From Salinibacterium sp. TMP30 (GTDB lineage Bacteria > Actinomycetota > Actinomycetes > Actinomycetales > Microbacteriaceae), in contig NZ_CP151642.1 in the NCBI RefSeq assembly GCF_038397785.1, positions 558,001 to 622,000 on the forward strand: a stretch of DNA of 64,000 bases. The letters run 5' to 3'. This document shows, piece by piece, positions 1-64,000 of the stretch. A program made the position numbers and the translations under genes. How positions within the stretch are numbered: the stretch's first letter is position 1; each line of letters starts with the position of its first letter. The notes beneath the pieces are model-generated. The model saw nothing but the letters and a program-made list of their open reading frames with translations. It did no database searches and was not told the DNA's origin.

Positions 1-137
1 ATCAGCGCGAGGGCGGTGCGTATCCACGCCAAAAAAGTGCGCTCATTCGCCAAGCTGAAGCGGGCATCCGGCTCGCTGCCGACACCATAGACGCGGCGCG
101 GAAAGCGACGAGGTGCGGGTGGTTCGGGTGCATTCAC
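1..137 (-). CDS. DUF202 (YidH-like) small membrane protein, 5' part only
   Basis: Forty-five codons are visible before the window ends. The frame starts with a GTG that overlaps the ribH stop (GTGA), so it is translationally coupled to the riboflavin operon. The reading has a proline/arginine-rich N-terminus and then [20 protein letters not shown], the highly recognisable first block of the DUF202 family of small membrane proteins with about three transmembrane segments. The function of DUF202 is unknown. The block match is clear, but the membrane segments themselves lie outside the window. Its place as the last visible gene of the rib operon is probably positional and does not prove a riboflavin role. 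Confidence 0.85.
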
Positions 138-634
138 GAGCGCGCCTTCATGCCCCGATCCTGTTCTCCACGAATCTGCCGCAACAGCACCGCGGTCGCG
201 ATAGCCGCGTTAGCGGCTTCTTCACCCTTGTCTTCTTTTGAGCCCTCAAGCCCGGCGCGGTCGAGACCCTGCTGCTCGTCGTCAAGCGTGAGCACACCGA
301 AACCCACCGGTTTGCCGGTGAGGATTGATACTTGCGTGAGGCCGCTGGTGGCGGCATCCGAGACGTATTCAAAGTGGGGTGTTCCGCCACGGATGATTAC
401 GCCAAGCGCAACCACGGCATCCGCCCCAGCATCGAGCGCTGCCTTGCTCGCGACGGGCAACTCGAAACTTCCGGGCACGCGAATCTCGGTCACGGTGGCG
501 TTGGCCGCAGCAAGCGCCCGGTGCGCACCAGCGAGGAGACCATTGGTGATTTCCTCATGCCAGTGACCGGCAACGATAGTGACCTTCAGGCCGGTGGCAT
601 CAGTAGTAATTTCGGGGGAACCTGCGCCACTCAT
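134..634 (-). CDS. ribH: 6,7-dimethyl-8-ribityllumazine synthase
   Basis: Penultimate step of riboflavin synthesis: it condenses 5-amino-6-ribitylamino-uracil with 3,4-dihydroxy-2-butanone 4-phosphate to give lumazine. The protein is 166 aa, normal for the family. Visible family blocks are [15 protein letters not shown] near the N-terminus, VPGSFELP, and [14 protein letters not shown], which carries the catalytic His. The C-terminus is rich in charged residues. ATG overlaps the ribBA stop (ATGA), so translation is coupled to the upstream gene. It lies in a ribD-ribE-ribBA-ribH operon behind an FMN riboswitch. Confidence 0.97.
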
Positions 635-1929
635 AGTGCGCCTCTCTGTGTGCTCAGGCGTGCCTCAGTGAGCACAGCCGTGGACGGAAGAGCGTGGCCC
701 ATACGGTCACGCTTAGTTTCGAGGTAACCCTCATTGTTTGCGCCTATGCCAACAACTAAGGGGACGAGGTCGGCGACGAGCACCCCCCGCTCCTCAAGCT
801 GACGCTTCTTCTCCGGGTTGTTGCTGAGCAACCGTACCGACGAAATGCCCAGATCTTTGAGGATGCCAACAGCGGCACCATAGTCGCGAGAATCGACAGG
901 CAAGCCCAAGGCCAGATTCGCATCGAGGGTGTCAAGCCCATCTTCCTGCAGGCGATACGCCCGCAGCTTGTTAACGAGCCCGATGCCGCGACCCTCATGG
1001 CCACGTAGATAAATAACGGCACCACCGTCACGCTGCACAGTCTCGAGCGCAGCATCGAGTTGGGGGCCACACTCACACTTGAGGGAGCCAAATGCTTCGC
1101 CCGTTAGGCACTCCGAATGCACACGCACGAGGGTGGGTTCATCACCGATGCGATCGAGTGTTCCCGGAGAAATGAGGGCAACATGGTCGGCACCGGTGGA
1201 GTTGTCACGGTACGCGCGCACCGTAAATGACCCATGCGTAGTGGGGATTGTGGTCTCAACCTCGAATGACACCCGAGCCATCTCCGGGACAGGCTCCATC
1301 GGTACAGCAATGGTGTCGCACCGGTACTCATCGAGCCAGTGCATCAGGTCAACAATGGTAATCACGAGCACGCCCTCGCGCGCGCCGAACTTGATCAGGT
1401 CGGGCAGACGCATCATCTCACCAGAGTCGTGCACGATCTCCGAAATTGCGGCGACCGGGCGCAGTCCCGCGAGTTTCATGAGATCGACGGATGCCTCGGT
1501 GTGGCCGTCACGCTCACGAACACCGCCATCGACCGCACGAAGCGGCAGGATGTGGCCTGGACGGTGGAGGCTTGCCGGCATCGACAGCGGGTCGGCGAGC
1601 ACCCGCAGGGTGTGGGCGCGATCGGCGGCACTGATGCCGGTGCTGAGGCGTGCCGCGGCATCCACCGACACTGTGTAGGCCGTGCCCCGGGGGTCCTCAT
1701 TGATGCTCACCATCGGGGGGAGAGCCAAAGCATCGGCGATCTCGTTGGTCATGGGAGCGCAAATGAACCCGGAGGAGTGGCGCACCATCCACGCAATCCA
1801 CTCCTGGCTGGCGAGTTCGGCCGAGATGATGACATCGCCCTCGTTCTCGCGACCCTCATCATCGGCGACGATAACGGGGCGACCCGCGCGCAACTCTTCG
1901 ATGGCTTCCGGGATAGTGGCCAGACTCAT
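631..1929 (-). CDS. ribBA: Bifunctional 3,4-dihydroxy-2-butanone 4-phosphate synthase / GTP cyclohydrolase II
   Basis: Supplies both precursors of riboflavin. The 432-aa protein has an N-terminal RibB domain (about residues 1-200), with the acidic [12 protein letters not shown] motif that binds Mg and ribulose 5-phosphate. The C-terminal RibA domain (about 205-410) has the zinc site [18 protein letters not shown] and [13 protein letters not shown]. Both active-site regions look intact, so both activities are expected. The start is ATG, overlapping the ribE stop by 4 nt. This is the usual fused form in actinobacteria. Confidence 0.97.
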
Positions 1930-2549
1930 GACTCGGTCCTTTCATGACGTACAGTTGCGTCGGTGAACTCAGCCATCCGGGCCACATGGCGCGCCAGAAT
2001 GTCTGTCTCGATATTGACGGAGTCGCCCACAGTGAGCGCCCCCAACGTTGTTGCGGTGAGGGTCTCCGGGATCAGCGAAACCTCAAACCAGTCGCGGCCC
2101 ACAGCACTCACCGTGAGCGAAACACCGTGCACGGCAATCGACCCCTTGCGTGCAACCAGCGGGGCCAGCTCCTCGGTCAGGCTGAAACGCAGAACGCGCC
2201 AGCTGCCCTCATCCTCGATGCTCAGCACGGTGCTCGTGCCATCGATGTGACCCTGCACGATGTGACCACCCAGGCGATCACCGACCTGCATGGCGCGCTC
2301 GATATTGACGTGATCGCCGGCGGCAACAGTGCCGAGGGTGCTCATATCGATCGTGATACCCATCACGTCGGCCGTAAACCAGTCCGGGCCCTGATCGACA
2401 ACGGTGAGGCACACACCGCTCACGCTGATTGAGTCGCCATGGCCGGCATCCAGCACCGCGCCGCGCGCGCGAACGGTGAGTCGGGCGCCGTCTGCGGTCT
2501 CAGCAAAATCGACAACCTCGCCGAGCTCTTCAATAATTCCGGTAAACAC
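1926..2549 (-). CDS. ribE: Riboflavin synthase, alpha chain
   Basis: Dismutates two lumazine molecules to riboflavin plus the pyrimidine precursor. The 207-aa protein begins MFTGIIEELG, the invariant start of the family, and holds two lumazine-binding repeats whose signatures are GDSISVSGVCLTV and GSIAVHGVSLTV. The start codon is GTG. Its Shine-Dalgarno AGGAGAG lies inside the last codons of ribD, two bases before which the ribD stop falls, so the two genes are coupled. It ends overlapping the ribBA start. Confidence 0.97.
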   Translation of the reverse strand: MFTGIIEELGEVVDFAETADGARLTVRARGAVLDAGHGDSISVSGVCLTVVDQGPDWFTADVMGITIDMSTLGTVAAGDHVNIERAMQVGDRLGGHIVQGHIDGTSTVLSIEDEGSWRVLRFSLTEELAPLVARKGSIAVHGVSLTVSAVGRDWFEVSLIPETLTATTLGALTVGDSVNIETDILARHVARMAEFTDATVRHERTES

Positions 2550-2551
2550 GG

Positions 2552-3634
<1,083 letters not shown>

Positions 3635-3718
3635 CCGGCTCTCGTCTCGTGGGACGGCTCCGGGAAATGGGTTCGAAAAACCCGCTCCACAATTTCGGCA
3701 CGCGAAACCTGTGAAGCT

Positions 3719-3866
3719 GTGCTTCCTCTCATCCGGACTGAGAAGCCTTGCGACTTCATTACCGTCGGTCCCGGAATTTCACCAGGTCAACCGTCCCGAA
3801 GCTTTCACTTCGTCGCGGGTCGCGGACTATCACCGCCGGTTCGGAATTTCACCGACCCCGGAGCAC
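3719..3866 (-). promoter_or_regulatory. FMN riboswitch (RFN element) of the rib operon
   Basis: On the minus strand the region carries the conserved RFN blocks in order: GGTGAAATTCCGAACCGGCG, then GATAGTCCGCGA, then GGTGAAATTCC, GACGGTAATG and AGTCCGGATGAGAG. The ends GTGCT and AGCAC can pair as the P1 stem. The 3' strand of P1 (GAAGC, 3721-3725) can instead pair with GCTTC at 3713-3717, giving a simple alternative hairpin. Another short hairpin, GGGTT/AACCC, lies at 3669-3683. No U-run terminator is obvious, so the output stage (transcription or translation) is unresolved. This element fills most of the 319-bp gap between ribD and the HAD gene. Confidence 0.96.
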
Positions 3867-3953
3867 GTTTTACTTTACTTAGTGTACTCAACGCGGTCGC
3901 GCGCCAAGTATTCCCGCCCAAACTCCCAGTTTGTTGCGGTTTTTGACGCGGCG

Positions 3954-4682
3954 TCAGTCGAGAATTGCCTCAAGTTCATCAAGCGACTGGATGACGGTCA
4001 CGCCAGCACCGCGAGCTTCGTCGAGTTGGGCGGTGGTTGCGCTGCGCTCGCGGTCGAGCCACACCCCGGTGAGGCCAGCGTTTGCGGCGCCCAGCGCATC
4101 CGTCGTTAAGCGGTCGCCGACGTAGATTGCGTCTGCTGGGTCGACGCCAAAGAGTTCGCAGGCGTGGTGAAAGATTCGGGGATCGGGTTTGGTGTGACCG
4201 AATGCGCCGCTAGCGACCACATGGTTGACGCGGTCGGCGAGGTCGACGGCGGTGATCTTGGCGGTCTGAAATTCGGGTTCGCCATTCGTGATGATCCCGA
4301 TGCGAACAGCGGGGGACCGAGCATGCAGTGTGTCAAGGCACGCGAGGGCATCGTCGTGGAGGCGCCAGGCTGCGCGGTAGCTCTCGAAATAGGTGTCAAA
4401 CCAGCGAGTGGCTTCGGTATCTGTGAGAGTCACGCCGTAGGGTTCAACAAAACCTCGGGCACGGGCTTGTCGTTGCCCTTCGAAGTTCACTTCTCCGCTG
4501 AGGTAGCGGTGGTAGTGAAACTCCTCAAGTGCGGTCCAGCGCACGCTTTCGGTGAAATCGGTGGGGCCGTCAGCGAAGGCAGAGCCGAGCACGCGACGGT
4601 AGTTGCGAATCCCTGAGTCGACTGCTGCACGATGTGCGAGGAGGGTATCGTCGAGGTCAAACAGTGCAACGGTGATGCTCAT
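3954..4682 (-). CDS. HAD-superfamily hydrolase
   Basis: A 242-aa haloacid-dehalogenase-type phosphatase. Motif I is FDLDDTLL, with the nucleophile and acid/base Asp pair. Motif II is IITNGE. Motif III Lys and motif IV occur as KPDPRIFHH and YVGDRLTTDALGA. A helical cap lies between motifs I and II, as in the YjjG/HAD-IA group. The start was placed at the ATG directly before the motif-I strand. The open frame runs further upstream, but that part lacks family similarity and overlaps the preceding gene. The GAGAGG before this ATG is a fair ribosome site. The substrate cannot be read from sequence; nucleotide or sugar phosphates are usual. Confidence 0.88.
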   Translation of the reverse strand: MSITVALFDLDDTLLAHRAAVDSGIRNYRRVLGSAFADGPTDFTESVRWTALEEFHYHRYLSGEVNFEGQRQARARGFVEPYGVTLTDTEATRWFDTYFESYRAAWRLHDDALACLDTLHARSPAVRIGIITNGEPEFQTAKITAVDLADRVNHVVASGAFGHTKPDPRIFHHACELFGVDPADAIYVGDRLTTDALGAANAGLTGVWLDRERSATTAQLDEARGAGVTVIQSLDELEAILD

Positions 4683-4701
4683 GCGGCCCTCTCGGAGGGG
4701 G

Positions 4702-5267
4702 CTAGATGGGCCACGGCTCACCAGATTCGGCCTCATAGCTGGGGTTCTCGCCGGGCGCGGTGAGGGTCGCCCACCAGGCAGGCGGATGAGTACCACCGCG
4801 GTACTCGCTCGACGAGGGTTCGACGCCGGTGTAGACGAAGCCGAGGCTTTTGGCGATGGCGGCGGACGCCTCATTACCGACGAGTGCTTCCCAGCGCACT
4901 TCGGGGCGGCCAGTGGAGAAGACCCAGCGCGTGACCTCAGCAGCGGCCTCTTTCATGAAGCCTTTGCCGCGGAAGGGTGCACCCATCCAGTAGCCGATGG
5001 TGTCGTTGTAGACGCGAAAGCCGATCACGCCGAGCAGCTCGGTCGTGCCGGTTTTGCGGATCGCCCACGTATATTCGTCATCGTCGTCCCACCACTGCGG
5101 CACCAGATTGTTGATGAAGAACTCGGCATCTGACTTTGCGTATGGCCACGGGATCGTCAGCGTGTGCTCAAAAATGGGGTCCTGACAGTGGGCGGTCATC
5201 AGCTCAATGTCGGCGGCGGTGAGGGCGTCGAGAGTGAGTCGTTCGCTGGTGAGAGTAAAAATCTGCA

Positions 5268-5268
<1 letters not shown>
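4702..5268 (-). CDS. GNAT N-acetyltransferase, RimJ/RimL type
   Basis: A 188-aa acetyltransferase of the RimJ/RimL-like GNAT group. The opening FTLTSERLTLDALTAADIEL is typical of that group, and the acetyl-CoA loop region is WMGAPFRGKGFMKEAAAEV. The WEALVGNEASAAIAKSLGF block matches the C-terminal half of the fold. ATG overlaps the trpS stop (TGATG), so it is coupled to trpS. The target may be a protein N-terminus or a small amine and is not predictable. The acidic, tryptophan-rich C-terminal tail is variable in this family. Confidence 0.85.
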
Positions 5269-6281
<1,013 letters not shown>

Positions 6282-6290
6282 CTAATTCTT

Positions 6291-7151
6291 TCAGATGGAA
6301 TAGTCGACAACGACCGGGGCGTGATCGCTCCAACGCTCATCCCAGGCTCCCGCTTTGTCGATGTGGTAATCCGCAACGGCAGCGGCAAGGCCGGGGGTGG
6401 CGACGTGGTAGTCGATGCGCCAGCCGGTGTCAGTGTCAAAAGCTTGACCGCGCTGCGACCACCAGGTGTACGGGCCGTCGATTTCGCCAGCGAACTGGCG
6501 GCCGACATCCGCCCAGCCAAGACCGGGGCCGGTCGTGCCGTCAACGCATTCGATGGTCTCGCCGGCCGCTCCAAAGATGCGATCGAAGTACGCACGCTCT
6601 TCGAACAGGAAGCCAGCCTTTTTGCGGTTGCCACGCCAGTTCTTGATATCGAGTTCGCGATGGCCAACGTTCAGGTCACCGACGATGAGGGCGTGGTCGC
6701 TGTGGGCGGCAAGTTCGGGCAGGCGCACGAGCATGGCCTCTAAGAACTTGTACTTCTCGACCTGCTTAGGAGTGTCAACAACGCCAGAGTGCACGTAGGT
6801 GCTCACGACGGTGACGGTCGTGCCGTCAACATCGAAGTCGGCTTCGAGCCACCGCCCAGCACTGTCGAAATCATCGGCACCGAGCGCAACCCGGTGAGCC
6901 AGAGGAGCGGATGCCGAAGACCCCTTGCGCGAAGCCAGCGCGACCCCCGCGCGGCCCTTCGCGGTCGCGGCATCATGCAGGATGTTCCAGCCATCGCCCA
7001 GCAGCCCTTCGACGTCTGCGTCGGCGGCGCGCACCTCTTGCAGCGCGAGAATGTCGATGTCACGGGCATCCAACCACTCGCCCATGCCTTTGCGGTAGGC
7101 GGCGCGGACACCATTGACGTTGACGGATGCGATGCGAAGACGTGTTGCCAT
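6291..7151 (-). CDS. xth: Exodeoxyribonuclease III (AP endonuclease)
   Basis: A 286-aa member of the endonuclease/exonuclease/phosphatase fold, acting in base excision repair at abasic sites. Visible motifs are SVNVNGVRAA, LQEVRA (metal Glu), GDLNVGHRELDIKN and SDHAPVVVDY, with the catalytic Asp-His. The start ATG has no Shine-Dalgarno, but a -10 box TAGTCT stands exactly 6 nt upstream, suggesting a leaderless message. A perfect 12-bp inverted repeat lies just upstream of that box. Confidence 0.94.
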   Translation of the reverse strand: MATRLRIASVNVNGVRAAYRKGMGEWLDARDIDILALQEVRAADADVEGLLGDGWNILHDAATAKGRAGVALASRKGSSASAPLAHRVALGADDFDSAGRWLEADFDVDGTTVTVVSTYVHSGVVDTPKQVEKYKFLEAMLVRLPELAAHSDHALIVGDLNVGHRELDIKNWRGNRKKAGFLFEERAYFDRIFGAAGETIECVDGTTGPGLGWADVGRQFAGEIDGPYTWWSQRGQAFDTDTGWRIDYHVATPGLAAAVADYHIDKAGAWDERWSDHAPVVVDYSI

Positions 7152-7157
7152 GCTTAC

Positions 7158-7163
7158 AGACTA
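7158..7163 (-). promoter_or_regulatory. Predicted -10 box of leaderless xth promoter
   Basis: TAGTCT on the minus strand, six bases before the ATG of xth. It fits the TANNNT consensus with the transcription start at the start codon. No good -35 is seen, but the palindrome at 7172-7196 covers that position. Confidence 0.55.
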
Positions 7164-7171
7164 TCGAGCGT

Positions 7172-7196
7172 CACGTGACGAAAGTTTCGTCACGTG
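7172..7196. promoter_or_regulatory. Perfect 12-bp inverted repeat upstream of xth (candidate operator)
   Basis: CACGTGACGAAA and TTTCGTCACGTG flank one central G, 25 bp in all. Each arm itself holds the palindrome CACGTG. It lies between the yihY stop (7199) and the xth start (7151), over the expected -35 region of the xth promoter. The one-base spacer and lack of a U-tract argue against a simple terminator, and a dimeric or tetrameric DNA-binding protein fits better. The regulator is unknown. Confidence 0.6.
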
Positions 7197-7198
7197 GC

Positions 7199-8275
7199 CT
7201 ACTTCTTATTCGTGCGCGTGAACAGGCGCTTGAACGCGCGCATGAACCCGTTGCCATTGGCATCGTCGTCGGAATTCTCGCTCTCACGCTCACGATCGGT
7301 CGCGCGTTGTTCACCAGTGTCGGCCCCGTCAGCGGGTTCCTGTTCCTTAACTGCACGCGGAGCATCCGGGTCGCGCTTATCACCGCTGATCTCGACATCG
7401 GCGTCGTCGGCGGAAACTGCAATCCACGCTGCGCCGATCAGGATGATCTGGCAGATCAGGTTGAACCAAATGAGTAGACCGATAATCACCGCAAATGACG
7501 CGAGTAGTGGGTTGCGGGTTGCCCCGTCGAGCAGGAAGCTTCCGCCGAACTTAAGGGCGCCGAGTGCGATTGCGGCGATGATGGTTCCCTGCGCGAGCAG
7601 CTTAAACGGAATCTTGATTCCCGAGATCACCCGGTAGAACACCCCAAGAGTTGCGGCGTCGAGAACGAACACAATGATCACCGCAACAATTTGGGTTGCC
7701 GTTCGCGCAGCTAGAGAATCTTCGTTGATGGAAACGAGGTCGAGCACCCAGTTGAGGGCAGCAGTGCTTCCCACCGAGAGTGCTGCTGACGCAATCACGG
7801 CGAGCCCGAAGCCAATAGCAAGTCCGGCATCTTTCAGTTTCAGCACCAGAAAGTTGGTTTCTGAATTATCGAGCCCGAACATCGAACGGATAGCACTGCG
7901 ACCAGAGGCGATCCAGCCCAGCGCAGTGAAAGCCAAACCGACTGCGGCGATCACACCGGTGATGCCCAACACCTGTGAGTCTGCAAGAGTTTCGCGTGTG
8001 ATCGCACCGTTGCCGCTTCCGTCACCGATCAGTCCCGGAACGTTCGTTGAGATGAAGTTGTAGACGGCATTGAGCAATGCTGGATCGCCCTGCACTACGA
8101 GTCCGGCAACGGCGAAGGCGACCCAGAGCGCAGCGAATACGGCAAAGATGGCCTGGTACGAGAGCCCAAAAGCTAGCACTAGGCCGAGCTTGTCGGCATA
8201 GTGCAGAAACACTCGCACCGGGCGAAGCCCCATCACCCGATCGATGGCTGGTTTCAGTCGTTGAGCAAGCTGCAT
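7199..8275 (-). CDS. YihY/BrkB family inner-membrane protein
   Basis: 358 aa. The N-terminal block from about residue 28 (GLVLAFGLSYQAIFAVFAALWVAF) and the block LLIWFNLICQIILIGAAW near residue 300 match the YihY/BrkB family (once mis-named RNase BN), with about six membrane segments. A long hydrophilic, acidic and polar C-terminal tail of about 60 residues follows and would face the cytoplasm. Its molecular role is not established. There is no clear Shine-Dalgarno at usable spacing, and a TATTCT box lies 6 nt before the ATG. Confidence 0.9.
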   Translation of the reverse strand: MQLAQRLKPAIDRVMGLRPVRVFLHYADKLGLVLAFGLSYQAIFAVFAALWVAFAVAGLVVQGDPALLNAVYNFISTNVPGLIGDGSGNGAITRETLADSQVLGITGVIAAVGLAFTALGWIASGRSAIRSMFGLDNSETNFLVLKLKDAGLAIGFGLAVIASAALSVGSTAALNWVLDLVSINEDSLAARTATQIVAVIIVFVLDAATLGVFYRVISGIKIPFKLLAQGTIIAAIALGALKFGGSFLLDGATRNPLLASFAVIIGLLIWFNLICQIILIGAAWIAVSADDADVEISGDKRDPDAPRAVKEQEPADGADTGEQRATDRERESENSDDDANGNGFMRAFKRLFTRTNKK

Positions 8276-8281
8276 CCCTTA

Positions 8282-8287
8282 AGAATA
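8282..8287 (-). promoter_or_regulatory. Predicted -10 box of leaderless yihY promoter
   Basis: TATTCT on the minus strand, separated from the yihY ATG by the six bases TAAGGG. It lies in the 55-bp divergent gap with ptsI. Confidence 0.55.
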
Positions 8288-8330
8288 GCTAGGCTGACTG
8301 TGCATAACGCAGAAGAGAGGATCACATCAC

Positions 8331-9977
8331 ATGGAACTTCAGGGTGTTGGGGTTGGACGATCAGTTGCCATTGGGAAGGTCGTGCGCATGCCCGATCCAC
8401 TTCCTGAACCGAAAGATGCGCACCACTCTGGCGACGTCGCTGCAGAGAAAGAGGCCGCAGCGTCAGCTCTAACATTTGTGGCTGCCGATCTTCGCGGGCG
8501 GGCGCAGACGGCGGATGCCGAAGCCAACGAGGTGCTGTCAGCCACAGCCCTCATGGCTGAAGACCCCTCCGTTCTTGAGAGCGTCAACGAAATTATTGAT
8601 GCCGGCAAGACCGCGGAGCGCGCCGTCTTCGAGGCGTTCGGTCAATTCAAGGAGATGTTGATTTCCCTTGGCGGAATGATGGCCGAGCGTGCCACCGACC
8701 TCAGTGATGTCAGTCAGCGCGTTGTTGCTCACCTTCGTGGTGTTGCTGTCCCCGGCGTACCGCAGCGCGAGGAACCATTCGTTCTCGTTGCCGATGACCT
8801 CGCCCCCGCAGACACTGCTTTGCTCGAGCTCGACAAGGTGCTTGCGCTCGTCACCCGCCGGGGCGGCCCGACGAGCCACACCGCTATTCTTGCGCGCTCG
8901 AAGGCGATCCCGGCAATCATGGGCGTTGCGGAAGCTCTCGACCTCGCCGACGACACCCTGGTGATTGTGGATGCCGGTGCCGGAACGGTCACAACCGATC
9001 CCTCTGACAAGCAGCAAGCCGCCGCAGAAGCTCGCATCGCGGAACTTGCGGCCGCAGCCAACGTCCCCATCACCGATGGTGCGCTCGCCGATGGCACTCT
9101 CATTCCATTGCTCGCTAACCTCGGCACACCCTCAGAGGCAGCCCAGGCTGTTGAGTTGGGTGCGGAAGGTGTCGGACTGTTCCGCACCGAACTGATGTTC
9201 CTCGACGCCACAACAGCACCGACGGTCGAGGAGCAGACCGCCGAATACACGGAGATGCTCAAACACTTCCCGGGCAAGAAGGTTGTTGTTCGTGCTCTCG
9301 ATGCCGGCGCAGACAAGCCGCTGAGCTTCATGGCTATGGGCGAAGAGGTCAACCCCGCCCTCGGCCAGCGTGGGCTGCGCTCACTGCGCGTCAACGAAAA
9401 TATCCTTCGCGATCAACTCACCGCTCTCGTCAACGCCCAAAATGCGACCGAGGCCGACCTCTGGGTGATGGCTCCGATGGTGTCAGATGCTGAAGAGACT
9501 GACTACTTCGTTGCCCTCGGCCGCGAACTTGGCCTCAACACCGTCGGGGTTATGGCAGAGGTTCCTTCCCTCGCAGTCCTCGCCGATCAGGTCGCCGAGC
9601 GCAGTGACTTCGTCTCCATCGGATCAAACGACCTCACCCAGTACACTCTCGCAGCGGACCGCATGCTCGGCACCTTGGCCAAGTTTCAGGACCCGTGGCA
9701 TCCCGCGGTCCTCCGTCTCGTGAAGATGCTCGGTGATGCTGGTGCTGCTGCGGGCAAGCCTGTCGGCGTCTGCGGTGAAGCCGCGGCTGACCCCCAGCTG
9801 GCCGTTGTGCTGGTCGGCTTGGGCGTTACTAGCCTCTCAATGACGCCTCAGGCGCTCGCCGATGTGCGTGCCGAGCTCAAGACAGTAACCCTCGAGCAGG
9901 CCAAAGCGCGAGCAGCAGCGGCCATCAACGCGACCACGGGTCCCACAGCCCGCGAAGCGGCCGCCCACGCTGGCTAG
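8331..9977 (+). CDS. ptsI: PTS enzyme I (phosphoenolpyruvate-protein phosphotransferase)
   Basis: 548 aa. General PTS enzyme that autophosphorylates from phosphoenolpyruvate and passes the phosphate to HPr. The phosphorylated residue is His183 in RRGGPTSHTAILAR. The PEP-binding barrel shows GVGLFRTELMF and SIGSNDLTQYTLAADR, with the catalytic Cys in VGVCGEAAAD. It is preceded by AGAGGATC, a reasonable ribosome site. No HPr gene lies beside it. It could energise the PTS IIA/IIB pair near 30 kb. Its stop overlaps the stop of the convergent gene by four bases (CTAG). Confidence 0.96.
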   Translation: MELQGVGVGRSVAIGKVVRMPDPLPEPKDAHHSGDVAAEKEAAASALTFVAADLRGRAQTADAEANEVLSATALMAEDPSVLESVNEIIDAGKTAERAVFEAFGQFKEMLISLGGMMAERATDLSDVSQRVVAHLRGVAVPGVPQREEPFVLVADDLAPADTALLELDKVLALVTRRGGPTSHTAILARSKAIPAIMGVAEALDLADDTLVIVDAGAGTVTTDPSDKQQAAAEARIAELAAAANVPITDGALADGTLIPLLANLGTPSEAAQAVELGAEGVGLFRTELMFLDATTAPTVEEQTAEYTEMLKHFPGKKVVVRALDAGADKPLSFMAMGEEVNPALGQRGLRSLRVNENILRDQLTALVNAQNATEADLWVMAPMVSDAEETDYFVALGRELGLNTVGVMAEVPSLAVLADQVAERSDFVSIGSNDLTQYTLAADRMLGTLAKFQDPWHPAVLRLVKMLGDAGAAAGKPVGVCGEAAADPQLAVVLVGLGVTSLSMTPQALADVRAELKTVTLEQAKARAAAAINATTGPTAREAAAHAG

Positions 9978-10672
9978 CGGTACTCAGGGTTCTGATCGAA
10001 CCCGAAACGTTTGCCATCTTTCCATTCGGCGGGCACGTTGCCTTCGGCAGGGATCCCGCCATTGGCGTTCAGCATGGTGGCCAAGTGGATGAGATTGTGC
10101 GCCATGAATGTCGTGTTGCGGTTGGTGAAGTCATTCTCCGGGCCACCTGAACCCTCGTCGAGGTAGCTGGGCCCCGGCCCAGCTTCACCGATCCAGCCAG
10201 CATCGGCCTGCGGTGCAATCGTGTAACCGACATGCTGCAGACTGTACAGAATGTTGGATGCGACGTGCTTCACGCCGTCCTCATTTCCGGTGACGAGCGC
10301 CCCGCCGACCTTTCCGTAGAACACGTATTGGCCTTTGTCGTTGGTCTGGCCGCTGTGGGCGTAAAGACGCTCGATGATTTTTCGTGATTCAGAAGATTGA
10401 TCGCCGAGCCAGATTGGCCCGGCCACGATGAGGATATCGGCATCTTTGACGAGTGGCCAGAGCTCGGGCCAGGCATCATCGTCCCACCCATGCTCACGCA
10501 TATCGGGGTACACGCCGGGAGCGATGTTGTGGTCGACCGCGCGAATAACCTGCGTGGAAACTCCGGCGCTTTCCATTACGTGGCGGCTGCGGTCGATAAG
10601 CCCGCCAGTGTTGCTGAGCTCAGGCGAACGCTTGAGCGTTGTATTGATGTAGAGCGCCTTTAGTGTCGTCAT
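9974..10672 (-). CDS. Flavodoxin-fold NAD(P)H-dependent oxidoreductase
   Basis: 232 aa. The N-terminal strand KALYINTTLKRSPELSNTGG and the block DADILIVAGPIWLGDQSSE match the FMN-binding P-loop and 90s loop of the NADPH-dependent FMN reductase / flavodoxin-like family, as does GGALVTGNEDG. It probably reduces quinones, flavins or azo-type substrates; the exact substrate is unknown. The start was set at the ATG at 10672, just before the first strand, because a TACTCT -10 box stands 7 nt upstream. Its stop shares CTAG with the ptsI stop in the convergent arrangement. Confidence 0.85.
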   Translation of the reverse strand: MTTLKALYINTTLKRSPELSNTGGLIDRSRHVMESAGVSTQVIRAVDHNIAPGVYPDMREHGWDDDAWPELWPLVKDADILIVAGPIWLGDQSSESRKIIERLYAHSGQTNDKGQYVFYGKVGGALVTGNEDGVKHVASNILYSLQHVGYTIAPQADAGWIGEAGPGPSYLDEGSGGPENDFTNRNTTFMAHNLIHLATMLNANGGIPAEGNVPAEWKDGKRFGFDQNPEYR

Positions 10673-10679
10673 GCGCTCT

Positions 10680-10685
10680 AGAGTA
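10680..10685 (-). promoter_or_regulatory. Predicted -10 box of leaderless flavodoxin-fold gene promoter
   Basis: TACTCT on the minus strand followed by seven bases and then the ATG at 10672. No Shine-Dalgarno is present. Confidence 0.5.
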
Positions 10686-10708
10686 CGCCGCTCATCCACA
10701 ACAAGAAC

Positions 10709-10763
10709 CGGCCCTAATAAAGATCGGCCCTAATAAAGATCGGCCCTAATAAAGATCGGCCCT
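10709..10763. repeat. Three tandem 16-bp repeats downstream of sdhB
   Basis: Unit CGGCCCTAATAAAGAT occurs in three identical copies at 10709, 10725 and 10741, with a partial fourth (CGGCCCT) that forms the left arm of the sdh terminator. On the minus strand each unit holds the terminator's arm plus its T-rich tail (ATCTTTATTA), so it looks like slippage amplification of half a terminator. Confidence 0.95.
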
Positions 10764-10794
10764 GCCGCTACGAAGGTAGGGACAGGGCCGATCT
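10753..10794 (-). terminator. Terminator of the sdhCDAB operon
   Basis: A perfect 12-bp stem, AGATCGGCCCTG paired with CAGGGCCGATCT, with an 18-base loop holding a nested CTAC/GTAG stem. On the minus strand it is followed by TTATTAGGG, a modest T-rich tract. It sits 22 bp after the sdhB stop. Confidence 0.85.
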
Positions 10795-10815
10795 CATGTC
10801 GTGCAGGGTGTGCGG

Positions 10816-11574
10816 TTACGCGTGTCCCTTAATGATTGCCTGCTTCACTTCGGCAATTGCCTGCGTGACCTGGATGCCACGAGGGCAGGCATCGGTACAG
10901 TTGAAGGTTGTGCGGCAACGCCACACGCCCTCTTTGTCGTTGAGGATGTCGAGGCGAACCTGTGATCCTTCGTCGCGCGAGTCGAAGATGAAGCGGTGTG
11001 CGTTGACGATTGCGGCTGGGCCAAAGTACTGTCCATCGGTCCAGAACACGGGGCAGCTCGATGTGCACGCGGCGCACAGGATGCACTTGGTGGTGTCATC
11101 GAAGCGTGCGCGCTCAACGGGGCTCTGCTTGCGCTCCTTGCCGCCCTTGGTGGCGCCAGCCATCAGGAACGGGTTGATCTCCTTGTAGGAGTCGAAGAAC
11201 GGTTCCATGTCTACGATCAAGTCCTTCTCCAAGGGGAGGCCCTTGATGGCTTCAACGTAGATCGGCTTGGTGATGTCGAGGTCCTTGATCAGCGTCTTGC
11301 AGGCCAGGCGGTTGCGGCCGTTGATGCGCATTGCATCCGAACCGCAGACTCCGTGGGCGCACGAGCGACGGAAGGTCAGAGACCCATCCATCTCCCACTT
11401 GATCTTGTGCAGGGCATCGAGAACGCGGTCGGTCGCGTGGACCTCTACGTCAAAATCTTCCCAGCGCGGCTCCTCGTCGACCTCAGGGTCGAAACGGCGG
11501 ATGATCAGCGTTACCGTGAAGGTCGGGATGACCTCTGGTACGGCAGGCTTCTTGTCAGCGACGGCAGTGCTCAT
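10816..11574 (-). CDS. sdhB: Succinate dehydrogenase iron-sulfur subunit
   Basis: 252 aa. Carries electrons from FAD to the quinone site of complex II. The N-terminal ferredoxin domain has RRSCAHGVCGSDAM plus a distal Cys for the 2Fe-2S centre. The C-terminal domain has CILCAACTSSCPVF and CRTTFNCTDACPRG for the 4Fe-4S and 3Fe-4S centres. The start ATG overlaps the end of sdhA by one base. Last gene of sdhCDAB, followed by a strong hairpin terminator. Confidence 0.97.
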   Translation of the reverse strand: MSTAVADKKPAVPEVIPTFTVTLIIRRFDPEVDEEPRWEDFDVEVHATDRVLDALHKIKWEMDGSLTFRRSCAHGVCGSDAMRINGRNRLACKTLIKDLDITKPIYVEAIKGLPLEKDLIVDMEPFFDSYKEINPFLMAGATKGGKERKQSPVERARFDDTTKCILCAACTSSCPVFWTDGQYFGPAAIVNAHRFIFDSRDEGSQVRLDILNDKEGVWRCRTTFNCTDACPRGIQVTQAIAEVKQAIIKGHA

Positions 11575-13388
11575 TAGTACTTTCTCTCCATCGGCGGGTA
11601 ATTCGTGATCACAACCGGCTTCCAGTCGAGCCGGATGTGATCACCCGCCTCTTCTGATTCTGGGTCGCCCGTGAGGTACGCCATCGTGTGCACGAGGAAG
11701 TTCTCGTCGTCTCGATCGGGGTAGTCCTCACGCATGTGGCCACCACGGCTCTCTTTGCGCGACCGTGCCGAGAATACGAGTACTTCAGCGAGGTCGAGCA
11801 GGAAGCCCAGCTCCACAGCCTCAAGCAGATCGGTGTTGAACCGCTTGCCCTTGTCGTGGAGCTGAATGTTCTTGTAACGTGCGCGCAGTTTCTGGATGAG
11901 GGTCGTGACCTCTTCGAGGCTTTCATCCGTTCGGAAAATCTGTGCGTTGCGATCCATGGAGTCTTGCAATTCTTTGCGGATCACGGCGATACGTTCGGTG
12001 CCATCTCCGGCGCGAACTATATCGAGAATGCGCTTCACGCCACCTGCCGGGTTCTCGGGCAGCGGCACAAACTCGGCGGTCTCCACATATTTGACGGCCG
12101 ACTTTCCGGCGCGCTTTCCGAAGACGTTGATGTCGAGCAACGAGTTCGTTCCCAGGCGGTTGGAACCGTGAACAGACACGCACGCGCACTCGCCGGCAGC
12201 GTAGAGGCCTTTGACGACATCCGTGTTGTTGCGAAGCACTTCAGCTTCGACGTTGGTCGGGATGCCGCCCATGGCGTAGTGCGCGGTGGGCAGCACGGGA
12301 ACAGGCTCGGTGTACGGCTCGACGCCCAGATAGGTGCGAGCGAACTCGGTGATGTCTGGCAGCTTCTCGTCGATCACAGCAGGCTCAAGGTGGGTGATGT
12401 CGAGGTACAGGTAGTCCTTGTCAGGACCAGCTCCACGGCCTTCTCGAATCTCGGTTGCCATTGAGCGCGCAACAATGTCGCGCGGTGCGAGGTCTTTCAG
12501 CGTTGGCGTGTAACGCTCCATGAAACGTTCCCCCTCGGCGTTGCGCAGGATCGCGCCTTCGCCTCGAGCAGCTTCGGAGAGCAGGATGCCGAGGCCAGCC
12601 AAACCGGTGGGGTGGAATTGGAAGAATTCCATGTCTTCAAGGGGCAGGCCCTTGCGCCAGATGATTCCGACACCGTCACCGGTGAGGGTGTGGGCGTTGG
12701 ATGTTGTCTTGAAGATCTTGCCGAATCCGCCGGTGGCGAAGATGGTCGCCTTCGACTGGAACACGTGCAGTTCACCCGTGGAGAGTTCGTACGCGACAAC
12801 ACCGGATGGCTGTTCGACGCCGTCAACTTCAGTCATTACCAGGTCGAGTACATAGAACTCGTTGAAGAAGTTGATGCCGAGCTTGACGCAGTTTTGGTAC
12901 AGCGTCTGAAGGATCATGTGACCGGTGCGGTCGGCGGCGTAGCAGGCGCGGCGAACCGGTGCCTTGCCGTGCTCACGAGTGTGGCCACCGAAACGACGCT
13001 GGTCGATCTTGCCGTCTTCGGTCCGGTTGAATGGCAGACCCATGTTTTCGAGGTCGATAACCGCATCGATTGCTTCTTTGGCGAGGATCTCGGCAGCATC
13101 TTGGTCAACCAGGTAGTCGCCACCCTTGACGGTGTCGTAGGTGTGCCATTCCCAGTTATCATCTTCGACGTTTGCCAACGCCGCAGCCATACCGCCTTGA
13201 GCTGCACCGGTGTGCGAGCGCGTCGGGTAGAGCTTGGAGATGACTGCGGTCTTCGCGTGCGGCCCCGCTTCAATCGCGGCGCGCATACCGGCGCCGCCGG
13301 CGCCCACGATCACAATGTCGAACTGGTGGTAGTGGACTCCATCGATGATGGTTCCGTCGGCGATATCGCCGGTATTAATCGTAGACAA
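11574..13388 (-). CDS. sdhA: Succinate dehydrogenase flavoprotein subunit
   Basis: 604 aa. Oxidises succinate to fumarate. The dinucleotide-binding motif [17 protein letters not shown] is near residue 28. The His that bonds FAD covalently lies in [14 protein letters not shown], the active-site region is in [20 protein letters not shown], and the substrate Arg is in [13 protein letters not shown]. Length and motifs are typical. It lies between sdhD and sdhB with 0-1 bp gaps. Confidence 0.97.
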
Positions 13389-13835
13389 TTAGCGTCCCTC
13401 ACAGATGCTGGCGAGTAGAGCTGGGTCAGCTCCGGCGGGGCAGGGATCGAAGGTGGTGATCACCAGGGTTCCCAAAAGAATCAGGATCGCCGTGGAGGTG
13501 GCGATACCGTTCAAAAGGACTTTGCGCACTGTGGGGTTGGATGCGTAGTCGTTGACGAGCGTGCGCATTCCGTTGCCGCCGTGGATCAGTGCGAGCCACA
13601 GCATGAGGCCGTCCCAGACCTGCCAGAACGGGTCGGAAAGCTTTCCGCCGACGAAGGCGAAGTCGATAGCTTTGACGCCTTCACCGGTGAAGAGATTGAC
13701 GAAGAGGTGGCCAAAGATGAGAACCACGAGTACAACGCCGGACGCGCGCATGTAGATCCATCCCCATTTTTCCCAGTTGACTCCGCCGGTGCGGCGGCCA
13801 CGGGTGGGGGTGCGGGGGGCTTCGATGAGACTCAT
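13389..13835 (-). CDS. sdhD: Succinate dehydrogenase membrane anchor subunit
   Basis: 148 aa, with three hydrophobic segments at about residues 30-50, 70-90 and 105-130, as expected for a complex II anchor. The second segment holds LALIHGGNGMRTLVND, resembling the heme/quinone-side His region. The start is the ATG 2 bp after the sdhC stop. The frame is open further upstream but would run through sdhC. Its position between sdhC and sdhA is the best support. Confidence 0.9.
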   Translation of the reverse strand: MSLIEAPRTPTRGRRTGGVNWEKWGWIYMRASGVVLVVLIFGHLFVNLFTGEGVKAIDFAFVGGKLSDPFWQVWDGLMLWLALIHGGNGMRTLVNDYASNPTVRKVLLNGIATSTAILILLGTLVITTFDPCPAGADPALLASICEGR

Positions 13836-13837
13836 GC

Positions 13838-14275
13838 TCAACCTCCGAAGACGTGCATTAGGTGGCGGGGGACGAATCCGGCGAGCAGTACCAGCCAGAT
13901 GCCGATGACAACCCAGAACATGGCGCGCTGATGTTTTGCGCCGAATGCCCAAAAGTCGATCAGGATGATGCGCAAACCGTTGACAGCATGGAAACCGATG
14001 GCCGCGACGAGCGCGATCTCACCGAGACCCATCAAGGGCGTCTTGTAGGACTCGATGACGACGTTGTAGGCCTCAGGACTCACTCGGATAAGAGCGGTGT
14101 CAAGAATGTGCACGAGGAGGAAGAAGTAGATGGCAACACCGGTAATACGGTGGAGCACCCACGACCACATGCCTTCGTTGCCCCGGTAGAGGGTGCCAGC
14201 TGGTCTTTTGGGGGAGCTAATCTTCGGGGGAGACTTCGGCTCCGCCACTAGGTTACTCGCCGACTTCTCTGGCAC
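13838..14275 (-). CDS. sdhC: Succinate dehydrogenase cytochrome b subunit
   Basis: 145 aa. The block YRGNEGMWSWVLHRITGVAIYFFLLVHI contains the SxxHRxTG quinone motif and the first membrane helix, with a candidate heme His in LLVHIL. Three membrane helices are evident. The start is a GTG at 14275, chosen because a near-perfect Shine-Dalgarno AAGGAGG stands six bases before it. An upstream ATG in frame has no ribosome site. First gene of the operon, behind a leader with two hairpins. Confidence 0.93.
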   Translation of the reverse strand: MPEKSASNLVAEPKSPPKISSPKRPAGTLYRGNEGMWSWVLHRITGVAIYFFLLVHILDTALIRVSPEAYNVVIESYKTPLMGLGEIALVAAIGFHAVNGLRIILIDFWAFGAKHQRAMFWVVIGIWLVLLAGFVPRHLMHVFGG

Positions 14276-14297
14276 GAGGACCCTCCTTGCGGTGTGG

Positions 14298-14351
14298 GGT
14301 CGCGTCCACCGCGACCGATGAGTGTCCGCACAGGCGGACCTCCCCAGTCTA
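14298..14351 (-). promoter_or_regulatory. sdh promoter -10 candidate and structured leader
   Basis: On the minus strand a TAGACT box at 14346-14351 lies about 70 bp before the sdhC start. Between it and the Shine-Dalgarno are two neat hairpins: GTCCGC/GCGGAC at 14324-14339 and GGTCGCG/CGCGACC at 14298-14316. No convincing -35 is seen. The hairpins could protect the message or control access to the strong ribosome site. Confidence 0.45.
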
Positions 14352-14492
14352 TTCCTGCTCACGGTGCCCCGCTTTCCACCTCACGCTAAATAGCCCGTAT
14401 TCGGGGATGTTTTCGCGAATTCTCGGAAAGTTAACGGGCTGGCGCCGACCAGAGTGCAGAAACTTTCGACGGAGTCGCGCCTACGCCAACGC

Positions 14493-15656
14493 CTACCGGG
14501 TCGCGGGGGCAACAGCCCCCGCGATCGTTGCCTCATAGTGTGCGATCAGTTGCGCGCACACACCACCCCACGATTTGCCGAGCACCCTTCGCCGTCCAGC
14601 TTCGCCCATACGAGCACGCAACTCCGGATCAATGGCAAGGGCCTCAACGAAGGCGCGAAGTTGACGCTCGTTGTCTGCCTCAAAGAGGAAACCGTTCGTA
14701 CCGTGAACAACGAGATCGATCGGGCCACCTGCGCGCGGTGCTACGACGGGAAGCCCAGCGGAGTGAGCTTCCTGAAGCGTCTGGCCGAAAGTCTCTTCCG
14801 TTCCGGTGTGCACAAAAATGTCGAAAGCAGCGTAGGCAGTGGCCAACTCTTCGCCGCCCAACTTTCCCAACCAGGTAACGGGGATGCCGGCAAGCGCCCT
14901 CCTCACATTGGGAACAGATGGGCCGTCACCCACTATGGCGACGCGCACGCCGCTGAGGCCGTGGAGGGCTCGCAAGCGCTCCACCTGTTTCTCGGGGGCG
15001 ATGCGACCGACGTAGCCGACCACCACTTCACCGTTGGGTGCCAGCCGCTTTCGCAGCTTTACCGCCGCCGGGGTCAGTTTCTTGCTCGGGTGATACAGGG
15101 TGAGGTCGACTCCGCGACCCCAACGCTCGAGCTTGGTGAGACCGATCGCTCGCAGATCGAACATGGCCGTTGTTGAGGGAGCGAGAGTGAGTTGGGCACC
15201 GTCGTGGATCCAGCGCACGATGCGCCACGCGAGTTTCGTCGCCGGGCCCAGACGATTGCGGCGGGCGTAGCCAGCGACATCCGTTTGGAAGATCGCCACC
15301 GCGGGAATACCCAGTCGGTTGGCTGAGGAAATTGCTTGGGCGCCCAAAAGGAAGGGAGCAGCCGCATGAACTATCTCGGGGCGAAAGTCAGCAATCAGTT
15401 TGTGCACTTGAGGGTTGGGGAGCCCAACGGGAAATTGGCGATAGGCCAGAGCCGGAACCGAGTGCACGGTGAATCCCGCATACGTTGTGGGTGCTCCCGC
15501 TGACGGGCAGATAATAAACGCCTCATGGCCCTCAGCGCTCAAATGGTCGAGCACTTTAAGCACGCTATTGGTTACGCCATTGACAGTAGGGAGGAAGCTT
15601 TCGCTAACAATGGCGACCCGCAAATTCAGCACCTCAATCGGTTGTCGTGTGCTCAC
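14493..15656 (-). CDS. GT4-family glycosyltransferase, probably GDP-mannose dependent (MgtA/PimB-like)
   Basis: 387 aa. The N-terminal strand RVAIVSESFLPTVNGVTNSV and the C-terminal EETFGQTLQEAHSAGLPVVA (the EX7E nucleotide-sugar motif) identify a retaining GT-B enzyme of family GT4. The opening block is like actinobacterial alpha-mannosyltransferases that build lipomannan or mannosylated glycolipids. The divergent neighbour makes GDP-mannose, which supports that donor. The annotated start is GTG. A TTG at 15623, after GAGG, is an alternative that starts right at the first strand. The last codons form a 10-bp hairpin. Confidence 0.85.
   Translation of the reverse strand: MSTRQPIEVLNLRVAIVSESFLPTVNGVTNSVLKVLDHLSAEGHEAFIICPSAGAPTTYAGFTVHSVPALAYRQFPVGLPNPQVHKLIADFRPEIVHAAAPFLLGAQAISSANRLGIPAVAIFQTDVAGYARRNRLGPATKLAWRIVRWIHDGAQLTLAPSTTAMFDLRAIGLTKLERWGRGVDLTLYHPSKKLTPAAVKLRKRLAPNGEVVVGYVGRIAPEKQVERLRALHGLSGVRVAIVGDGPSVPNVRRALAGIPVTWLGKLGGEELATAYAAFDIFVHTGTEETFGQTLQEAHSAGLPVVAPRAGGPIDLVVHGTNGFLFEADNERQLRAFVEALAIDPELRARMGEAGRRRVLGKSWGGVCAQLIAHYEATIAGAVAPATR
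14501..14524 (-). terminator. Strong hairpin inside the last codons of the glycosyltransferase gene
   Basis: TCGCGGGGGC and GCCCCCGCGA pair perfectly over ten base pairs around the loop AACA. It overlaps the codons for the C-terminal AGAVAPATR. No T-run follows on either strand, so it may stop polymerase poorly or protect the 3' end of the message. Confidence 0.55.
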
Positions 15657-15687
15657 GCTAGGAGGTGCAGATATCCGGCGAGTTAAC

Positions 15688-15726
15688 GGGCGCTGAAGTC
15701 TCAGGTCGGGCGCCGAAGTCTAAGGT
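15688..15726. repeat. Two 19-bp direct repeats in the glycosyltransferase/manC divergent promoter
   Basis: GGGCGCTGAAGTCTCAGGT (15688) and GGGCGCCGAAGTCTAAGGT (15708) differ at two positions and are spaced by 20 bp, about two helix turns. The second ends with TAAGGT, the predicted -10 box of manC. This could be a pair of activator or repressor sites or a promoter duplication. Confidence 0.7.
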
Positions 15727-15732
15727 GGAGTT

Positions 15733-16854
15733 ATGAGCCAACTTCAGGCCCCGTTTGACAATTTCTACAGCGTGATCCCTGCCGGTGGTATCGGATCGCG
15801 GTTGTGGCCGCTATCGCGGGCAGATGCCCCCAAGTTTTTGCACGACCTCACTGGGTCAGGCCAGACGCTGCTTCGCGACACCTGGGATCGTCTGGTTCCG
15901 ATCTCCGGTGCAGACCGAATTATGGTTGTCACCGGGCGAGCGCATCGCGCGGCCGTCGAAAGACAACTTCCCGAACTCAGCGACCCCAACGTGGTGCTCG
16001 AGAGCGAGCCGAAAGATTCCTCGGCCGCGATCGGGCTTGCTGCAGCGATCCTGCTCAAGCGCGACCCCAACGTGGTGATCGGATCGTTTGCGGCGGACCA
16101 TGTGATTCGGGACATCCGTGGATTCCGCCGCAGCGTTCGCGAGTCAATTGCGGTGGCCAACGCTGGATTCATCGCCGCCATCGGAATCACACCGTCTGAA
16201 CCAGCGATCGGATTCGGTTATATCCACTGCGGTCGCCCCATTGAGATTGACGGTGCTCCGAGCGCCGTCTCCGTAGAGTCTTTCGTTGAGAAGCCTGATT
16301 TTGAGACGGCCCAGAAGTACCTGGCCAGCGGCGACTACCTCTGGAACGGCGGAATGTTCATTTCCCGGGCAGACGTGCTGCTTGAACAACTGGGCAGAGC
16401 AGAACCAGAGCTCCTTGCGGGCCTCACAGAACTGGCAGAAGTCTGGGACACCCCGGAACGCGGTGCCGTCGTCGACCGAGTCTGGCCGCACCTCACCAAG
16501 ATCGCGATTGATTACACCGTTGCCGAACCTGCTGCCGCGGAGGGACGCCTGGTTGTCGTGCCTGGCGACTTTGATTGGGATGACGTTGGCGACTTTGCAT
16601 CGATCGCTAAGTTGCACTCTGGTGGGCGCAAATCTGACCTCGCGATCCTCGGCGAAAATGCCCGTGTGCTTGCCGACAAATCCACCGGAGTAGTGATTAG
16701 CCAAACTGACCGGCTTATCTCCCTAATTGGGGTAAACGACATCGTAGTTGTCGATACTCCCGACGCCTTGCTGGTTACGACAACGGCGAACGCTCAGCGC
16801 GTAAAATCTGTGGTGGATGCTCTAAAAATCTCTGGACGAAACGACGTGCTGTGA
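15733..16854 (+). CDS. manC: Mannose-1-phosphate guanylyltransferase
   Basis: 373 aa. Makes GDP-mannose from GTP and mannose 1-phosphate. The N-terminal signature AGGIGSRLWPLSRADAPKFL is the nucleotide-binding loop of this family, and FVEKPDFETAQKYL with WNGGMFISRADVLLEQL is the sugar-phosphate region. This is the short form without the isomerase domain. The product feeds mannosyltransferases such as the divergent neighbour, for glycolipid or polysaccharide mannosylation. A TAAGGT box 6 nt before the ATG and GGTGGAG just before it allow either leaderless or SD-led initiation. Confidence 0.93.
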   Translation: MSQLQAPFDNFYSVIPAGGIGSRLWPLSRADAPKFLHDLTGSGQTLLRDTWDRLVPISGADRIMVVTGRAHRAAVERQLPELSDPNVVLESEPKDSSAAIGLAAAILLKRDPNVVIGSFAADHVIRDIRGFRRSVRESIAVANAGFIAAIGITPSEPAIGFGYIHCGRPIEIDGAPSAVSVESFVEKPDFETAQKYLASGDYLWNGGMFISRADVLLEQLGRAEPELLAGLTELAEVWDTPERGAVVDRVWPHLTKIAIDYTVAEPAAAEGRLVVVPGDFDWDDVGDFASIAKLHSGGRKSDLAILGENARVLADKSTGVVISQTDRLISLIGVNDIVVVDTPDALLVTTTANAQRVKSVVDALKISGRNDVL

Positions 16855-16984
16855 CGGCGTGATTTCGCGTTTGTAACCTTTCGGCTTCAGCGCTCATATT
16901 CGCACAATCATTTCTCGGATTCTTCGGTAGCGTAGGGGCATTATGTTTCGACAATTTCTGTCGAACAGCATCTTGGAGGACACC

Positions 16985-18085
16985 TTGAGAATCAGCACTC
17001 ACGGCCGCGCACTCAGCGGCATGGCGCTCGTTGCAACGAGCGCACTCGTACTCGCCGGTTGCGCAGCAGCACCCGACGAGACCGGCGGAACTGCGGGCGG
17101 CGAAACGCTCGATTTCCTTCCCTGCATGGTTTCCGACTCGGGCGGGTTCGATGACAAGTCGTTCAACCAGCTCGGTTATGAAGGGCTTGAGTCAGCAGCT
17201 AATGACCTCGGCGTTGAATTCCTCACCGTTGAGTCGACGAGCGATGCAGACTACGCACCGAACATTGAGAGCCTCATTGCTGAGGGTTGCGACTTGATCG
17301 TTACGGTCGGATTCAACCTGTCGGCAGCGACGGTTGAGTTTGCTATCGCAAACCCCGACGTCAATTTCGCTATCGTCGACGACGCGGCAGACAACGACTT
17401 CAACGGCGAAACAGATGCAGATAACATCAAGCCGATCCTGTTCGACACCGCGGGTGCAGCATTCCTCGCAGGTTACGCAGCAGCGAGCTACTCCAAGGCT
17501 GGTGTTGTCGGAATGTACGGCGGGATGAACTTCCCCACCGTTTCCATCTTCATGGATGGCGCAGCTCAGGGCGTTGACTACTACAACTCCGAAAAGGGAG
17601 CGTCAGTCACGGTCCGTGGTTGGGACCAGGCAGCACAGGATGGAACGTTCATCGGTAGCTTCGCTCCCGGCACCGACTCACGTGCAGCCGCTCAGAACCT
17701 GATCGACCAGGGTGCAGATGTACTGCTGCCTGTTGGTGGCCCTATCTTCCAGAGCGCGGTTGAGGCAATTCGCGACTCCGGTAAAGACATCGCCATGATC
17801 GGCGTAGACGCAGACCTTACCGAGACCGAGACCGCAGCAGCGGACTTGTTCCTCACCTCGATCCTCAAGCAGATCAAGGTTGCTGTTGCAGACGTCGTGA
17901 ACAATGCGGCTGAGGGAACGTTCGACACCACCCCGTACGTAGGAACGCTCGAAAACGGTGGAGTCGGTATTGCGCCGTTCCACGACTTCGAGTCAAAGGT
18001 TGACGGCGGCCTCGCGGCAGAGCTCGTCACCGTAAAGGACGGCATCATTTCGGGTGACATCCCCGTGAAGTCGTACCTTAACTAG
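16985..18085 (+). CDS. BMP-family (PnrA/BmpA-like) nucleoside-binding lipoprotein of an ABC importer
   Basis: 366 aa. The signal peptide ends in the lipobox LVLAGCAA, so the mature protein is a membrane-anchored lipoprotein. The body matches the BMP family: SDSGGFDDKSFNQLGYEGL, the nucleoside-ring-binding block near the start, then GCDLIVTVGFNLS and the IGVDADLTET block. BMP lipoproteins bind purine and pyrimidine nucleosides. The start is TTG at 16985, set by GGAGG five bases before it; an in-frame ATG 42 bp upstream has no such site and would spoil the signal peptide. It is followed by an intercistronic hairpin and then the ABC genes. Confidence 0.92.
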   Translation: MRISTHGRALSGMALVATSALVLAGCAAAPDETGGTAGGETLDFLPCMVSDSGGFDDKSFNQLGYEGLESAANDLGVEFLTVESTSDADYAPNIESLIAEGCDLIVTVGFNLSAATVEFAIANPDVNFAIVDDAADNDFNGETDADNIKPILFDTAGAAFLAGYAAASYSKAGVVGMYGGMNFPTVSIFMDGAAQGVDYYNSEKGASVTVRGWDQAAQDGTFIGSFAPGTDSRAAAQNLIDQGADVLLPVGGPIFQSAVEAIRDSGKDIAMIGVDADLTETETAAADLFLTSILKQIKVAVADVVNNAAEGTFDTTPYVGTLENGGVGIAPFHDFESKVDGGLAAELVTVKDGIISGDIPVKSYLN

Positions 18086-18097
18086 TTAGTCAGAGCT

Positions 18098-18129
18098 GAA
18101 GGGGGCTGGCCTGAGGGTCAGCCCCCTTC
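18098..18129 (+). terminator. Intercistronic hairpin between the BMP lipoprotein and ABC ATPase genes
   Basis: GAAGGGGGCTG and CAGCCCCCTTC pair perfectly over 11 bp around a 10-base loop, 12 bp after the lipoprotein stop. A short GTTCTGG follows. Such partial terminators commonly let binding-protein genes be expressed above their membrane partners. Confidence 0.8.
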
Positions 18130-18208
18130 GTTCTGGAATAGTCATCTGAGGCTATTCTTGTGAAACCCAACGACGGCGATGACGCCGTGACAGCACTGAG
18201 GAGAGATC

Positions 18209-19719
18209 GTGAAGCTTGAGTTGCGAGGTATTACCAAGCGCTTCGGTGACCTAATCGCGAATGACAATATTAATCTCACGGTCGAAGAGGGCGAGATTCA
18301 CTGCCTCCTTGGTGAGAACGGCGCGGGCAAGTCAACGTTGATGAATGTGCTCTACGGTCTGTACCAGGCGGAAGAGGGCGACATCCTCATCGATGACGAG
18401 GTTCGCCACTTTGCAGGCCCTGGTGACGCGATGCGTTCCGGCATCGGCATGGTTCACCAACACTTCATGCTGATCCCCGTGTTCACGGTCGCCGAGAATG
18501 TCGCGCTCGGCCACGAAGAGGTTTACGGTCCCGGTCTTCTGAACTTGGAAGCCGCTCGCACCTTGGTGCGAGAAATCTCCTCGCGATTCGGTTTCGACAT
18601 CGATCCCGACGCGCTCGTCGAGGATCTGCCGGTCGGCGTTCAGCAGCGGGTAGAAATCGTGAAGGCGCTCTCCCGCGAAGCAAAGGTGCTCGTTTTCGAT
18701 GAGCCCACCGCTGTGCTCACACCCCAGGAGACTGACGAGTTTATGGCCATCATGCGCCAACTCAAGTCAGAGGGAACCTCCATTGTTTTCATCACGCACA
18801 AGCTGCGTGAAGTGCGCGAAGTCGCTGACCGCATTACGGTCATCCGCCTCGGCAAGGTTGTGGGTGAGGCCGACCCCAGCGCAAACAAGGAGGAACTTGC
18901 TTCGCTCATGGTGGGTCGGGCGGTTGACCTCACGATTGACAAGGCTCCGGCTCAGCTCACCGACAATGCCCTCATCATCGAATCGCTGTCGATTGCCGAT
19001 GATTTTGGCAACCGCGCCGTGAAAGATCTGAGCGTGACAGTGCAGGGCGGCGAGATCCTCGCGATCGCCGGGGTGCAAGGCAACGGGCAGACTGAGCTTG
19101 CTAAGGCTCTCCTGGGGTTGCAGGACCGTACCTCCGGTTCGATTACTTTGAACGGCAAAGAGCTTTTGGGGCTCAGCGCACGTCAGATATTGGATGAGGG
19201 CGTCGGTTATGTTCCAGAAGACCGGACGCTCGACGGGCTTATTGGTGGTTTCAGTATTGCCGAGAACCTCATGCTTGACCGCAGCGACGGTGCACCTTTC
19301 GTGAAGTACGGCACGCTACAGACTGACGTTCTCAACGAATTTTCTGACGAAAAACTTGAGTCGTTTGACATTCGCGCCCAGGGAATCCACGAGAGTGTCT
19401 CCCAGCTGTCGGGCGGCAACCAGCAGAAGGTTGTCTTGGCGCGAGAATTGAGCCGCGAGCTCTCGTTGTTGGTCGTTTCGCAGCCCACGCGGGGCCTCGA
19501 CGTTGGTTCGATTGAGTTTGTTCACGAGCAAATCGTTGGCGTGCGTGATCGCGGTGTACCCGTGATCGTGGTGTCGACTGAGCTCGATGAAGTTTCTTCC
19601 CTGGCTGACCGTATTGCGGTCATGTACAAGGGTCAGATTGTTGGAATCGTTCCGGCGGACACTCCCCGTGAACAGCTCGGCCTCATGATGGCTGGCGAAC
19701 GCGTTACGGAGGAGGCGGC

Positions 19720-19723
<4 letters not shown>
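18209..19723 (+). CDS. Nucleoside ABC importer, double ATPase (NupA/RnsA-like)
   Basis: 504 aa with two fused nucleotide-binding domains, as in sugar/nucleoside importers of the RbsA/NupA type. The first half has Walker A GENGAGKST near residue 41 and Walker B VLVFDEPTAVL. The second half has the degenerate Walker A VQGNGQTE and the signature QLSGGNQQKVVLARELSR. The start is GTG at 18209, with AGGAG upstream. Its stop overlaps the next permease start (ATGA). Confidence 0.94.
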
Positions 19724-20990
<1,267 letters not shown>

Positions 20991-20991
<1 letters not shown>

Positions 20992-22271
20992 TGACTGTCA
21001 CCAAGACATCTGAGGGACCGGGTCGAACAGATTCGAAGATTCAGCGTCGCAGCTGGAAACTGCCCATCGCGTTCGCGCTTGTATCTCTCATCTCGGGCGT
21101 GCTGTTTATCGGCTTCGCTGAAGACGCACCGACCGGGTTCGACCTGTCGACGAGCACCGATCTGTTTCGCTTGCCGGTTATCCAGTTGCCCGCACTGGCA
21201 ACCGGTGTGATCGTCACCATTGTGATGGCGCTCATCGCGGTCGGCTCTGCCTTTGTGATTTCTCAGAATCGCACCGTACCGACGTGGATTCCGATTCTCG
21301 GTGCCGTGGTTGCTCTCGCCGGATTCCTCACCTGGGCTGCCGCCGACGAGACGCTGCGAGTTCCTGAACTTTTTGCTGGCGCACTTGTCTTGGCGGTGCC
21401 GCTCGTATTCGGAGCGTTGGGTGGAGTTATTTCTGAGCGCGCCGGTGTTGTCAACATCGCCATTGAAGCGCAGTTGCTTGCCGGAGCTTTTGTATCGGCA
21501 GTAGTAGGAACCATCACGTCATCGCCGTTCGTCGGGCTGCTTGCCGCTGCTGTCGCCGGAATGCTCGTGTCGTTCTTGCTCTCGGTGTTTGCGATCAAGT
21601 ACCTCGTAAACCAGATCATCGTCGGTGTCGTCATCAACGTGCTGGTCTCCGGTCTCACCGGATTCCTTTACTCGCAGTGGCTTACCGAGAGCCCAGAACA
21701 GCTCAACAACCCCGAAGGTTTTTCGGTGATCGCGATTCCGATCCTGAGCGGCATTCCACTCATCGGGCCAGTTTTCTTCAAGCAGACCTTTATCGTGTAC
21801 CTGCTCTACGTAATCGTGGCGGTGGTTGCGTTTGCGCTGTACCGCACCCGCTGGGGGCTCCGCCTGCGTGCCGTGGGCGAGCACCCCAAGGCTGCTGACA
21901 CCGTCGGCATCAACGTGAAGCTCACTCGTTTCTGGAACGTCGCTCTCGCCGGTGCAATTGCTGGATTGGGTGGAGCGTTCATCACGCTCAGCCAGACCGG
22001 TCAGTTCGGTAAAGACGTCACCGCGGGTGCCGGCTTTATTGCTCTCGCCGCGGTGATCTTCGGCCGCTGGGATCCGATCAAAGCAACCCTCGCCGCGCTA
22101 TTGTTCGGGTTCGCCAGCAACCTGCAGAACGCGTTGAGCGTTGTTGGCTCGCCGGTTCCGAGCGAGTTCATGCTCATGCTGCCCTACGTCGTAACGATCA
22201 TTGCTGTCGCCGGTTTGGTCGGCAAGTCTCGGCCGCCAGCAGCATCCGGAACACCGTATATAAAGGGGTAA
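20991..22271 (+). CDS. Nucleoside ABC importer permease 2 (NupC/YufQ-like)
   Basis: 426 aa, highly hydrophobic. GALGGVISERAGVVNIAIEAQLLAGAF and the coupling block KYLVNQIIVGVVINVLVSGLTG match the second permease of BMP-type nucleoside importers, as does WGLRLRAVGEHPKAADTVGI. It begins on the stop of permease 1 (TAATG). Cytidine deaminase starts 4 bp after its stop, tying transport to intracellular breakdown of the imported nucleosides. Confidence 0.93.
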
Positions 22272-22275
22272 CGTC

Positions 22276-22692
22276 ATGACGATCGAGCCGCAATCAATCG
22301 ACTGGGATGCGCTGAGGCTCGTCGCCACAGACGCCATCACTCACGCCTACGTTCCCTATTCGAAGTTCCCGGTTGGCGTCGCCGCAATTGTCGACGACGG
22401 CCGGGTCATTTCGGGTGCAAACGTAGAAAACGCCTCCTACGGCCTTACGCTGTGTGCTGAGTGCGCGCTAGTGTCATCGCTGCACATGACCGGTGGCGGC
22501 AAACTTGTTGCCTTCACCTGCGTCGACGGAAAGGGCAATGCCCTGATGCCGTGTGGCCGCTGCCGCCAACTTCTCTTTGAGCACTCAGCCGACGGCATGC
22601 TGCTCGAAACGGTGTCGGGCATCAAAACAATTGACGAAGTGATTCCCGACGCGTTCGGGCCACGCACCCTTGAGGAGTACCACGGTGAATAA
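22276..22692 (+). CDS. cdd: Cytidine deaminase
   Basis: 138 aa, the small tetrameric zinc form. Deaminates cytidine and deoxycytidine to uridine and deoxyuridine. The zinc site is visible as LCAECALV plus MPCGRCRQLL, and the nucleoside-binding block as ISGANVENASYG. AAGGGG about seven bases upstream gives a good ribosome site. It is directly downstream of the nucleoside importer and overlaps deoA. Confidence 0.96.
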   Translation: MTIEPQSIDWDALRLVATDAITHAYVPYSKFPVGVAAIVDDGRVISGANVENASYGLTLCAECALVSSLHMTGGGKLVAFTCVDGKGNALMPCGRCRQLLFEHSADGMLLETVSGIKTIDEVIPDAFGPRTLEEYHGE

Positions 22693-24001
22693 CAGCGCAG
22701 ATGCCACAATCGTCGAACGTTTCGACGTCGTCGACCTCATTCACACCAAGCGCGACAAGGGCACCCTCACGACCGACCAGATTAACTGGCTCGTGGATGC
22801 CTACACTCGCGGCTACGTTGGTGACGAACAGATGGCTGCCATGACTATGGCGATCTTTATCAACGGCATGGAGCGCGAAGAGATTCGCGACCTCACCCTG
22901 GCGATGATCGCCAGCGGTGAAACTCTCAGCTTCGAGGGACTCGGCAAAGAGACGACAGACAAACACTCCACGGGAGGAGTGGGCGACAAGATTACGCTTC
23001 CTCTTGCACCCCTCGTTGCCTCGTTCGGTGTTGCGGTGCCGCAGCTCTCGGGCCGCGGCCTCGGCCACACCGGCGGAACGCTCGACAAATTGGAGAGCAT
23101 CCCAGGCTGGCGTGCCGACCTCACCAACGAAGAGTTCTACGCGCAGCTCCGCGGAGTTGGCGGCGTCATTTGCGCCGCGGGGTCTGGTCTCGCCCCGGCA
23201 GATAAAAAGCTGTATGCCCTGCGCGACATCACCGGAACCGTCGAAGCTATTCCCCTGATTGCCTCCTCCATCATGAGCAAGAAAATTGCCGAAGGCACTT
23301 CGGCCCTGGTGCTTGACGTGAAGTTTGGTTCGGGCGCATTCATGAAGGACGCTGCCCGCAGTCGTGAGTTGGCCGAAACCATGGTTCGACTGGGCAAGGA
23401 TGCTGGCGTTAAGACTGTCGCACTGCTGACCAACATGAATGTTCCACTGGGACTCACTATCGGAAACGCCAATGAGGTGCGCGAATCCGTCGAGATTCTC
23501 GCCGGTGGTGGTCCTGCCGACGTGCGCGAACTGACGATCGCTCTTGCGCGTGAAATGCTCGCCCAGGTAGGCCTGCCAGACGCTGATGTTGAGGCTGCTC
23601 TCGACAACGGCCAGGCGATGGATTCTTGGCGCGGCATGATTCAAGCTCAGGGTGGAGACCCGGATGCTGAACTGCCTCAGCCCAAAGAAAGTCACGTTGT
23701 GACCGCTGATCGCGATGGTTTTCTCGTCGAACAAGAAGCTCTGCCTTTTGGTATTGCCGCCTGGCGTCTGGGTGCCGGTCGTGCACGCAAACAGGATCCT
23801 GTTCAGCACGCCGCCGGCATCGACCTTCATGCGAAGCCCGGTGACACGGTGCGCAAGGGCGAACCGCTGTTCACGATGCACGCCGATGAACCGGCCAGGT
23901 TCGCCCGCGCACTCGAGTCGCTTGAGGGCGCTTACCGTATTGGTGATGCGGGGGAGACCGTGCACGATGGTGGCCCCTTGATCGCTGGACGCATCGACTA
24001 G
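22685..24001 (+). CDS. deoA: Thymidine (pyrimidine nucleoside) phosphorylase
   Basis: 438 aa. Splits thymidine, deoxyuridine and possibly uridine with phosphate. The family signature lies in SGRGLGHTGGTLDKLESIPG, the phosphate-binding loop in TDKHSTGGVGDKITLPLAPL, and MSKKIAEG is conserved. The start is GTG at 22685, set by GAGGAG seven bases upstream and by overlap with the cdd stop; an earlier in-frame TTG overlaps that ribosome site. Deoxyribose 1-phosphate from this step would need a mutase, and a candidate lies at 30.4-32.0 kb. Confidence 0.95.
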   Translation: MNNSADATIVERFDVVDLIHTKRDKGTLTTDQINWLVDAYTRGYVGDEQMAAMTMAIFINGMEREEIRDLTLAMIASGETLSFEGLGKETTDKHSTGGVGDKITLPLAPLVASFGVAVPQLSGRGLGHTGGTLDKLESIPGWRADLTNEEFYAQLRGVGGVICAAGSGLAPADKKLYALRDITGTVEAIPLIASSIMSKKIAEGTSALVLDVKFGSGAFMKDAARSRELAETMVRLGKDAGVKTVALLTNMNVPLGLTIGNANEVRESVEILAGGGPADVRELTIALAREMLAQVGLPDADVEAALDNGQAMDSWRGMIQAQGGDPDAELPQPKESHVVTADRDGFLVEQEALPFGIAAWRLGAGRARKQDPVQHAAGIDLHAKPGDTVRKGEPLFTMHADEPARFARALESLEGAYRIGDAGETVHDGGPLIAGRID

Positions 24002-24054
24002 CGCGCACTGCGCTCACTGCGCTCCGGCTGAATGGAGTGGCTCATCCGCTGACG

Positions 24055-24060
24055 TAGAGT
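24055..24060 (+). promoter_or_regulatory. Predicted -10 box of leaderless MFS promoter
   Basis: TAGAGT, then seven bases, then the ATG at 24068. No Shine-Dalgarno is present. Confidence 0.5.
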
Positions 24061-24067
24061 TGGTCAA

Positions 24068-25558
24068 ATGACACAAGCGGATGAGACCGCCGCCGGTGCC
24101 CCTGCGGTGCTGAGCGACACCGATAAATGGCGTGCCTTTTGGGTATGTGTTGTAGTTGCTGCGATCACGATTCTTGACCTCTCAAAGGTCAATGTCGCGT
24201 TGCCGTCTATTGAAGAAGCGCTTGGCGCCAGCTCAACCCAGTTGCAGCTCATCGTTTCCGGCTATGTGCTGACGTTCGGTCTGGTCTTGGTCCCTGCGGG
24301 TCGACTGGGCGACCAGCGGTCGCGCAAAGCTCTCTTCTTGACCGGTCTGACCGTGTTTACTCTTGCGAGTATTGCGTGTGCCGTCGCGCCGACGGCGGAA
24401 TTGTTGTTGGCGTCGCGACTGTTGCAGGGCGTTGCGGCCGGCATCCAGATGCCTCAGGTCATTGGACTGATTCAGCAGTTGTTCCGTGGGCCAGAACGGG
24501 GCCGCGCATTCGGTCTGTTTGGCGCAATGATAGGCATCGCAACCGCCTTTGGCCCGACCCTCGGCGGGCTCATGATCGCCATCGGTGGAGCTCAAGACGG
24601 CTGGCGCTACATCTTCTGGATGAACGTTCCCCTCGGCATCATTGCCGTCATTCTGGCGTGGCGAATCCTGCCGGCAACCTCCAAGGCGAGCTATGCGCGA
24701 TTAGATCTCGACCCGATCGGCATCGCCATCTTCGGTGTAACAGTGCTGGCACTCATGTGGCCGTTCCTCTTTACGACTGGAGCGCCAACGGATGACCCGA
24801 ACCGCTGGTGGCTGCTCGCACTGTTTGTACTGGCTGCTGCCGCATTCGTTGCTTGGGAGCGCCGCTACGCTGCGGGAGGCCGTGCACCCCTCGTGCCGCT
24901 GAAGCTCTTCCGGGTCAGTTCTTTTCGCAATGGCACCATGCTGGCCACCGTCTACTTCGCGGCGATGCCCGCCATGTTCCTGTTGACGACGCTCTACCTT
25001 CAGCTCGGCCTAGGTCTTGAACCCGTATTTGCCGGAATGGTGACGATCGGGTTCGCGCTCACGAGTGCGGTCGCATCGTGGCGAGGCGGAATCCTGGTCG
25101 AACGCTATGGGCGTTCCCTCGTTGTCGTGGGCCTCGCGATTCTTCTGGTCGGCCTCGGCGCGCTCATGGCCGCAGCGATTCTCACACCGCCCGAGGTGAC
25201 GCCGTTTGCCATGGCTGCTGCCCTGTTCATCGGCGGAACCGGTGGAGGACTCGTTATTTCGCCCAACCAGACGCTGACGCTGCACGACATCCCGCCACGT
25301 GAGGGTGGGCTCGCCGGCTCCGTCGGGCAACTGGGTCAACGAATCGGCACCGCAACGGGCACCGCCGTCGCACTCTCGCTGTTCTACTCGACGCTCTACA
25401 ACGAGCGCAATAGTGGCGAAAGCAACCTCGACCTTTACCACCACGCCTATGGTGTGGGAATGATCGCGACAACCCTGTTCTTCTCGATCGCCATGCTGAT
25501 CGGAGTTGCCGACCTCCGTGCCCGTAAGCGTCGCGCGCGGGAGCTCGCCGCGGCCTAG
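24068..25558 (+). CDS. MFS transporter of the DHA2 (14-helix drug exporter) type
   Basis: 496 aa with about 14 hydrophobic segments. LDLSKVNVALPSIEEALGAS is the motif D-like first-helix block of DHA2 exporters, and GRLGDQRSRKALFLTGL is motif A in the first cytoplasmic loop. GFALTSAVASWRGGILVERYGRSLV marks the second half. It probably exports a drug-like or toxic compound by proton antiport; the substrate is unknown. It follows deoA but has its own predicted promoter and faces the nucleoside hydrolase gene at its 3' end. Confidence 0.9.
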   Translation: MTQADETAAGAPAVLSDTDKWRAFWVCVVVAAITILDLSKVNVALPSIEEALGASSTQLQLIVSGYVLTFGLVLVPAGRLGDQRSRKALFLTGLTVFTLASIACAVAPTAELLLASRLLQGVAAGIQMPQVIGLIQQLFRGPERGRAFGLFGAMIGIATAFGPTLGGLMIAIGGAQDGWRYIFWMNVPLGIIAVILAWRILPATSKASYARLDLDPIGIAIFGVTVLALMWPFLFTTGAPTDDPNRWWLLALFVLAAAAFVAWERRYAAGGRAPLVPLKLFRVSSFRNGTMLATVYFAAMPAMFLLTTLYLQLGLGLEPVFAGMVTIGFALTSAVASWRGGILVERYGRSLVVVGLAILLVGLGALMAAAILTPPEVTPFAMAAALFIGGTGGGLVISPNQTLTLHDIPPREGGLAGSVGQLGQRIGTATGTAVALSLFYSTLYNERNSGESNLDLYHHAYGVGMIATTLFFSIAMLIGVADLRARKRRARELAAA

Positions 25559-25601
25559 CGCACCCCGCTGCACTCAGGAAGCGGTGGCCTTCCACTGTGG
25601 G

Positions 25602-26549
25602 CTAGAGCTGCGGATCACCGATACGCTCAAGGGCATCAACAACCATTCCCCAGAACTTGGGATGGTCAAGTTTGCGAGCGACCTGAGTCGTGCAGTCAGC
25701 GGGGGCTGGCGCGCGAAAATCAGCCACGGTCATTCCGAGAGTGAGTGTTCCGGTTAGTTCGACATCCAACGGCACCTTCACGACCTGCATGACGCTCGGA
25801 TCGATGACGAATGCCACAGCACAGGGGTCGTGCACGGGGGGATGATCGAAGCCCTGAGCCTCGCGGTAGGTCTCGCCGAAGAACTCGAGCAGCTCACCGA
25901 CGAAGCGCGCCGGGCCTGTGCCAACGGCCGCGATTGATGCCGCAACTTCGTCAGTAGCAAGAGCCTCATGGGTGAGGTCGAGACCGACCATCGTCAGCGG
26001 CCAGCACTCGTTGAAGACAATATGAGCGGCTTCGGGGTCGATCACGATATTGAACTCGCTCGTGGCGCTCCAGTTGCCAACGTTCACGCCGCCACCCATG
26101 AGCACGACCTGCTTGACGCGCTCGGCGATGCGGGGTTCTTTGCGCACAGCGAGGGCGATGTTGGTGAGTGCGCCGGTAGGGACGAGAGTTACAGAGCCGG
26201 GATCGTGCGCCATGACGGTGTCAATGATGAAGTCGACGGCGTGCCGGGCATCCAACTCGATGGTGGGTTCGGGAAGCACGGGTCCGTCGAGACCAGATTC
26301 ACCGTGGATGGATTCGGCAACCTCAATGGGACGCACCAGCGGGCGGTGTGCGCCGCGCGCGAAGGGTACATCGGTGATGCCTGCCACGCGGGCGATCGCG
26401 AGGGCGTTGCGAGTGACCTTCTCAATCGTTTGATTGCCCATCACGGTCGTTACTCCGAGGAGTTCGATTTCAGGGCTCCCGTGTGCCAGGAGCAGGGCGA
26501 TCGCGTCGTCGTGTCCAGGATCGCAGTCGAGGATTATCTTCTCAGCCAT
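25602..26549 (-). CDS. Inosine/uridine-preferring type nucleoside hydrolase
   Basis: 315 aa. Hydrolyses the N-glycosidic bond of ribonucleosides to base plus ribose. The calcium-binding signature DCDPGHDDAIALLLAHG is at the N-terminus, and VLMGGGVNVGNWSATSEFNIVIDPEA is the substrate loop with conserved Asn and Asp. The start was put at the ATG before AEKIILDCD; another ATG 12 bp upstream is possible. It is divergent from the SAHH-like gene, and the two share a 27-bp palindrome-bearing control region, so they are probably co-regulated. Confidence 0.93.
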   Translation of the reverse strand: MAEKIILDCDPGHDDAIALLLAHGSPEIELLGVTTVMGNQTIEKVTRNALAIARVAGITDVPFARGAHRPLVRPIEVAESIHGESGLDGPVLPEPTIELDARHAVDFIIDTVMAHDPGSVTLVPTGALTNIALAVRKEPRIAERVKQVVLMGGGVNVGNWSATSEFNIVIDPEAAHIVFNECWPLTMVGLDLTHEALATDEVAASIAAVGTGPARFVGELLEFFGETYREAQGFDHPPVHDPCAVAFVIDPSVMQVVKVPLDVELTGTLTLGMTVADFRAPAPADCTTQVARKLDHPKFWGMVVDALERIGDPQL

Positions 26550-26558
26550 AACGAGAAG

Positions 26559-26585
26559 CATATATGAAAATTAAATTCATATATG
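26559..26585. promoter_or_regulatory. AT-rich 10-bp inverted repeat between nucleoside hydrolase and SAHH-like genes (candidate operator)
   Basis: CATATATGAA and TTCATATATG flank AATTAAA. The site is strikingly AT-rich against its surroundings. It lies 9 bp before the nucleoside hydrolase ATG and just upstream of the TAGAGT -10 box of the SAHH-like gene, so one bound dimer could control both directions. The IclR protein encoded at 27776-28447 is the obvious candidate to bind it. Confidence 0.7.
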
Positions 26586-26591
26586 TAGAGT
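26586..26591 (+). promoter_or_regulatory. Predicted -10 box of leaderless SAHH-like gene promoter
   Basis: TAGAGT followed by six bases and the ATG at 26598. It abuts the right arm of the inverted repeat. Confidence 0.6.
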
Positions 26592-26597
26592 GGCGTC

Positions 26598-27776
26598 ATG
26601 ACTAGTGAACTTGTTGCCCGCGCCGCAGCTCGCCTGACGTGGGTTCGATCCCGCATGACGTTGCTTGCCGCGGTGCGCGCGCAGTTCGCCGCAACTCAGC
26701 CATTCGCAGGTCACCGCATTGGTATGTCGCTGCACATCGAACCTAAGACGGCCGTGCTGCTGGAAACGCTTTCCGCTGGCGGGGCCGAAATCGTTGCCAC
26801 AGGCAATCACGGGTCAACTCAAGACGACGTCGTAGCGTTCTTGCGCGAGCAGGGGATGACCATCTTCGGCAGCCGCGATGACACTCTTGAGCAGCACCAC
26901 GCGAACGTCGCGGCGGTCGTAGCCGCCGAGCCAGACATTCTGCTCGATAACGGGGCAGACCTCGCTGCGGGCATCATCGCTTCTGGGCGTGCAGGTGAAA
27001 TCGTTGGCGGAACCGAAGAAACCACCTCTGGTGGTTATCGCTTGCGTGCCGAAATGGCCGGTCACGTGCCGTTCCCCATTGTTGTCATCAATGACAGCCC
27101 GTTGAAAGCGATCGGTGAGAACAAGCACGCCGTAGGCCAATCTGTCGTCGAGAGCTTCATGCGCATCACCAACCTCATGGTTCCCGGCCGCCGCTTCGTG
27201 GTGGCAGGCTATGGCTGGTGCGGTCGCGGAGTCGCCCACTACCTGCGGGCGCTCGGTGCAAAAGTTGCCGTCGTTGAGGTTGATGACATCAAGGCATTCG
27301 AGGCGGCCCTCGACGGCTACCGCGTGGCAAACATTCTCGACCTTGCCGAGTGGGGAGAAGTTTTCATCACGGCCACCGGTCATCCACAGATCTTGGGCAC
27401 CGAGTTCTTCGACGTTGTCGCCGACGGTGCCATGCTCGTGAACTGCGGTCACTTCCCGTGGGAGATCGACGTGCCTGCCCTGCGAGCATGCTCGACCAGC
27501 ACCACCGAGATCGACACCGCCATCGAGCGCATTGATCTGCCAGGAGACCGCCACGTGACGCTGATCGCCGAAGGGCGAATGATGAACCTCGCTGGCCGCG
27601 AACCCAAAGGCAACTCGATCGAGTCGATGGACCTCGGTTTTCTTCTTCAAGCGCTCTCGCTAGAACGCGTCGCCACCGCAGCAGGCACCCTCGAACCCGG
27701 TGCGCAGCCTGTCCCCGACACCATCAACCGCGAAATTGCCCGACGGATGCTCGCCGCAATGAATGCGGACCGATAG
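26598..27776 (+). CDS. Divergent S-adenosylhomocysteinase-family protein
   Basis: 392 aa, shorter than the 430-490 aa typical of AdoHcy hydrolase. Family features are present: SLHIEPKTAVLLETL, GNHGSTQDDVVAFL, LLDNGADL, GGTEETTSGG, the NAD loop GYGWCGRGVAHYL, and GHFPWEID. The catalytic Lys region reads NDSPLKAIGENKHAVGQS. Here the Lys is kept, but the usual Asp four residues on is Glu and neighbouring residues differ. The C-terminal Lys/Tyr NAD clasp of the long enzymes is missing. In a nucleoside catabolic locus it may cleave a related thioether nucleoside (for example S-inosylhomocysteine) rather than act in the methyl cycle; this is inference. Confidence 0.8.
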   Translation: MTSELVARAAARLTWVRSRMTLLAAVRAQFAATQPFAGHRIGMSLHIEPKTAVLLETLSAGGAEIVATGNHGSTQDDVVAFLREQGMTIFGSRDDTLEQHHANVAAVVAAEPDILLDNGADLAAGIIASGRAGEIVGGTEETTSGGYRLRAEMAGHVPFPIVVINDSPLKAIGENKHAVGQSVVESFMRITNLMVPGRRFVVAGYGWCGRGVAHYLRALGAKVAVVEVDDIKAFEAALDGYRVANILDLAEWGEVFITATGHPQILGTEFFDVVADGAMLVNCGHFPWEIDVPALRACSTSTTEIDTAIERIDLPGDRHVTLIAEGRMMNLAGREPKGNSIESMDLGFLLQALSLERVATAAGTLEPGAQPVPDTINREIARRMLAAMNADR

Positions 27777-28447
27777 TGCCTGCCGCACCCGAATATGCGG
27801 CTCCCGCTCTCGATAAGGGCCTCGATATTCTCGAGTTGCTCGCGGCAACCTCAGGCGCGCTCAGTCAGTCAGAAATTGCGGAAGCCACGCAGCGAAGCAC
27901 GAACCAGATCTTTCGCGTGTTGTCGACGCTCGAACGACGCGGTTATGTGTTCCGCAACAAGCAGTCTGGCCTCTACGTGCTGTCGATGAGACTGTTCGAA
28001 CTCGCGCACCAGCATCCGCCCGTCCGGGGACTCATCAGTGTCGCCCTGCCAGTAATGCAAGAACTCGCACAAGACACCCGGCAGTCCTGCAACCTCGCAC
28101 TGATCGACGGCACAGAAGTACGCGTAATTGCGCAGGTCGAATCACCCGCCGATTTTGGCTTTCGGGTTCGCGTCGGAGCCGCTTTCGATATCGCAACCAC
28201 AGCAACCGGTGCCGTGCTCGCAGCCGACAGCCCACAGTCCCTCGTTCGTGCAGACACCCTTCAACCGGGCATCACCGACGTCGTTGCTCCTGTGCGCGGT
28301 GCATCGGGCACGGTAGCCGCACTCACGGTTCCCTACGTCGCTACCACTTTCAGCGAAGTTGATGCCGAACGCGTACTTCAGTTGGCTACTCGCGCGGCGA
28401 AAGAAATCTCCGATGTTCTCCGCGGTGAAGCATTTACCGGATCTTAA
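27776..28447 (+). CDS. IclR-family transcriptional regulator
   Basis: 223 aa. The N-terminal winged helix (about residues 8-65) includes LDKGLDILELLAATSGALSQSEIA and the recognition region QIFRVLSTLERRGYVFRN. The C-terminal effector domain has the QELAQDTRQSCNLALIDGTEV block. It starts with GTG on the stop codon of the SAHH-like gene (TAGTG), so it is coupled to it. IclR proteins usually control neighbouring catabolic genes. The palindrome at 26559-26585 is the best site. The ligand could be a nucleoside, base or sugar breakdown product. Confidence 0.9.
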   Translation: MPAAPEYAAPALDKGLDILELLAATSGALSQSEIAEATQRSTNQIFRVLSTLERRGYVFRNKQSGLYVLSMRLFELAHQHPPVRGLISVALPVMQELAQDTRQSCNLALIDGTEVRVIAQVESPADFGFRVRVGAAFDIATTATGAVLAADSPQSLVRADTLQPGITDVVAPVRGASGTVAALTVPYVATTFSEVDAERVLQLATRAAKEISDVLRGEAFTGS

Positions 28448-28491
28448 CGTCATCCAGCAAAGCCACAGAGGGCTTTCAGAGATTGTCACGG

Positions 28492-28497
28492 TAGATT
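28492..28497 (+). promoter_or_regulatory. Predicted -10 box of leaderless adenosine deaminase promoter
   Basis: TAGATT followed by seven bases (TAAGGGC) and the ATG at 28505. AAGGG is too close to the ATG to act as a normal ribosome site. Confidence 0.5.
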
Positions 28498-28504
28498 TAA
28501 GGGC

Positions 28505-29626
28505 ATGAACGCCGCTGTTGATAAATATCTGATGCCCGGAGGCGGCGCAAGCATTACCGCGCTACCGAAAGTCTCCCTGCATGACCACCTCGATGGCGGA
28601 TTGCGGCCCCAAACCATCGTCGAAATTGCCGCCGAGATCGGTTACGAACTCCCCGAAACTGAGCCGGGGAAACTCACCACTTGGTTCGCTGAGCACGCCG
28701 ATTCCGGCTCACTCGTCGACTATCTCAAGACTTTTGACGTCACCATCGCTGTAATGCAGTCGCAAGAGAACCTGCAGCGGGTCGCCCGCGAATTTGTCGA
28801 GGATCTTGCCGACGACGGCGTCATTTACGGAGAAATCCGCTGGGCACCTGAGCAGCATGTGCAGTCAGGGCTCGATCTCGACCAGGTCGTGAGTGCCGTG
28901 CAAGATGGTCTCGAAGAGGGTGTCGACACGGTTCGCGCGAGCGGACGCAGCATCCGCGTCGGCCAACTCTTGACTTCGATGCGGCATACTGACCGCGGCA
29001 CAGAGATCGCTGAGCTCGCGCTTCGCCACCGCGATCGTGGAGTTCTTGGCTTCGATATCGCGGGACCGGAGGCGGGGTTCCCCGCGAGCCGTATGCGTGA
29101 TGCTTTCGATTTGCTCGCCCACAACTACCTTCCTGCCACAGTGCACGCGGGTGAAGCGGATGGCCTCGACAGCATCCGCAGCGCACTCTTTGATGGTCGT
29201 GCCCTGCGTCTCGGCCACGGCGTGCGCCTTGCCGAAGACATCACGATCGCGCGCGAAGACGATGAAAACACCTACGTGTCGCTTGGCAACCTTGCTCAGT
29301 GGGTTAAGGACCGCGAGATCGCACTGGAACTGAGTCCCTCGTCTAACCTTCAGACAGGCGCGATTGAGCAGTGGGGCGACGAAATGATCGACCACCCCTT
29401 CGACCTGCTCTACCAGCTCGGATTCCGCGTCACCGTCAACACTGACAACCGGCTCATGAGCGCCACGACGCTGAGTCGTGAACTCTTCTTGCTCACTGAA
29501 GCGTTCGGGTACGACCTCACCGACCTAGAAATTTTCCAGGTCAATGCTGCTGCGGCAGCGTTCTTGCCCGTCGAGGAGCGCGAAGAGCTGTCGGAGGCCA
29601 TCAGCGTTGGCTTCGGGAGAGCATAG
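28505..29626 (+). CDS. add: Adenosine deaminase
   Basis: 373 aa. Converts adenosine and deoxyadenosine to inosine and deoxyinosine. The zinc-binding HxH is in KVSLHDHLDGGLRP. Further conserved blocks are FDIAGPEAGFPAS, VHAGEADG with the metal and catalytic residues, LGHGVRLAED, LSPSSNLQTGAI and NTDNRLMS. The sequence is the Streptomyces/Mycobacterium Add type. It is followed 2 bp later by a PTS IIA gene. The product inosine would be split by the nucleoside hydrolase at 26 kb or the PNP at 32 kb. Confidence 0.95.
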   Translation: MNAAVDKYLMPGGGASITALPKVSLHDHLDGGLRPQTIVEIAAEIGYELPETEPGKLTTWFAEHADSGSLVDYLKTFDVTIAVMQSQENLQRVAREFVEDLADDGVIYGEIRWAPEQHVQSGLDLDQVVSAVQDGLEEGVDTVRASGRSIRVGQLLTSMRHTDRGTEIAELALRHRDRGVLGFDIAGPEAGFPASRMRDAFDLLAHNYLPATVHAGEADGLDSIRSALFDGRALRLGHGVRLAEDITIAREDDENTYVSLGNLAQWVKDREIALELSPSSNLQTGAIEQWGDEMIDHPFDLLYQLGFRVTVNTDNRLMSATTLSRELFLLTEAFGYDLTDLEIFQVNAAAAAFLPVEEREELSEAISVGFGRA

Positions 29627-29628
29627 CG

Positions 29629-30078
29629 ATGTCGCTGCCTCCCCTTCCTGAATCTGCGATCGACATTGGTGCTTTTGCCGCTGATTGGCGTGCTGCTGTT
29701 GCGCTTTCTGGTGCAGCTCTTGCACGGTCAGGTGCTGCGAAACCTGCGTACGCCGCTGAGATGATTCGGATGATCGAAGATCACGGGCCCTACGTGGTAA
29801 TTGCACCGGGGCTTGCCTTGGCGCACGCCCGCCCGGGCCCGCAGGTCATCACCAATGGGCTCTCAATTGTGACGCTATCCGAGCCCGTGCGTTTCGGTCA
29901 TGCCCACAACGATCCGGTTCGGGTGGTACTGGGGCTGGCGATTTCTGAGGCGGGGGCGCACTTAGCGGCCGTTGCCGCAGTGGCGAACATTTTTAACGAC
30001 TCCTCAGCGATCGACCAACTGGCTGAAGCAACCTCGGCAGCAGAAGTACAACAGATTATGGGGGTCACACTGGCATGA
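29629..30078 (+). CDS. PTS IIA protein, type-2 (ascorbate/mannitol-like)
   Basis: 149 aa, a stand-alone EIIA domain. The phosphorylation site is His66 in IAPGLALAHARPGP, which matches the PHARP-type motif of the SgaA/UlaC branch. GLSIVTLSEPVRFGHAHNDPV is the following family block. It begins 2 bp after the adenosine deaminase stop and overlaps the IIB gene by 4 nt. It would take phosphate from HPr, itself charged by the enzyme I at 8.3 kb, and hand it to IIB. No IIC membrane component is nearby. Confidence 0.88.
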   Translation: MSLPPLPESAIDIGAFAADWRAAVALSGAALARSGAAKPAYAAEMIRMIEDHGPYVVIAPGLALAHARPGPQVITNGLSIVTLSEPVRFGHAHNDPVRVVLGLAISEAGAHLAAVAAVANIFNDSSAIDQLAEATSAAEVQQIMGVTLA

Positions 30079-30347
30079 AAATTGTGACGATTTGCGGCGC
30101 GGGAATCGGCAGTTCCGGAGTGCTCAAAGTCAACGCCGAGCGGGCGCTCCGAGCACTCGATCTTGAAGCTACCGTTGTCGCGGCCGATGTGAGTAATGTG
30201 CGGGTTGTTGCCGCGGACGCGCAAATCATCCTTACTACCCAAGAGTTTGTCGAGGCGATCGGCAAGACAAACGCCGACATCATCGTGATTGTGAACCTTT
30301 TCGATACCTCAGAGCTCAAACAGAAGCTCGAGGATGCGCTCGGCTAA
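30075..30347 (+). CDS. PTS IIB protein, SgaB/UlaB-like
   Basis: 90 aa. The N-terminus MKIVTICGAGIGSSGVLKVN places the phosphorylated Cys7 in the CGxGxGSS-type loop of ascorbate/lactose-family EIIB proteins. The rest, with IILTTQEFVEAIGK, fits the small Rossmann-like IIB fold. Coupled to the IIA gene (ATGA). Without a neighbouring EIIC the pair may serve a distant permease or be purely regulatory. It faces the convergent phosphosugar mutase gene 30 bp away. Confidence 0.88.
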   Translation: MKIVTICGAGIGSSGVLKVNAERALRALDLEATVVAADVSNVRVVAADAQIILTTQEFVEAIGKTNADIIVIVNLFDTSELKQKLEDALG

Positions 30348-30377
30348 ACCCCGGCCGCCTTCAGCTGGACCCCGGCC

Positions 30378-32045
30378 CTAAGCTAAGAGCTCGCGCATAC
30401 CCGACTCCAGTTGAGTGGCAACAGCCTCTGCGGCAGCGTGTCGCTCGGCGCCATCGCCTTCGCTACTTGACGCATCCACATAGAACTTGAGTTTGGGTTC
30501 GGTTCCGCTGGGCCGCACGATAACGCGGGCCCCGCCATCGAAGTCCATGCGCAGAATGTCGCTTGGGGCGAAGCCATCGATACCGTCTAGGAAATCGGCG
30601 AATGCGGTGACTGTTAGTCCTCCTACCTCGGTGGGGGCATTCGCGCGTACTTTCGACATCATCTCGCCGATCTGCGAGACCTTGTCGAATCGCATCGACA
30701 CTTGCCGTGAGGCGAACGCGCCGAAGCGTTCCGTGAACTCATCGAGGCGGTCGAGAACGGTCTTACCGTGAGCCTTGAGTTCGGCAGTAAGCGACAGGAA
30801 ATCGACCGATGCCGAGATGCCATCTTTGTCGCGAACCTTATCGGGATCAACAAGGTAACCGAGGGCTTCTTCGTATCCGAAAGCCAAACCGTCGATACGG
30901 GAGATCCATTTGAAGCCTGTGAGAGTGTCTTGATAGGCCAAGCCATAGTCGGCTGCGATTGCGCGCAGTGCGGGCGACGAGACGATGGATGCCGCAAGAA
31001 CTCCCACCCCGTTGGCCCGTTCTGCTGCGCGCCAGCCGAGGAGAATTCCCACTTCGTTTCCGCTCAAACGCCGCCATTCGCCATCACGACCAGCAACAGC
31101 GACCGCGAGGCGGTCGGCGTCTGGATCGTGGGCAATGGCCACATCGGCTCCCACTTCTCGGGCTTTGGCGTAGCTGAGATCCATCGCGCCGGGCTCTTCG
31201 GGGTTGGGGAAAGCCACCGTGGGGAACGTGGCGTCGGGGTGAGCCTGTTCTTCGATAAGAACGGGGGCCGTGAATCCGGCTTTCGCGAACACGGTCTTGC
31301 TAGTTTCCCAACCGACACCGTGCATCGCGGTGTAGGTGTAGATGAGCTCGGCGCCCGGCTTGGCGAGCGCAGCGGTGCGAGCAATGTACTCGTCGACGAC
31401 GCCGTCATCAGTCGTGACAAAGTCAGTCGAGCGTGGCAGTTCGCTGATGGAACCCTTCGCGACAACATCAATCGCGTGGGCAATCTCGGCGTCTGCGGGC
31501 GGAACAATCTGCGAGCCGTGGTTGTCGCCGCCCAGGTAAACCTTGTAGCCGTTGTCGTTTGCGGGGTTGTGGCTGGCGGTCACCATGACGCCAGCACTGA
31601 CATCGAGGTGGCGCACAGCGAAGGCAAGTACCGGGGTGGGCAGCAGCCGGGGAAGTAGCGTGGCACGCACCCCAGCACCGGCCATGATCATGGCGGTGTC
31701 GCGGGCGAAAACCTCAGAGTTCACGCGACCGTCATACCCAATCACAATGCTGGGGCTGGGCTCATGGGCCAGCAGGTAGGCGGCAAGTCCCGCCGCCGCC
31801 TGAGTGACCAAAACGCGGTTCATGCGGTTGGGGCCAGCGCCCAATTCGCCGCGCAGGCCGGCGGTGCCGAAGGCGAGCCGCGAGTCAAAGCGGTGATGAA
31901 GGCCGGCGATCGCCGTCTCGTCACCGTTGATGGCATCCGTAATGAGCGCTTCGAGCTCGGTATGGGTGACGGCATCGGGATCCTGTTCGAGCCAAGCGTT
32001 TGCTGCGGCGATCAGTTCTTCGGTGCTCAACGCTTCGGCGCTCAT
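30378..32045 (-). CDS. Phosphosugar mutase (PmmB-like; phosphoglucomutase, phosphomannomutase or phosphopentomutase)
   Basis: 555 aa, four-domain alpha-D-phosphohexomutase family. The phosphoserine loop is VMVTASHNPANDNGYKVY, the metal loop is HDPDADRLAVA, the sugar-binding region is GYEEALGYLV, and the C-terminal phosphate-binding block is IVRPSGTEPKLKFY. It overlaps the PNP gene by 4 nt. The pairing with PNP mirrors deoD-pmmB of Mycobacterium tuberculosis. In this setting a role in converting ribose or deoxyribose 1-phosphate to the 5-phosphate is likely, but sugar specificity cannot be decided from sequence. Confidence 0.9.
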   Translation of the reverse strand: MSAEALSTEELIAAANAWLEQDPDAVTHTELEALITDAINGDETAIAGLHHRFDSRLAFGTAGLRGELGAGPNRMNRVLVTQAAAGLAAYLLAHEPSPSIVIGYDGRVNSEVFARDTAMIMAGAGVRATLLPRLLPTPVLAFAVRHLDVSAGVMVTASHNPANDNGYKVYLGGDNHGSQIVPPADAEIAHAIDVVAKGSISELPRSTDFVTTDDGVVDEYIARTAALAKPGAELIYTYTAMHGVGWETSKTVFAKAGFTAPVLIEEQAHPDATFPTVAFPNPEEPGAMDLSYAKAREVGADVAIAHDPDADRLAVAVAGRDGEWRRLSGNEVGILLGWRAAERANGVGVLAASIVSSPALRAIAADYGLAYQDTLTGFKWISRIDGLAFGYEEALGYLVDPDKVRDKDGISASVDFLSLTAELKAHGKTVLDRLDEFTERFGAFASRQVSMRFDKVSQIGEMMSKVRANAPTEVGGLTVTAFADFLDGIDGFAPSDILRMDFDGGARVIVRPSGTEPKLKFYVDASSSEGDGAERHAAAEAVATQLESGMRELLA

Positions 32046-32878
32046 AGTGCGGACACAATCTGTGCGAGCAGGCTACTAATTTGTTCTTCAGCGTCTTTGC
32101 CTGCCTGAATGACTTCTTCGTGGCTGAGGGGGGTGGTTTGGATGCCGGCAGCAAGGTTGGTAATGAGCGACATTCCCAAGATTTCCATGCCTGCTTGGCG
32201 CGCGGCGATCGCTTCGAGCGCCGTGGACATTCCCACGATGTGACCGCCCATGATCTTCGCCATCTGCACTTCGGCGGGGGTTTCATAGTGGGGTCCGCGG
32301 AACTGGGTGTAGACGCCCTCATCGAGGCTGGGGTCGATCGATCGAGCAATCTCGCGCAGTCGTTTGCTGTACAGGTCAGTGAGGTCGATAAAAATTGCGC
32401 CCTCTAAGGGGGAGTCGGCGGTGAGGTTGAGGTGGTCGCTGATAAGCACGGGGGTTCCGGGCTTCCAGGTCTCTTTGATGCCACCGGCACCATTGGTGAG
32501 GATCATTGTTTTCGCACCGGTGGCTGCTGCGGTTCTTACGGAATGCACGACGCGACGAACGCCGTGGTTCTCGTAGTAGTGGGTGCGGGCACCGATAACG
32601 AGCGCGCGTTTTCCGCTGGAGAGGAGCACCGAACGGAGGGTGCCAACATGGCCTTCGAGCGCGGGCTTAGAGAAACCAGGGATCTCGGCTGCCGGAATTG
32701 TCGCGGTGGTCTCGCCGATGAGGTCGGCGGCTTTGCCCCAGCCGCTACCCAGGGTGAGGGCGATGTCGTGCTTCTCCACTCCCGTGAGTTCCGCGATTGC
32801 TGCGGCGGCGGATTGCGCGACTACGAACGGGTCTGCGGTGGGGTCGTCGAGGGGGTTTGAGGTTGGCGACTGTGACAT
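32042..32878 (-). CDS. deoD: Purine nucleoside phosphorylase (trimeric type)
   Basis: 278 aa. Phosphorolysis of inosine and guanosine to base plus ribose 1-phosphate. The phosphate loop is LTLGSGWGKAAD, then the RTHYYENHG block, MILTNGAGGIKETWKPG, GPHYETPAEVQM, and the purine-specificity Asn in SLITNLAAGI. This is the mammalian-like trimeric PNP class found in mycobacteria. The start was set at the ATG at 32878, where TAGAGT lies 7 nt upstream; the longer open frame has no support. Confidence 0.95.
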   Translation of the reverse strand: MSQSPTSNPLDDPTADPFVVAQSAAAAIAELTGVEKHDIALTLGSGWGKAADLIGETTATIPAAEIPGFSKPALEGHVGTLRSVLLSSGKRALVIGARTHYYENHGVRRVVHSVRTAAATGAKTMILTNGAGGIKETWKPGTPVLISDHLNLTADSPLEGAIFIDLTDLYSKRLREIARSIDPSLDEGVYTQFRGPHYETPAEVQMAKIMGGHIVGMSTALEAIAARQAGMEILGMSLITNLAAGIQTTPLSHEEVIQAGKDAEEQISSLLAQIVSAL

Positions 32879-32885
32879 GGAATCC

Positions 32886-32891
32886 ACTCTA
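32886..32891 (-). promoter_or_regulatory. Predicted -10 box of leaderless PNP promoter
   Basis: TAGAGT on the minus strand with seven bases (GGATTCC) before the ATG at 32878. An inverted repeat GGGGGC/GCCCCC at 32898-32917 lies in the spacer region between the divergent PNP and lpdA genes. Confidence 0.55.
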
Positions 32892-32997
32892 AACGGTGGG
32901 GGCTGCAACACGCCCCCGCATTCGACGCGAATCTGAGCAGTGCACACGTGTTTGCCGGTGGTTTGTCGCTGGGGCAGAAGCGCGAGAGAATTGGCTT

Positions 32998-34434
32998 ATG
33001 GCCTATGAGTTCGAGCGCACCCAACGAATTGCAATACTCGGTGGTGGCCCCGGTGGCTACGAAGCAGCCCTTGCGGGTGCGCAATTGGGCGCGGAGGTGA
33101 CGCTCGTTGAACGTGCCGGCGTCGGCGGCTCAGCCGTGCTCACCGATGTGGTTCCGTCGAAGACGCTTATCGCGACCGCAGAAGCCACAAATGCGATTCG
33201 GGATGCCGCTGATCTTGGCGTGCAGTTCTACTCGCGCGGCGACTCTGGTCGTGTGGTTCGCCCCGAGATCACAGTCAACTTAGCCGCCGTTAACGCGCGC
33301 CTCATGCGCTTAGCTCAGCAACAATCTGACGACATGAGGTCGCAACTGATCAAAGCTGGCGTGCGCGTCATCGAGGGCGAGGGCCGACTTGATGGCCCCC
33401 AGCGACTCGTGGTATCAACCGGCAAGGGTAAGGCAGGTACCGACTTCGACGAGGTCGACGCTGACACCGTGATCGTCTCGGTTGGTGCACGACCTCGCCT
33501 GCTCGACTCTGCGATGCCCGACGGCAAACGCATTCTCACCTGGACTCAGCTCTACACGCTCACCGAAACTCCCGAGCACCTAATTGTCGTTGGTTCCGGT
33601 GTTACCGGCGCCGAATTTGCCTCTGCCTACACCGCGCTCGGTGCCAAAGTCACCCTAATTTCCTCGCGTGACCGCGTGCTGCCCGGTGAAGACGAAGACG
33701 CTGCGCGCGTGATTGAAGATGTCTTCAAGCGCAACGGAATGACGGTGCTCTCGAAGTCGCGGGCAGAATCCGTGAAGACGACAACCGACGGCGTTATCGC
33801 GACACTTCACGATGGAACAACTGTCGAGGGCAGCCACTGCCTGATGGCCGTTGGTTCTCTGCCCAATACCGAAAATTTGGGTTTGGAAGAGGCCGGCGTG
33901 CAGCTGACCGACTCTGGCCACATCCGCGTCAACCGCGTTGCCCGCACGTCGATGCCGTCGATCTATGCCGCCGGCGACTGCTCAGACTTCTTCCCGCTTG
34001 CCTCGGTCGCATCGATGCAGGGTCGTACCGCTGTGTTCCACGCAATGGGCGACGGTGTGACGCCGATTGAATTGCGCAACGTGGCATCCAACATCTTCAC
34101 GCAGCCAGAAATTGCCAGCGTGGGCTGGACGCAGAAACAGATCGAGGATGGCCTCGTGCAGGGCACCATCTATAAGTTGCCGCTCGCATCGAATCCCCGC
34201 GCCAAGATGATGGGCATCAAAGACGGTTTCGTGAAGCTGTTTGCTCGCACCGGCTCGGGCACCGTCATTGGTGGTGTCATCGTTGCGCCTAACGCGTCTG
34301 AGCTGATCATTTCGGTCGCACTCGCCGTAGAGCACCGCCTCACCGTCGACCAGATCGCTCGCGCATTCTCCGTCTACCCATCACTGACGGGCAGCATTAC
34401 GGATGCCGCACGCGCCATGCACATCGTTCACTAG
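32998..34434 (+). CDS. lpdA: LpdA-type NAD(P)H-quinone oxidoreductase (flavoprotein disulfide reductase family)
   Basis: 478 aa. FAD-binding GGGPGGYEAALAGAQLG, NAD(P)-binding VVGSGVTGAEFASAY, second FAD block SIYAAGDCSD and the C-terminal dimer domain are all present. The segment where lipoamide dehydrogenases carry CxxxxC reads GVGGSAVLTDVVPSKTL, with no cysteine. The C-terminal His-Glu pair is also replaced (VYPSLTGSI). It is therefore not a disulfide reductase and fits the mycobacterial LpdA (Rv3303c) branch that reduces quinones. The start is the ATG at 32998, just before the FAD strand. It stands beside glpD as in mycobacteria. Confidence 0.9.
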   Translation: MAYEFERTQRIAILGGGPGGYEAALAGAQLGAEVTLVERAGVGGSAVLTDVVPSKTLIATAEATNAIRDAADLGVQFYSRGDSGRVVRPEITVNLAAVNARLMRLAQQQSDDMRSQLIKAGVRVIEGEGRLDGPQRLVVSTGKGKAGTDFDEVDADTVIVSVGARPRLLDSAMPDGKRILTWTQLYTLTETPEHLIVVGSGVTGAEFASAYTALGAKVTLISSRDRVLPGEDEDAARVIEDVFKRNGMTVLSKSRAESVKTTTDGVIATLHDGTTVEGSHCLMAVGSLPNTENLGLEEAGVQLTDSGHIRVNRVARTSMPSIYAAGDCSDFFPLASVASMQGRTAVFHAMGDGVTPIELRNVASNIFTQPEIASVGWTQKQIEDGLVQGTIYKLPLASNPRAKMMGIKDGFVKLFARTGSGTVIGGVIVAPNASELIISVALAVEHRLTVDQIARAFSVYPSLTGSITDAARAMHIVH

Positions 34435-34500
34435 TCGCTCACAGCGCACCTGCTAGCCGCAGCCGGGGAAATAGTTGGCCGCAGGGAACGGGCCGCAGGG

Positions 34501-35529
34501 CTAGTTGCTGATCGGTAGTGGTTCACTGCGATCAGCTCGGAGCGCGATTTCTGCTTCCGAAGCTGCACCATCCTTGAGCGCCATTACGTGCTCGACGAGC
34601 TTCGTGGCAGTCTGCTCATCAACAACGAGGTCAGTAATTACTTTGGCGCGCAGTGCTGCGAGCAACGGCACAACCTTGTTATCGCCGGCGACACTGCAGA
34701 TGCGGCGGGGTACTTCACGCAGTTCTGCTGGTGTGGGCCCCGTTGCACGTGCGTTCATTGAGAGGTCTTCGTAGGTGCCGTCGGCGCGCAAGAATATTGT
34801 GCAGACGTCGCCGACGATTCCTTCGCTGTCGAGGGTCTGGATGTCGCCAGCTTCGAGATAGCCAGCCGAGTAGACGTGGCTGGGCACTTCGCCCGCGATC
34901 GCACCGATGGAGAACAGGGCGATGTCGGCTCGGCGCTGGTAGTCAAGCACGCGCACAATTGACCTTTCCGACCACATTGCGTTGCGAGTTTCTGCGAAAT
35001 CGAAGAACGCGGGAACGGGGAACAGGTGCACTTGGGCGTCAAAAGCTTCACCAAACCTGGCGATAAGGTTGCCGGCGTATTCGACTCCTGAGGTGCGCAC
35101 ATTTGCCGCTCCATTGAGCTGCACGATTGCGCTTCCGCGGGTGGGCTTCTTGCCTAAGTGGCGTGCGATTGCCGCGAGAGTTGTGCCCCAAGCAACACCC
35201 ATAATCATGTCGGAATCGAACCATCCGGTCACGATACGCGCGGTGGCTTTTGCCACCTGATCGAGCCGTTCGGCTTCGTCAGCGAGGTCAGCAACGGGCA
35301 CAACGTGAGCTTCGATTCCGAAGCACGCTTCGATCCTTTTTGCGAGTCCGGGGCCGCGAGTTGGGGTAGGTCGGAGCGAGATTTCGACGAGTCCACTTTC
35401 ACGTGCATCGCGAAGGAGGCGAGAGACACTCGACCGTGACATGTGCAGGTGGTTGGCGATGGTATCCATCTTGATGTCTTGCAGGTAATACATCGACGAT
35501 GCGGCCAGCATTGCCTCTTCGCGTTCCAT
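34501..35529 (-). CDS. SorC-family sugar-binding transcriptional regulator
   Basis: 342 aa. The N-terminal helix-turn-helix (about residues 15-55) includes DTIANHLHMSRSSVSRLLRDA. The rest is the sugar-binding domain with VAWGTTLAAIARHL and CSVAGDNKVVPLLAALR, as in SorC/DeoR-like regulators that bind phosphorylated sugars. The start is the ATG at 35529, because AAGGA sits eight bases before it; the ATG at 35538 directly abuts that AAGG. It is divergent from glpD and probably controls glpD-glpK, sensing a phosphorylated polyol or sugar. Confidence 0.9.
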   Translation of the reverse strand: MEREEAMLAASSMYYLQDIKMDTIANHLHMSRSSVSRLLRDARESGLVEISLRPTPTRGPGLAKRIEACFGIEAHVVPVADLADEAERLDQVAKATARIVTGWFDSDMIMGVAWGTTLAAIARHLGKKPTRGSAIVQLNGAANVRTSGVEYAGNLIARFGEAFDAQVHLFPVPAFFDFAETRNAMWSERSIVRVLDYQRRADIALFSIGAIAGEVPSHVYSAGYLEAGDIQTLDSEGIVGDVCTIFLRADGTYEDLSMNARATGPTPAELREVPRRICSVAGDNKVVPLLAALRAKVITDLVVDEQTATKLVEHVMALKDGAASEAEIALRADRSEPLPISN

Positions 35530-35541
35530 GTCGTCCATCCT

Positions 35542-35555
35542 TGCACGTTCGTGCA
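35542..35555. promoter_or_regulatory. Palindromic candidate operator of the SorC regulator
   Basis: TGCACG and CGTGCA flank TT, a perfect 14-bp palindrome immediately upstream of the regulator's ribosome site. A further half-site TGCAC lies at 35601, just after the glpD -10 box. Two half-site positions bracketing the glpD promoter suggest repression by looping or tetramer binding. Confidence 0.55.
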
Positions 35556-35570
35556 GATGTGCTGCTCAGT

Positions 35571-35598
35571 TTGTCATTCGGTACTGCCAGCGTAATAC
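35571..35598 (+). promoter_or_regulatory. glpD promoter (-35 TTGTCA, -10 TAATAC)
   Basis: TTGTCA at 35571-35576 and TAATAC at 35593-35598 with a 16-bp spacer, the best sigma-70-like promoter in the window. It leaves a leader of about 70 nt before the glpD ATG. Confidence 0.65.
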
Positions 35599-35676
35599 GC
35601 TGCACTAATTGGTTCATCCCAGACGATTCACAGCATCACCTCGAGCAAACCATCACCAGAAAGAAACACAGCTTTC

Positions 35677-37464
35677 ATGACTGACGAGTCCCTCACCCGA
35701 GCAACCCGCGACAGCGCGATTCAGCGCCTTGTCGACAGCACGCAGCCCGGCCGTGAGCTTGATGTACTTGTCATTGGCGGCGGAATCACCGGAGCGGGAA
35801 TTGCACTGGATGCCGCCACCCGCGGTCTCGACACCGTCGTCGTTGAGGCCCAAGACTGGGCTGCCGGCTCATCCAGCCGCGCCAGCAAGCTGATTCACGG
35901 CGGCCTGCGCTACCTGCAGATGTTGGATTTCAAGCTCGTGCATGAGGCGCTCACCGAGCGCGACCTGCTGTTGAATGCTGTGGCCCCACACCTCGTGCGC
36001 CCACTGCCGTTCCTCTACCCTCTTCGCCACCACGTGTGGGAGCGCGCGTTTGTTGGCGCCGGAATTGCGCTCTACGACTTCCTCGCCACGGTAACCACGA
36101 AGAGCGTGAAGGGTAAGCGGAGTGTGCCGTGGCACCGCCACCTGTCACGCAAACAGCTTGCCGAGCGCTTCCCCGGACTCGCACACGATGCCGCCGTCGG
36201 CGCCATCGAGTACTGGGACGCGAATGTTGACGACGCACGCTACGTTGTCAACGTTATTCGCACCGCTCACGCCCACGGTGCGCACGCTGCAAGCCGTACA
36301 CAGGTCGTCGAAATCACTCAGACCAAAAAGGGTGTCGTCAACGGCGCAATCCTCATCGATCTCGAAACGGGCACGACGTTCCCCGTTCGCGCGAAAGCCG
36401 TGATCAACTCCACCGGCGTGTGGACGGGCGAGACTCAGGCCCTCGCTCACGAAAGTGGCGGGTTAAAGGTGCTCGCGTCCAAGGGCATCCACATTGTTGT
36501 TCCGCGCGAACGCATCTCGGGTGAGGCGGGCCTCATCCTGCAGACCTCCAAGAGCGTACTGTTCGTGATCCCGTGGTCGCGCTACTGGGTCATCGGCACC
36601 ACCGATACCCCGTGGAAAGAGAACCTGCTCAACCCGGCTGCTACCGCGGATGACATTGACTACGTCATCGCCGAAGCCAACGCGGTGCTTGCTAACCCCA
36701 TCGATCGCTCCGATGTGATCGGCACCTGGGCCGGACTTCGTCCGCTACTCCAGCCGGGCACCATGGAGGGCACCAACTCTGCGAAGGTCTCGCGTGAGCA
36801 CACCGTCGCCTCGCCCATTCCTGGCCTGACCGTGATCGCTGGCGGCAAGTTCACCACCTACCGCGTGATGGCGAAAGACGCGGTCGACTTTGCGCTCGGC
36901 AAGGACGCAGCCAAAGCGAATCCGTCAACGACAGCATCTGTGGCTCTGATCGGAGCTAATGGTCTCGACGAGGCTCGTGACAACGCGCCCGCCCTGGGCG
37001 AGCGTTTCGGCTGGAGCGAGCAGATGATCGACCACCTGTTGCACCGCTATGGGGCGAAGATTTCGGAGATCGCGGCGATTGCCGACGCAGAGCCGATAAT
37101 GTCGCAGCCACTCGAACACGCATCCGCGTACCTGCGTGCCGAGATTGTCTATGCGATCACCCACGAGGGCGCGCTGCACCTCGAAGACCTCATGGTGCGC
37201 CGCACTCGCATGAACTACGAATACCTCAACGAGGCGGTTGCGGCCGTGCCCGAGGTCGCAGAAACTGCCGCGAAACTGCTGGGCTGGGATGAGCAGACTA
37301 CCGCGCACGAAGTTGCTGTCTACCACCAGATGGCGGATGCCGTAGCGGCTGCGGCTCGCACTCGTGATGACGAAAGTGCGTCTGACGTTCGTGAAGCAGC
37401 ACCCCAGATCGTGCCGCTCGCGTCACCTGCCACCGACGATACCCAGCAACCTCAGCACCCGTAG
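35677..37464 (+). CDS. glpD: Aerobic glycerol-3-phosphate dehydrogenase
   Basis: 595 aa. Membrane-associated flavoenzyme passing electrons from glycerol 3-phosphate to quinone. FAD-binding [23 protein letters not shown] at the N-terminus, followed by [16 protein letters not shown], the GlpD signature. [14 protein letters not shown] and the C-terminal DUF/cap domain with [12 protein letters not shown] are present. Length matches GlpD2 of mycobacteria. The C-terminal tail of about 30 residues is low-complexity. It is followed 55 bp later by glpK, so the two form a glycerol-use operon. Confidence 0.96.
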
Positions 37465-37519
37465 TCCGCACCAACAGCGCCCCGAACGCACCCTGACGAT
37501 CAATGGAGATACGCCGAAA

Positions 37520-39037
37520 ATGACACAGTACATTTTGTCGATTGACCAAGGAACGACGAGCTCACGCTCGATTATCTTTGATCATGAAGCGCGTATCGTC
37601 TCAAGCGGTCAGCTCGAACATGAGCAGATTTTTCCGCGCGCAGGCTGGGTCGAGCACGACCCCATCGAGATCTGGAACAACGTTCGCGAGACCGTTGGTC
37701 TTTCGCTCTCCCGCGCCAACCTCACGTACCAAGACATCGCTGCGGTGGGCATCACCAACCAGCGCGAGACGACCGTGGTCTGGAACAAGATCACCGGCGA
37801 GCCAACAACAAACGCCATCGTGTGGCAAGACACTCGAACGCAGCATATCGTGAATGAACTCGCGGGCAGCGACGGTCTCGACAAGTACAAGACCATTACG
37901 GGTCTTCCTCTTGCGCCCTACTTTGCCGGACCCAAGGTCACTTGGATTCTCCGCTACGTTGACGGTGCCCAAGAGGCTGCCGACCGCGGTGAACTCTTGT
38001 TTGGAACTATCGACACCTGGCTGCTCTGGAACCTCACCGGCGGAATCGACGGGGGACTGCACGCGACCGATGTCACCAACGCCTCCCGCACCATGTTGAT
38101 GGATCTCGACACCCTGCAGTGGAGAGAAGATATCGCTGCAGACATGGGCATCCCGATGTCGATGCTGCCCGAGATTCGTTCCTCGAGCGAGGTCTTTGGG
38201 CATTGTCGCGACCACGGTTCGCTGCCCGGTGTGCCCATCGCGGGCATCCTTGGCGACCAGCAGGCCGCCACTTTCGGCCAAGCGTGCTTTACCGAAGGCA
38301 TGGCCAAGAACACCTACGGCACTGGCAACTTCTTGCTGCTGAATACAGGGACCAAGCGGGTACACAGCGACAACGGGCTCATTACGACGGTCTGCTACAA
38401 GATTGGCGACGCGGCTCCTGTCTACGCCCTCGAAGGCTCGATCGCGGTCACCGGATCGCTCGTTCAGTGGTTGCGCGACAACCTCGGCATGTTTTCCGAT
38501 GCCCCCGACATCGAACGCCTCGCCCGCGAAGTTGACGATAACGGTGGCGCCTATTTCGTGCCCGCCTTTTCCGGACTCTTCGCCCCATACTGGCGACCGG
38601 ATGCGCGGGGTGCCCTTCTGGGACTCACCCGCTACGTCACCAAGAACCACATCGCCCGCGCCGCACTCGAGGCCACCGCGTACCAAACGCGTGAGGTCAT
38701 GGATGCAATGAACGCGGATGCCGGTGTCGACCTCGCTGAACTGCGCGTCGACGGCGGCATGGTGGAAAACGAACTTCTCATGCAGTTTCAGGCTGACCAG
38801 TTGGGGGTCGATGTCATCCGCCCTCGCATCACCGAAACCACCGCGCTCGGCGCCGCTTTCGCTGCCGGGATCGCGATCGGTTACTGGGAAAGCGAACACG
38901 ATGTCATCGCGACCTGGAACGAAGACAAGAGGTGGACGCCGCAGATGGCGCGCCTCGAGAGAGATCAGCTTTACCGCAATTGGAAGAAAGCGGTAACCAA
39001 GACCATGGGCTGGGTTGATGAGGACGTGGAGACCTAA
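37520..39037 (+). CDS. glpK: Glycerol kinase
   Basis: 505 aa, FGGY carbohydrate kinase family. The ATP-binding opening [26 protein letters not shown], the substrate block [27 protein letters not shown] and the C-terminal [11 protein letters not shown] with [10 protein letters not shown] are all typical GlpK. The start is the ATG at 37520, preceded by GGAGAT. The frame is open upstream into glpD, but that part lacks similarity. No glycerol facilitator gene is seen beside it. Confidence 0.97.
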
Positions 39038-39122
39038 TTGACCTGCCAAACCCATGATGGACGCGAGTCAGTCGCGTTCGGAACCGTACAGCAATCGATA
39101 CCCACGAAGGGGTAGGGAATCA

Positions 39123-40973
39123 ATGAAAACCTCGCTAGTTAAGAGGAACAGCTTCTGGCTCGTTCTCTCGTTAGTCATGATGTTGGTCGCATCTATTGGT
39201 GCGTCCATCGTGCAAACCGGTGCCGGCTCTATCACCGTCAAGGACATGCGGTGGGAAACCTCGTCTGGCCAGATGATGAGTGCACTGCTCTTCAAGCCGG
39301 ACACGGCGACCGAAGAGAACAAGGTTCCTGCGATCGTGGTTAGCCACGGTTGGTGGAACAACCGTGAGATGCAAGATGCCAACTACGTCGAGCTTGCTCG
39401 TCGTGGCTACGTCGTTGTGTCGATCGACATGTACGGGCACGGCAACTCATCGCCGCTGCGTACCGACAATTTGGCTCTGGGCGGAACCGGAATGTACGAC
39501 GCGGTGAAGCTCGTCGCCGACTTCCCCTACGTGGACACCGACAAGATTGGTGTTAGCGGTCACTCAAACGGTGCTCGTGCAGCCAACTACTCGATGTTTA
39601 TCGACAACGCTGCTGACCAGCAGCTCATCTCGGCAGTGCTGCTCGTCGACAACGACCCTGTCTACACAGATGCTGAGAACGAGAACGCGTATTTCAACCT
39701 GTATGGTGCGCGCGATGTCGGACTTGTGGCTGACCAATACGACGAGTTCTTCTTCCGCAGCTACAGTGCAGAGGGTGCTGTTCTGACCCCGCCGCGCGAC
39801 TACATCGGCACTCCGAATGCTCAGTCGTTCCTCCACTTCGGGGCTGCACCGGATGAGATTTCTGACACCCGTGAGCCTGGGGAGTTCTACACCGACACCG
39901 TCGACGGCGAGCAGGCCTTGCGCGTGGTCTATACACCGGCAGAAACACACCCGTGGGGAACCATCTCGGCCACCACGGTAGGAAGCCAGATCGAGTTCTT
40001 TGAGGAAGCTTTCGGTGCACCAAACCCCATCGCAGCAGGCACACAGGTGTGGCAGGTTAAGGAAACCCTCACGCTCATCGGTCTGATCGGCTTTGGAATC
40101 TTCCTGCTCGCCTTTACCCGTGCAATGCTCACGACCCGCGCCTTTGCTGGTCTGCGCGCTCCGGCAGCGGTGGTTGTTCCCTCAACACGCAAGGGACTTG
40201 GTTGGTTCTGGGGCGGGTCGGTTGTGCTGGCGATCATCTCCGGTTGGAGCTGGTTGATCCTGGCGAACACGCCCTGGGTTGGCGCGATTGCGTTCAACAT
40301 CGTGCCGTTCTTCATGCCACAGGGCGCGGTATTCTTCGTAGCCTTCTGGGCCGCGATCAACGCTATCGCCGCGATCATCGTCATGACCGTCTCCTACCTG
40401 GTATTCGGACGCAAGAATGGTCTCGACCTTCGCGCATCCGGAGTGTTGCCGGGGTGGAAGAAGTTCTTCCACGGAATCGGACTCGGTGTTGTTGTCGTGG
40501 TTGCCGCATACGGTCTCGTATTCGTGCTCGACTACTTCTTCAAGACCGACTTCCGCTGGTGGGTTATCGCCGTCAAGGCCTTCACGCCTGACAAGGTGGG
40601 AATCGCGCTCATGTACCTGCCGCTGTTCGCGATCTACTTCATCGCGAACTCGGTTGCGGTCAACTCCTTCAACCGTTTCTCGGTTCGTGGCAAGGAGTGG
40701 ATCAACACGGCACTGCTCGCGTTCTTCAACGCTCTTGCACCGATCGTTTTGGTTGTCGTTCAGTACACGACGTTTTTCGTCACGGGCTACACGATCGATG
40801 GTTTCCCGGGCATCTTTAGCATCTGGCTGTTCCCGGTCATCCTGATTTTGGCCGTCACCGCAGTCATTTCGCGCAAGATTTACCGTGAGACGAACAACCC
40901 ATACATCGCCGGCTTCATCAACGCGGCGATCGTTACCCTCATTTCGGTAACAAACACGCTCACCGCAGCGTAA
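39123..40973 (+). CDS. Alpha/beta-hydrolase fused to a multi-pass membrane domain
   Basis: 616 aa. An N-terminal signal anchor (about residues 9-30) leads to an extracytoplasmic alpha/beta-hydrolase domain (about 40-310). This has the oxyanion region IVVSHGWWNNREM, the nucleophile elbow GVSGHSNGARAA, and a candidate catalytic His in ETHPWGTISA. From about 330 on there are some eight hydrophobic segments. The start is the ATG at 39123, after AAGGGG/TAGGGA. The hydrolase-plus-membrane architecture is unusual, and its substrate is unknown; lipid or cell-wall esters are possible. It follows glpK by 85 bp and ends before a strong hairpin. Confidence 0.8.
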   Translation: MKTSLVKRNSFWLVLSLVMMLVASIGASIVQTGAGSITVKDMRWETSSGQMMSALLFKPDTATEENKVPAIVVSHGWWNNREMQDANYVELARRGYVVVSIDMYGHGNSSPLRTDNLALGGTGMYDAVKLVADFPYVDTDKIGVSGHSNGARAANYSMFIDNAADQQLISAVLLVDNDPVYTDAENENAYFNLYGARDVGLVADQYDEFFFRSYSAEGAVLTPPRDYIGTPNAQSFLHFGAAPDEISDTREPGEFYTDTVDGEQALRVVYTPAETHPWGTISATTVGSQIEFFEEAFGAPNPIAAGTQVWQVKETLTLIGLIGFGIFLLAFTRAMLTTRAFAGLRAPAAVVVPSTRKGLGWFWGGSVVLAIISGWSWLILANTPWVGAIAFNIVPFFMPQGAVFFVAFWAAINAIAAIIVMTVSYLVFGRKNGLDLRASGVLPGWKKFFHGIGLGVVVVVAAYGLVFVLDYFFKTDFRWWVIAVKAFTPDKVGIALMYLPLFAIYFIANSVAVNSFNRFSVRGKEWINTALLAFFNALAPIVLVVVQYTTFFVTGYTIDGFPGIFSIWLFPVILILAVTAVISRKIYRETNNPYIAGFINAAIVTLISVTNTLTAA

Positions 40974-41006
40974 GTACACAGCCACCGATCCTGAATCGGT
41001 AGCAAC

Positions 41007-41044
41007 AACGGTGCCCCGGTCGATACCTCGACTGGGGCACCGTT
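41007..41044 (+). terminator. Strong 17-bp hairpin terminator after the hydrolase-membrane gene
   Basis: AACGGTGCCCCGGTCGA pairs with TCGACTGGGGCACCGTT over 17 bp with one G-T pair, around the loop TACC. A smaller hairpin ACCGAT/ATCGGT lies just before it at 40984-41000. There is no T-run, as is common for actinobacterial terminators. Confidence 0.85.
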
Positions 41045-41187
41045 GCGTGGGGGCAGCTCACACTCCGAATTAACCACAGAAGCGTGCCCGCCATCTGGCG
41101 GTCTCAGTCGTGAACATCAGGGAATAGCGGATGCGCGGCTGCGGTTTTGGCTAGGGACGCGATCGGCGTCACAGCGAAAGGGAACTC

Positions 41188-42228
41188 GTGAATCAGCAGG
41201 TTCAGTTTGGACTCGGCACATTTGGCGACGTCACGGTAGACGAGAATGGCGCGCCACTGAGTCAGGCCCAAGTTATCCGCAACGTTGTTGCCGAGGGCGT
41301 CTTGGCCGACGCGCTTGGCATCGACTACTTCGGTGTCGGCGAGCACCACCGTGATGACTTTGCGATTAGTGCGCCCGAAACGGTGTTGGCGGCGCTCGCG
41401 GTAGCGACGGAAAACATCAAATTGGGTTCGGCAGTCACTGTGCTGAGCTCCGATGACCCGGTGCGGGTCTACGAACGATTCGCGACCGTTGACGCGCTCT
41501 CAAACGGCCGTGCCGAGATCATCTTGGGGCGCGGATCGTTCACCGAATCATTCCCCCTCTTTGGCTATAACCTCGCGGACTACGAGACGCTCTTCTCCGA
41601 GAAGCTCGACCTCTTCGCTGAGCTCATCACGGAAGGGCCCATCACGTGGAAGGGCACGCTCAGGGCCCCCCTTAATAATCAAGACGTCTTTCCTCGCACC
41701 GAATCAGGCAAGCTCAACACCTGGATTGGCGTTGGCGGAAGCCCAGAGTCTGTCGTGCGTGCCGCACGCTACGGGATGCCGCTTGTTCTCGCCATCATCG
41801 GCGGCCAGCCGGAACGGTTCGCGCCCTATGCCGAACTCTTCCACCGCGCACTTGCCGAGCTTGGGCAGCCAGACCTGCCGATCGCCGTTCACTCGCCCGG
41901 CTACATCACCGACTCGGATGACGATGTTGTGGACGAACTCTGGCCCCACTACAGCGTGATGCGTGACCGCATCGGTCGCGAACGGGGGTGGCCGGCATCC
42001 ACTCTCGAAGAGTTCATGGGAGAGGTTCAGCACGGCTCCCTGTATGCGGGATCGCCGGAAACCGTAGCGCAGAAGATGGCTAAGACCATCTCTGCGCTCG
42101 GGATCCAACGATTCGACATGAAGTACAGCGCTGGCACTTTGCCTCACGAGCAAATGATGCGCAGCATTGAGTTATACGGAACCCAGGTGATTCCTCGTGT
42201 GCGAGAACTTTTAGCTGACGCTTCCTAA
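41188..42228 (+). CDS. LLM-class flavin-dependent oxidoreductase
   Basis: 346 aa, bacterial luciferase-like TIM barrel. The N-terminal FGLGTFGD, YFGVGEHHRDDFAISAPETVLAALA and VYERFATVDALSNGRAEIILGRGSF are the group blocks that bind reduced FMN or F420. GVGGSPESVVRAARYGMPL is the following phosphate-binding region. The start is GTG at 41188, with AAAGGGAA upstream. It probably monooxygenates or desaturates a small molecule; the substrate is unknown. Its stop overlaps the stop of the convergent lipoprotein gene by four bases. Confidence 0.9.
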   Translation: MNQQVQFGLGTFGDVTVDENGAPLSQAQVIRNVVAEGVLADALGIDYFGVGEHHRDDFAISAPETVLAALAVATENIKLGSAVTVLSSDDPVRVYERFATVDALSNGRAEIILGRGSFTESFPLFGYNLADYETLFSEKLDLFAELITEGPITWKGTLRAPLNNQDVFPRTESGKLNTWIGVGGSPESVVRAARYGMPLVLAIIGGQPERFAPYAELFHRALAELGQPDLPIAVHSPGYITDSDDDVVDELWPHYSVMRDRIGRERGWPASTLEEFMGEVQHGSLYAGSPETVAQKMAKTISALGIQRFDMKYSAGTLPHEQMMRSIELYGTQVIPRVRELLADAS

Positions 42229-43175
42229 TCGGCCTTCGGAGCTTCGGGAATCTCGGATTCCGGGGCAGCATTGGCATTGGCATTGGCATTGGCATTGGCA
42301 TTGGCGCGGCTACGACGCGAGCGGCGCTTCGATCGCACAATGAGCAAGATGATGCCGGCGATGATTGCGGCAAAGACGAGCCACGGAAGAAGCACTCCGA
42401 TGGTGACGAGTAGTCCGGCGAAGAAGGCGACGAAACTGTTCCACCCGGTGATGATGCCGGCGAAGAAATCGTCAGGCTCAACACTGGGAGCGTCGGCAAC
42501 CGACACGAGGGTGAGGGTGAGTGTCGACATCGCTACTTGATCATCGAAGTATCGCTTCTGTGATTTCAGGCTTTCGAGTTCACCTTGGCGACTGGAAATC
42601 GCCGTTTCCAGCTGGATAAGGGTGTCGGTGTCCTCCGCCGTGCTCAGCAGTGCCAGCAAACGTTCGACGGAAGCATCGAGTGCGGTAATTCGTGCCTCAA
42701 GGTCACGGGATTCCATGGTGACGTCGACCGAGTTGGTGGAGACTTCCTGCAGAGTTCCGAGCTTCTTGAACTTGTCGAGCGTGGCGGTGAGCTCAGAGGC
42801 GGGTATCCGCAGAGTCAAGGTTGCGCTTCCTCGTTCTCCGTCACGGGGCGCGTATTCGCTACGTCCGTCTACGCGGCCCCCAACGGACTCAGTGATTCGA
42901 ATCGCTTGGGCACTCGCGTCATCCGGACTCTTCACTGTCACCGACATGTAGCCGGTTGTTATGACGTCACGACTCGTGTCGGCAATGGTGGCGTCGTCGT
43001 AGGCTATTCCGCCTTCGGCAACGCTGTCGGCCGCACCCGAACGCCCGTCCGCTGATCCCTCGACTAGGTACTCTTGCGTATCGCCCGGTGCCATCTCAGT
43101 AACCCCCGCCGAGCATCCCGAGAGTGTCAGGGCCGATAGTGCCAGTGCGGTCGTTATGAATAGTGTGCGCCTCAT
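42225..43175 (-). CDS. DUF4349 membrane-anchored lipoprotein
   Basis: 316 aa. The signal peptide ends in the lipobox TLSGCSAG. An extracytoplasmic DUF4349 domain (about 70-230) follows, with RDVITTGYMSVTV, VGGRVDGRSEYAP, TLTLRIPASELTATLDKF and a coiled-coil stretch LEARITALDASVERLLALL. A transmembrane segment (about 245-280), basic residues and an Asn-Ala repeat tail complete it. The function is unknown; the family is thought to be envelope-associated. The start at 43175 is supported by the signal peptide and by TACGGT 6 nt upstream. Confidence 0.9.
   Translation of the reverse strand: MRRTLFITTALALSALTLSGCSAGVTEMAPGDTQEYLVEGSADGRSGAADSVAEGGIAYDDATIADTSRDVITTGYMSVTVKSPDDASAQAIRITESVGGRVDGRSEYAPRDGERGSATLTLRIPASELTATLDKFKKLGTLQEVSTNSVDVTMESRDLEARITALDASVERLLALLSTAEDTDTLIQLETAISSRQGELESLKSQKRYFDDQVAMSTLTLTLVSVADAPSVEPDDFFAGIITGWNSFVAFFAGLLVTIGVLLPWLVFAAIIAGIILLIVRSKRRSRRSRANANANANANANAAPESEIPEAPKAD
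42268..42303. repeat. Hexanucleotide tandem repeat (GCATTG)6 in the DUF4349 gene
   Basis: Six perfect copies of GCATTG. On the coding strand they read CAATGC, giving six Asn-Ala pairs in the cytoplasmic C-terminal tail. Copy-number change keeps the frame. Confidence 0.97.
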
Positions 43176-43181
43176 GGTTTC

Positions 43182-43187
43182 ACCGTA
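43182..43187 (-). promoter_or_regulatory. Predicted -10 box of leaderless DUF4349 lipoprotein promoter
   Basis: TACGGT on the minus strand, six bases (GAAACC) before the ATG at 43175. Confidence 0.5.
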
Positions 43188-43384
43188 GGGCCGCACGACC
43201 CCTAAAAACTACCCAACGTTTCTGACTTTTTGATCGTCACTCGCGTCTGCACCTTGATGTCATCTGGGAGAAAGCTTGGCCTTATGCGGAAACTGAGGGC
43301 ACTGTCGGCCTTCATGCGTATCGTGAGACTGTGCTCCACGATGGGGCATCGCAAGACGCGGATTACCAACTATCTGGAGGAATC

Positions 43385-43597
43385 ATGGGCTTCATTGATA
43401 ACGCAAAGGATACCGGCGAAGCAACCGCCAAGAAGGTTGGCGAATTTGTTGACGACACAAAGGAGCGCGTAAGCGACGCAGCCGATAAAGCCCAAGCAGA
43501 CGCTGAGGTGTCGAAGGCTGAAGCCGATCTTGAGCGCGCGAAAGCTGAGCGCGAAGCCACTGAGGCTAAGAATGAATACAAAGAAGACCTGCGCTAA
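43385..43597 (+). CDS. Small hydrophilic helical protein (CsbD/LEA-like)
   Basis: 70 aa. MGFIDNAKDTGEATAKKVGE then alternating Ala, Lys, Glu and Asp, with no hydrophobic core and strong heptad/11-mer helical periodicity. It resembles CsbD-like or LEA-like stress proteins only in composition, so no function is assigned. The start is the ATG at 43385, fixed by GGAGG just upstream. It stands alone between an envelope lipoprotein and a hydrolase gene. The 209-bp upstream region holds no clear sigma-70 box, which leaves room for an alternative sigma factor. Confidence 0.75.
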   Translation: MGFIDNAKDTGEATAKKVGEFVDDTKERVSDAADKAQADAEVSKAEADLERAKAEREATEAKNEYKEDLR

Positions 43598-43648
43598 TTA
43601 GTTTCCTTCGTCCGGTATCCCGGCACCTGCGACTGGGATACTAGACGC

Positions 43649-44473
43649 ATGGGCATTTGGCGCAGCATTCGGCGAAGACTACTTCCGTCGTTGGCTCCGA
43701 AACTCAATATCGCCGCAGATGAAGGCGAAGGCCCGGTAATAGTCTTCCTTCACGGGATTGCCTCGTCTGCGGCGACCTTTGCGGGAGTCATTCCCCAATT
43801 GTCAGACCACTATCGCTGTATTTCTTTTGACCTTCTCGGTTTTGGTGAGTCTCCGAGTCCCCCAGAATCGAACTTCACCATTGAAGATCACGTGGCGGCG
43901 ATCAATTCCACGATTCATTCGCTGAAGCTGGACGCTCCTTTCATCCTGGTGGGCCATTCGTTGGGGAGCCTGCTTGCAGCCCGATTTGCCGCTATGCATC
44001 CCAGCAGAGTGAGCCGCTTGATGATGGTGAGCCCACCGATCTACGTTCCCCCGGAGCAAATTGGCGACCCGCTTGTTCGGGCTCGAGTAGGTGCCTACCT
44101 GCGCGCCTACGAGTTTTTGCGCACGAACAAGGAATTCACGATGGCAACCGTCGACAGGCTGCGGCGGCTATTTCAGCTCGACGACATTCTTGATGTTTCG
44201 GAGGGCAATTGGCGCGCGTTCGTTTTGAGTCTGCAGAACTGCATCGAATCTCAGACGACGGTGAGCGACATTGCCGCGGTCAGAGTTCCCATCGATGTCA
44301 TTTACGGTTCTTTGGATCAGTTCATAGCACCCGGAACGATGCGAATTATTGAACAAATGCGTCACATCACGATGCACCGGGTTGAGGCCAACGATCACCT
44401 CGTTCGCCGGAGACTTGCAAGCAAAATCGTTGAGGTAATTGCGGCCGGCCGCAAGGTTTCTGGCAAAAACTAA
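43649..44473 (+). CDS. Alpha/beta-fold hydrolase
   Basis: 274 aa. VIVFLHGIASSAATFAGVIP carries the HG oxyanion motif, ILVGHSLGSLLAARFAAMHP the nucleophile Ser, VIYGSLDQFIAP the Asp loop, and ANDHLVRRR the final His, so the full triad is visible. It lacks a signal peptide but begins with a basic, amphipathic stretch. The likely class is esterase or C-C hydrolase; substrate unknown. The gene follows the small helical protein by 51 bp and may have its own promoter. Confidence 0.88.
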   Translation: MGIWRSIRRRLLPSLAPKLNIAADEGEGPVIVFLHGIASSAATFAGVIPQLSDHYRCISFDLLGFGESPSPPESNFTIEDHVAAINSTIHSLKLDAPFILVGHSLGSLLAARFAAMHPSRVSRLMMVSPPIYVPPEQIGDPLVRARVGAYLRAYEFLRTNKEFTMATVDRLRRLFQLDDILDVSEGNWRAFVLSLQNCIESQTTVSDIAAVRVPIDVIYGSLDQFIAPGTMRIIEQMRHITMHRVEANDHLVRRRLASKIVEVIAAGRKVSGKN

Positions 44474-44831
44474 GGGCTCGGAATAGCCTTCCACAATCGT
44501 GGTCGAAGCCACCATGACCAAACTGGATGAGCCTGGCCATCCCGCTGCACGCAGCAGGTACCCGTGGCGTTGTCGCCCTTGATTCGGAAATTCAGGAAAA
44601 TGGTCGAGTAGTCAGTGTTGAAGCAACGTCAGTCGAGGGCCCGCTTCGAGTGAATGCGGCGTTGAGGGGAGCGGCAGACGGCCGTGCATCCGCTTGTGCG
44701 GGACTCTCTCGGCCTCGGCCTCGTGCTTGTGATCAGCCCCGACCCCCGGTTTCTTTCAGTGTGGGCTTCTCATAAGGAATGGCGTTTTTCCTGAGTTTCA
44801 CGAGGCAGGCATCCGACCCACAGTGGTGCGG
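44474..44831. other. Intergenic stretch of about 360 bp with no confident gene
   Basis: Between the hydrolase and the M50-like gene. Short frames exist: a plus-strand frame from 44527, and another ending LVLVISPDPRFLSVWASHKE near 44770 in a different frame. They look like pieces of one former protein reading in two frames rather than a working gene, but no family could be named. No RNA gene or clear terminator was recognised. Confidence 0.4.
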
Positions 44832-45539
44832 CTAGTAGCTCTCAAGCACCGTCGTCACTGCCCACACGACGCTCGCACCGATGAGGGCGGCGAAGAGCAA
44901 CAACCAAACGACAGACGGGATGCCGGTGCGCGTGAAAAGCAGGTAGGCATCGGAGGTGCTCAGTTGGTCGCGACGACGGGTGTGCACACCGATCACGGTC
45001 GCGAGGCCGCGCACGCTACCAACGAGAAGGGCGATCGCGATGACCAGAAGCACGTAGCTCTGCTGTTCGGGGGTCGCCCATACCCAGAGGGCTGCGCTCG
45101 CTGCTGCCGAAACTGCGACCACCAGAAAGCCGAACAGGTTGCGGATAACGAGCAGAGTCAGGATAAGGATGATGCCGCCCACGAACAGGGCCAGCGCCGT
45201 GTACCCCTGCGTGACGCACCACAACTGGATGGCACCCACGATTGCCGGAGCGGGATAGCCGAGCGATCCGCTGATCGCAGACCCGAGTGCACCGCGCCCG
45301 CTGCTCACCGCTTCTCCCGAATGGTTCATGCGAATCTTCATGCCGTGCACAAAACGGCCGGTCAGAATGGCACCCACCGCGTGACCCAGTTCATGCACAA
45401 GCGTCGTGAAAAGCCCGAACCACTTCCAGATCGGCTGCGGAATGCTGAGCACGGCTGCGGTGGCTGCGATCACGATCAGCACAGTCGGAGAGATCTCGAC
45501 CGGCGTTGTGCGGGCAAGGGAGTCGAGAAAGTCAGCCAT
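44832..45539 (-). CDS. M50-like membrane metallopeptidase
   Basis: 235 aa. HELGH at residues 49-53 lies in a membrane segment, followed by several more segments and the GYPAPAIVGAIQLW block. This fits the M50B-like family of bacterial membrane zinc peptidases. The usual distal Asp motif (NxxPxxxLDG) is not evident, so proteolytic activity is not certain. The start is the ATG at 45539, with GAGAG upstream. It is divergent from the aldo/keto reductase gene across a 61-bp gap with an inverted repeat. Confidence 0.8.
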   Translation of the reverse strand: MADFLDSLARTTPVEISPTVLIVIAATAAVLSIPQPIWKWFGLFTTLVHELGHAVGAILTGRFVHGMKIRMNHSGEAVSSGRGALGSAISGSLGYPAPAIVGAIQLWCVTQGYTALALFVGGIILILTLLVIRNLFGFLVVAVSAAASAALWVWATPEQQSYVLLVIAIALLVGSVRGLATVIGVHTRRRDQLSTSDAYLLFTRTGIPSVVWLLLFAALIGASVVWAVTTVLESY

Positions 45540-45568
45540 GCCCAAATTCTCTCACCTGCATTCGCGAT

Positions 45569-45591
45569 CTACCCCCTCGTTGAGGGCGTAG
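45569..45591. promoter_or_regulatory. Imperfect inverted repeat in the peptidase/aldo-keto reductase divergent promoter
   Basis: CTACCCCCTC and GAGGGCGTAG flank GTT, with one mismatch. It overlaps the TAGCGT -10 box predicted for the reductase gene and could be an operator. Confidence 0.4.
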
Positions 45592-45594
45592 CGT
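45589..45594 (+). promoter_or_regulatory. Predicted -10 box of leaderless aldo/keto reductase promoter
   Basis: TAGCGT, six bases (GATCTC), then the ATG at 45601. No ribosome site is present. Confidence 0.5.
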
Positions 45595-45600
45595 GATCTC

Positions 45601-46599
45601 ATGGATATTCGCACTCTCGGCCGCACAGGTCGCTCCGTTTCAGCAATCGGTCTGGGAACCTGGCAGCTTGGTGCCGACTGGGGTGATGTGAGCGAAGCGG
45701 ATGCCCGCGGAGTGCTCGACGCAGCAGTTGACGGGGGAGTCACTTTCTTCGACACCGCCGATGTCTACGGCGACGGCCGCAGCGAATCACTTATCGGCCG
45801 CTACCTCGCCGATCGCCCAGAACTCGACATCACTGTTGCTACCAAGATGGGTCGTCGCGAAGCGCAAGTCGCTGCCAACTTCACCCTCACCAAATTCCGT
45901 GAATGGACCGACCGATCACGTCGTAACCTCGGCACCGACACCCTTGACCTCGTGCAACTGCACTGTCCTCCGACTGTTGTTCTCAGCATGGATCGGGTTT
46001 TTGACGACCTCGACGCTCTCGTCGCTGAGGGCGCAATCGCCGCCTACGGTGTGAGCGTTGAGACCGTGGATGAGGCACTCGCCGCCATCGCCCGCCCCAG
46101 TGTAGCCAGCGTGCAGATCATCCTCAACGCGTTCCGACTGAAGCCCTTGGATGCTGTGCTGCCGGCAGCACTCGATGCCGGCGTCGGAATCATTGCCCGC
46201 GTGCCCCTCGCCTCGGGTCTCCTCAGTGGCAAGTACACCGTAGACACCACGTTTGCGGAGAACGACCACCGCACGTATAACCGCGGCGGAGAGGCTTTCG
46301 ATGTGGGGGAAACTTTCTCGGGCGTCGACTTTGAGATTGGTATTGCTGCAGCCCAAGAGTTCGCGGCCCTCCTCGCGGGTGAGCCAGCCGTCGCCGACTT
46401 CTCCACCCCGCAGGTTGCTCTCGCATGGGTTGCTCAGCAGCCCGGCGTGAGCTCGGTCATCCCAGGTGCACGCAACATTTCGCAAGCACACTCCAACGCT
46501 GGTGCAGGGGATGTTCCCGCGTTGAGTGCGGGCTTCATGGCTGGCGTGTGTGACATTTACGACCACCACTTCCGTGCCGCCGTGCATCCGCGCTGGTAG
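45601..46599 (+). CDS. Aldo/keto reductase
   Basis: 332 aa. NADPH-dependent TIM-barrel reductase. The catalytic set is visible: Asp and Tyr in FFDTADVYGDGRSE, Lys in VATKMGRR, His in VQLHCPP. The C-terminal block STPQVALAWVAQQPGVSSVIPGARN is the NADP-phosphate region. The sequence is closest to the general stress / YhdN-like subgroup by pattern. The substrate is unknown. Convergent with the MFS gene 15 bp away. Confidence 0.93.
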   Translation: MDIRTLGRTGRSVSAIGLGTWQLGADWGDVSEADARGVLDAAVDGGVTFFDTADVYGDGRSESLIGRYLADRPELDITVATKMGRREAQVAANFTLTKFREWTDRSRRNLGTDTLDLVQLHCPPTVVLSMDRVFDDLDALVAEGAIAAYGVSVETVDEALAAIARPSVASVQIILNAFRLKPLDAVLPAALDAGVGIIARVPLASGLLSGKYTVDTTFAENDHRTYNRGGEAFDVGETFSGVDFEIGIAAAQEFAALLAGEPAVADFSTPQVALAWVAQQPGVSSVIPGARNISQAHSNAGAGDVPALSAGFMAGVCDIYDHHFRAAVHPRW

Positions 46600-46614
46600 A
46601 GCCGTAAGCGCGAA

Positions 46615-47823
46615 CTACATGCGTAGCGTGCTGATGGGTTCCGTGTCGGGGATGGGGCTCGCGTCTTTGCCGCGCAGGTCGGGGTGCCAGCCGCGTAGCA
46701 GTGTCGGCACGATCGCGCCGAGAGCGGCAATCACTGTGGCGGCCCAGAATCCACCGATGGGCCCGTTGGCGTCAATGAGGAACCCGGCGACCGCGCTGCC
46801 GAGGGCGGCCCCGATGAGCTGCCCGGTGCCGACCCATCCATAGGCCTCCGCTGTATCGCTGAACTTCACACTTGCTGAGACGATCGCAAAAATTACGGCG
46901 AATGCTGGGGCGATGCCGATGCCGGCGATCAACAGCATGATGGCCAGCCACCAGAAGTTGAGGCTGAACATTGCCAGGGCCATGCCGACGAACACGATGA
47001 ACATGCGGCGGGCGAGTGCCCACGGGCCAATGGGTAGATGGCCAAGGAGCAAGCCGCCAACGAGTGAACCGATTGCCCAAATTCCGAGCACAAAACCGGC
47101 CTGTGGGCCGTCATGACCGAACACCGACACTACGGATGCCTCAACCGCTGCGGCGGCGCCCACCAACAGGAAGCCAGTGATTGTTGCCAACATCACGGGC
47201 GGACGACGCAGAACTGTACCGAAGGACCGCTTGCTGCGCGGGATGCGCACCTGCCCGACTTCGGGGCTTGCGATGAACCACGCTCCACCACCAAGGAGGA
47301 AGGTGCCGGCAACCAGGATTGCCGTCGTCGTCGAGATTTGGACGGCGAGGAAGGTCGCGGCCACCGGGCCGGCGACCCAAATGATTTCTTGGGCCGATGC
47401 ATCTAGGGAGAAGAGTGGGGTGAGTTGCTTCGAGTTCACCATCTTCGGGTAGATGGTACGAACTGCAGGCTGCACGGGCGGGTTGCTGAGCCCGGCGATG
47501 AGGCCGACGACCATGAACATACCGACGCTGAGGGGCGCGAGCGCAATGGTGAAAATCGCGGCTGCCGACACGATGAGGGTGAGGATGAGCACTTTGCGCA
47601 TTCCCCAGACGCCCATCCAGCGGCTCGTGAGGGGGCCGGCGACGCCTTGGCCCACGCTTGTTGTTGCGAGCACAAGGCCGGCAGCGCCGTATGAATTGTG
47701 GATCTGTTCGACGTGAAGGAGGATCGCCAGGGAGAGCATGCCGCCGGGAAGGCGTGCGGTGAGTTGCGCGCCGATAATTCTGGCGATGCCCGGAGTTTTC
47801 AACAGGTCGATGTATGCGTTCAC
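46615..47823 (-). CDS. MFS transporter, 12-helix type
   Basis: 402 aa with about 12 hydrophobic segments. GGMLSLAILLHVEQIHNSYGAAG lies in the first half, SRWMGVWGMRKVLILTL is the motif-A-like loop between helices 2 and 3, and PVQPAVRTIYPKMVN is typical of a group of actinobacterial MFS exporters. The substrate is not predictable. The start is GTG at 47823. The gene is divergent from nrdA across the DnaA-box and NrdR-box region. Confidence 0.88.
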   Translation of the reverse strand: MNAYIDLLKTPGIARIIGAQLTARLPGGMLSLAILLHVEQIHNSYGAAGLVLATTSVGQGVAGPLTSRWMGVWGMRKVLILTLIVSAAAIFTIALAPLSVGMFMVVGLIAGLSNPPVQPAVRTIYPKMVNSKQLTPLFSLDASAQEIIWVAGPVAATFLAVQISTTTAILVAGTFLLGGGAWFIASPEVGQVRIPRSKRSFGTVLRRPPVMLATITGFLLVGAAAAVEASVVSVFGHDGPQAGFVLGIWAIGSLVGGLLLGHLPIGPWALARRMFIVFVGMALAMFSLNFWWLAIMLLIAGIGIAPAFAVIFAIVSASVKFSDTAEAYGWVGTGQLIGAALGSAVAGFLIDANGPIGGFWAATVIAALGAIVPTLLRGWHPDLRGKDASPIPDTEPISTLRM

Positions 47824-47883
47824 AAGAACTCAAGCTTAGCGGCCAGGGAGGCGTGAATTGCCGGGCTTTTTGAGTGTCAGAGG

Positions 47884-47934
47884 TTATCCATAGGCTGTGG
47901 AAAAGTCCGCGAAGTTATACACACCTGTGGATGA
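47884..47934. promoter_or_regulatory. Cluster of four DnaA-box-like sequences upstream of nrdA
   Basis: TTATCCATA (47884), TGTGGAAAA (47896, reverse TTTTCCACA), TTATACACA (47915) and TGTGGATGA (47926, reverse TCATCCACA). Two match the TTWTNCACA consensus fully and the other two differ at one base, all within 51 bp in alternating orientation. The position upstream of a ribonucleotide reductase promoter fits DnaA control of dNTP supply, as known for E. coli nrdAB. Confidence 0.65.
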
Positions 47935-47940
47935 CACGCC

Positions 47941-47986
47941 CACTACATCTAGGGTTAGCGGCAACGACCACCCACGATATATAGTG
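47941..47986 (+). promoter_or_regulatory. Tandem NrdR-box-like sites of the nrd operon
   Basis: CACTACATCTAGGG (47941) and CACGATATATAGTG (47973) resemble the 16-bp NrdR box. Their starts are 32 bp apart, the usual three-turn spacing of NrdR box pairs. The second is a near-perfect palindrome and includes a TATAGT that could itself be a -10 box. NrdR would repress nrd genes when dATP is high. Confidence 0.8.
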
Positions 47987-48048
47987 GTGGAACCGCTTGA
48001 CCGGGGGTCGCGGATAGAGCAATTTATAGTCATTTTGAGGGAGTTTTT

Positions 48049-50499
48049 GTGGCAATCACAGTCGTCAAGCGCAACGGTACGCGGGAGCCATACGATGCGA
48101 ACAAGATCAACCTCGCAATTGAAGATGCCAGCACTGGTCTCGACGACAACATCACGTGGGTTACCCAGATCGCATCCGAGCTCGAGCTGACCCTCTTTGA
48201 CGGCATTACGACCCAACAGCTCGACGAAGCAGTCATCCAAGTTGCCCTTCAGAACGTTAAAGATGACCCTGCATTTGATGTCGTGGCTGCACGCCTGCTG
48301 CTCAAGACCATCTACAAGCGTGTGCTCGGTGACTACACCGACGCAGCTGACCTCAAAAAGCTGCACAAAGAGCACTTCGCCCCCAATGTCACCCGTGGCG
48401 TGGAAGAGGGCCTGCTTGACCCACGCCTCACCGAGATGTTCGACCTCGAAGCACTCGCCGAGCACCTTGAGCCCGCACACGATGAACTGCTCAAGTACAT
48501 CGGTGTTGTTACGCTCAACAACCGCTATGGCATCAAGGGTCGCAACGGCGACGCTCTTGAGGTCCCTCAGTACTTTTGGATGCGCATCGCCATGGGCCTC
48601 TCGCTGAACGAAGCGAACCCCAACGAGGCTGCGCTCAAGTTCTACCAAAAGATGTCTAGCCTCGAATACTTGGCTGCCGGCTCCACTCTCGTCAACGCGG
48701 GAACGATTTACCCGCAGCTGGCCAACTGCTTCGTGATGGAAATGCAAGACGACATGGAGCACATCGCTAAGACCACGCGCGATGTCATGTGGCTCACCAA
48801 GGGCACCGGCGGAATTGGCCTCTCGGTCACCAAGCTGCGGGCGCAGGGTTCGCCCATCCGCTCTAACAACACCACCTCCACCGGCCCGATCCCGTTCATG
48901 CACACGATCGACTCCATCCTGCGTGCGGTTAGCCGTGGTGGCAAGAAGTTCGGCGCGCTGTGCTTCTACATGGAGAACTGGCACATGGACTTCCCCGAGT
49001 TCCTCGAACTCCGCAGCAACTCGGGTGACCCCTACCGCCGCACCCGCACCGCCAACACTGCGGTGTGGATCAGCGATGAATTCATGAAGCGCGTTCAGAA
49101 CGATGACGCGTGGTACCTCTTCGACCCGCTCGAAGTTACCGACCTCAACGAGCTCTACGGCAAAGCATTCTCTACGCGCTACAACGAATACGTCGCCATG
49201 GCTGAGGCCGGCGAAATGCACATGTTCAAAAAGATCGGCGCTCGCGAACAGTTCAAATCGATCCTCATTTCCTTGCAGACCTCAAGCCACCCCTGGCTCA
49301 CCTTCAAAGACACGATCAACAATCGTGCGCTCAACAACAACACGGGCACGATTCACCTCTCCAACCTCTGCACCGAAATCACGCTGCCGCAAGACGAAGA
49401 CAACGTCTCCGTCTGCAACCTTGCCTCGATCAACCTTTCGCGTCACCTTCTGCCGGAAGGCGGAGTCGACTTCGCGAAGATCGAAGAGAGTGCACGACTG
49501 GCCGTACGCCAGCTCGACAACCTCATCGACATCACGCGCTCCAGCGTGAAAGAGGCCGACTTCTCCAACGAGCAGAACCGTGCTGTTGGCCTCGGTGTGA
49601 TGGGCTTCACCGACATCATCGAGAAGCTGGGCTACAGCTATGAGAGCGAAGAGGCCTATGACCTCATCGACGAAATCATGGAGCACGTCTCCTACGCCGC
49701 CATCGACGCCAGCACCGAACTCGCGAAAGAGCGCGGTGCCTATGCAAACTTCGAAGGCAGCCGTTGGGCCGAGGGCCTCGTGCCGCTCGACTCCATTGCG
49801 CTCACCGAAGAAGACCGTGGCATGGAGATCAAGGTCAACCGCAAGACACGACTCGACTGGGATGCCATGCGCGAGAAAGTCAAGGGGGGAATGCGCAACG
49901 CAACCCTCATGGCTATCGCCCCCACCGCGTCCATTGGGCTCGTTGCTGGCACCACGCCCGGTCTCGACCCGCAGTTCTCGCAGATCTTCAGCCGCTCAAC
50001 CTCGAACGGCAAATTCCTTGAAGTGAACCGCAACCTCGTGTCGACGCTTCAGGAGCATGGTCTCTGGGAGAAAAACCGCGAAGCGATTCTGCGCAGCCAG
50101 GGTGACATCCAAAATGTTGCTGGTATCCCGGATGACATTAAGGAAGTCTTCAAGACAAGCTTCCAGCTGTCGCCGTACTCGTTCCTTGAGGTTGCCGCTC
50201 GTGCCCAGAAATGGATCGACCAGGCCATCAGCCGCAACATGTACCTCGAGACCCGTGACCTCGGCGACATGATGGATATCTATTTCGACGCCTGGTCGCG
50301 TGGCGTCAAGACCACCTACTACCTGCACATGAAGCCTCGCCACCAGGCAGAGCAGTCCACGGTGAAGGTCAACAAGTCAGAAGAAATTTCTTCGACCAAG
50401 GCCGCAACCTCATCCTCTGCTCAGCAGGGTGCAGCCCCCGCAAGCTCAACGCCAGCACGCCGAGGCTTCGGCGGATTCTCTAAGAAAGAAGACTCATAA
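48049..50499 (+). CDS. nrdA: Ribonucleoside-diphosphate reductase, large (alpha) subunit
   Basis: 816 aa, class I. The N-terminal ATP-cone (about residues 3-95) has VVKRNGTREPYDANKI. The catalytic barrel has the redox Cys in QLANCFVM, the N-C-E triad in HLSNLCTEI, the partner Cys in SVCNLASINL, and the radical-relay Tyr pair in KTTYYLHMKP. The start is GTG at 48049, with GAGGGAG upstream. The C-terminus is a Ser/Ala/Lys-rich linker ending KKEDS with no cysteine. The regenerating Cys pair expected there is missing from this frame and appears in the overlapping 26-codon frame that follows. Confidence 0.95.
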   Translation: MAITVVKRNGTREPYDANKINLAIEDASTGLDDNITWVTQIASELELTLFDGITTQQLDEAVIQVALQNVKDDPAFDVVAARLLLKTIYKRVLGDYTDAADLKKLHKEHFAPNVTRGVEEGLLDPRLTEMFDLEALAEHLEPAHDELLKYIGVVTLNNRYGIKGRNGDALEVPQYFWMRIAMGLSLNEANPNEAALKFYQKMSSLEYLAAGSTLVNAGTIYPQLANCFVMEMQDDMEHIAKTTRDVMWLTKGTGGIGLSVTKLRAQGSPIRSNNTTSTGPIPFMHTIDSILRAVSRGGKKFGALCFYMENWHMDFPEFLELRSNSGDPYRRTRTANTAVWISDEFMKRVQNDDAWYLFDPLEVTDLNELYGKAFSTRYNEYVAMAEAGEMHMFKKIGAREQFKSILISLQTSSHPWLTFKDTINNRALNNNTGTIHLSNLCTEITLPQDEDNVSVCNLASINLSRHLLPEGGVDFAKIEESARLAVRQLDNLIDITRSSVKEADFSNEQNRAVGLGVMGFTDIIEKLGYSYESEEAYDLIDEIMEHVSYAAIDASTELAKERGAYANFEGSRWAEGLVPLDSIALTEEDRGMEIKVNRKTRLDWDAMREKVKGGMRNATLMAIAPTASIGLVAGTTPGLDPQFSQIFSRSTSNGKFLEVNRNLVSTLQEHGLWEKNREAILRSQGDIQNVAGIPDDIKEVFKTSFQLSPYSFLEVAARAQKWIDQAISRNMYLETRDLGDMMDIYFDAWSRGVKTTYYLHMKPRHQAEQSTVKVNKSEEISSTKAATSSSAQQGAAPASSTPARRGFGGFSKKEDS

Positions 50500-50579
50500 T
50501 GAACCGAGAGAACTCCATCGACGAGTACTACGTTCCGTCCGACCCCATGGACGATCTGCAGTGCGATAGCTGCCAGTAA
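50499..50579 (+). CDS. 26-codon frame encoding the missing NrdA C-terminal CxxC tail
   Basis: Starts with ATG on the nrdA stop (TAATG), in the -1 frame, and reads 26 residues ending MDDLQCDSCQ then TAA. CxxCQ is the usual last block of class I NrdA large subunits, where the Cys pair re-reduces the active-site disulfide. Its codons are rich in G/C at the third position, like real genes here. The -1 frame is closed by TAA at 50481, so only a short overlap is open. It may be a separate peptide made by re-initiation, a programmed frameshift product, or the sign of a sequencing indel. Confidence 0.7.
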   Translation: MNRENSIDEYYVPSDPMDDLQCDSCQ

Positions 50580-50597
50580 CGAGCACGGGAATGCTCC

Positions 50598-50625
50598 CGC
50601 CCACGGCAACCGAATGACGTGGGCG
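50598..50625 (+). other. Hairpin between the nrdA tail frame and nrdB
   Basis: CGCCCACG pairs with CGTGGGCG over 8 bp with a 12-base loop. A smaller GAGCA/TGCTC stem lies at 50581-50596. Together they fill the 93-bp gap and may set the nrdA:nrdB ratio. Confidence 0.55.
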
Positions 50626-50672
50626 CACCCAAAACATCACAACGCGCAACCAAGAAAGAAGTAGCCAAGACA

Positions 50673-51668
50673 ATGGGAATTCTAGGAACAGGCCTGCAAG
50701 ATGGCCTATTGCTGAAGCCAATCAAGTACCAGTGGGCGATGGACCTGTACGACCAGGCCGTAGCCAACACCTGGTTCCCGAATGAGATTCAGCTGGGCGA
50801 AGACATCGCCGACTTCAAGAAGATGACTGATGAAGAGCGTCACGCGGTGACCTTCCTCATGAGCTACTTCAACCCGAACGAGCTGCTCGTTAACAAGGCA
50901 CTCGCCTTTGGTGTGTACCCCTATGTTTCAGCCGCAGAATGCTCGCTCTACCTTGCGAAGCAAATGTGGGAAGAAGCAAACCACTGCATGAGCTTCGAGT
51001 ATGTGCTCGAGACCTTCCCGATCGACCGCGAAGCCGCCTACAACTCTCACGTTGACGTGCCGTCAATGGCTCGCAAAGAAGAGTTCGAAATGAAGTACAT
51101 CCGTCGCATGACGGAACAGACCCTTGACATCAACACCATCGAGGGTAAGCAAGACTTCATCCGCAACCTCGTTGCCTACAACGTCGTCCTTGAAGGAATC
51201 TGGTTCTACTCGGGCTTCATGGTTGCTTTGTCGTTCCGCCAGCGCAACCTGTTGCGCAACTTCGGTTCGCTCATGGACTGGGTTGTTCGCGACGAGAGCT
51301 TGCACCTCAAGTTCGGTATCAACCTGATCCTGACCGTGCTCGAAGAGAACCCTGAGCTTCAGACGGAAGAGTTCGCCGACGAGATCCGCCAAATGATCTT
51401 GGATGCTGTGGAGATGGAAGAGGCCTACAACCACGACCTGCTCCCCGGCGGCATCCTCGGACTCAACGCCAACTACATCAACCAGTACGTGAAGTACCTG
51501 GCTGACCGCCGCCTTGAAGAGCTCGGATTCGAGGCCCACTACAAGGTCTCAAACCCCGCCAAGTGGATGGCAACCGCCAATGACACTCTTGAGCTCGTAA
51601 ACTTCTTCGAATCAACCAACACATCGTACGAGGCGAACGCGTCAGCAACAACCAAGGTAAAGGTTTAG
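50673..51668 (+). CDS. nrdB: Ribonucleoside-diphosphate reductase, small (beta) subunit, class Ic-like
   Basis: 331 aa. Ferritin-like metal-cofactor protein that generates the radical for NrdA. With the start at the ATG at 50673, the metal ligands are Glu70 (NPNELLV, where E. coli has Asp), Glu101 and His104 (WEEANHCMSF), then Glu in VVLEGIWFYSGF, and Glu/His in RDESLHLKFG. The radical Tyr position (His104 + 4) is Phe108. Glu plus Phe is the Chlamydia-type class Ic pattern with a Mn/Fe cofactor and no tyrosyl radical. An upstream GTG at 50619 would add 18 residues but lies in a hairpin. Confidence 0.93.
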   Translation: MGILGTGLQDGLLLKPIKYQWAMDLYDQAVANTWFPNEIQLGEDIADFKKMTDEERHAVTFLMSYFNPNELLVNKALAFGVYPYVSAAECSLYLAKQMWEEANHCMSFEYVLETFPIDREAAYNSHVDVPSMARKEEFEMKYIRRMTEQTLDINTIEGKQDFIRNLVAYNVVLEGIWFYSGFMVALSFRQRNLLRNFGSLMDWVVRDESLHLKFGINLILTVLEENPELQTEEFADEIRQMILDAVEMEEAYNHDLLPGGILGLNANYINQYVKYLADRRLEELGFEAHYKVSNPAKWMATANDTLELVNFFESTNTSYEANASATTKVKV

Positions 51669-52147
51669 TGGAACTGACCGTTGAGTGGGTTGATTGGTTA
51701 GACCCACGAGCGGTCCAGCAGCGTGAACTGATGGAGCTCGAGACGACGGCAATGTATGCCGATCGTCAGGCCGAACTCGATGAGGCGGGCCGCATCGCCG
51801 TAAGTGCTGCGTTGACGGTTGCGCCCTCCGACGTCAGTCACACGGTGTTGGTACTCGATGGCGATATCGTCATCGGTCATGCGGCACTTCGCCCTTTCGG
51901 GCAATCGCTCGAAGTGAAGAAAGTGTTCGTTGATTCGAATCATCGGGGCAAGGGTGCTGCGCGCCGTCTCATGAACGAGTTGGAAGGTGTCGCCCGCGAG
52001 GGTAATGCGCACTCCTTGGTGCTCCAGACCGGTCACGTACAGGTGCCAGCAATGGTGCTCTATGAGAGCCTCGGCTACCAACGGATTGATGCTTTCGGCC
52101 ACTACGCCGCCATCCCATTCGGGGTGTGTTTTGAGAAGACGCTGTAG
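51668..52147 (+). CDS. GNAT family N-acetyltransferase
   Basis: 159 aa. The acetyl-CoA block is VKKVFVDSNHRGKGAARRLMNELEG, matching the GNAT Q/RxxGxG/A loop, followed by MVLYESLGYQRIDAFG. The start is GTG on the nrdB stop (TAGTG), so it is coupled to nrdB and likely in the nrd operon. The acceptor is unknown. No obvious link between the acetylation and dNTP synthesis can be claimed. Confidence 0.85.
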   Translation: MELTVEWVDWLDPRAVQQRELMELETTAMYADRQAELDEAGRIAVSAALTVAPSDVSHTVLVLDGDIVIGHAALRPFGQSLEVKKVFVDSNHRGKGAARRLMNELEGVAREGNAHSLVLQTGHVQVPAMVLYESLGYQRIDAFGHYAAIPFGVCFEKTL

Positions 52148-52222
52148 TTCGTTCAGGTAGGCCATCTATGCTGCACTGGACGGGGGATACCGTTCAACGA
52201 TCTAAACCGGAACAATTGCACT

Positions 52223-52750
52223 GTGAGACTTTTTCGGCGGCGCCCGCGCCTCAATCTGGGCAAATTTAGGGCGCCCGAGCCTGTCGAAGAGGCACCTATC
52301 GAGCGTGTTGTCGAAGAGGGTGTACTCATCGCACGCAATGCTGTGCGCATGGCGGTCAAGAACCGAATAATTGTGGATGCCGCCCGTGACCACCTTGATT
52401 ACGACGACGGTGCGCTGGCAGGCCTCGTGCACGTCGAGTTCGACCAACTCGCTGACCAGGCGGAGCGTTTGCTGCGGGTAACGCACACTGACCGTAACCG
52501 CGAAGTGCAAGTAGGGCTCGCTGAGGGACTGCGCCAAGCATCCATGGATGGCGAACTTATTTCGGGCATCATCGACGAAGCTCGAGAGCTTGCGTGGAGC
52601 GAAATCGGCACCGCAATCATTGCCAAACTTCGCGTTGCGTACCTCCCCACCGAAGACCCCCTTTACGAAGCCCAGCGCAAGCGTCGGCTGCGCGAATTGC
52701 GCACCATAAACTTTGCCGAGCTCGAAGCTGCGGCGCAGGGCGAATACTAA
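52223..52750 (+). CDS. Conserved-looking hypothetical protein
   Basis: 175 aa, start GTG. No family is recognised. The N-terminus is very basic (RLFRRRPRLNLGKF). The middle is acidic and helical, with IERVVEEGVLIARNAVRMAVKNRIIVDAARDHLDYDDG. The C-terminus is charged, with QRKRRLRELRTINFAELEA. There is no signal peptide or membrane segment, so it is probably a cytoplasmic helical protein. Codon use is like its neighbours. It is 75 bp after the GNAT gene and 222 bp before the amino acid transporter, and that second gap shows no clear feature. Confidence 0.75.
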   Translation: MRLFRRRPRLNLGKFRAPEPVEEAPIERVVEEGVLIARNAVRMAVKNRIIVDAARDHLDYDDGALAGLVHVEFDQLADQAERLLRVTHTDRNREVQVGLAEGLRQASMDGELISGIIDEARELAWSEIGTAIIAKLRVAYLPTEDPLYEAQRKRRLRELRTINFAELEAAAQGEY

Positions 52751-52972
52751 CCAGTACCGATTTCGACACCGCTGAGCAGCAATAATCTCAGTTCCACATC
52801 ACATATTCGGCACATTGTTGAGGGTCTCGCAGTCACACGGCGCAAGTGGGCGAATAATTGCGCGCGCCCGGCGGTAGGCTGCCAACGTCGGCGTTTCATC
52901 GAGGTACGCCCTACGGGATTCGCATTTCGCATTCGTCGGCCGCATTCACTTGGATATAGAAAAGGTTGGACC

Positions 52973-53863
52973 ATGAGAATCAAATTCGCGATACCAGCAC
53001 TGGTCGTAATTTCGGCCCTCGCACTGTCAGGTTGTGTTGACAACAGCACCGGCACAGAAACCGACGGTGGTGGAGCTGTAGATGTGGGCATCGACTCGGC
53101 CGCAGCAGCCCTGCTTCCTGACGATGTGAAAGCATCCGGCAAGCTGGTTATCGGCATCGACCCAACTTACGCCCCCAACGAATACAAAGACGATGCGGGC
53201 AACCCGATCGGCTGGGAAGTCGACCTCGGCGACGCCATGGCGGCAAAGCTTGGACTGGAGACGCAGTACGAAATCTCTAGCTTCGATAAAATCATTCCGA
53301 GTGTTACTGGTGGTAGCTACGACATCGGACTCTCGTCGTTCACCGACAACGAAGAGCGCGAGAAGAGCGTTGACTTCGTCAACTACTACGAGGCCGGTAT
53401 TCAGTGGGCCCAGCAGATCGGCAAAGACGTCGATCCAGCCAATGCGTGTGGCATGACTGTTGCCGTGCAGACGACGACCTACGAAGAGACCGATGAGCTT
53501 CCGGCCAAGTCGAAAGAATGCACCGACGCTGGCAAAGAGCCCATCAACATCCTCAAATTCGACAAGCAGGACGAAGCAACCAACGCTCTCGCCCTCGGGC
53601 GCGCCGACGCCATGAGCGCCGACTCACCCATCACCCAGTACGCGGTGAGCAAGGTAGCCGACAAGATCGAACTCGCCGGAGATTCGTTCGACACCGCACC
53701 GTACGGTATCGCCGTGCAGAAGGATTCGCCTCTCGCGGCAGCCCTCCAGGCAGCACTGCAGTCGATGATTGATGACGGCAGCTACAAGTCGATCCTCGAA
53801 GAGTGGGGCGTCTTCAGCGGCGCTGTTTCGGAGATCGCCATCAACGCGGCAACAACCAGCTAG
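52973..53863 (+). CDS. Polar amino acid ABC transporter, substrate-binding lipoprotein
   Basis: 296 aa. The signal peptide ends in the lipobox LALSGCVD. The mature part matches SBP family 3: GKLVIGIDPTYAPNEYKDDAGNPIGWEVDLGDAMAAKLG is the opening block and VDFVNYYEAGIQW the hinge region. Such proteins bind polar amino acids; the exact one is not decided by sequence. AAAAGG eight bases before the ATG is a good ribosome site. First gene of a three-gene importer. Confidence 0.93.
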   Translation: MRIKFAIPALVVISALALSGCVDNSTGTETDGGGAVDVGIDSAAAALLPDDVKASGKLVIGIDPTYAPNEYKDDAGNPIGWEVDLGDAMAAKLGLETQYEISSFDKIIPSVTGGSYDIGLSSFTDNEEREKSVDFVNYYEAGIQWAQQIGKDVDPANACGMTVAVQTTTYEETDELPAKSKECTDAGKEPINILKFDKQDEATNALALGRADAMSADSPITQYAVSKVADKIELAGDSFDTAPYGIAVQKDSPLAAALQAALQSMIDDGSYKSILEEWGVFSGAVSEIAINAATTS

Positions 53864-53867
53864 GTAG

Positions 53868-54887
53868 ATGACTGTGTCAGACTCTGGCCGTTCGGCGACA
53901 CCCGCAAGTGTGTCGCCGAACGGCACTGACCAAGCGGAGGCGATCAGGGCGATTCGTCTTCGCCACCCGTGGCGTAATGTAATCGCGGTCATTCTCGTGG
54001 CGATGCTGGTTCTGTTTGTTGTTGATGCGTCGCAGCGGGAAGCCTATAGCTGGGATAACTTCGCCAAATTCATCTTCGACAAACGTATATCCGAAGCTGC
54101 TGGGTACACCCTCCTGCTTACCGTCTATGCGATGATCCTGGCGATCGTTCTCGGTGTCACCCTCGCGGTTATGAGACTCTCAGATAACCCCGTGGTCAAG
54201 GGCATCGCGTGGCTCTATCTCTGGGTGTTCCGCGGAACTCCTGTGTATGTGCAACTCGTATTTTGGGGACTGTTCGCGACAATCTACTCGTCGATTGACA
54301 TCGGCATCCCTTTCACCGAGCCGTGGGTCTCCCTGGACACCAATGCGGTCATCAGCGTGTTTTGGCTTGCCGTCATCGGGCTTGCGCTGAACGAGTCCGC
54401 CTACATGGCAGAGATTGTGCGCGCCGGCATCCTTTCGGTGGACAAGGGTCAGGATGAGGCCGCCACCGCTCTCGGTATGTCGTGGCTGCAGACAATGACT
54501 CGCGTCGTTATCCCGCAGGCGATGCGCATCATCATTCCGCCAACCGGCAACGAAGTTATTTCGATGCTGAAGACGACCTCGCTGGTATCCGCAGTACCGT
54601 TCAGCTTTGACCTCTACGGAAGATCCCGGGATATCTCCGCAGTGATCTTTGACCCCATCCCGCTGTTGCTGGTGGCATCGGCGTGGTACCTCCTGTTCAC
54701 CTCGATTCTGATGGTGGGCCAGTACTTCCTTGAGAAGCGTTTCTCGCGTGGTGTCGGGCAGGCACGGCCAGAGAAGAACGACAATGCTACGGGAACGATC
54801 CCTCTCGTGACCGGAGTCATCGATACACCCGGATCCGAACCGGAGCCCGGCACCGATACTGATGCGTCAGGAAAGGAGCACCGATGA
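53868..54887 (+). CDS. Polar amino acid ABC transporter, permease
   Basis: 339 aa. HisM/GlnP-like permease. A cytoplasmic N-terminus of about 45 residues is followed by a first helix and then the main block [19 protein letters not shown]. The EAA coupling loop is [35 protein letters not shown] polar, acidic tail of about 40 residues follows the last helix. It starts 4 bp after the binding-protein stop and overlaps the ATPase start by 4 nt. Confidence 0.93.
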
Positions 54888-55666
54888 CTGCTGCAGCCAC
54901 AAGCGAAGCGCCCATGGTGTACGCCGACCGTGTGTCGAAAAGCTTCGGATCCAACGAGGTGCTGAAGAGCATCTCGCTCACGGTTCCCCGCGGCGAAGTA
55001 ATGTGTCTGGTCGGGCCCAGTGGTTCCGGCAAGTCAACGTTCCTTCGCTGCATCAACCATCTCGAACGTGTCGATGCGGGCAGGCTCAGCGTCGACGGTG
55101 TTCTGGTCGGGTACGAAGAACGCGGTGACAAGCTCTATGAGCTCAAGCCGCGTGAAGCTGCTCGTCAGCGCCGCGATATCGGCATGGTTTTTCAGCGCTT
55201 TAATTTGTTCCCGCACATGACGGCCCTAGAAAACATCGTCGAAGCGCCCATTCGAGTCAACAAGGTGAAGAAGGATGCCGCAATCACGCACGGCAGGGAA
55301 CTGCTTGCTCGCGTGGGACTCGCCGAAAAGGAAGATGCCTACCCTGCACACCTCTCCGGTGGCCAACAGCAACGGGTAGCGATCGCTCGTGCACTCGCCA
55401 TGGAACCGAAGCTCATGCTGTTCGATGAGCCCACATCGGCGCTCGACCCTGAACTAGTGGGAGAAGTGCTCGACGTGATGAAGGGTCTCGCCCAGTCGGG
55501 CATGACGATGATTGTTGTCACCCACGAGATGGGCTTCGCGCGCGAAGTCGCCGACCAGCTCGTCTTTATGGATGGTGGCGTTGTTGTTGAGTCTGGCGAT
55601 CCAGACGAAGTGCTCGGCAACCCGCAGCATCAACGCACGAAAGCGTTCCTCTCGAAGGTTCTGTAA
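54884..55666 (+). CDS. Polar amino acid ABC transporter, ATPase
   Basis: 260 aa. HisP/GlnQ-type ATPase. Walker [10 protein letters not shown], the Q-loop in [15 protein letters not shown], the signature [18 protein letters not shown], Walker [15 protein letters not shown] and the switch His in [12 protein letters not shown] are all intact. AAGGAG before the ATG is a strong ribosome site. The operon ends in a perfect 12-bp hairpin shared with the convergent SDR gene. Confidence 0.95.
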
Positions 55667-55674
55667 CTTCAGGT

Positions 55675-55714
55675 CGATCCGGATGCGCTGCCTAGCGCGG
55701 CTGCATCCGGATCG
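55675..55714. terminator. Bidirectional 12-bp hairpin between the amino acid ABC operon and the SDR gene
   Basis: CGATCCGGATGC and GCATCCGGATCG pair perfectly around a 16-base loop that contains the SDR stop codon. One arm is coding sequence for the SDR C-terminus, the other is beyond both genes. There is no T-run on either strand. Confidence 0.8.
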
Positions 55715-56447
55715 CACCATCCAGACGAATGACCTCGCCGTTGAGCATCGGGTTCTCGACGATGTGCTGCACAAGTGCCGCATACTCACCGGGGCGACCC
55801 AGACGTGACGGATGTGGCACTTGCGCGCCGAGAGAATCTTGCGCCTCTTGGGGCAGCCCGGCCATCATCGGCGTCTCGAAGATGCCCGGTGCGATCGTCA
55901 TGACGCGCACCTGGGCCGAAGCAAACTCGCGGGCCAGCGGCAGAGTCATCCCGGCGACGCCCGCTTTTGACGCAGCATACGCGGGTTGTCCGATCTGCCC
56001 ATCGAAGGCCGCGACGGACGCCGTATTCACGATCACACCGCGCTCATCATCAATAGGTTCGGTCTCAACCATCGCGGCCACAGCCAAACGGATCACGTTG
56101 AAGGTGCCCGTGAGGTTGATCCCAATCACGGTTTCAAAGGATTCGAGGGGCAGCACACCCTTGCGTCCCAGTGTCTTCCCTGGGGTGGCAACGCCGGCGC
56201 AGTTCACGACAATGCGCAACGAACCGACCGAGCTAGCGAGGGCGACGGCAGCCTGAACGTCAGCCTCAGAGCGAACATCGGTGGGCGCGAATCGGAAGCC
56301 ATATTCTTCGGCAATCTCGACTCCGCGAGAGCTGGGAAGGTCGGCGATGGTGACCAACGCACCCTGCGCGGCGAGAGCGCGAGCGGTAGCCAAGCCAAGA
56401 CCGCTAGCGCCACCGGTGATCAGTGCTGCGGCATCCTGAATTCTCAT
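55692..56447 (-). CDS. Short-chain dehydrogenase, 3-hydroxyacyl-CoA dehydrogenase type 2-like
   Basis: 251 aa. Classical SDR with the cofactor loop [21 protein letters not shown] as [11 protein letters not shown], and the active site [10 protein letters not shown]. The insertion [22 protein letters not shown] and the ending [14 protein letters not shown] match the HSD10/FabG-like 3-hydroxyacyl-CoA dehydrogenases. The start is the ATG at 56447, overlapping the thiolase stop. Together with the thiolase it would oxidise a 3-hydroxyacyl-CoA and cleave it, as in fatty-acid or branched-chain amino acid breakdown. Confidence 0.9.
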
Positions 56448-57601
56448 GCAATCCTTTCGATGAGTGTTGCGTTTGCCATTCCGCCGCCTCCGCACATGAC
56501 CTGAAGTCCGTAGCGGCCGCCGGTGGCGTCGAGCTGATTGACGAGGGTGGTGAGCAGGCGTGTGCCTGAGGAGCCGAGGGCGTGGCCGAGAGCAATCGCT
56601 CCACCGCGTGGATTCATGGTGGCGGGGTCAACCGGGAATTCCTGTAGCCACGCCAAGGCGACCGACGCGAAGGCTTCGTTGACCTCAATGCTGTCGAGCT
56701 GGTCGAGGCGGATGCCGCTGCGCTCCAAAACACGATGCGTCGCGGGGATGATCCCGGTCAGCATCTCAATCGGGTCGGAACCGACCACGGCAAAGGAGTG
56801 GAAGCGTGCGCGCGGCGTGAGGCCGAAAGCGGCAGCGCGTTCCTCGCTCATGATGAGCACTGCGGAAGCGCCGTCGGTGAGTGGCGACGAATTTCCTGCT
56901 GTCACGCGCCACTGAATCTCGGGAAAGCGTGCCGCGACTTCTTCGTCGTAGAACGCGGGGGAAAGGCCGGAGAGTCCGTCGGCCGTTGTGCCCGAGCGGA
57001 TGGTCTCATCGCGCCGCAGCCCACCAATGGGCAGGATCTCACTGCTGAAGTCGGCGAGGGCAGCGCGCGAGTGCGAGACGGCGGCGAAGACATCGAGGTC
57101 ATCACGGTCAAGACCCCAGCGCGTGGCAATAAGTTCAGCCGAAATGCCCTGATTGACCAAGCCCTCGGGGTAGCGCTCGCGAAGTAGGGGGCTCATCGTG
57201 CTCTGGCCGAGTGTTGCTTGCCCAATCGGGTGTGAACTCATCAGTTCAACACCGCAGGCAATCACGACATCGTTCACACCGGCCATCACCGACTGGGCGG
57301 CGAAATGGGCTGCCTGTTGACTTGACCCGCACTGGCGGTCAATCGTGGTGGCCGGTACCGACTCGGGGAATCCCGCTGCCAGCACCGCGTTACGGGTCAC
57401 ATTCACGGCCTGCTGGCCAGACTGCGTGACGCAACCACCCATCACGTCATCGATGGTTGCCGGATCAAGGTCGTTTCTGCTGAGCAGCCCTTGGAGCACC
57501 GTCGCGAGTAAATCGACAGGGTTCTCTTCTGAGAGTGCTCCGCCGGGTTTGCCTCGGCCTGAGGGCGTGCGAATCGCGTCAACGATGACTGCCGTTGTCA
57601 T
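56444..57601 (-). CDS. Acetyl-CoA acetyltransferase (thiolase)
   Basis: 385 aa. Cleaves 3-ketoacyl-CoA with CoA. The nucleophile is Cys91 in [30 protein letters not shown] carries the active-site His, and [13 protein letters not shown] the second Cys. Length and motifs are normal for degradative thiolases. The start ATG has a TAGTGT box 6 nt upstream and no ribosome site. The SDR gene follows with a 4-nt overlap. Confidence 0.94.
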
Positions 57602-57607
57602 GCCTCA

Positions 57608-57613
57608 ACACTA
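57608..57613 (-). promoter_or_regulatory. Predicted -10 box of leaderless thiolase promoter
   Basis: TAGTGT on the minus strand, six bases (TGAGGC) before the ATG at 57601. A G-rich tract lies directly upstream. Confidence 0.55.
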
Positions 57614-57618
57614 ATCGT

Positions 57619-57635
57619 GGGTGGGGGTGGGGGGG
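57619..57635 (+). other. G-quadruplex-capable G-tract at the thiolase promoter
   Basis: GGGTGGGGGTGGGGGGG: three runs of three, five and seven G separated by single T. It sits where the -35 region of the thiolase promoter would be. The mRNA-sense strand there is C-rich. Confidence 0.5.
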
Positions 57636-57660
57636 AAGAGCCGCGGCGGCTCAGCTCTGA

Positions 57661-57719
57661 GGCCGGTTCGATCCGGAACGTCTAGGCCGGTTCGATCCGG
57701 AACGTCTAGGCTGGTTCGA
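57661..57719. repeat. 24-bp tandem duplication at the 3' end of the CitE-like lyase gene
   Basis: Two identical 24-bp units (57661 and 57685, each beginning GGCCGGTTCGATCC) plus a partial third copy (GGCTGGTTCGA) that is the true end of the coding sequence. Each unit repeats the last codons and stop of the lyase gene, so the gene's tail has been duplicated downstream. Confidence 0.95.
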
Positions 57720-58560
57720 CACCAAACGCACGAGCGAGTTTGTCGATCTTCTGGGCACGACCGAGGCGGGGTAGGTCGCTGCCGTCGCGGATGACACTCC
57801 CACGAGCCTCGAAGTCTTCCAAGAATTCACGAGCCCACGCAACGTCCGACCGGGTGGGGCTGATGACTTCGTTAATGATCGGCAATTGTTCGATATCGAG
57901 ACACAGCTTTCCGGTCATGCCGAGCGCAACAGCCATACTGCCCTGCTCGCGAAGAACTGGATGGTTGGTGCCAACAGTGGGCCCGTCAATGGGGCCAGGT
58001 AGGTTGCCGACGCGGCTCGCAATGACAAGGCGCGAACGGGGGTATGCCATCGCGAGGTCGTCAGAACTGGTTCCGGTGTCGCGACGGTAGTCTCCGCTGC
58101 CGAACGCCAGACGGTATACACCGCGGGCGCGGGCGATCGACGCCGCTTCTTCAATGCCGAGGGCGGACTCCACGAGGGCGATGACGGGCGTGGCACCCTT
58201 CAGGCGGTCAAAAGTTTCGGAGACGTGAGCTGCTGCCTCAGTTTTGGCGAGCATGACACCACGCAGGCCAGGGAGCCCGGCGAGAGCATCCACATCATCT
58301 GACCAGAAATCTGAGGTGCGATCGTTGATGCGCACCCAACCGCTGCCGCCCTTGCTTAGCCACGAGACCACAGCATCGCGAGCGGTCGACTTTAGGCGAG
58401 GGTCTACGGCATCTTCGATATCGAGGATGATCTGGTCGGCGCGCGATCGTTCGGCGGCATCAAAATCTTCGGGGCGGGTTGCGGCAACCAGAAGCCATGA
58501 GCGCGCAATCTCTGCGGATACGTCGTGGGTGGTGGGGCGGGAGGTGGTGCTTTCGGACAC
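57706..58560 (-). CDS. CoA-ester lyase, HpcH/HpaI-CitE family
   Basis: 284 aa. TIM-barrel lyase related to citrate lyase beta and malyl/citramalyl-CoA lyases. The metal site is in IILDIEDAVDP, then RVMLAKTE-like GVMLAKTEAAAHV, ALVESALGIEEAASIA and FGSGDYRRDTG. The start is GTG at 58560. It probably splits a 3-hydroxyacyl-CoA dicarboxylate to acetyl-CoA plus an oxoacid. It lies upstream of the thiolase and SDR genes, so the three may form one acyl-CoA degradation unit, although the thiolase has its own predicted promoter. Confidence 0.88.
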   Translation of the reverse strand: MSESTTSRPTTHDVSAEIARSWLLVAATRPEDFDAAERSRADQIILDIEDAVDPRLKSTARDAVVSWLSKGGSGWVRINDRTSDFWSDDVDALAGLPGLRGVMLAKTEAAAHVSETFDRLKGATPVIALVESALGIEEAASIARARGVYRLAFGSGDYRRDTGTSSDDLAMAYPRSRLVIASRVGNLPGPIDGPTVGTNHPVLREQGSMAVALGMTGKLCLDIEQLPIINEVISPTRSDVAWAREFLEDFEARGSVIRDGSDLPRLGRAQKIDKLARAFGVEPA

Positions 58561-58659
58561 GCGGTAGCTGCTTTCTTTCAGAAGAGGGGCGACGTTCTCG
58601 TGCCACTCGCAGCCTCAAGGGTACCCGGTGCTGGCTGTGTGGCACAGAAATCGGCAGGT

Positions 58660-61600
58660 TTACGAAGCGAGCACTTTGGCGATGCGTTGCACGCTGACCG
58701 ATTCGGCTGTTCCCAAGTGTTGCGCGAAGAGGCTCAAGCGGAGTTCTTCGAGCATCCAGCGGGCTCGGGCAATCTGTGGTTCAGGATGAGGTTCAAGCGG
58801 GAGGGTGCCCCCAGCGTCGTTGTAGCGGCGGGTCGCGAGCTCGACTTCTGACATCCATCCGCGGTCTTTGCCAGGGTTTTCGGTGAGCTTCGTTACGCGG
58901 TGTTCGATGCCCTTGAGGTAGACGGGAACGCGGCGCAGCTGGGTTAGTCCGGTGGCTGACACGAACCCCGGATACACGAGCGAATCGAGCTGTTCGCGAG
59001 CATCACCGAGCGGCGCAATGAGATGCATGCTTGTTGCGGCACGTATCGCTTTATCGGCCAGTCGTACGCCAGAAACTATGGATGCCACGAGCGAGACGGT
59101 GGCAAAGAGTGAATCAACCAGCCCTGCCGAGATCTCGTTGCGCAGCGACTCGAACTCGCGCTGCGAGAAGATTTCGCGATCGCCCATCACGGAGTCAACA
59201 CAGGCGCGCAGACAGTCGTCGAAGAGGGCATTCGTTGAGCGATATGGGCTTTGCGCGAGTACGAGTTTTTCGTTACCGGTGAGGTGCTCGTTGATGTACC
59301 CGAGCGGCGAGGGAATCGCTAACAGCAGCAGGCGACGCACACCGCTCCGGTGCGCGATGGTCTGATCGTGCGGTGTTGACATGAGGCGAAGGGAGACTGA
59401 ATCGCCGTCGTCAACGAGCGCGGGGTAGGCACGGATGGTGTTACCACCGTGTTTGGTGTCGCGTGAGCGGTCGAGTTCGCCAAAGTCCCAGATCGTGATG
59501 CCGGAACGTTCGAGCGTTTCTGTTGGTCGTTCGACGGCACGCGCAACACTCTCGCGGGCGACCGGCTTGAGGCTTGCCTGCAGGCTGCGCAGTGATTTGC
59601 TTGCGCCAACTTTCTTGCCACGCTCATCGATCACGGCGAAGGTGACCCGTAAGTGTGCGGGTACGCGTTCGAGGTCGAAGTCGGATGCCGAAACTGTGGC
59701 GTACGTCAGGCGGGCGATCTCTTTCGCTAGGAATTCGGTCAGTGAGGCACCGTCGTCGAAGGCGGCGGTCGCCGGATCGGTGGGAGCCGCCTCGAGCAGG
59801 CTGCGGGCCCAGTCGGCGGCCGGAACAACGTTGCGCCGAATCGGTTTCGGCAGCGACTTGATCAGCGCCGTCACGAGTTCATCGCGCAGTCCGGGCACCT
59901 GCCAGTCGAAACCTTCGGGGCGCAAACCGGCGAGTAGCGGAAGCGGCACTGCGACGGTCACACCATCGTCATCGGTGCCCGGCTCGAAACGGTAGCTGAG
60001 GGCGAGGGTTTGGTCGCCGCGCACCCACGTGGTGGGAAACTTGGTGTCGTCGACTTCGGCGTCATCCGCGTTCTCGAGGAGGTCGTTTGTGGTGAGCGTG
60101 AGCAGGTCGGGGGAGTCGTGGCGGGCTTTCTTCCACCAACCCTCGAAGTCTCGAACCGACGCGACAGTTGCGGGCACCCGTGTGTCGTAGAACTCAAAAA
60201 TTGTTTCATCGTCGTGCAGGATGTCGCGGCGGCGGCTGCGTTCTTCGAGCTGCTCGAGGTCTCGCCGCAGTGCACGGTTCGATGCATCGAAGCCCCACAC
60301 GCGTTTGTCGCGCTTGGTGAGATCGTCTTCGCCTTCGACGAGGGCGTGCCGAATGAAGAGTTCGCGGGCGGCAGGAAGATCGACGCGGGAGAATTGGATG
60401 CGCCGGTGGGCAGCGAGCGTGACGCCGTAGAGCGTCACCCGTTCGAAGGCGACAGCGGCACCCTGCTTCTTTTCCCAGTGCGGTTCGGAGTAGCTGCGCT
60501 TCACGAGATCACCGGCAAGCTTCTCCGCCCAGACGGGATCAATCGACGCATTCATGCGAGCAAAGAGTCGACTGGTTTCGACGAGCTCTGCACTCATGAT
60601 CGCGTTGGGCTGTTTCTTTGCGAGGGCTGAGCCGGGGAAGATAACAAACCGGGTTTGGCGGGCACCAATGTAGTCACGTTTGGCTACATCCTTAAGCCCG
60701 AGGTGGCTGAGCAGTCCGGCAAGCAGCGACCGGTGGATGCCGTCAGGGTTCGAGTGGGCGTCGCCAATAACGAGGCCAAGCGGTTTGGCCAGGCGGCTCA
60801 ACTGGCGGTAGACGTCGTGCCATTCGCGCACGCGCAAATAATTGAGATATTCGCTTGTGCACAGTCGACGGAATTGGTTACCCGAGAGCGCTTTCTGTTT
60901 CTCTTCGAGATAGCTCCAGAGGTTGAGGAGGGTGAGGAAATCACTCGTGGGGTCGATGAAGCGCGCGTGCTGTTGGTCGGCCTGCGGGCGTTTGTCGAGG
61001 GGGCGTTCTCGCGGGTCTTGAATGCTGAGTCCGGCAACGATGGCCATGACTTCGCGGGTCGTGCTGTGCTGTTTCGATTCAAGCACCATGCGGGCAAGCC
61101 GCGGGTCGATCGGCAGTTGGCTGAGTTGTTTGCCGATGCGGGTGATGCGCGGGGCTGCGTCTTTCGCGTCCTTACCGGGCTTTGCGTTCTCAATGGCACC
61201 GAGTTCGGTGAGTAGGTCGAGGCCGTCTTTGATGCCGCGCGAGTCTGGCGGCTGCAGGAACGGGAAGTCGGCAATGTTGCCGAGGCCGAGCGAGATCATT
61301 TGCAAGATCACGGCGGCGAGGTTGGTGCGCAGAATCTCGGGTTCCATGAACTCGGGCCGCGAGGTGAAGTCTTCTTCGGAGTAGAGGCGGATCGCGATTC
61401 CGTCGCTCGTTCGCCCTGAACGTCCTGAGCGCTGGTTGGCACTCGCCTGGCTGATGGCTTCAATGGGCAGACGCTGAATTTTGGCGCGGGTGCTGTAGCG
61501 ACTGATGCGTGCAGTTCCGGCATCGATGACGTAGCGGATGCCGGGCACGGTCAGGCTGGTTTCAGCAACGTTGGTGGCGAGCACGATTCGACGTCGCGTG

Positions 61601-62532
61601 CCGGGGGTGCGGCGCGACTCGAATACGCGGTGCTGTTCTGCCGAACTCAGTCGACCGTAGAGGGGGAGCACTTCGGTGCCTTCGTGAAGACCGCCACCAC
61701 TGATGCGTCCTCGGATTGCTTCTTCGGCATCCCGAATTTCGGTTTCACCGGAGAGGAATACAAGCACATCGCCATCGCTTTCGCGGGCAAGTTCGTCGAG
61801 GGCGTCGTTAATGCCTTCGAGGTAGTCGCGGTCGACACGGTTAGCAGCCTCTTCTTCGGCGTCTTCGGCTTGCAGCTCTCCGCTGGCACCATCTTCGGCG
61901 ACGAGGGGGCGATACCGAATCTCGACGGGGTAGGTGCGGCCTGTCACTTCGATGATCGGGGCACCGTCGAAGTGTTTGGAGAAGCTTTCGGGGTCGATCG
62001 TGGCGCTCGTGATGATGATGCTGAGGTCGGGGCGGCGCTCGCGAAGTTGTTTCAGGTAGCCGAGCAGAAAGTCGACGGTGAGGCTGCGTTCGTGCGCCTC
62101 GTCAATGATGATCGCGTCGTACTTTTTGAGGTCACGGTCACGATGGATCTCGTTCAGCAGGATGCCGTCGGTCATGAGCTTCACGCGCGTATTTTTACCC
62201 ACGCGGTCGGTGAACCGCACTTGGTATCCGACAAGGTCGCCCAGTTCACTGCCGAGTTCTTCGGCAATACGCTCCGCAACGGTGCGCGCAGCAATCCTTC
62301 GGGGCTGCGTATGCCCAATGGATGTCTTACCCAGTTCCAGCAGAATCTTGGGCAGCTGGGTGGTCTTTCCGCTTCCCGTGGCACCCGCAATGATCACTAC
62401 CTGGTTCTCGCGGATGGCCTTCGCAATGTCGTTCTTGCGCTGGCTTACTGGCAGCTCAGGAGGGTAGGTCACTACGACGTCAGAAGGCAGCTTCGCTGCA
62501 GTACTGGCGGAGTGATTCTCGGATGCGGACAT
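58660..62532 (-). CDS. hrpA: ATP-dependent RNA helicase HrpA (DEAH box)
   Basis: 1290 aa, the full HrpA length. Walker A GATGSGKTT (residues 50-57 region), DEAH at 144-147, SAT motif in IIITSATIDPESF, and motif VI in QRSGRSGRTSDGIA. The helicase-associated and OB-like domains follow, then the long C-terminal domain (DUF3418) typical of HrpA and absent from HrpB. It is thought to act on RNA structure, with roles in mRNA processing and ribosome rescue. A GAAGGG site is close to the ATG. It appears to be its own transcription unit. Confidence 0.96.
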   Translation of the reverse strand: MSASENHSASTAAKLPSDVVVTYPPELPVSQRKNDIAKAIRENQVVIIAGATGSGKTTQLPKILLELGKTSIGHTQPRRIAARTVAERIAEELGSELGDLVGYQVRFTDRVGKNTRVKLMTDGILLNEIHRDRDLKKYDAIIIDEAHERSLTVDFLLGYLKQLRERRPDLSIIITSATIDPESFSKHFDGAPIIEVTGRTYPVEIRYRPLVAEDGASGELQAEDAEEEAANRVDRDYLEGINDALDELARESDGDVLVFLSGETEIRDAEEAIRGRISGGGLHEGTEVLPLYGRLSSAEQHRVFESRRTPGTRRRIVLATNVAETSLTVPGIRYVIDAGTARISRYSTRAKIQRLPIEAISQASANQRSGRSGRTSDGIAIRLYSEEDFTSRPEFMEPEILRTNLAAVILQMISLGLGNIADFPFLQPPDSRGIKDGLDLLTELGAIENAKPGKDAKDAAPRITRIGKQLSQLPIDPRLARMVLESKQHSTTREVMAIVAGLSIQDPRERPLDKRPQADQQHARFIDPTSDFLTLLNLWSYLEEKQKALSGNQFRRLCTSEYLNYLRVREWHDVYRQLSRLAKPLGLVIGDAHSNPDGIHRSLLAGLLSHLGLKDVAKRDYIGARQTRFVIFPGSALAKKQPNAIMSAELVETSRLFARMNASIDPVWAEKLAGDLVKRSYSEPHWEKKQGAAVAFERVTLYGVTLAAHRRIQFSRVDLPAARELFIRHALVEGEDDLTKRDKRVWGFDASNRALRRDLEQLEERSRRRDILHDDETIFEFYDTRVPATVASVRDFEGWWKKARHDSPDLLTLTTNDLLENADDAEVDDTKFPTTWVRGDQTLALSYRFEPGTDDDGVTVAVPLPLLAGLRPEGFDWQVPGLRDELVTALIKSLPKPIRRNVVPAADWARSLLEAAPTDPATAAFDDGASLTEFLAKEIARLTYATVSASDFDLERVPAHLRVTFAVIDERGKKVGASKSLRSLQASLKPVARESVARAVERPTETLERSGITIWDFGELDRSRDTKHGGNTIRAYPALVDDGDSVSLRLMSTPHDQTIAHRSGVRRLLLLAIPSPLGYINEHLTGNEKLVLAQSPYRSTNALFDDCLRACVDSVMGDREIFSQREFESLRNEISAGLVDSLFATVSLVASIVSGVRLADKAIRAATSMHLIAPLGDAREQLDSLVYPGFVSATGLTQLRRVPVYLKGIEHRVTKLTENPGKDRGWMSEVELATRRYNDAGGTLPLEPHPEPQIARARWMLEELRLSLFAQHLGTAESVSVQRIAKVLAS

Positions 62533-62564
62533 AGCCCTTCAGCTTACGCGCTGTGGCATGCCGA

Positions 62565-62936
62565 CTACTGCGTTGGTGTCAACCAGCCGCGCAATGCTCT
62601 AGTGACCAACGGCAGTAGCGCGTAGACCATCACCGGGGTGAGGCACACAGTGGTGACGAGCACGCGCACCACGAGCGGCAGCGAATCCCAGCCGGGCGCG
62701 AGCATCGTGACAAGGTATGTGAAGAGAAGATTGAGAGGAACGAAGCCAAGCCAGATGGTGACGGCTTGCTTCCAGCGTGGTGGTATGTCGGCAACGCCAC
62801 CGGCATGTTCGACGGTGACCTCGGTGGGTTCGTCGAACCAGCCCTCGATGCCGGTTTGCATCCACGCGGTCGCTTCGGCGATGCGGGCCGGGTCGACGGT
62901 GCGTTCAATAGAAACGGTGATGGGGGTGTTGACCAT
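62565..62936 (-). CDS. Shortened ABM-type membrane protein (COG3224-like)
   Basis: 123 aa. The C-terminal half (PPRWKQAVTIWLGFVPLNLLF and two further hydrophobic segments) matches the end of antibiotic-biosynthesis-monooxygenase-like membrane proteins. The N-terminus, TVSIERTVDPARIAEATAWM, looks like the first strand and helix of the ABM domain. It then jumps straight to GIEGWF, the linker before the membrane part. About half of the roughly 100-residue ABM domain is therefore absent, in frame. The start is the ATG at 62936; a GTG 15 bp upstream is possible. Function unknown; it could be a decaying gene. Confidence 0.7.
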   Translation of the reverse strand: MVNTPITVSIERTVDPARIAEATAWMQTGIEGWFDEPTEVTVEHAGGVADIPPRWKQAVTIWLGFVPLNLLFTYLVTMLAPGWDSLPLVVRVLVTTVCLTPVMVYALLPLVTRALRGWLTPTQ

Positions 62937-62975
62937 GGGGTCCCAGCGCACTCCGTTTCGGCTGCCCAGCGGCGA

Positions 62976-64000
62976 CTATGGCATGGTCAGTGACTTGATT
63001 TCGTCGGCCGTTAATGGAATCCACGGTGTGCCGTCGGGGTCTGAGGAGAACGCCGCGGGGCTGTCGCCCTGGTTCCACCATTTCGCTTCGTAAGGTACTC
63101 CGCTGAACAGAATGCGGTCACCCTCTTCGTAAATGGCGGTGCCATCCCAACTCGGGTAGGTACCGCTCGGCAACGTGGGCACCTTGACGGGCGTTTCTCC
63201 CTCGAGTACGGGGCCGACGAGCGTCCAGGGGGTCTCCCATGAGTTGAGCACAGGGTTGTCGGGCAGTTCATCACGCGTCCACCATTTGGCTTGGTAAACA
63301 TTGCGGTGCCAGACCACTTTGGTTCCGGCCAAGTAGCTGGCGTCTTCCTGCCAGATTGCGTACGGGCTGGTCGCGGGGTCATCAACGAAGTCATTGGGGT
63401 CAGCTGGTTCTTCGGTGGTGATGGTCTTCGCCGAACTGGCGACCTGTCCGTCAAAGCCGTCAGCTAAGACATCCGCAAAGAAGAAGTCGCCCTGAGCGAC
63501 ACCGCTGCAGGAGTCAGAAACCCGCGAGGTGTCGGCGTAGTTGGGCCCACACGTGGTGTCGCGGTTGAGCGACCACATCGACATGCGTCCGGTGCCTTTG
63601 TCGAGCGCAAACTCGTTGAGCGCCGTGGCATCTTTCATGGTGAAAACTTCAGCCTCGATGTCGTTCTGGCCAATCATCGGGGTTGCGCCGAGCTTGGTCC
63701 AGATGGTGGCATCCGTCAGTTCAATACCGGCAGTGTCATAGAGAATTCCCAGTTGACGGTGGGTTTCCTGCAGCGAGCGAATGGATGCCGCACCGCTGGT
63801 TTCGCCGTCGGCCAGACTCTGGCCGAAGTTCATCGTCATGATGTTCACCCCAGCAAGGTCAACGCCAGCATCGAGCATCTGGGTGATCGCGGTGGTTCCG
63901 TCTTCGGTGAGGCCAAAGGTTGCGGCGGGCAGCGTAAGCCACACGGCGAGGTCGTCACCAGCAGAACGTCGTGCTTGTTGCAGGGTGGCCATCGCGGCGG
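62976..64000 (-). CDS. GH18 chitinase with two chitin-binding modules, 3' part
   Basis: Partial: the 5' end lies beyond the window, and the frame is open to the edge. The visible 341 residues begin in the GH18 barrel, with DDLAVWLTLPAATFG, a C-terminal barrel strand block VNIMTMNFGQSLAD and MSMWSLNRDTTCG. Two CBM5/12-type modules follow, recognised by WHRNVYQAKWWTRDELP and FSGVPYEAKWWNQGDSP. This is a secreted chitin-degrading enzyme of the kind lacking a strong YDxP-type C-terminus. The catalytic DxxDxDxE motif would lie upstream and cannot be checked here. Confidence 0.85.
   Translation of the reverse strand, partial: AAMATLQQARRSAGDDLAVWLTLPAATFGLTEDGTTAITQMLDAGVDLAGVNIMTMNFGQSLADGETSGAASIRSLQETHRQLGILYDTAGIELTDATIWTKLGATPMIGQNDIEAEVFTMKDATALNEFALDKGTGRMSMWSLNRDTTCGPNYADTSRVSDSCSGVAQGDFFFADVLADGFDGQVASSAKTITTEEPADPNDFVDDPATSPYAIWQEDASYLAGTKVVWHRNVYQAKWWTRDELPDNPVLNSWETPWTLVGPVLEGETPVKVPTLPSGTYPSWDGTAIYEEGDRILFSGVPYEAKWWNQGDSPAAFSSDPDGTPWIPLTADEIKSLTMP

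Follow-up and report, generated by a model that had tools for sequence, protein, structure and literature searches.

Introduction

In the textbook mechanism of ribonucleotide reductase (RNR), a flexible C-terminal tail re-reduces the active site; being disordered and attached, the fused tail is difficult to study. A large subunit made of two polypeptides is reportedly encoded by phage Aeh1, in which the break lies within NrdA and was caused by a homing endonuclease gene. The arrangement in the Microbacteriaceae described here shares with Aeh1 the presence of two polypeptides and differs in that only the redox tail is separate. Phages carry RNR genes and other auxiliary metabolic genes for host nucleotide metabolism; the phage-borne genes described below likewise have a presumed function in host nucleotide metabolism, with the difference that they comprise no more than the tail of roughly 25 residues.

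In class I enzymes, a C-terminal cysteine pair, which is itself re-reduced by a redoxin, reduces the active-site disulfide, according to the available text of PMC5704485 and PMC9669993. The available text of PMC4520616 describes a division of this task in the split class II RNR of Pseudomonas aeruginosa, in which NrdJb performs the disulfide exchange in trans with an apparent Kd of 260 nM and is required in vivo. In the accessible parts of PMC4520616 and PMC5704485, NrdJa and NrdJb are presumed to descend from a single-chain enzyme, and the likeness to the locus studied here, which in our case is one of sequence only, is that the redox cysteines reside on a separately encoded polypeptide. The two systems differ in that NrdJa/NrdJb is a class II (AdoCbl) enzyme, whereas ours is a class I enzyme with an adjoining nrdB gene, and in that NrdJb corresponds to a cysteine-rich zinc-finger domain, whereas our tail has 26 residues, two cysteines and no such folded domain. 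Unlike NrdJb, the class I tail (about 20-40 residues) often has a second, unlinked gene behind an NrdR-like operator, along with phage and plasmid copies. Compared with an ordinary class I NrdA, the catalytic core is the same, and related enzymes from outside the family have nearly the same tail, but fused.

The nrdA locus of Salinibacterium sp. TMP30

The window analysed here is a stretch of 64,000 nucleotides (C1:558001-622000) from the genome of Salinibacterium sp. TMP30, which consists of a single contig of 2.69 Mb. It contains the following features:

48049..50499, + strand: nrdA, class I RNR large subunit, GTG start, 816 aa, without the C-terminal redox cysteine pair
50341..50496, + strand: C-terminal linker of NrdA, without cysteine, final residues RRGFGGFSKKEDS
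50497..50501, + strand: TAATG, overlap of the nrdA stop codon and the tail start codon, with overlaps or near-overlaps also in most relatives
50499..50579, + strand: tail microprotein gene, 26 aa, MNRENSIDEYYVPSDPMDDLQCDSCQ, C-terminus CDSCQ
50562..50576, + strand: C-D-S-C-Q codons, presumed redox pair, both cysteines and the glutamine invariant in 101 of 101 adjacent tails
50676..51668, + strand: nrdB, class I small subunit, class Ic-like, Phe at the position of the radical Tyr

The domains identified in NrdA were PF03477, PF00317 and PF02867 (ATP-cone, all-alpha and barrel), and the protein scored 1604 bits against the class I model NF005101 of NCBIfam, as compared to at most 387 bits against the adenosylcobalamin- or B12-dependent models. 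The alignment to solved class I large subunits, of which 5im3_A was the best, reaches residue 783, and C227, C441, C456 and Y758/Y759 fall in aligned motifs. By analogy with the E. coli and human enzymes, we take the three cysteines to be those of the active site and Y758/Y759 to form the radical relay. The protein contains only four cysteines (C227, C305, C441, C456), none of them close to the C-terminus, the last being residue 456 of 816. This confirms the initial annotation, made from the sequence of the window, in which the nrdA frame was described as ending in a cysteine-free linker with the other catalytic residues in place. The best PDB match of NrdB was 1syy, which we take to be the class Ic protein of Chlamydia trachomatis, and F107 of NrdB (in HCMSFEY) aligns with the corresponding Phe of that structure, presumably at the position of the radical tyrosine. 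Since both proteins have a phenylalanine here, the enzyme appears to be of a tyrosine-less, Ic-like type.

The junction of the nrdA stop with a 26-codon frame ending in CDSCQ was also found as originally described, and the gene-like third-base composition of this frame was borne out by a GC3 of 0.85, versus 0.54 and 0.31 when this DNA is read in its remaining two frames; the GC3 of nrdA is 0.76. No family in Pfam or NCBIfam matched the tail ORF. In the NrdA tree, the row nearest to the window protein was that of marine actinobacterium PHSC20C1, with Salinibacterium strains next.

A (R/K)(R/K)GF motif was observed in one or two copies in the linkers of all 107 unfused NrdAs of the family, and in at least one copy in 22 of 26 fused NrdAs. 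A role for the motif as a dock specific to the split enzymes is unsupported, since it is found in the fused enzymes as well.

Conservation of the separate tail in the Microbacteriaceae

We classified 114 nrdA 3' ends from whole genomes, 108 from the Microbacteriaceae and six from other families of the order; one locus at which the contig ends inside nrdA (L028) and five fragmented genomes (G103, G119, G165, G188, G219) were excluded from the count. An adjacent tail ORF was identified at 101 of the 108 family ends, while one had a tail with a broken nrdA frame, five had none and one was at a contig end. A largely overlapping set of 80 named loci gave 77 adjacent tails, two ends with none and one contig end. 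The C-terminal 25 residues were free of cysteine in every NrdA that was assigned an adjacent tail or none between nrdA and nrdB. All six NrdAs from outside the family are fused, three of them with tails of the type CPVDP...LQCE(S/A)CQ. The comparison with relatives called for in the initial annotation thus shows two conserved frames in the family and fused enzymes only outside it, which supports the first of its three explanations, a redox microprotein acting in trans.

The adjacent tails share a near-invariant core, V-P-x-D-P-M-D-x-L-Q-C-x-S-C-Q, of which the two cysteines and the terminal glutamine are fully invariant. For the 16-codon core of the 101 sequences, pS was 0.55 and pN 0.13 (pN/pS 0.24), as compared to pN/pS values of 2.5 and 3.5 when the same DNA was read in the shifted frames. 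These values rule out a chance ORF, and the adjacent tail ORFs are under purifying selection. When the first ATG or GTG at or after -7 is taken as the start, 95 of the 101 tails could begin within -5 to +6 of the nrdA stop, an arrangement that makes re-initiation at TAATG, or translation coupled there, plausible.

A single-base sequencing error that splits an ordinary fused nrdA gene, also proposed initially, would find an example in L037, the single case in which the nrdA frame is broken near the same point, in a genome that is 86% complete. The explanation is refuted for the family as a whole by the 102 of 108 ends that have a separate tail frame with proper stop and start codons, finished single-contig genomes included, and we regard its probability as negligible. 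The tails are located in all three frames relative to nrdA (87 in frame 2, eight in frame 0 and six in frame 1) and the distance from nrdA to the tail varies between relatives, so that neither a single base error nor a slip site explains the split.

In a tree of NrdA (72 rows, residues 471-765), 23 fused enzymes form one group with a support of 94/95. The branches of the distant outgroup are very long, so that the direction of evolution may have been either fission or re-fusion of the tail. A split nrdA was also observed in a metagenome-assembled genome labelled Cellulomonadaceae (L245), which groups in the tree with a Microbacteriaceae genome and is probably mislabelled.

Genomes with unlinked tails only

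Six genomes contain only tails that are unlinked to nrdA, and they occupy four places on the NrdA tree. In five of these (G202, G118, G240, G187, G041), nrdB follows within about 100 bases of nrdA with no tail ORF in between. The single tail of G202 is 1.87 Mb from nrdA on the contig, or about 0.2 Mb if the contig is circular; G118 and G240 have one tail each on contigs other than that of nrdA; G041 has one tail at a distance of 33 kb; and in G187 there is a single match on the chromosome, a second on a small contig known to be a plasmid, and a third that is weak. In the sixth, Naasia lichenicola, nrdA and nrdB are separated by about 200 tail-free bases and one tail is located on another contig.

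These genomes also bear on the remaining explanation of the initial annotation, according to which a programmed -1 frameshift, or else readthrough of the stop codon, yields a fused NrdA and the separate ORF is only apparent. The purine-rich AAGAAAGAAG just before the nrdA stop of the window would suit such an event, as would the identical frame of the tail in 87 of 101 relatives. However, the other 14 tails are in different frames and at varying distances, the interval from nrdA to nrdB is devoid of a tail in six genomes, and the unlinked tail gene has its own start codon and a ribosome-binding match, so that frameshifting cannot fuse its product to NrdA. The frameshift is thereby refuted, and recoding of either kind is, in our judgement, very improbable.

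Co-occurrence of the tail with nrdA

The tail was present in all 91 family genomes with this nrdA gene and absent from 105 of the 108 without it (Fisher p 6e-54, a test that ignores shared ancestry). Two of the three exceptions have a tail and no detected nrdA (G177, which is 77% complete, and G235, 94%); the third, G205, has a weak match with an E-value of 0.0014, which looks like a chance match. Another genome of the same genus as the window, G019, has only a distant NrdE-like match and no tail.

In a draw of genomes from the phylum, which is dominated by other groups and includes at least five family genomes, the tail was found in none of 395 other genomes at an E-value of 1e-5. A draw of 297 genomes from the order yielded 22 tail matches, all of them within frames of 869-1108 aa. 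Of these, 20 (L375-L394) were retrieved and all carry an NrdA included in the tree; the eight fused C-termini that were inspected all end in the tail.

It has to be considered that the microprotein is a regulator or an assembly peptide, for example one that docks NrdB, thioredoxin or NrdR, with its cysteines merely kept, while a redoxin or small thiol reduces NrdA directly. Conservation extends N-terminal of the cysteines (VPxDPM), as might be expected for such a peptide, and DTT can reduce the active sites of some RNRs, as noted in the available text of PMC4520616 and PMC5704485. Against this, both cysteines are invariant, and a near-identical sequence (e.g., CPVDPMEALQCESCQ) is the covalent C-terminus of the fused relatives, where a normal tail is expected. 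We therefore consider this alternative unlikely. The fused relatives carry nearly the same peptide as their C-terminal tail. Read most simply, the microprotein takes over that job in trans, in the manner of NrdJb in the split class II enzyme.

Unlinked tail genes and NrdR-like operators

The initial annotation covered neither the second, unlinked gene for the tail with its NrdR-like operator nor the copies on plasmids and phages. A profile of the tail matched 94 of 199 family genomes, with one place in 12 genomes, two in 57, three in 19 and four to six in six; 81 of the 91 genomes with nrdA have at least two places. The second places were examined in the retrieved loci, among the matches listed. 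In the window's genome, the second gene is located at C1:480255-480338, about 126 kb from nrdA, and encodes MDNDNDNVGGYAIPVDPMDLLQCDSCQ after AGGAGG.

Upstream of nrdA, the window contains two putative NrdR boxes, scored by sequence with an assumed consensus that was used in all of our scans:

47940..47955, no strand: NrdR-box-like 16-mer, distal, CCACTACATCTAGGGT; pair score 40/48, equalled by 0 of 100 shuffles
47972..47987, no strand: NrdR-box-like 16-mer, proximal, CCACGATATATAGTGG; 32 bp from start to start, 16-bp spacer

Binding of NrdR to 16-bp boxes with spacers of 14-17 bp is described in the available text of PMC12051234, and the spacer of the window pair lies inside this range. An NrdR-like pair was found upstream of nrdA in 56 of 57 named, oriented loci, a count that leaves eight minus-strand loci aside; the exception was N. 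lichenicola (L229).

We also scanned 29 chromosomal-looking orphan tail genes, one from each of 29 genomes and picked as being of this type. All 29 have an NrdR-like pair that scores above all 100 shuffles, with the proximal box beginning 57-133 bases before the start codon and the boxes 32-35 bases apart. Each gene has a ribosome-binding match of 4-5 bases, by which the starts were chosen. A second scan covered the other retrieved non-adjacent tails, that is 45 loci without a nearby nrdA, of which six yielded no row; among the 39 scorable tail rows, 28 were paired and 11 (10 places) unpaired, and 16 further loci with an NrdR-like pair were identified. In total, paired NrdR-like boxes precede 45 orphan tail genes, including that of the window's genome, with start-to-start distances of mostly 32-33 bases. 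No such pair was detected at 10 of the non-adjacent places scanned: two belong to known plasmids (L173, L395), one lies close to an integrase-like gene (L179), and seven are in G106, G117, G177 and G190. The same neighbouring gene, MurB-like by eye, was present in 26 of 32 orphan loci, some of which share a genome.

Weaker tail-like copies were observed in the window's genome at C1:264734-264811 (L179), which ends in CEACE, and at C1:265238-265309 (L355), which reads on beyond CQ; both are 4-6 kb from the integrase-like gene (by eye), and a third weak match is at position 290693. In L180 (G177) and L184 (G190), the tail sequence ends longer frames with similar N-terminal parts (…MW.AAHA…), and these tails are perhaps fused to another protein.

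Tail genes on plasmids and in phages

We searched 50,697 phage records using tblastn with tails of 26 and 27 aa, and 72,556 plasmids with the tail of the window. Four phages were matched, namely Clavibacter phages CMP1 and CN1A, Pontimonas phage phiPsal1 and Pseudanabaena phage Pan2, as were 19 plasmids, all from Microbacteriaceae. The E-values, from 2e-3 to 10, are weak because the query is short, and matches may have been missed. Seven ORFs were inspected, from the four phages and three plasmids, with the Clavibacter plasmids left out. The tail ORFs of phiPsal1, CMP1 and CN1A are not annotated as coding sequences; the gene is present on these genuine phage genomes.

The 26-aa tail of Pan2 (L266:2989-3069), MDDFDTIDGFACPNDPADLVSCESCQ, is from a phage with a cyanobacterial host and has an extra cysteine that recalls the fused actinobacterial tails. 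On a plasmid of Leifsonia sp. ZF2019 (L269:3977-4078), the gene for a 33-aa tail bears the name 'ribonucleotide-diphosphate reductase subunit beta' (WP_223361114.1), which seems to be wrong.

A search of IMG/VR yielded 324 stretches coding for a relative. Among the best 80 of the 324, 79 tails end in CQ followed by a stop codon. Matches to nrdA or nrdB were present in the retrieved flanks of two stretches, with many flanks truncated where the contig stops. Flanking proteins, one from each of 10 contigs, all matched PHROGs, among them terminases, tail proteins, an endolysin and one family with unknown function. The RNR large subunit was sought in 43 of the 83 tail-bearing virus and phage loci (40 IMG/VR records and three phages, each searched whole) and was absent from 42 of these, with the proviso that the virus contigs may be fragments or prophages. 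An NrdR-like pair with a score of at least 34 was absent from 82 of the 83 loci scanned, and the exception adjoins nrdA.

One IMG/VR record (G656; L283/L359) has a tail ORF upstream of an nrdA gene without its own tail, with nrdB following. This nrdA contains an in-frame, intein-like insert of roughly 300 residues near residue 440.

Discussion

The separate frame, its conservation and its association with nrdA lead us to propose that a redox microprotein acting in trans very probably completes the class I (Ic-like) reductase of the window and of those Microbacteriaceae that use this nrdAB, with unlinked copies behind NrdR-type operators and further copies on phages and plasmids. In such a three-part enzyme, NrdA would provide catalysis, NrdB the radical, and the microprotein, mostly of 21-40 residues and ending in VPxDPMxxLQC(D/E)SCQ, the C-terminal cysteine pair that is normally fused to NrdA. 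That the microprotein is so short counts against the proposal. Coupled translation of the nrdA mRNA would yield the microprotein, and most genomes would have a further source in the unlinked gene, which may be repressed by NrdR through an NrdR-like operator of its own. It would bind NrdA, and after each turnover its thiols would enter the active site and reduce the C227-C456 disulfide. Thioredoxin or a comparable donor would then return the oxidised microprotein to its thiol form. Copies on plasmids and phages, nearly all without an operator where scanned, presumably sustain the host reductase during replication.

The initial annotation had considered a separate tail to be a new arrangement for RNR. 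Redox cysteines supplied in trans are already known from class II (NrdJa/NrdJb). Among the matches listed from the open literature, there was no description of a class I redox microprotein with an unlinked gene and phage or plasmid copies, and the available parts of PMC9531940 and PMC9669993 make no mention of a separate class I tail.

A detached tail would allow re-reduction to be titrated by addition of a 26-mer peptide, whose affinity could be measured, and the turnover of NrdA could be made dependent on an added part. With fewer than 40 codons, the tail genes are also of a class that annotation misses or mislabels, as in phiPsal1, CMP1, CN1A and the Leifsonia plasmid. We think it likely that the tail is an independent, mobile and multi-copy redox microprotein, with an unlinked gene controlled by NrdR and operator-free phage and plasmid copies that reduce the host enzyme, which would place it among the smallest auxiliary metabolic genes. 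If so, the supply of the tail would be a further layer of RNR control in these bacteria, and the tail a peptide by which phages may raise dNTP synthesis in their hosts.
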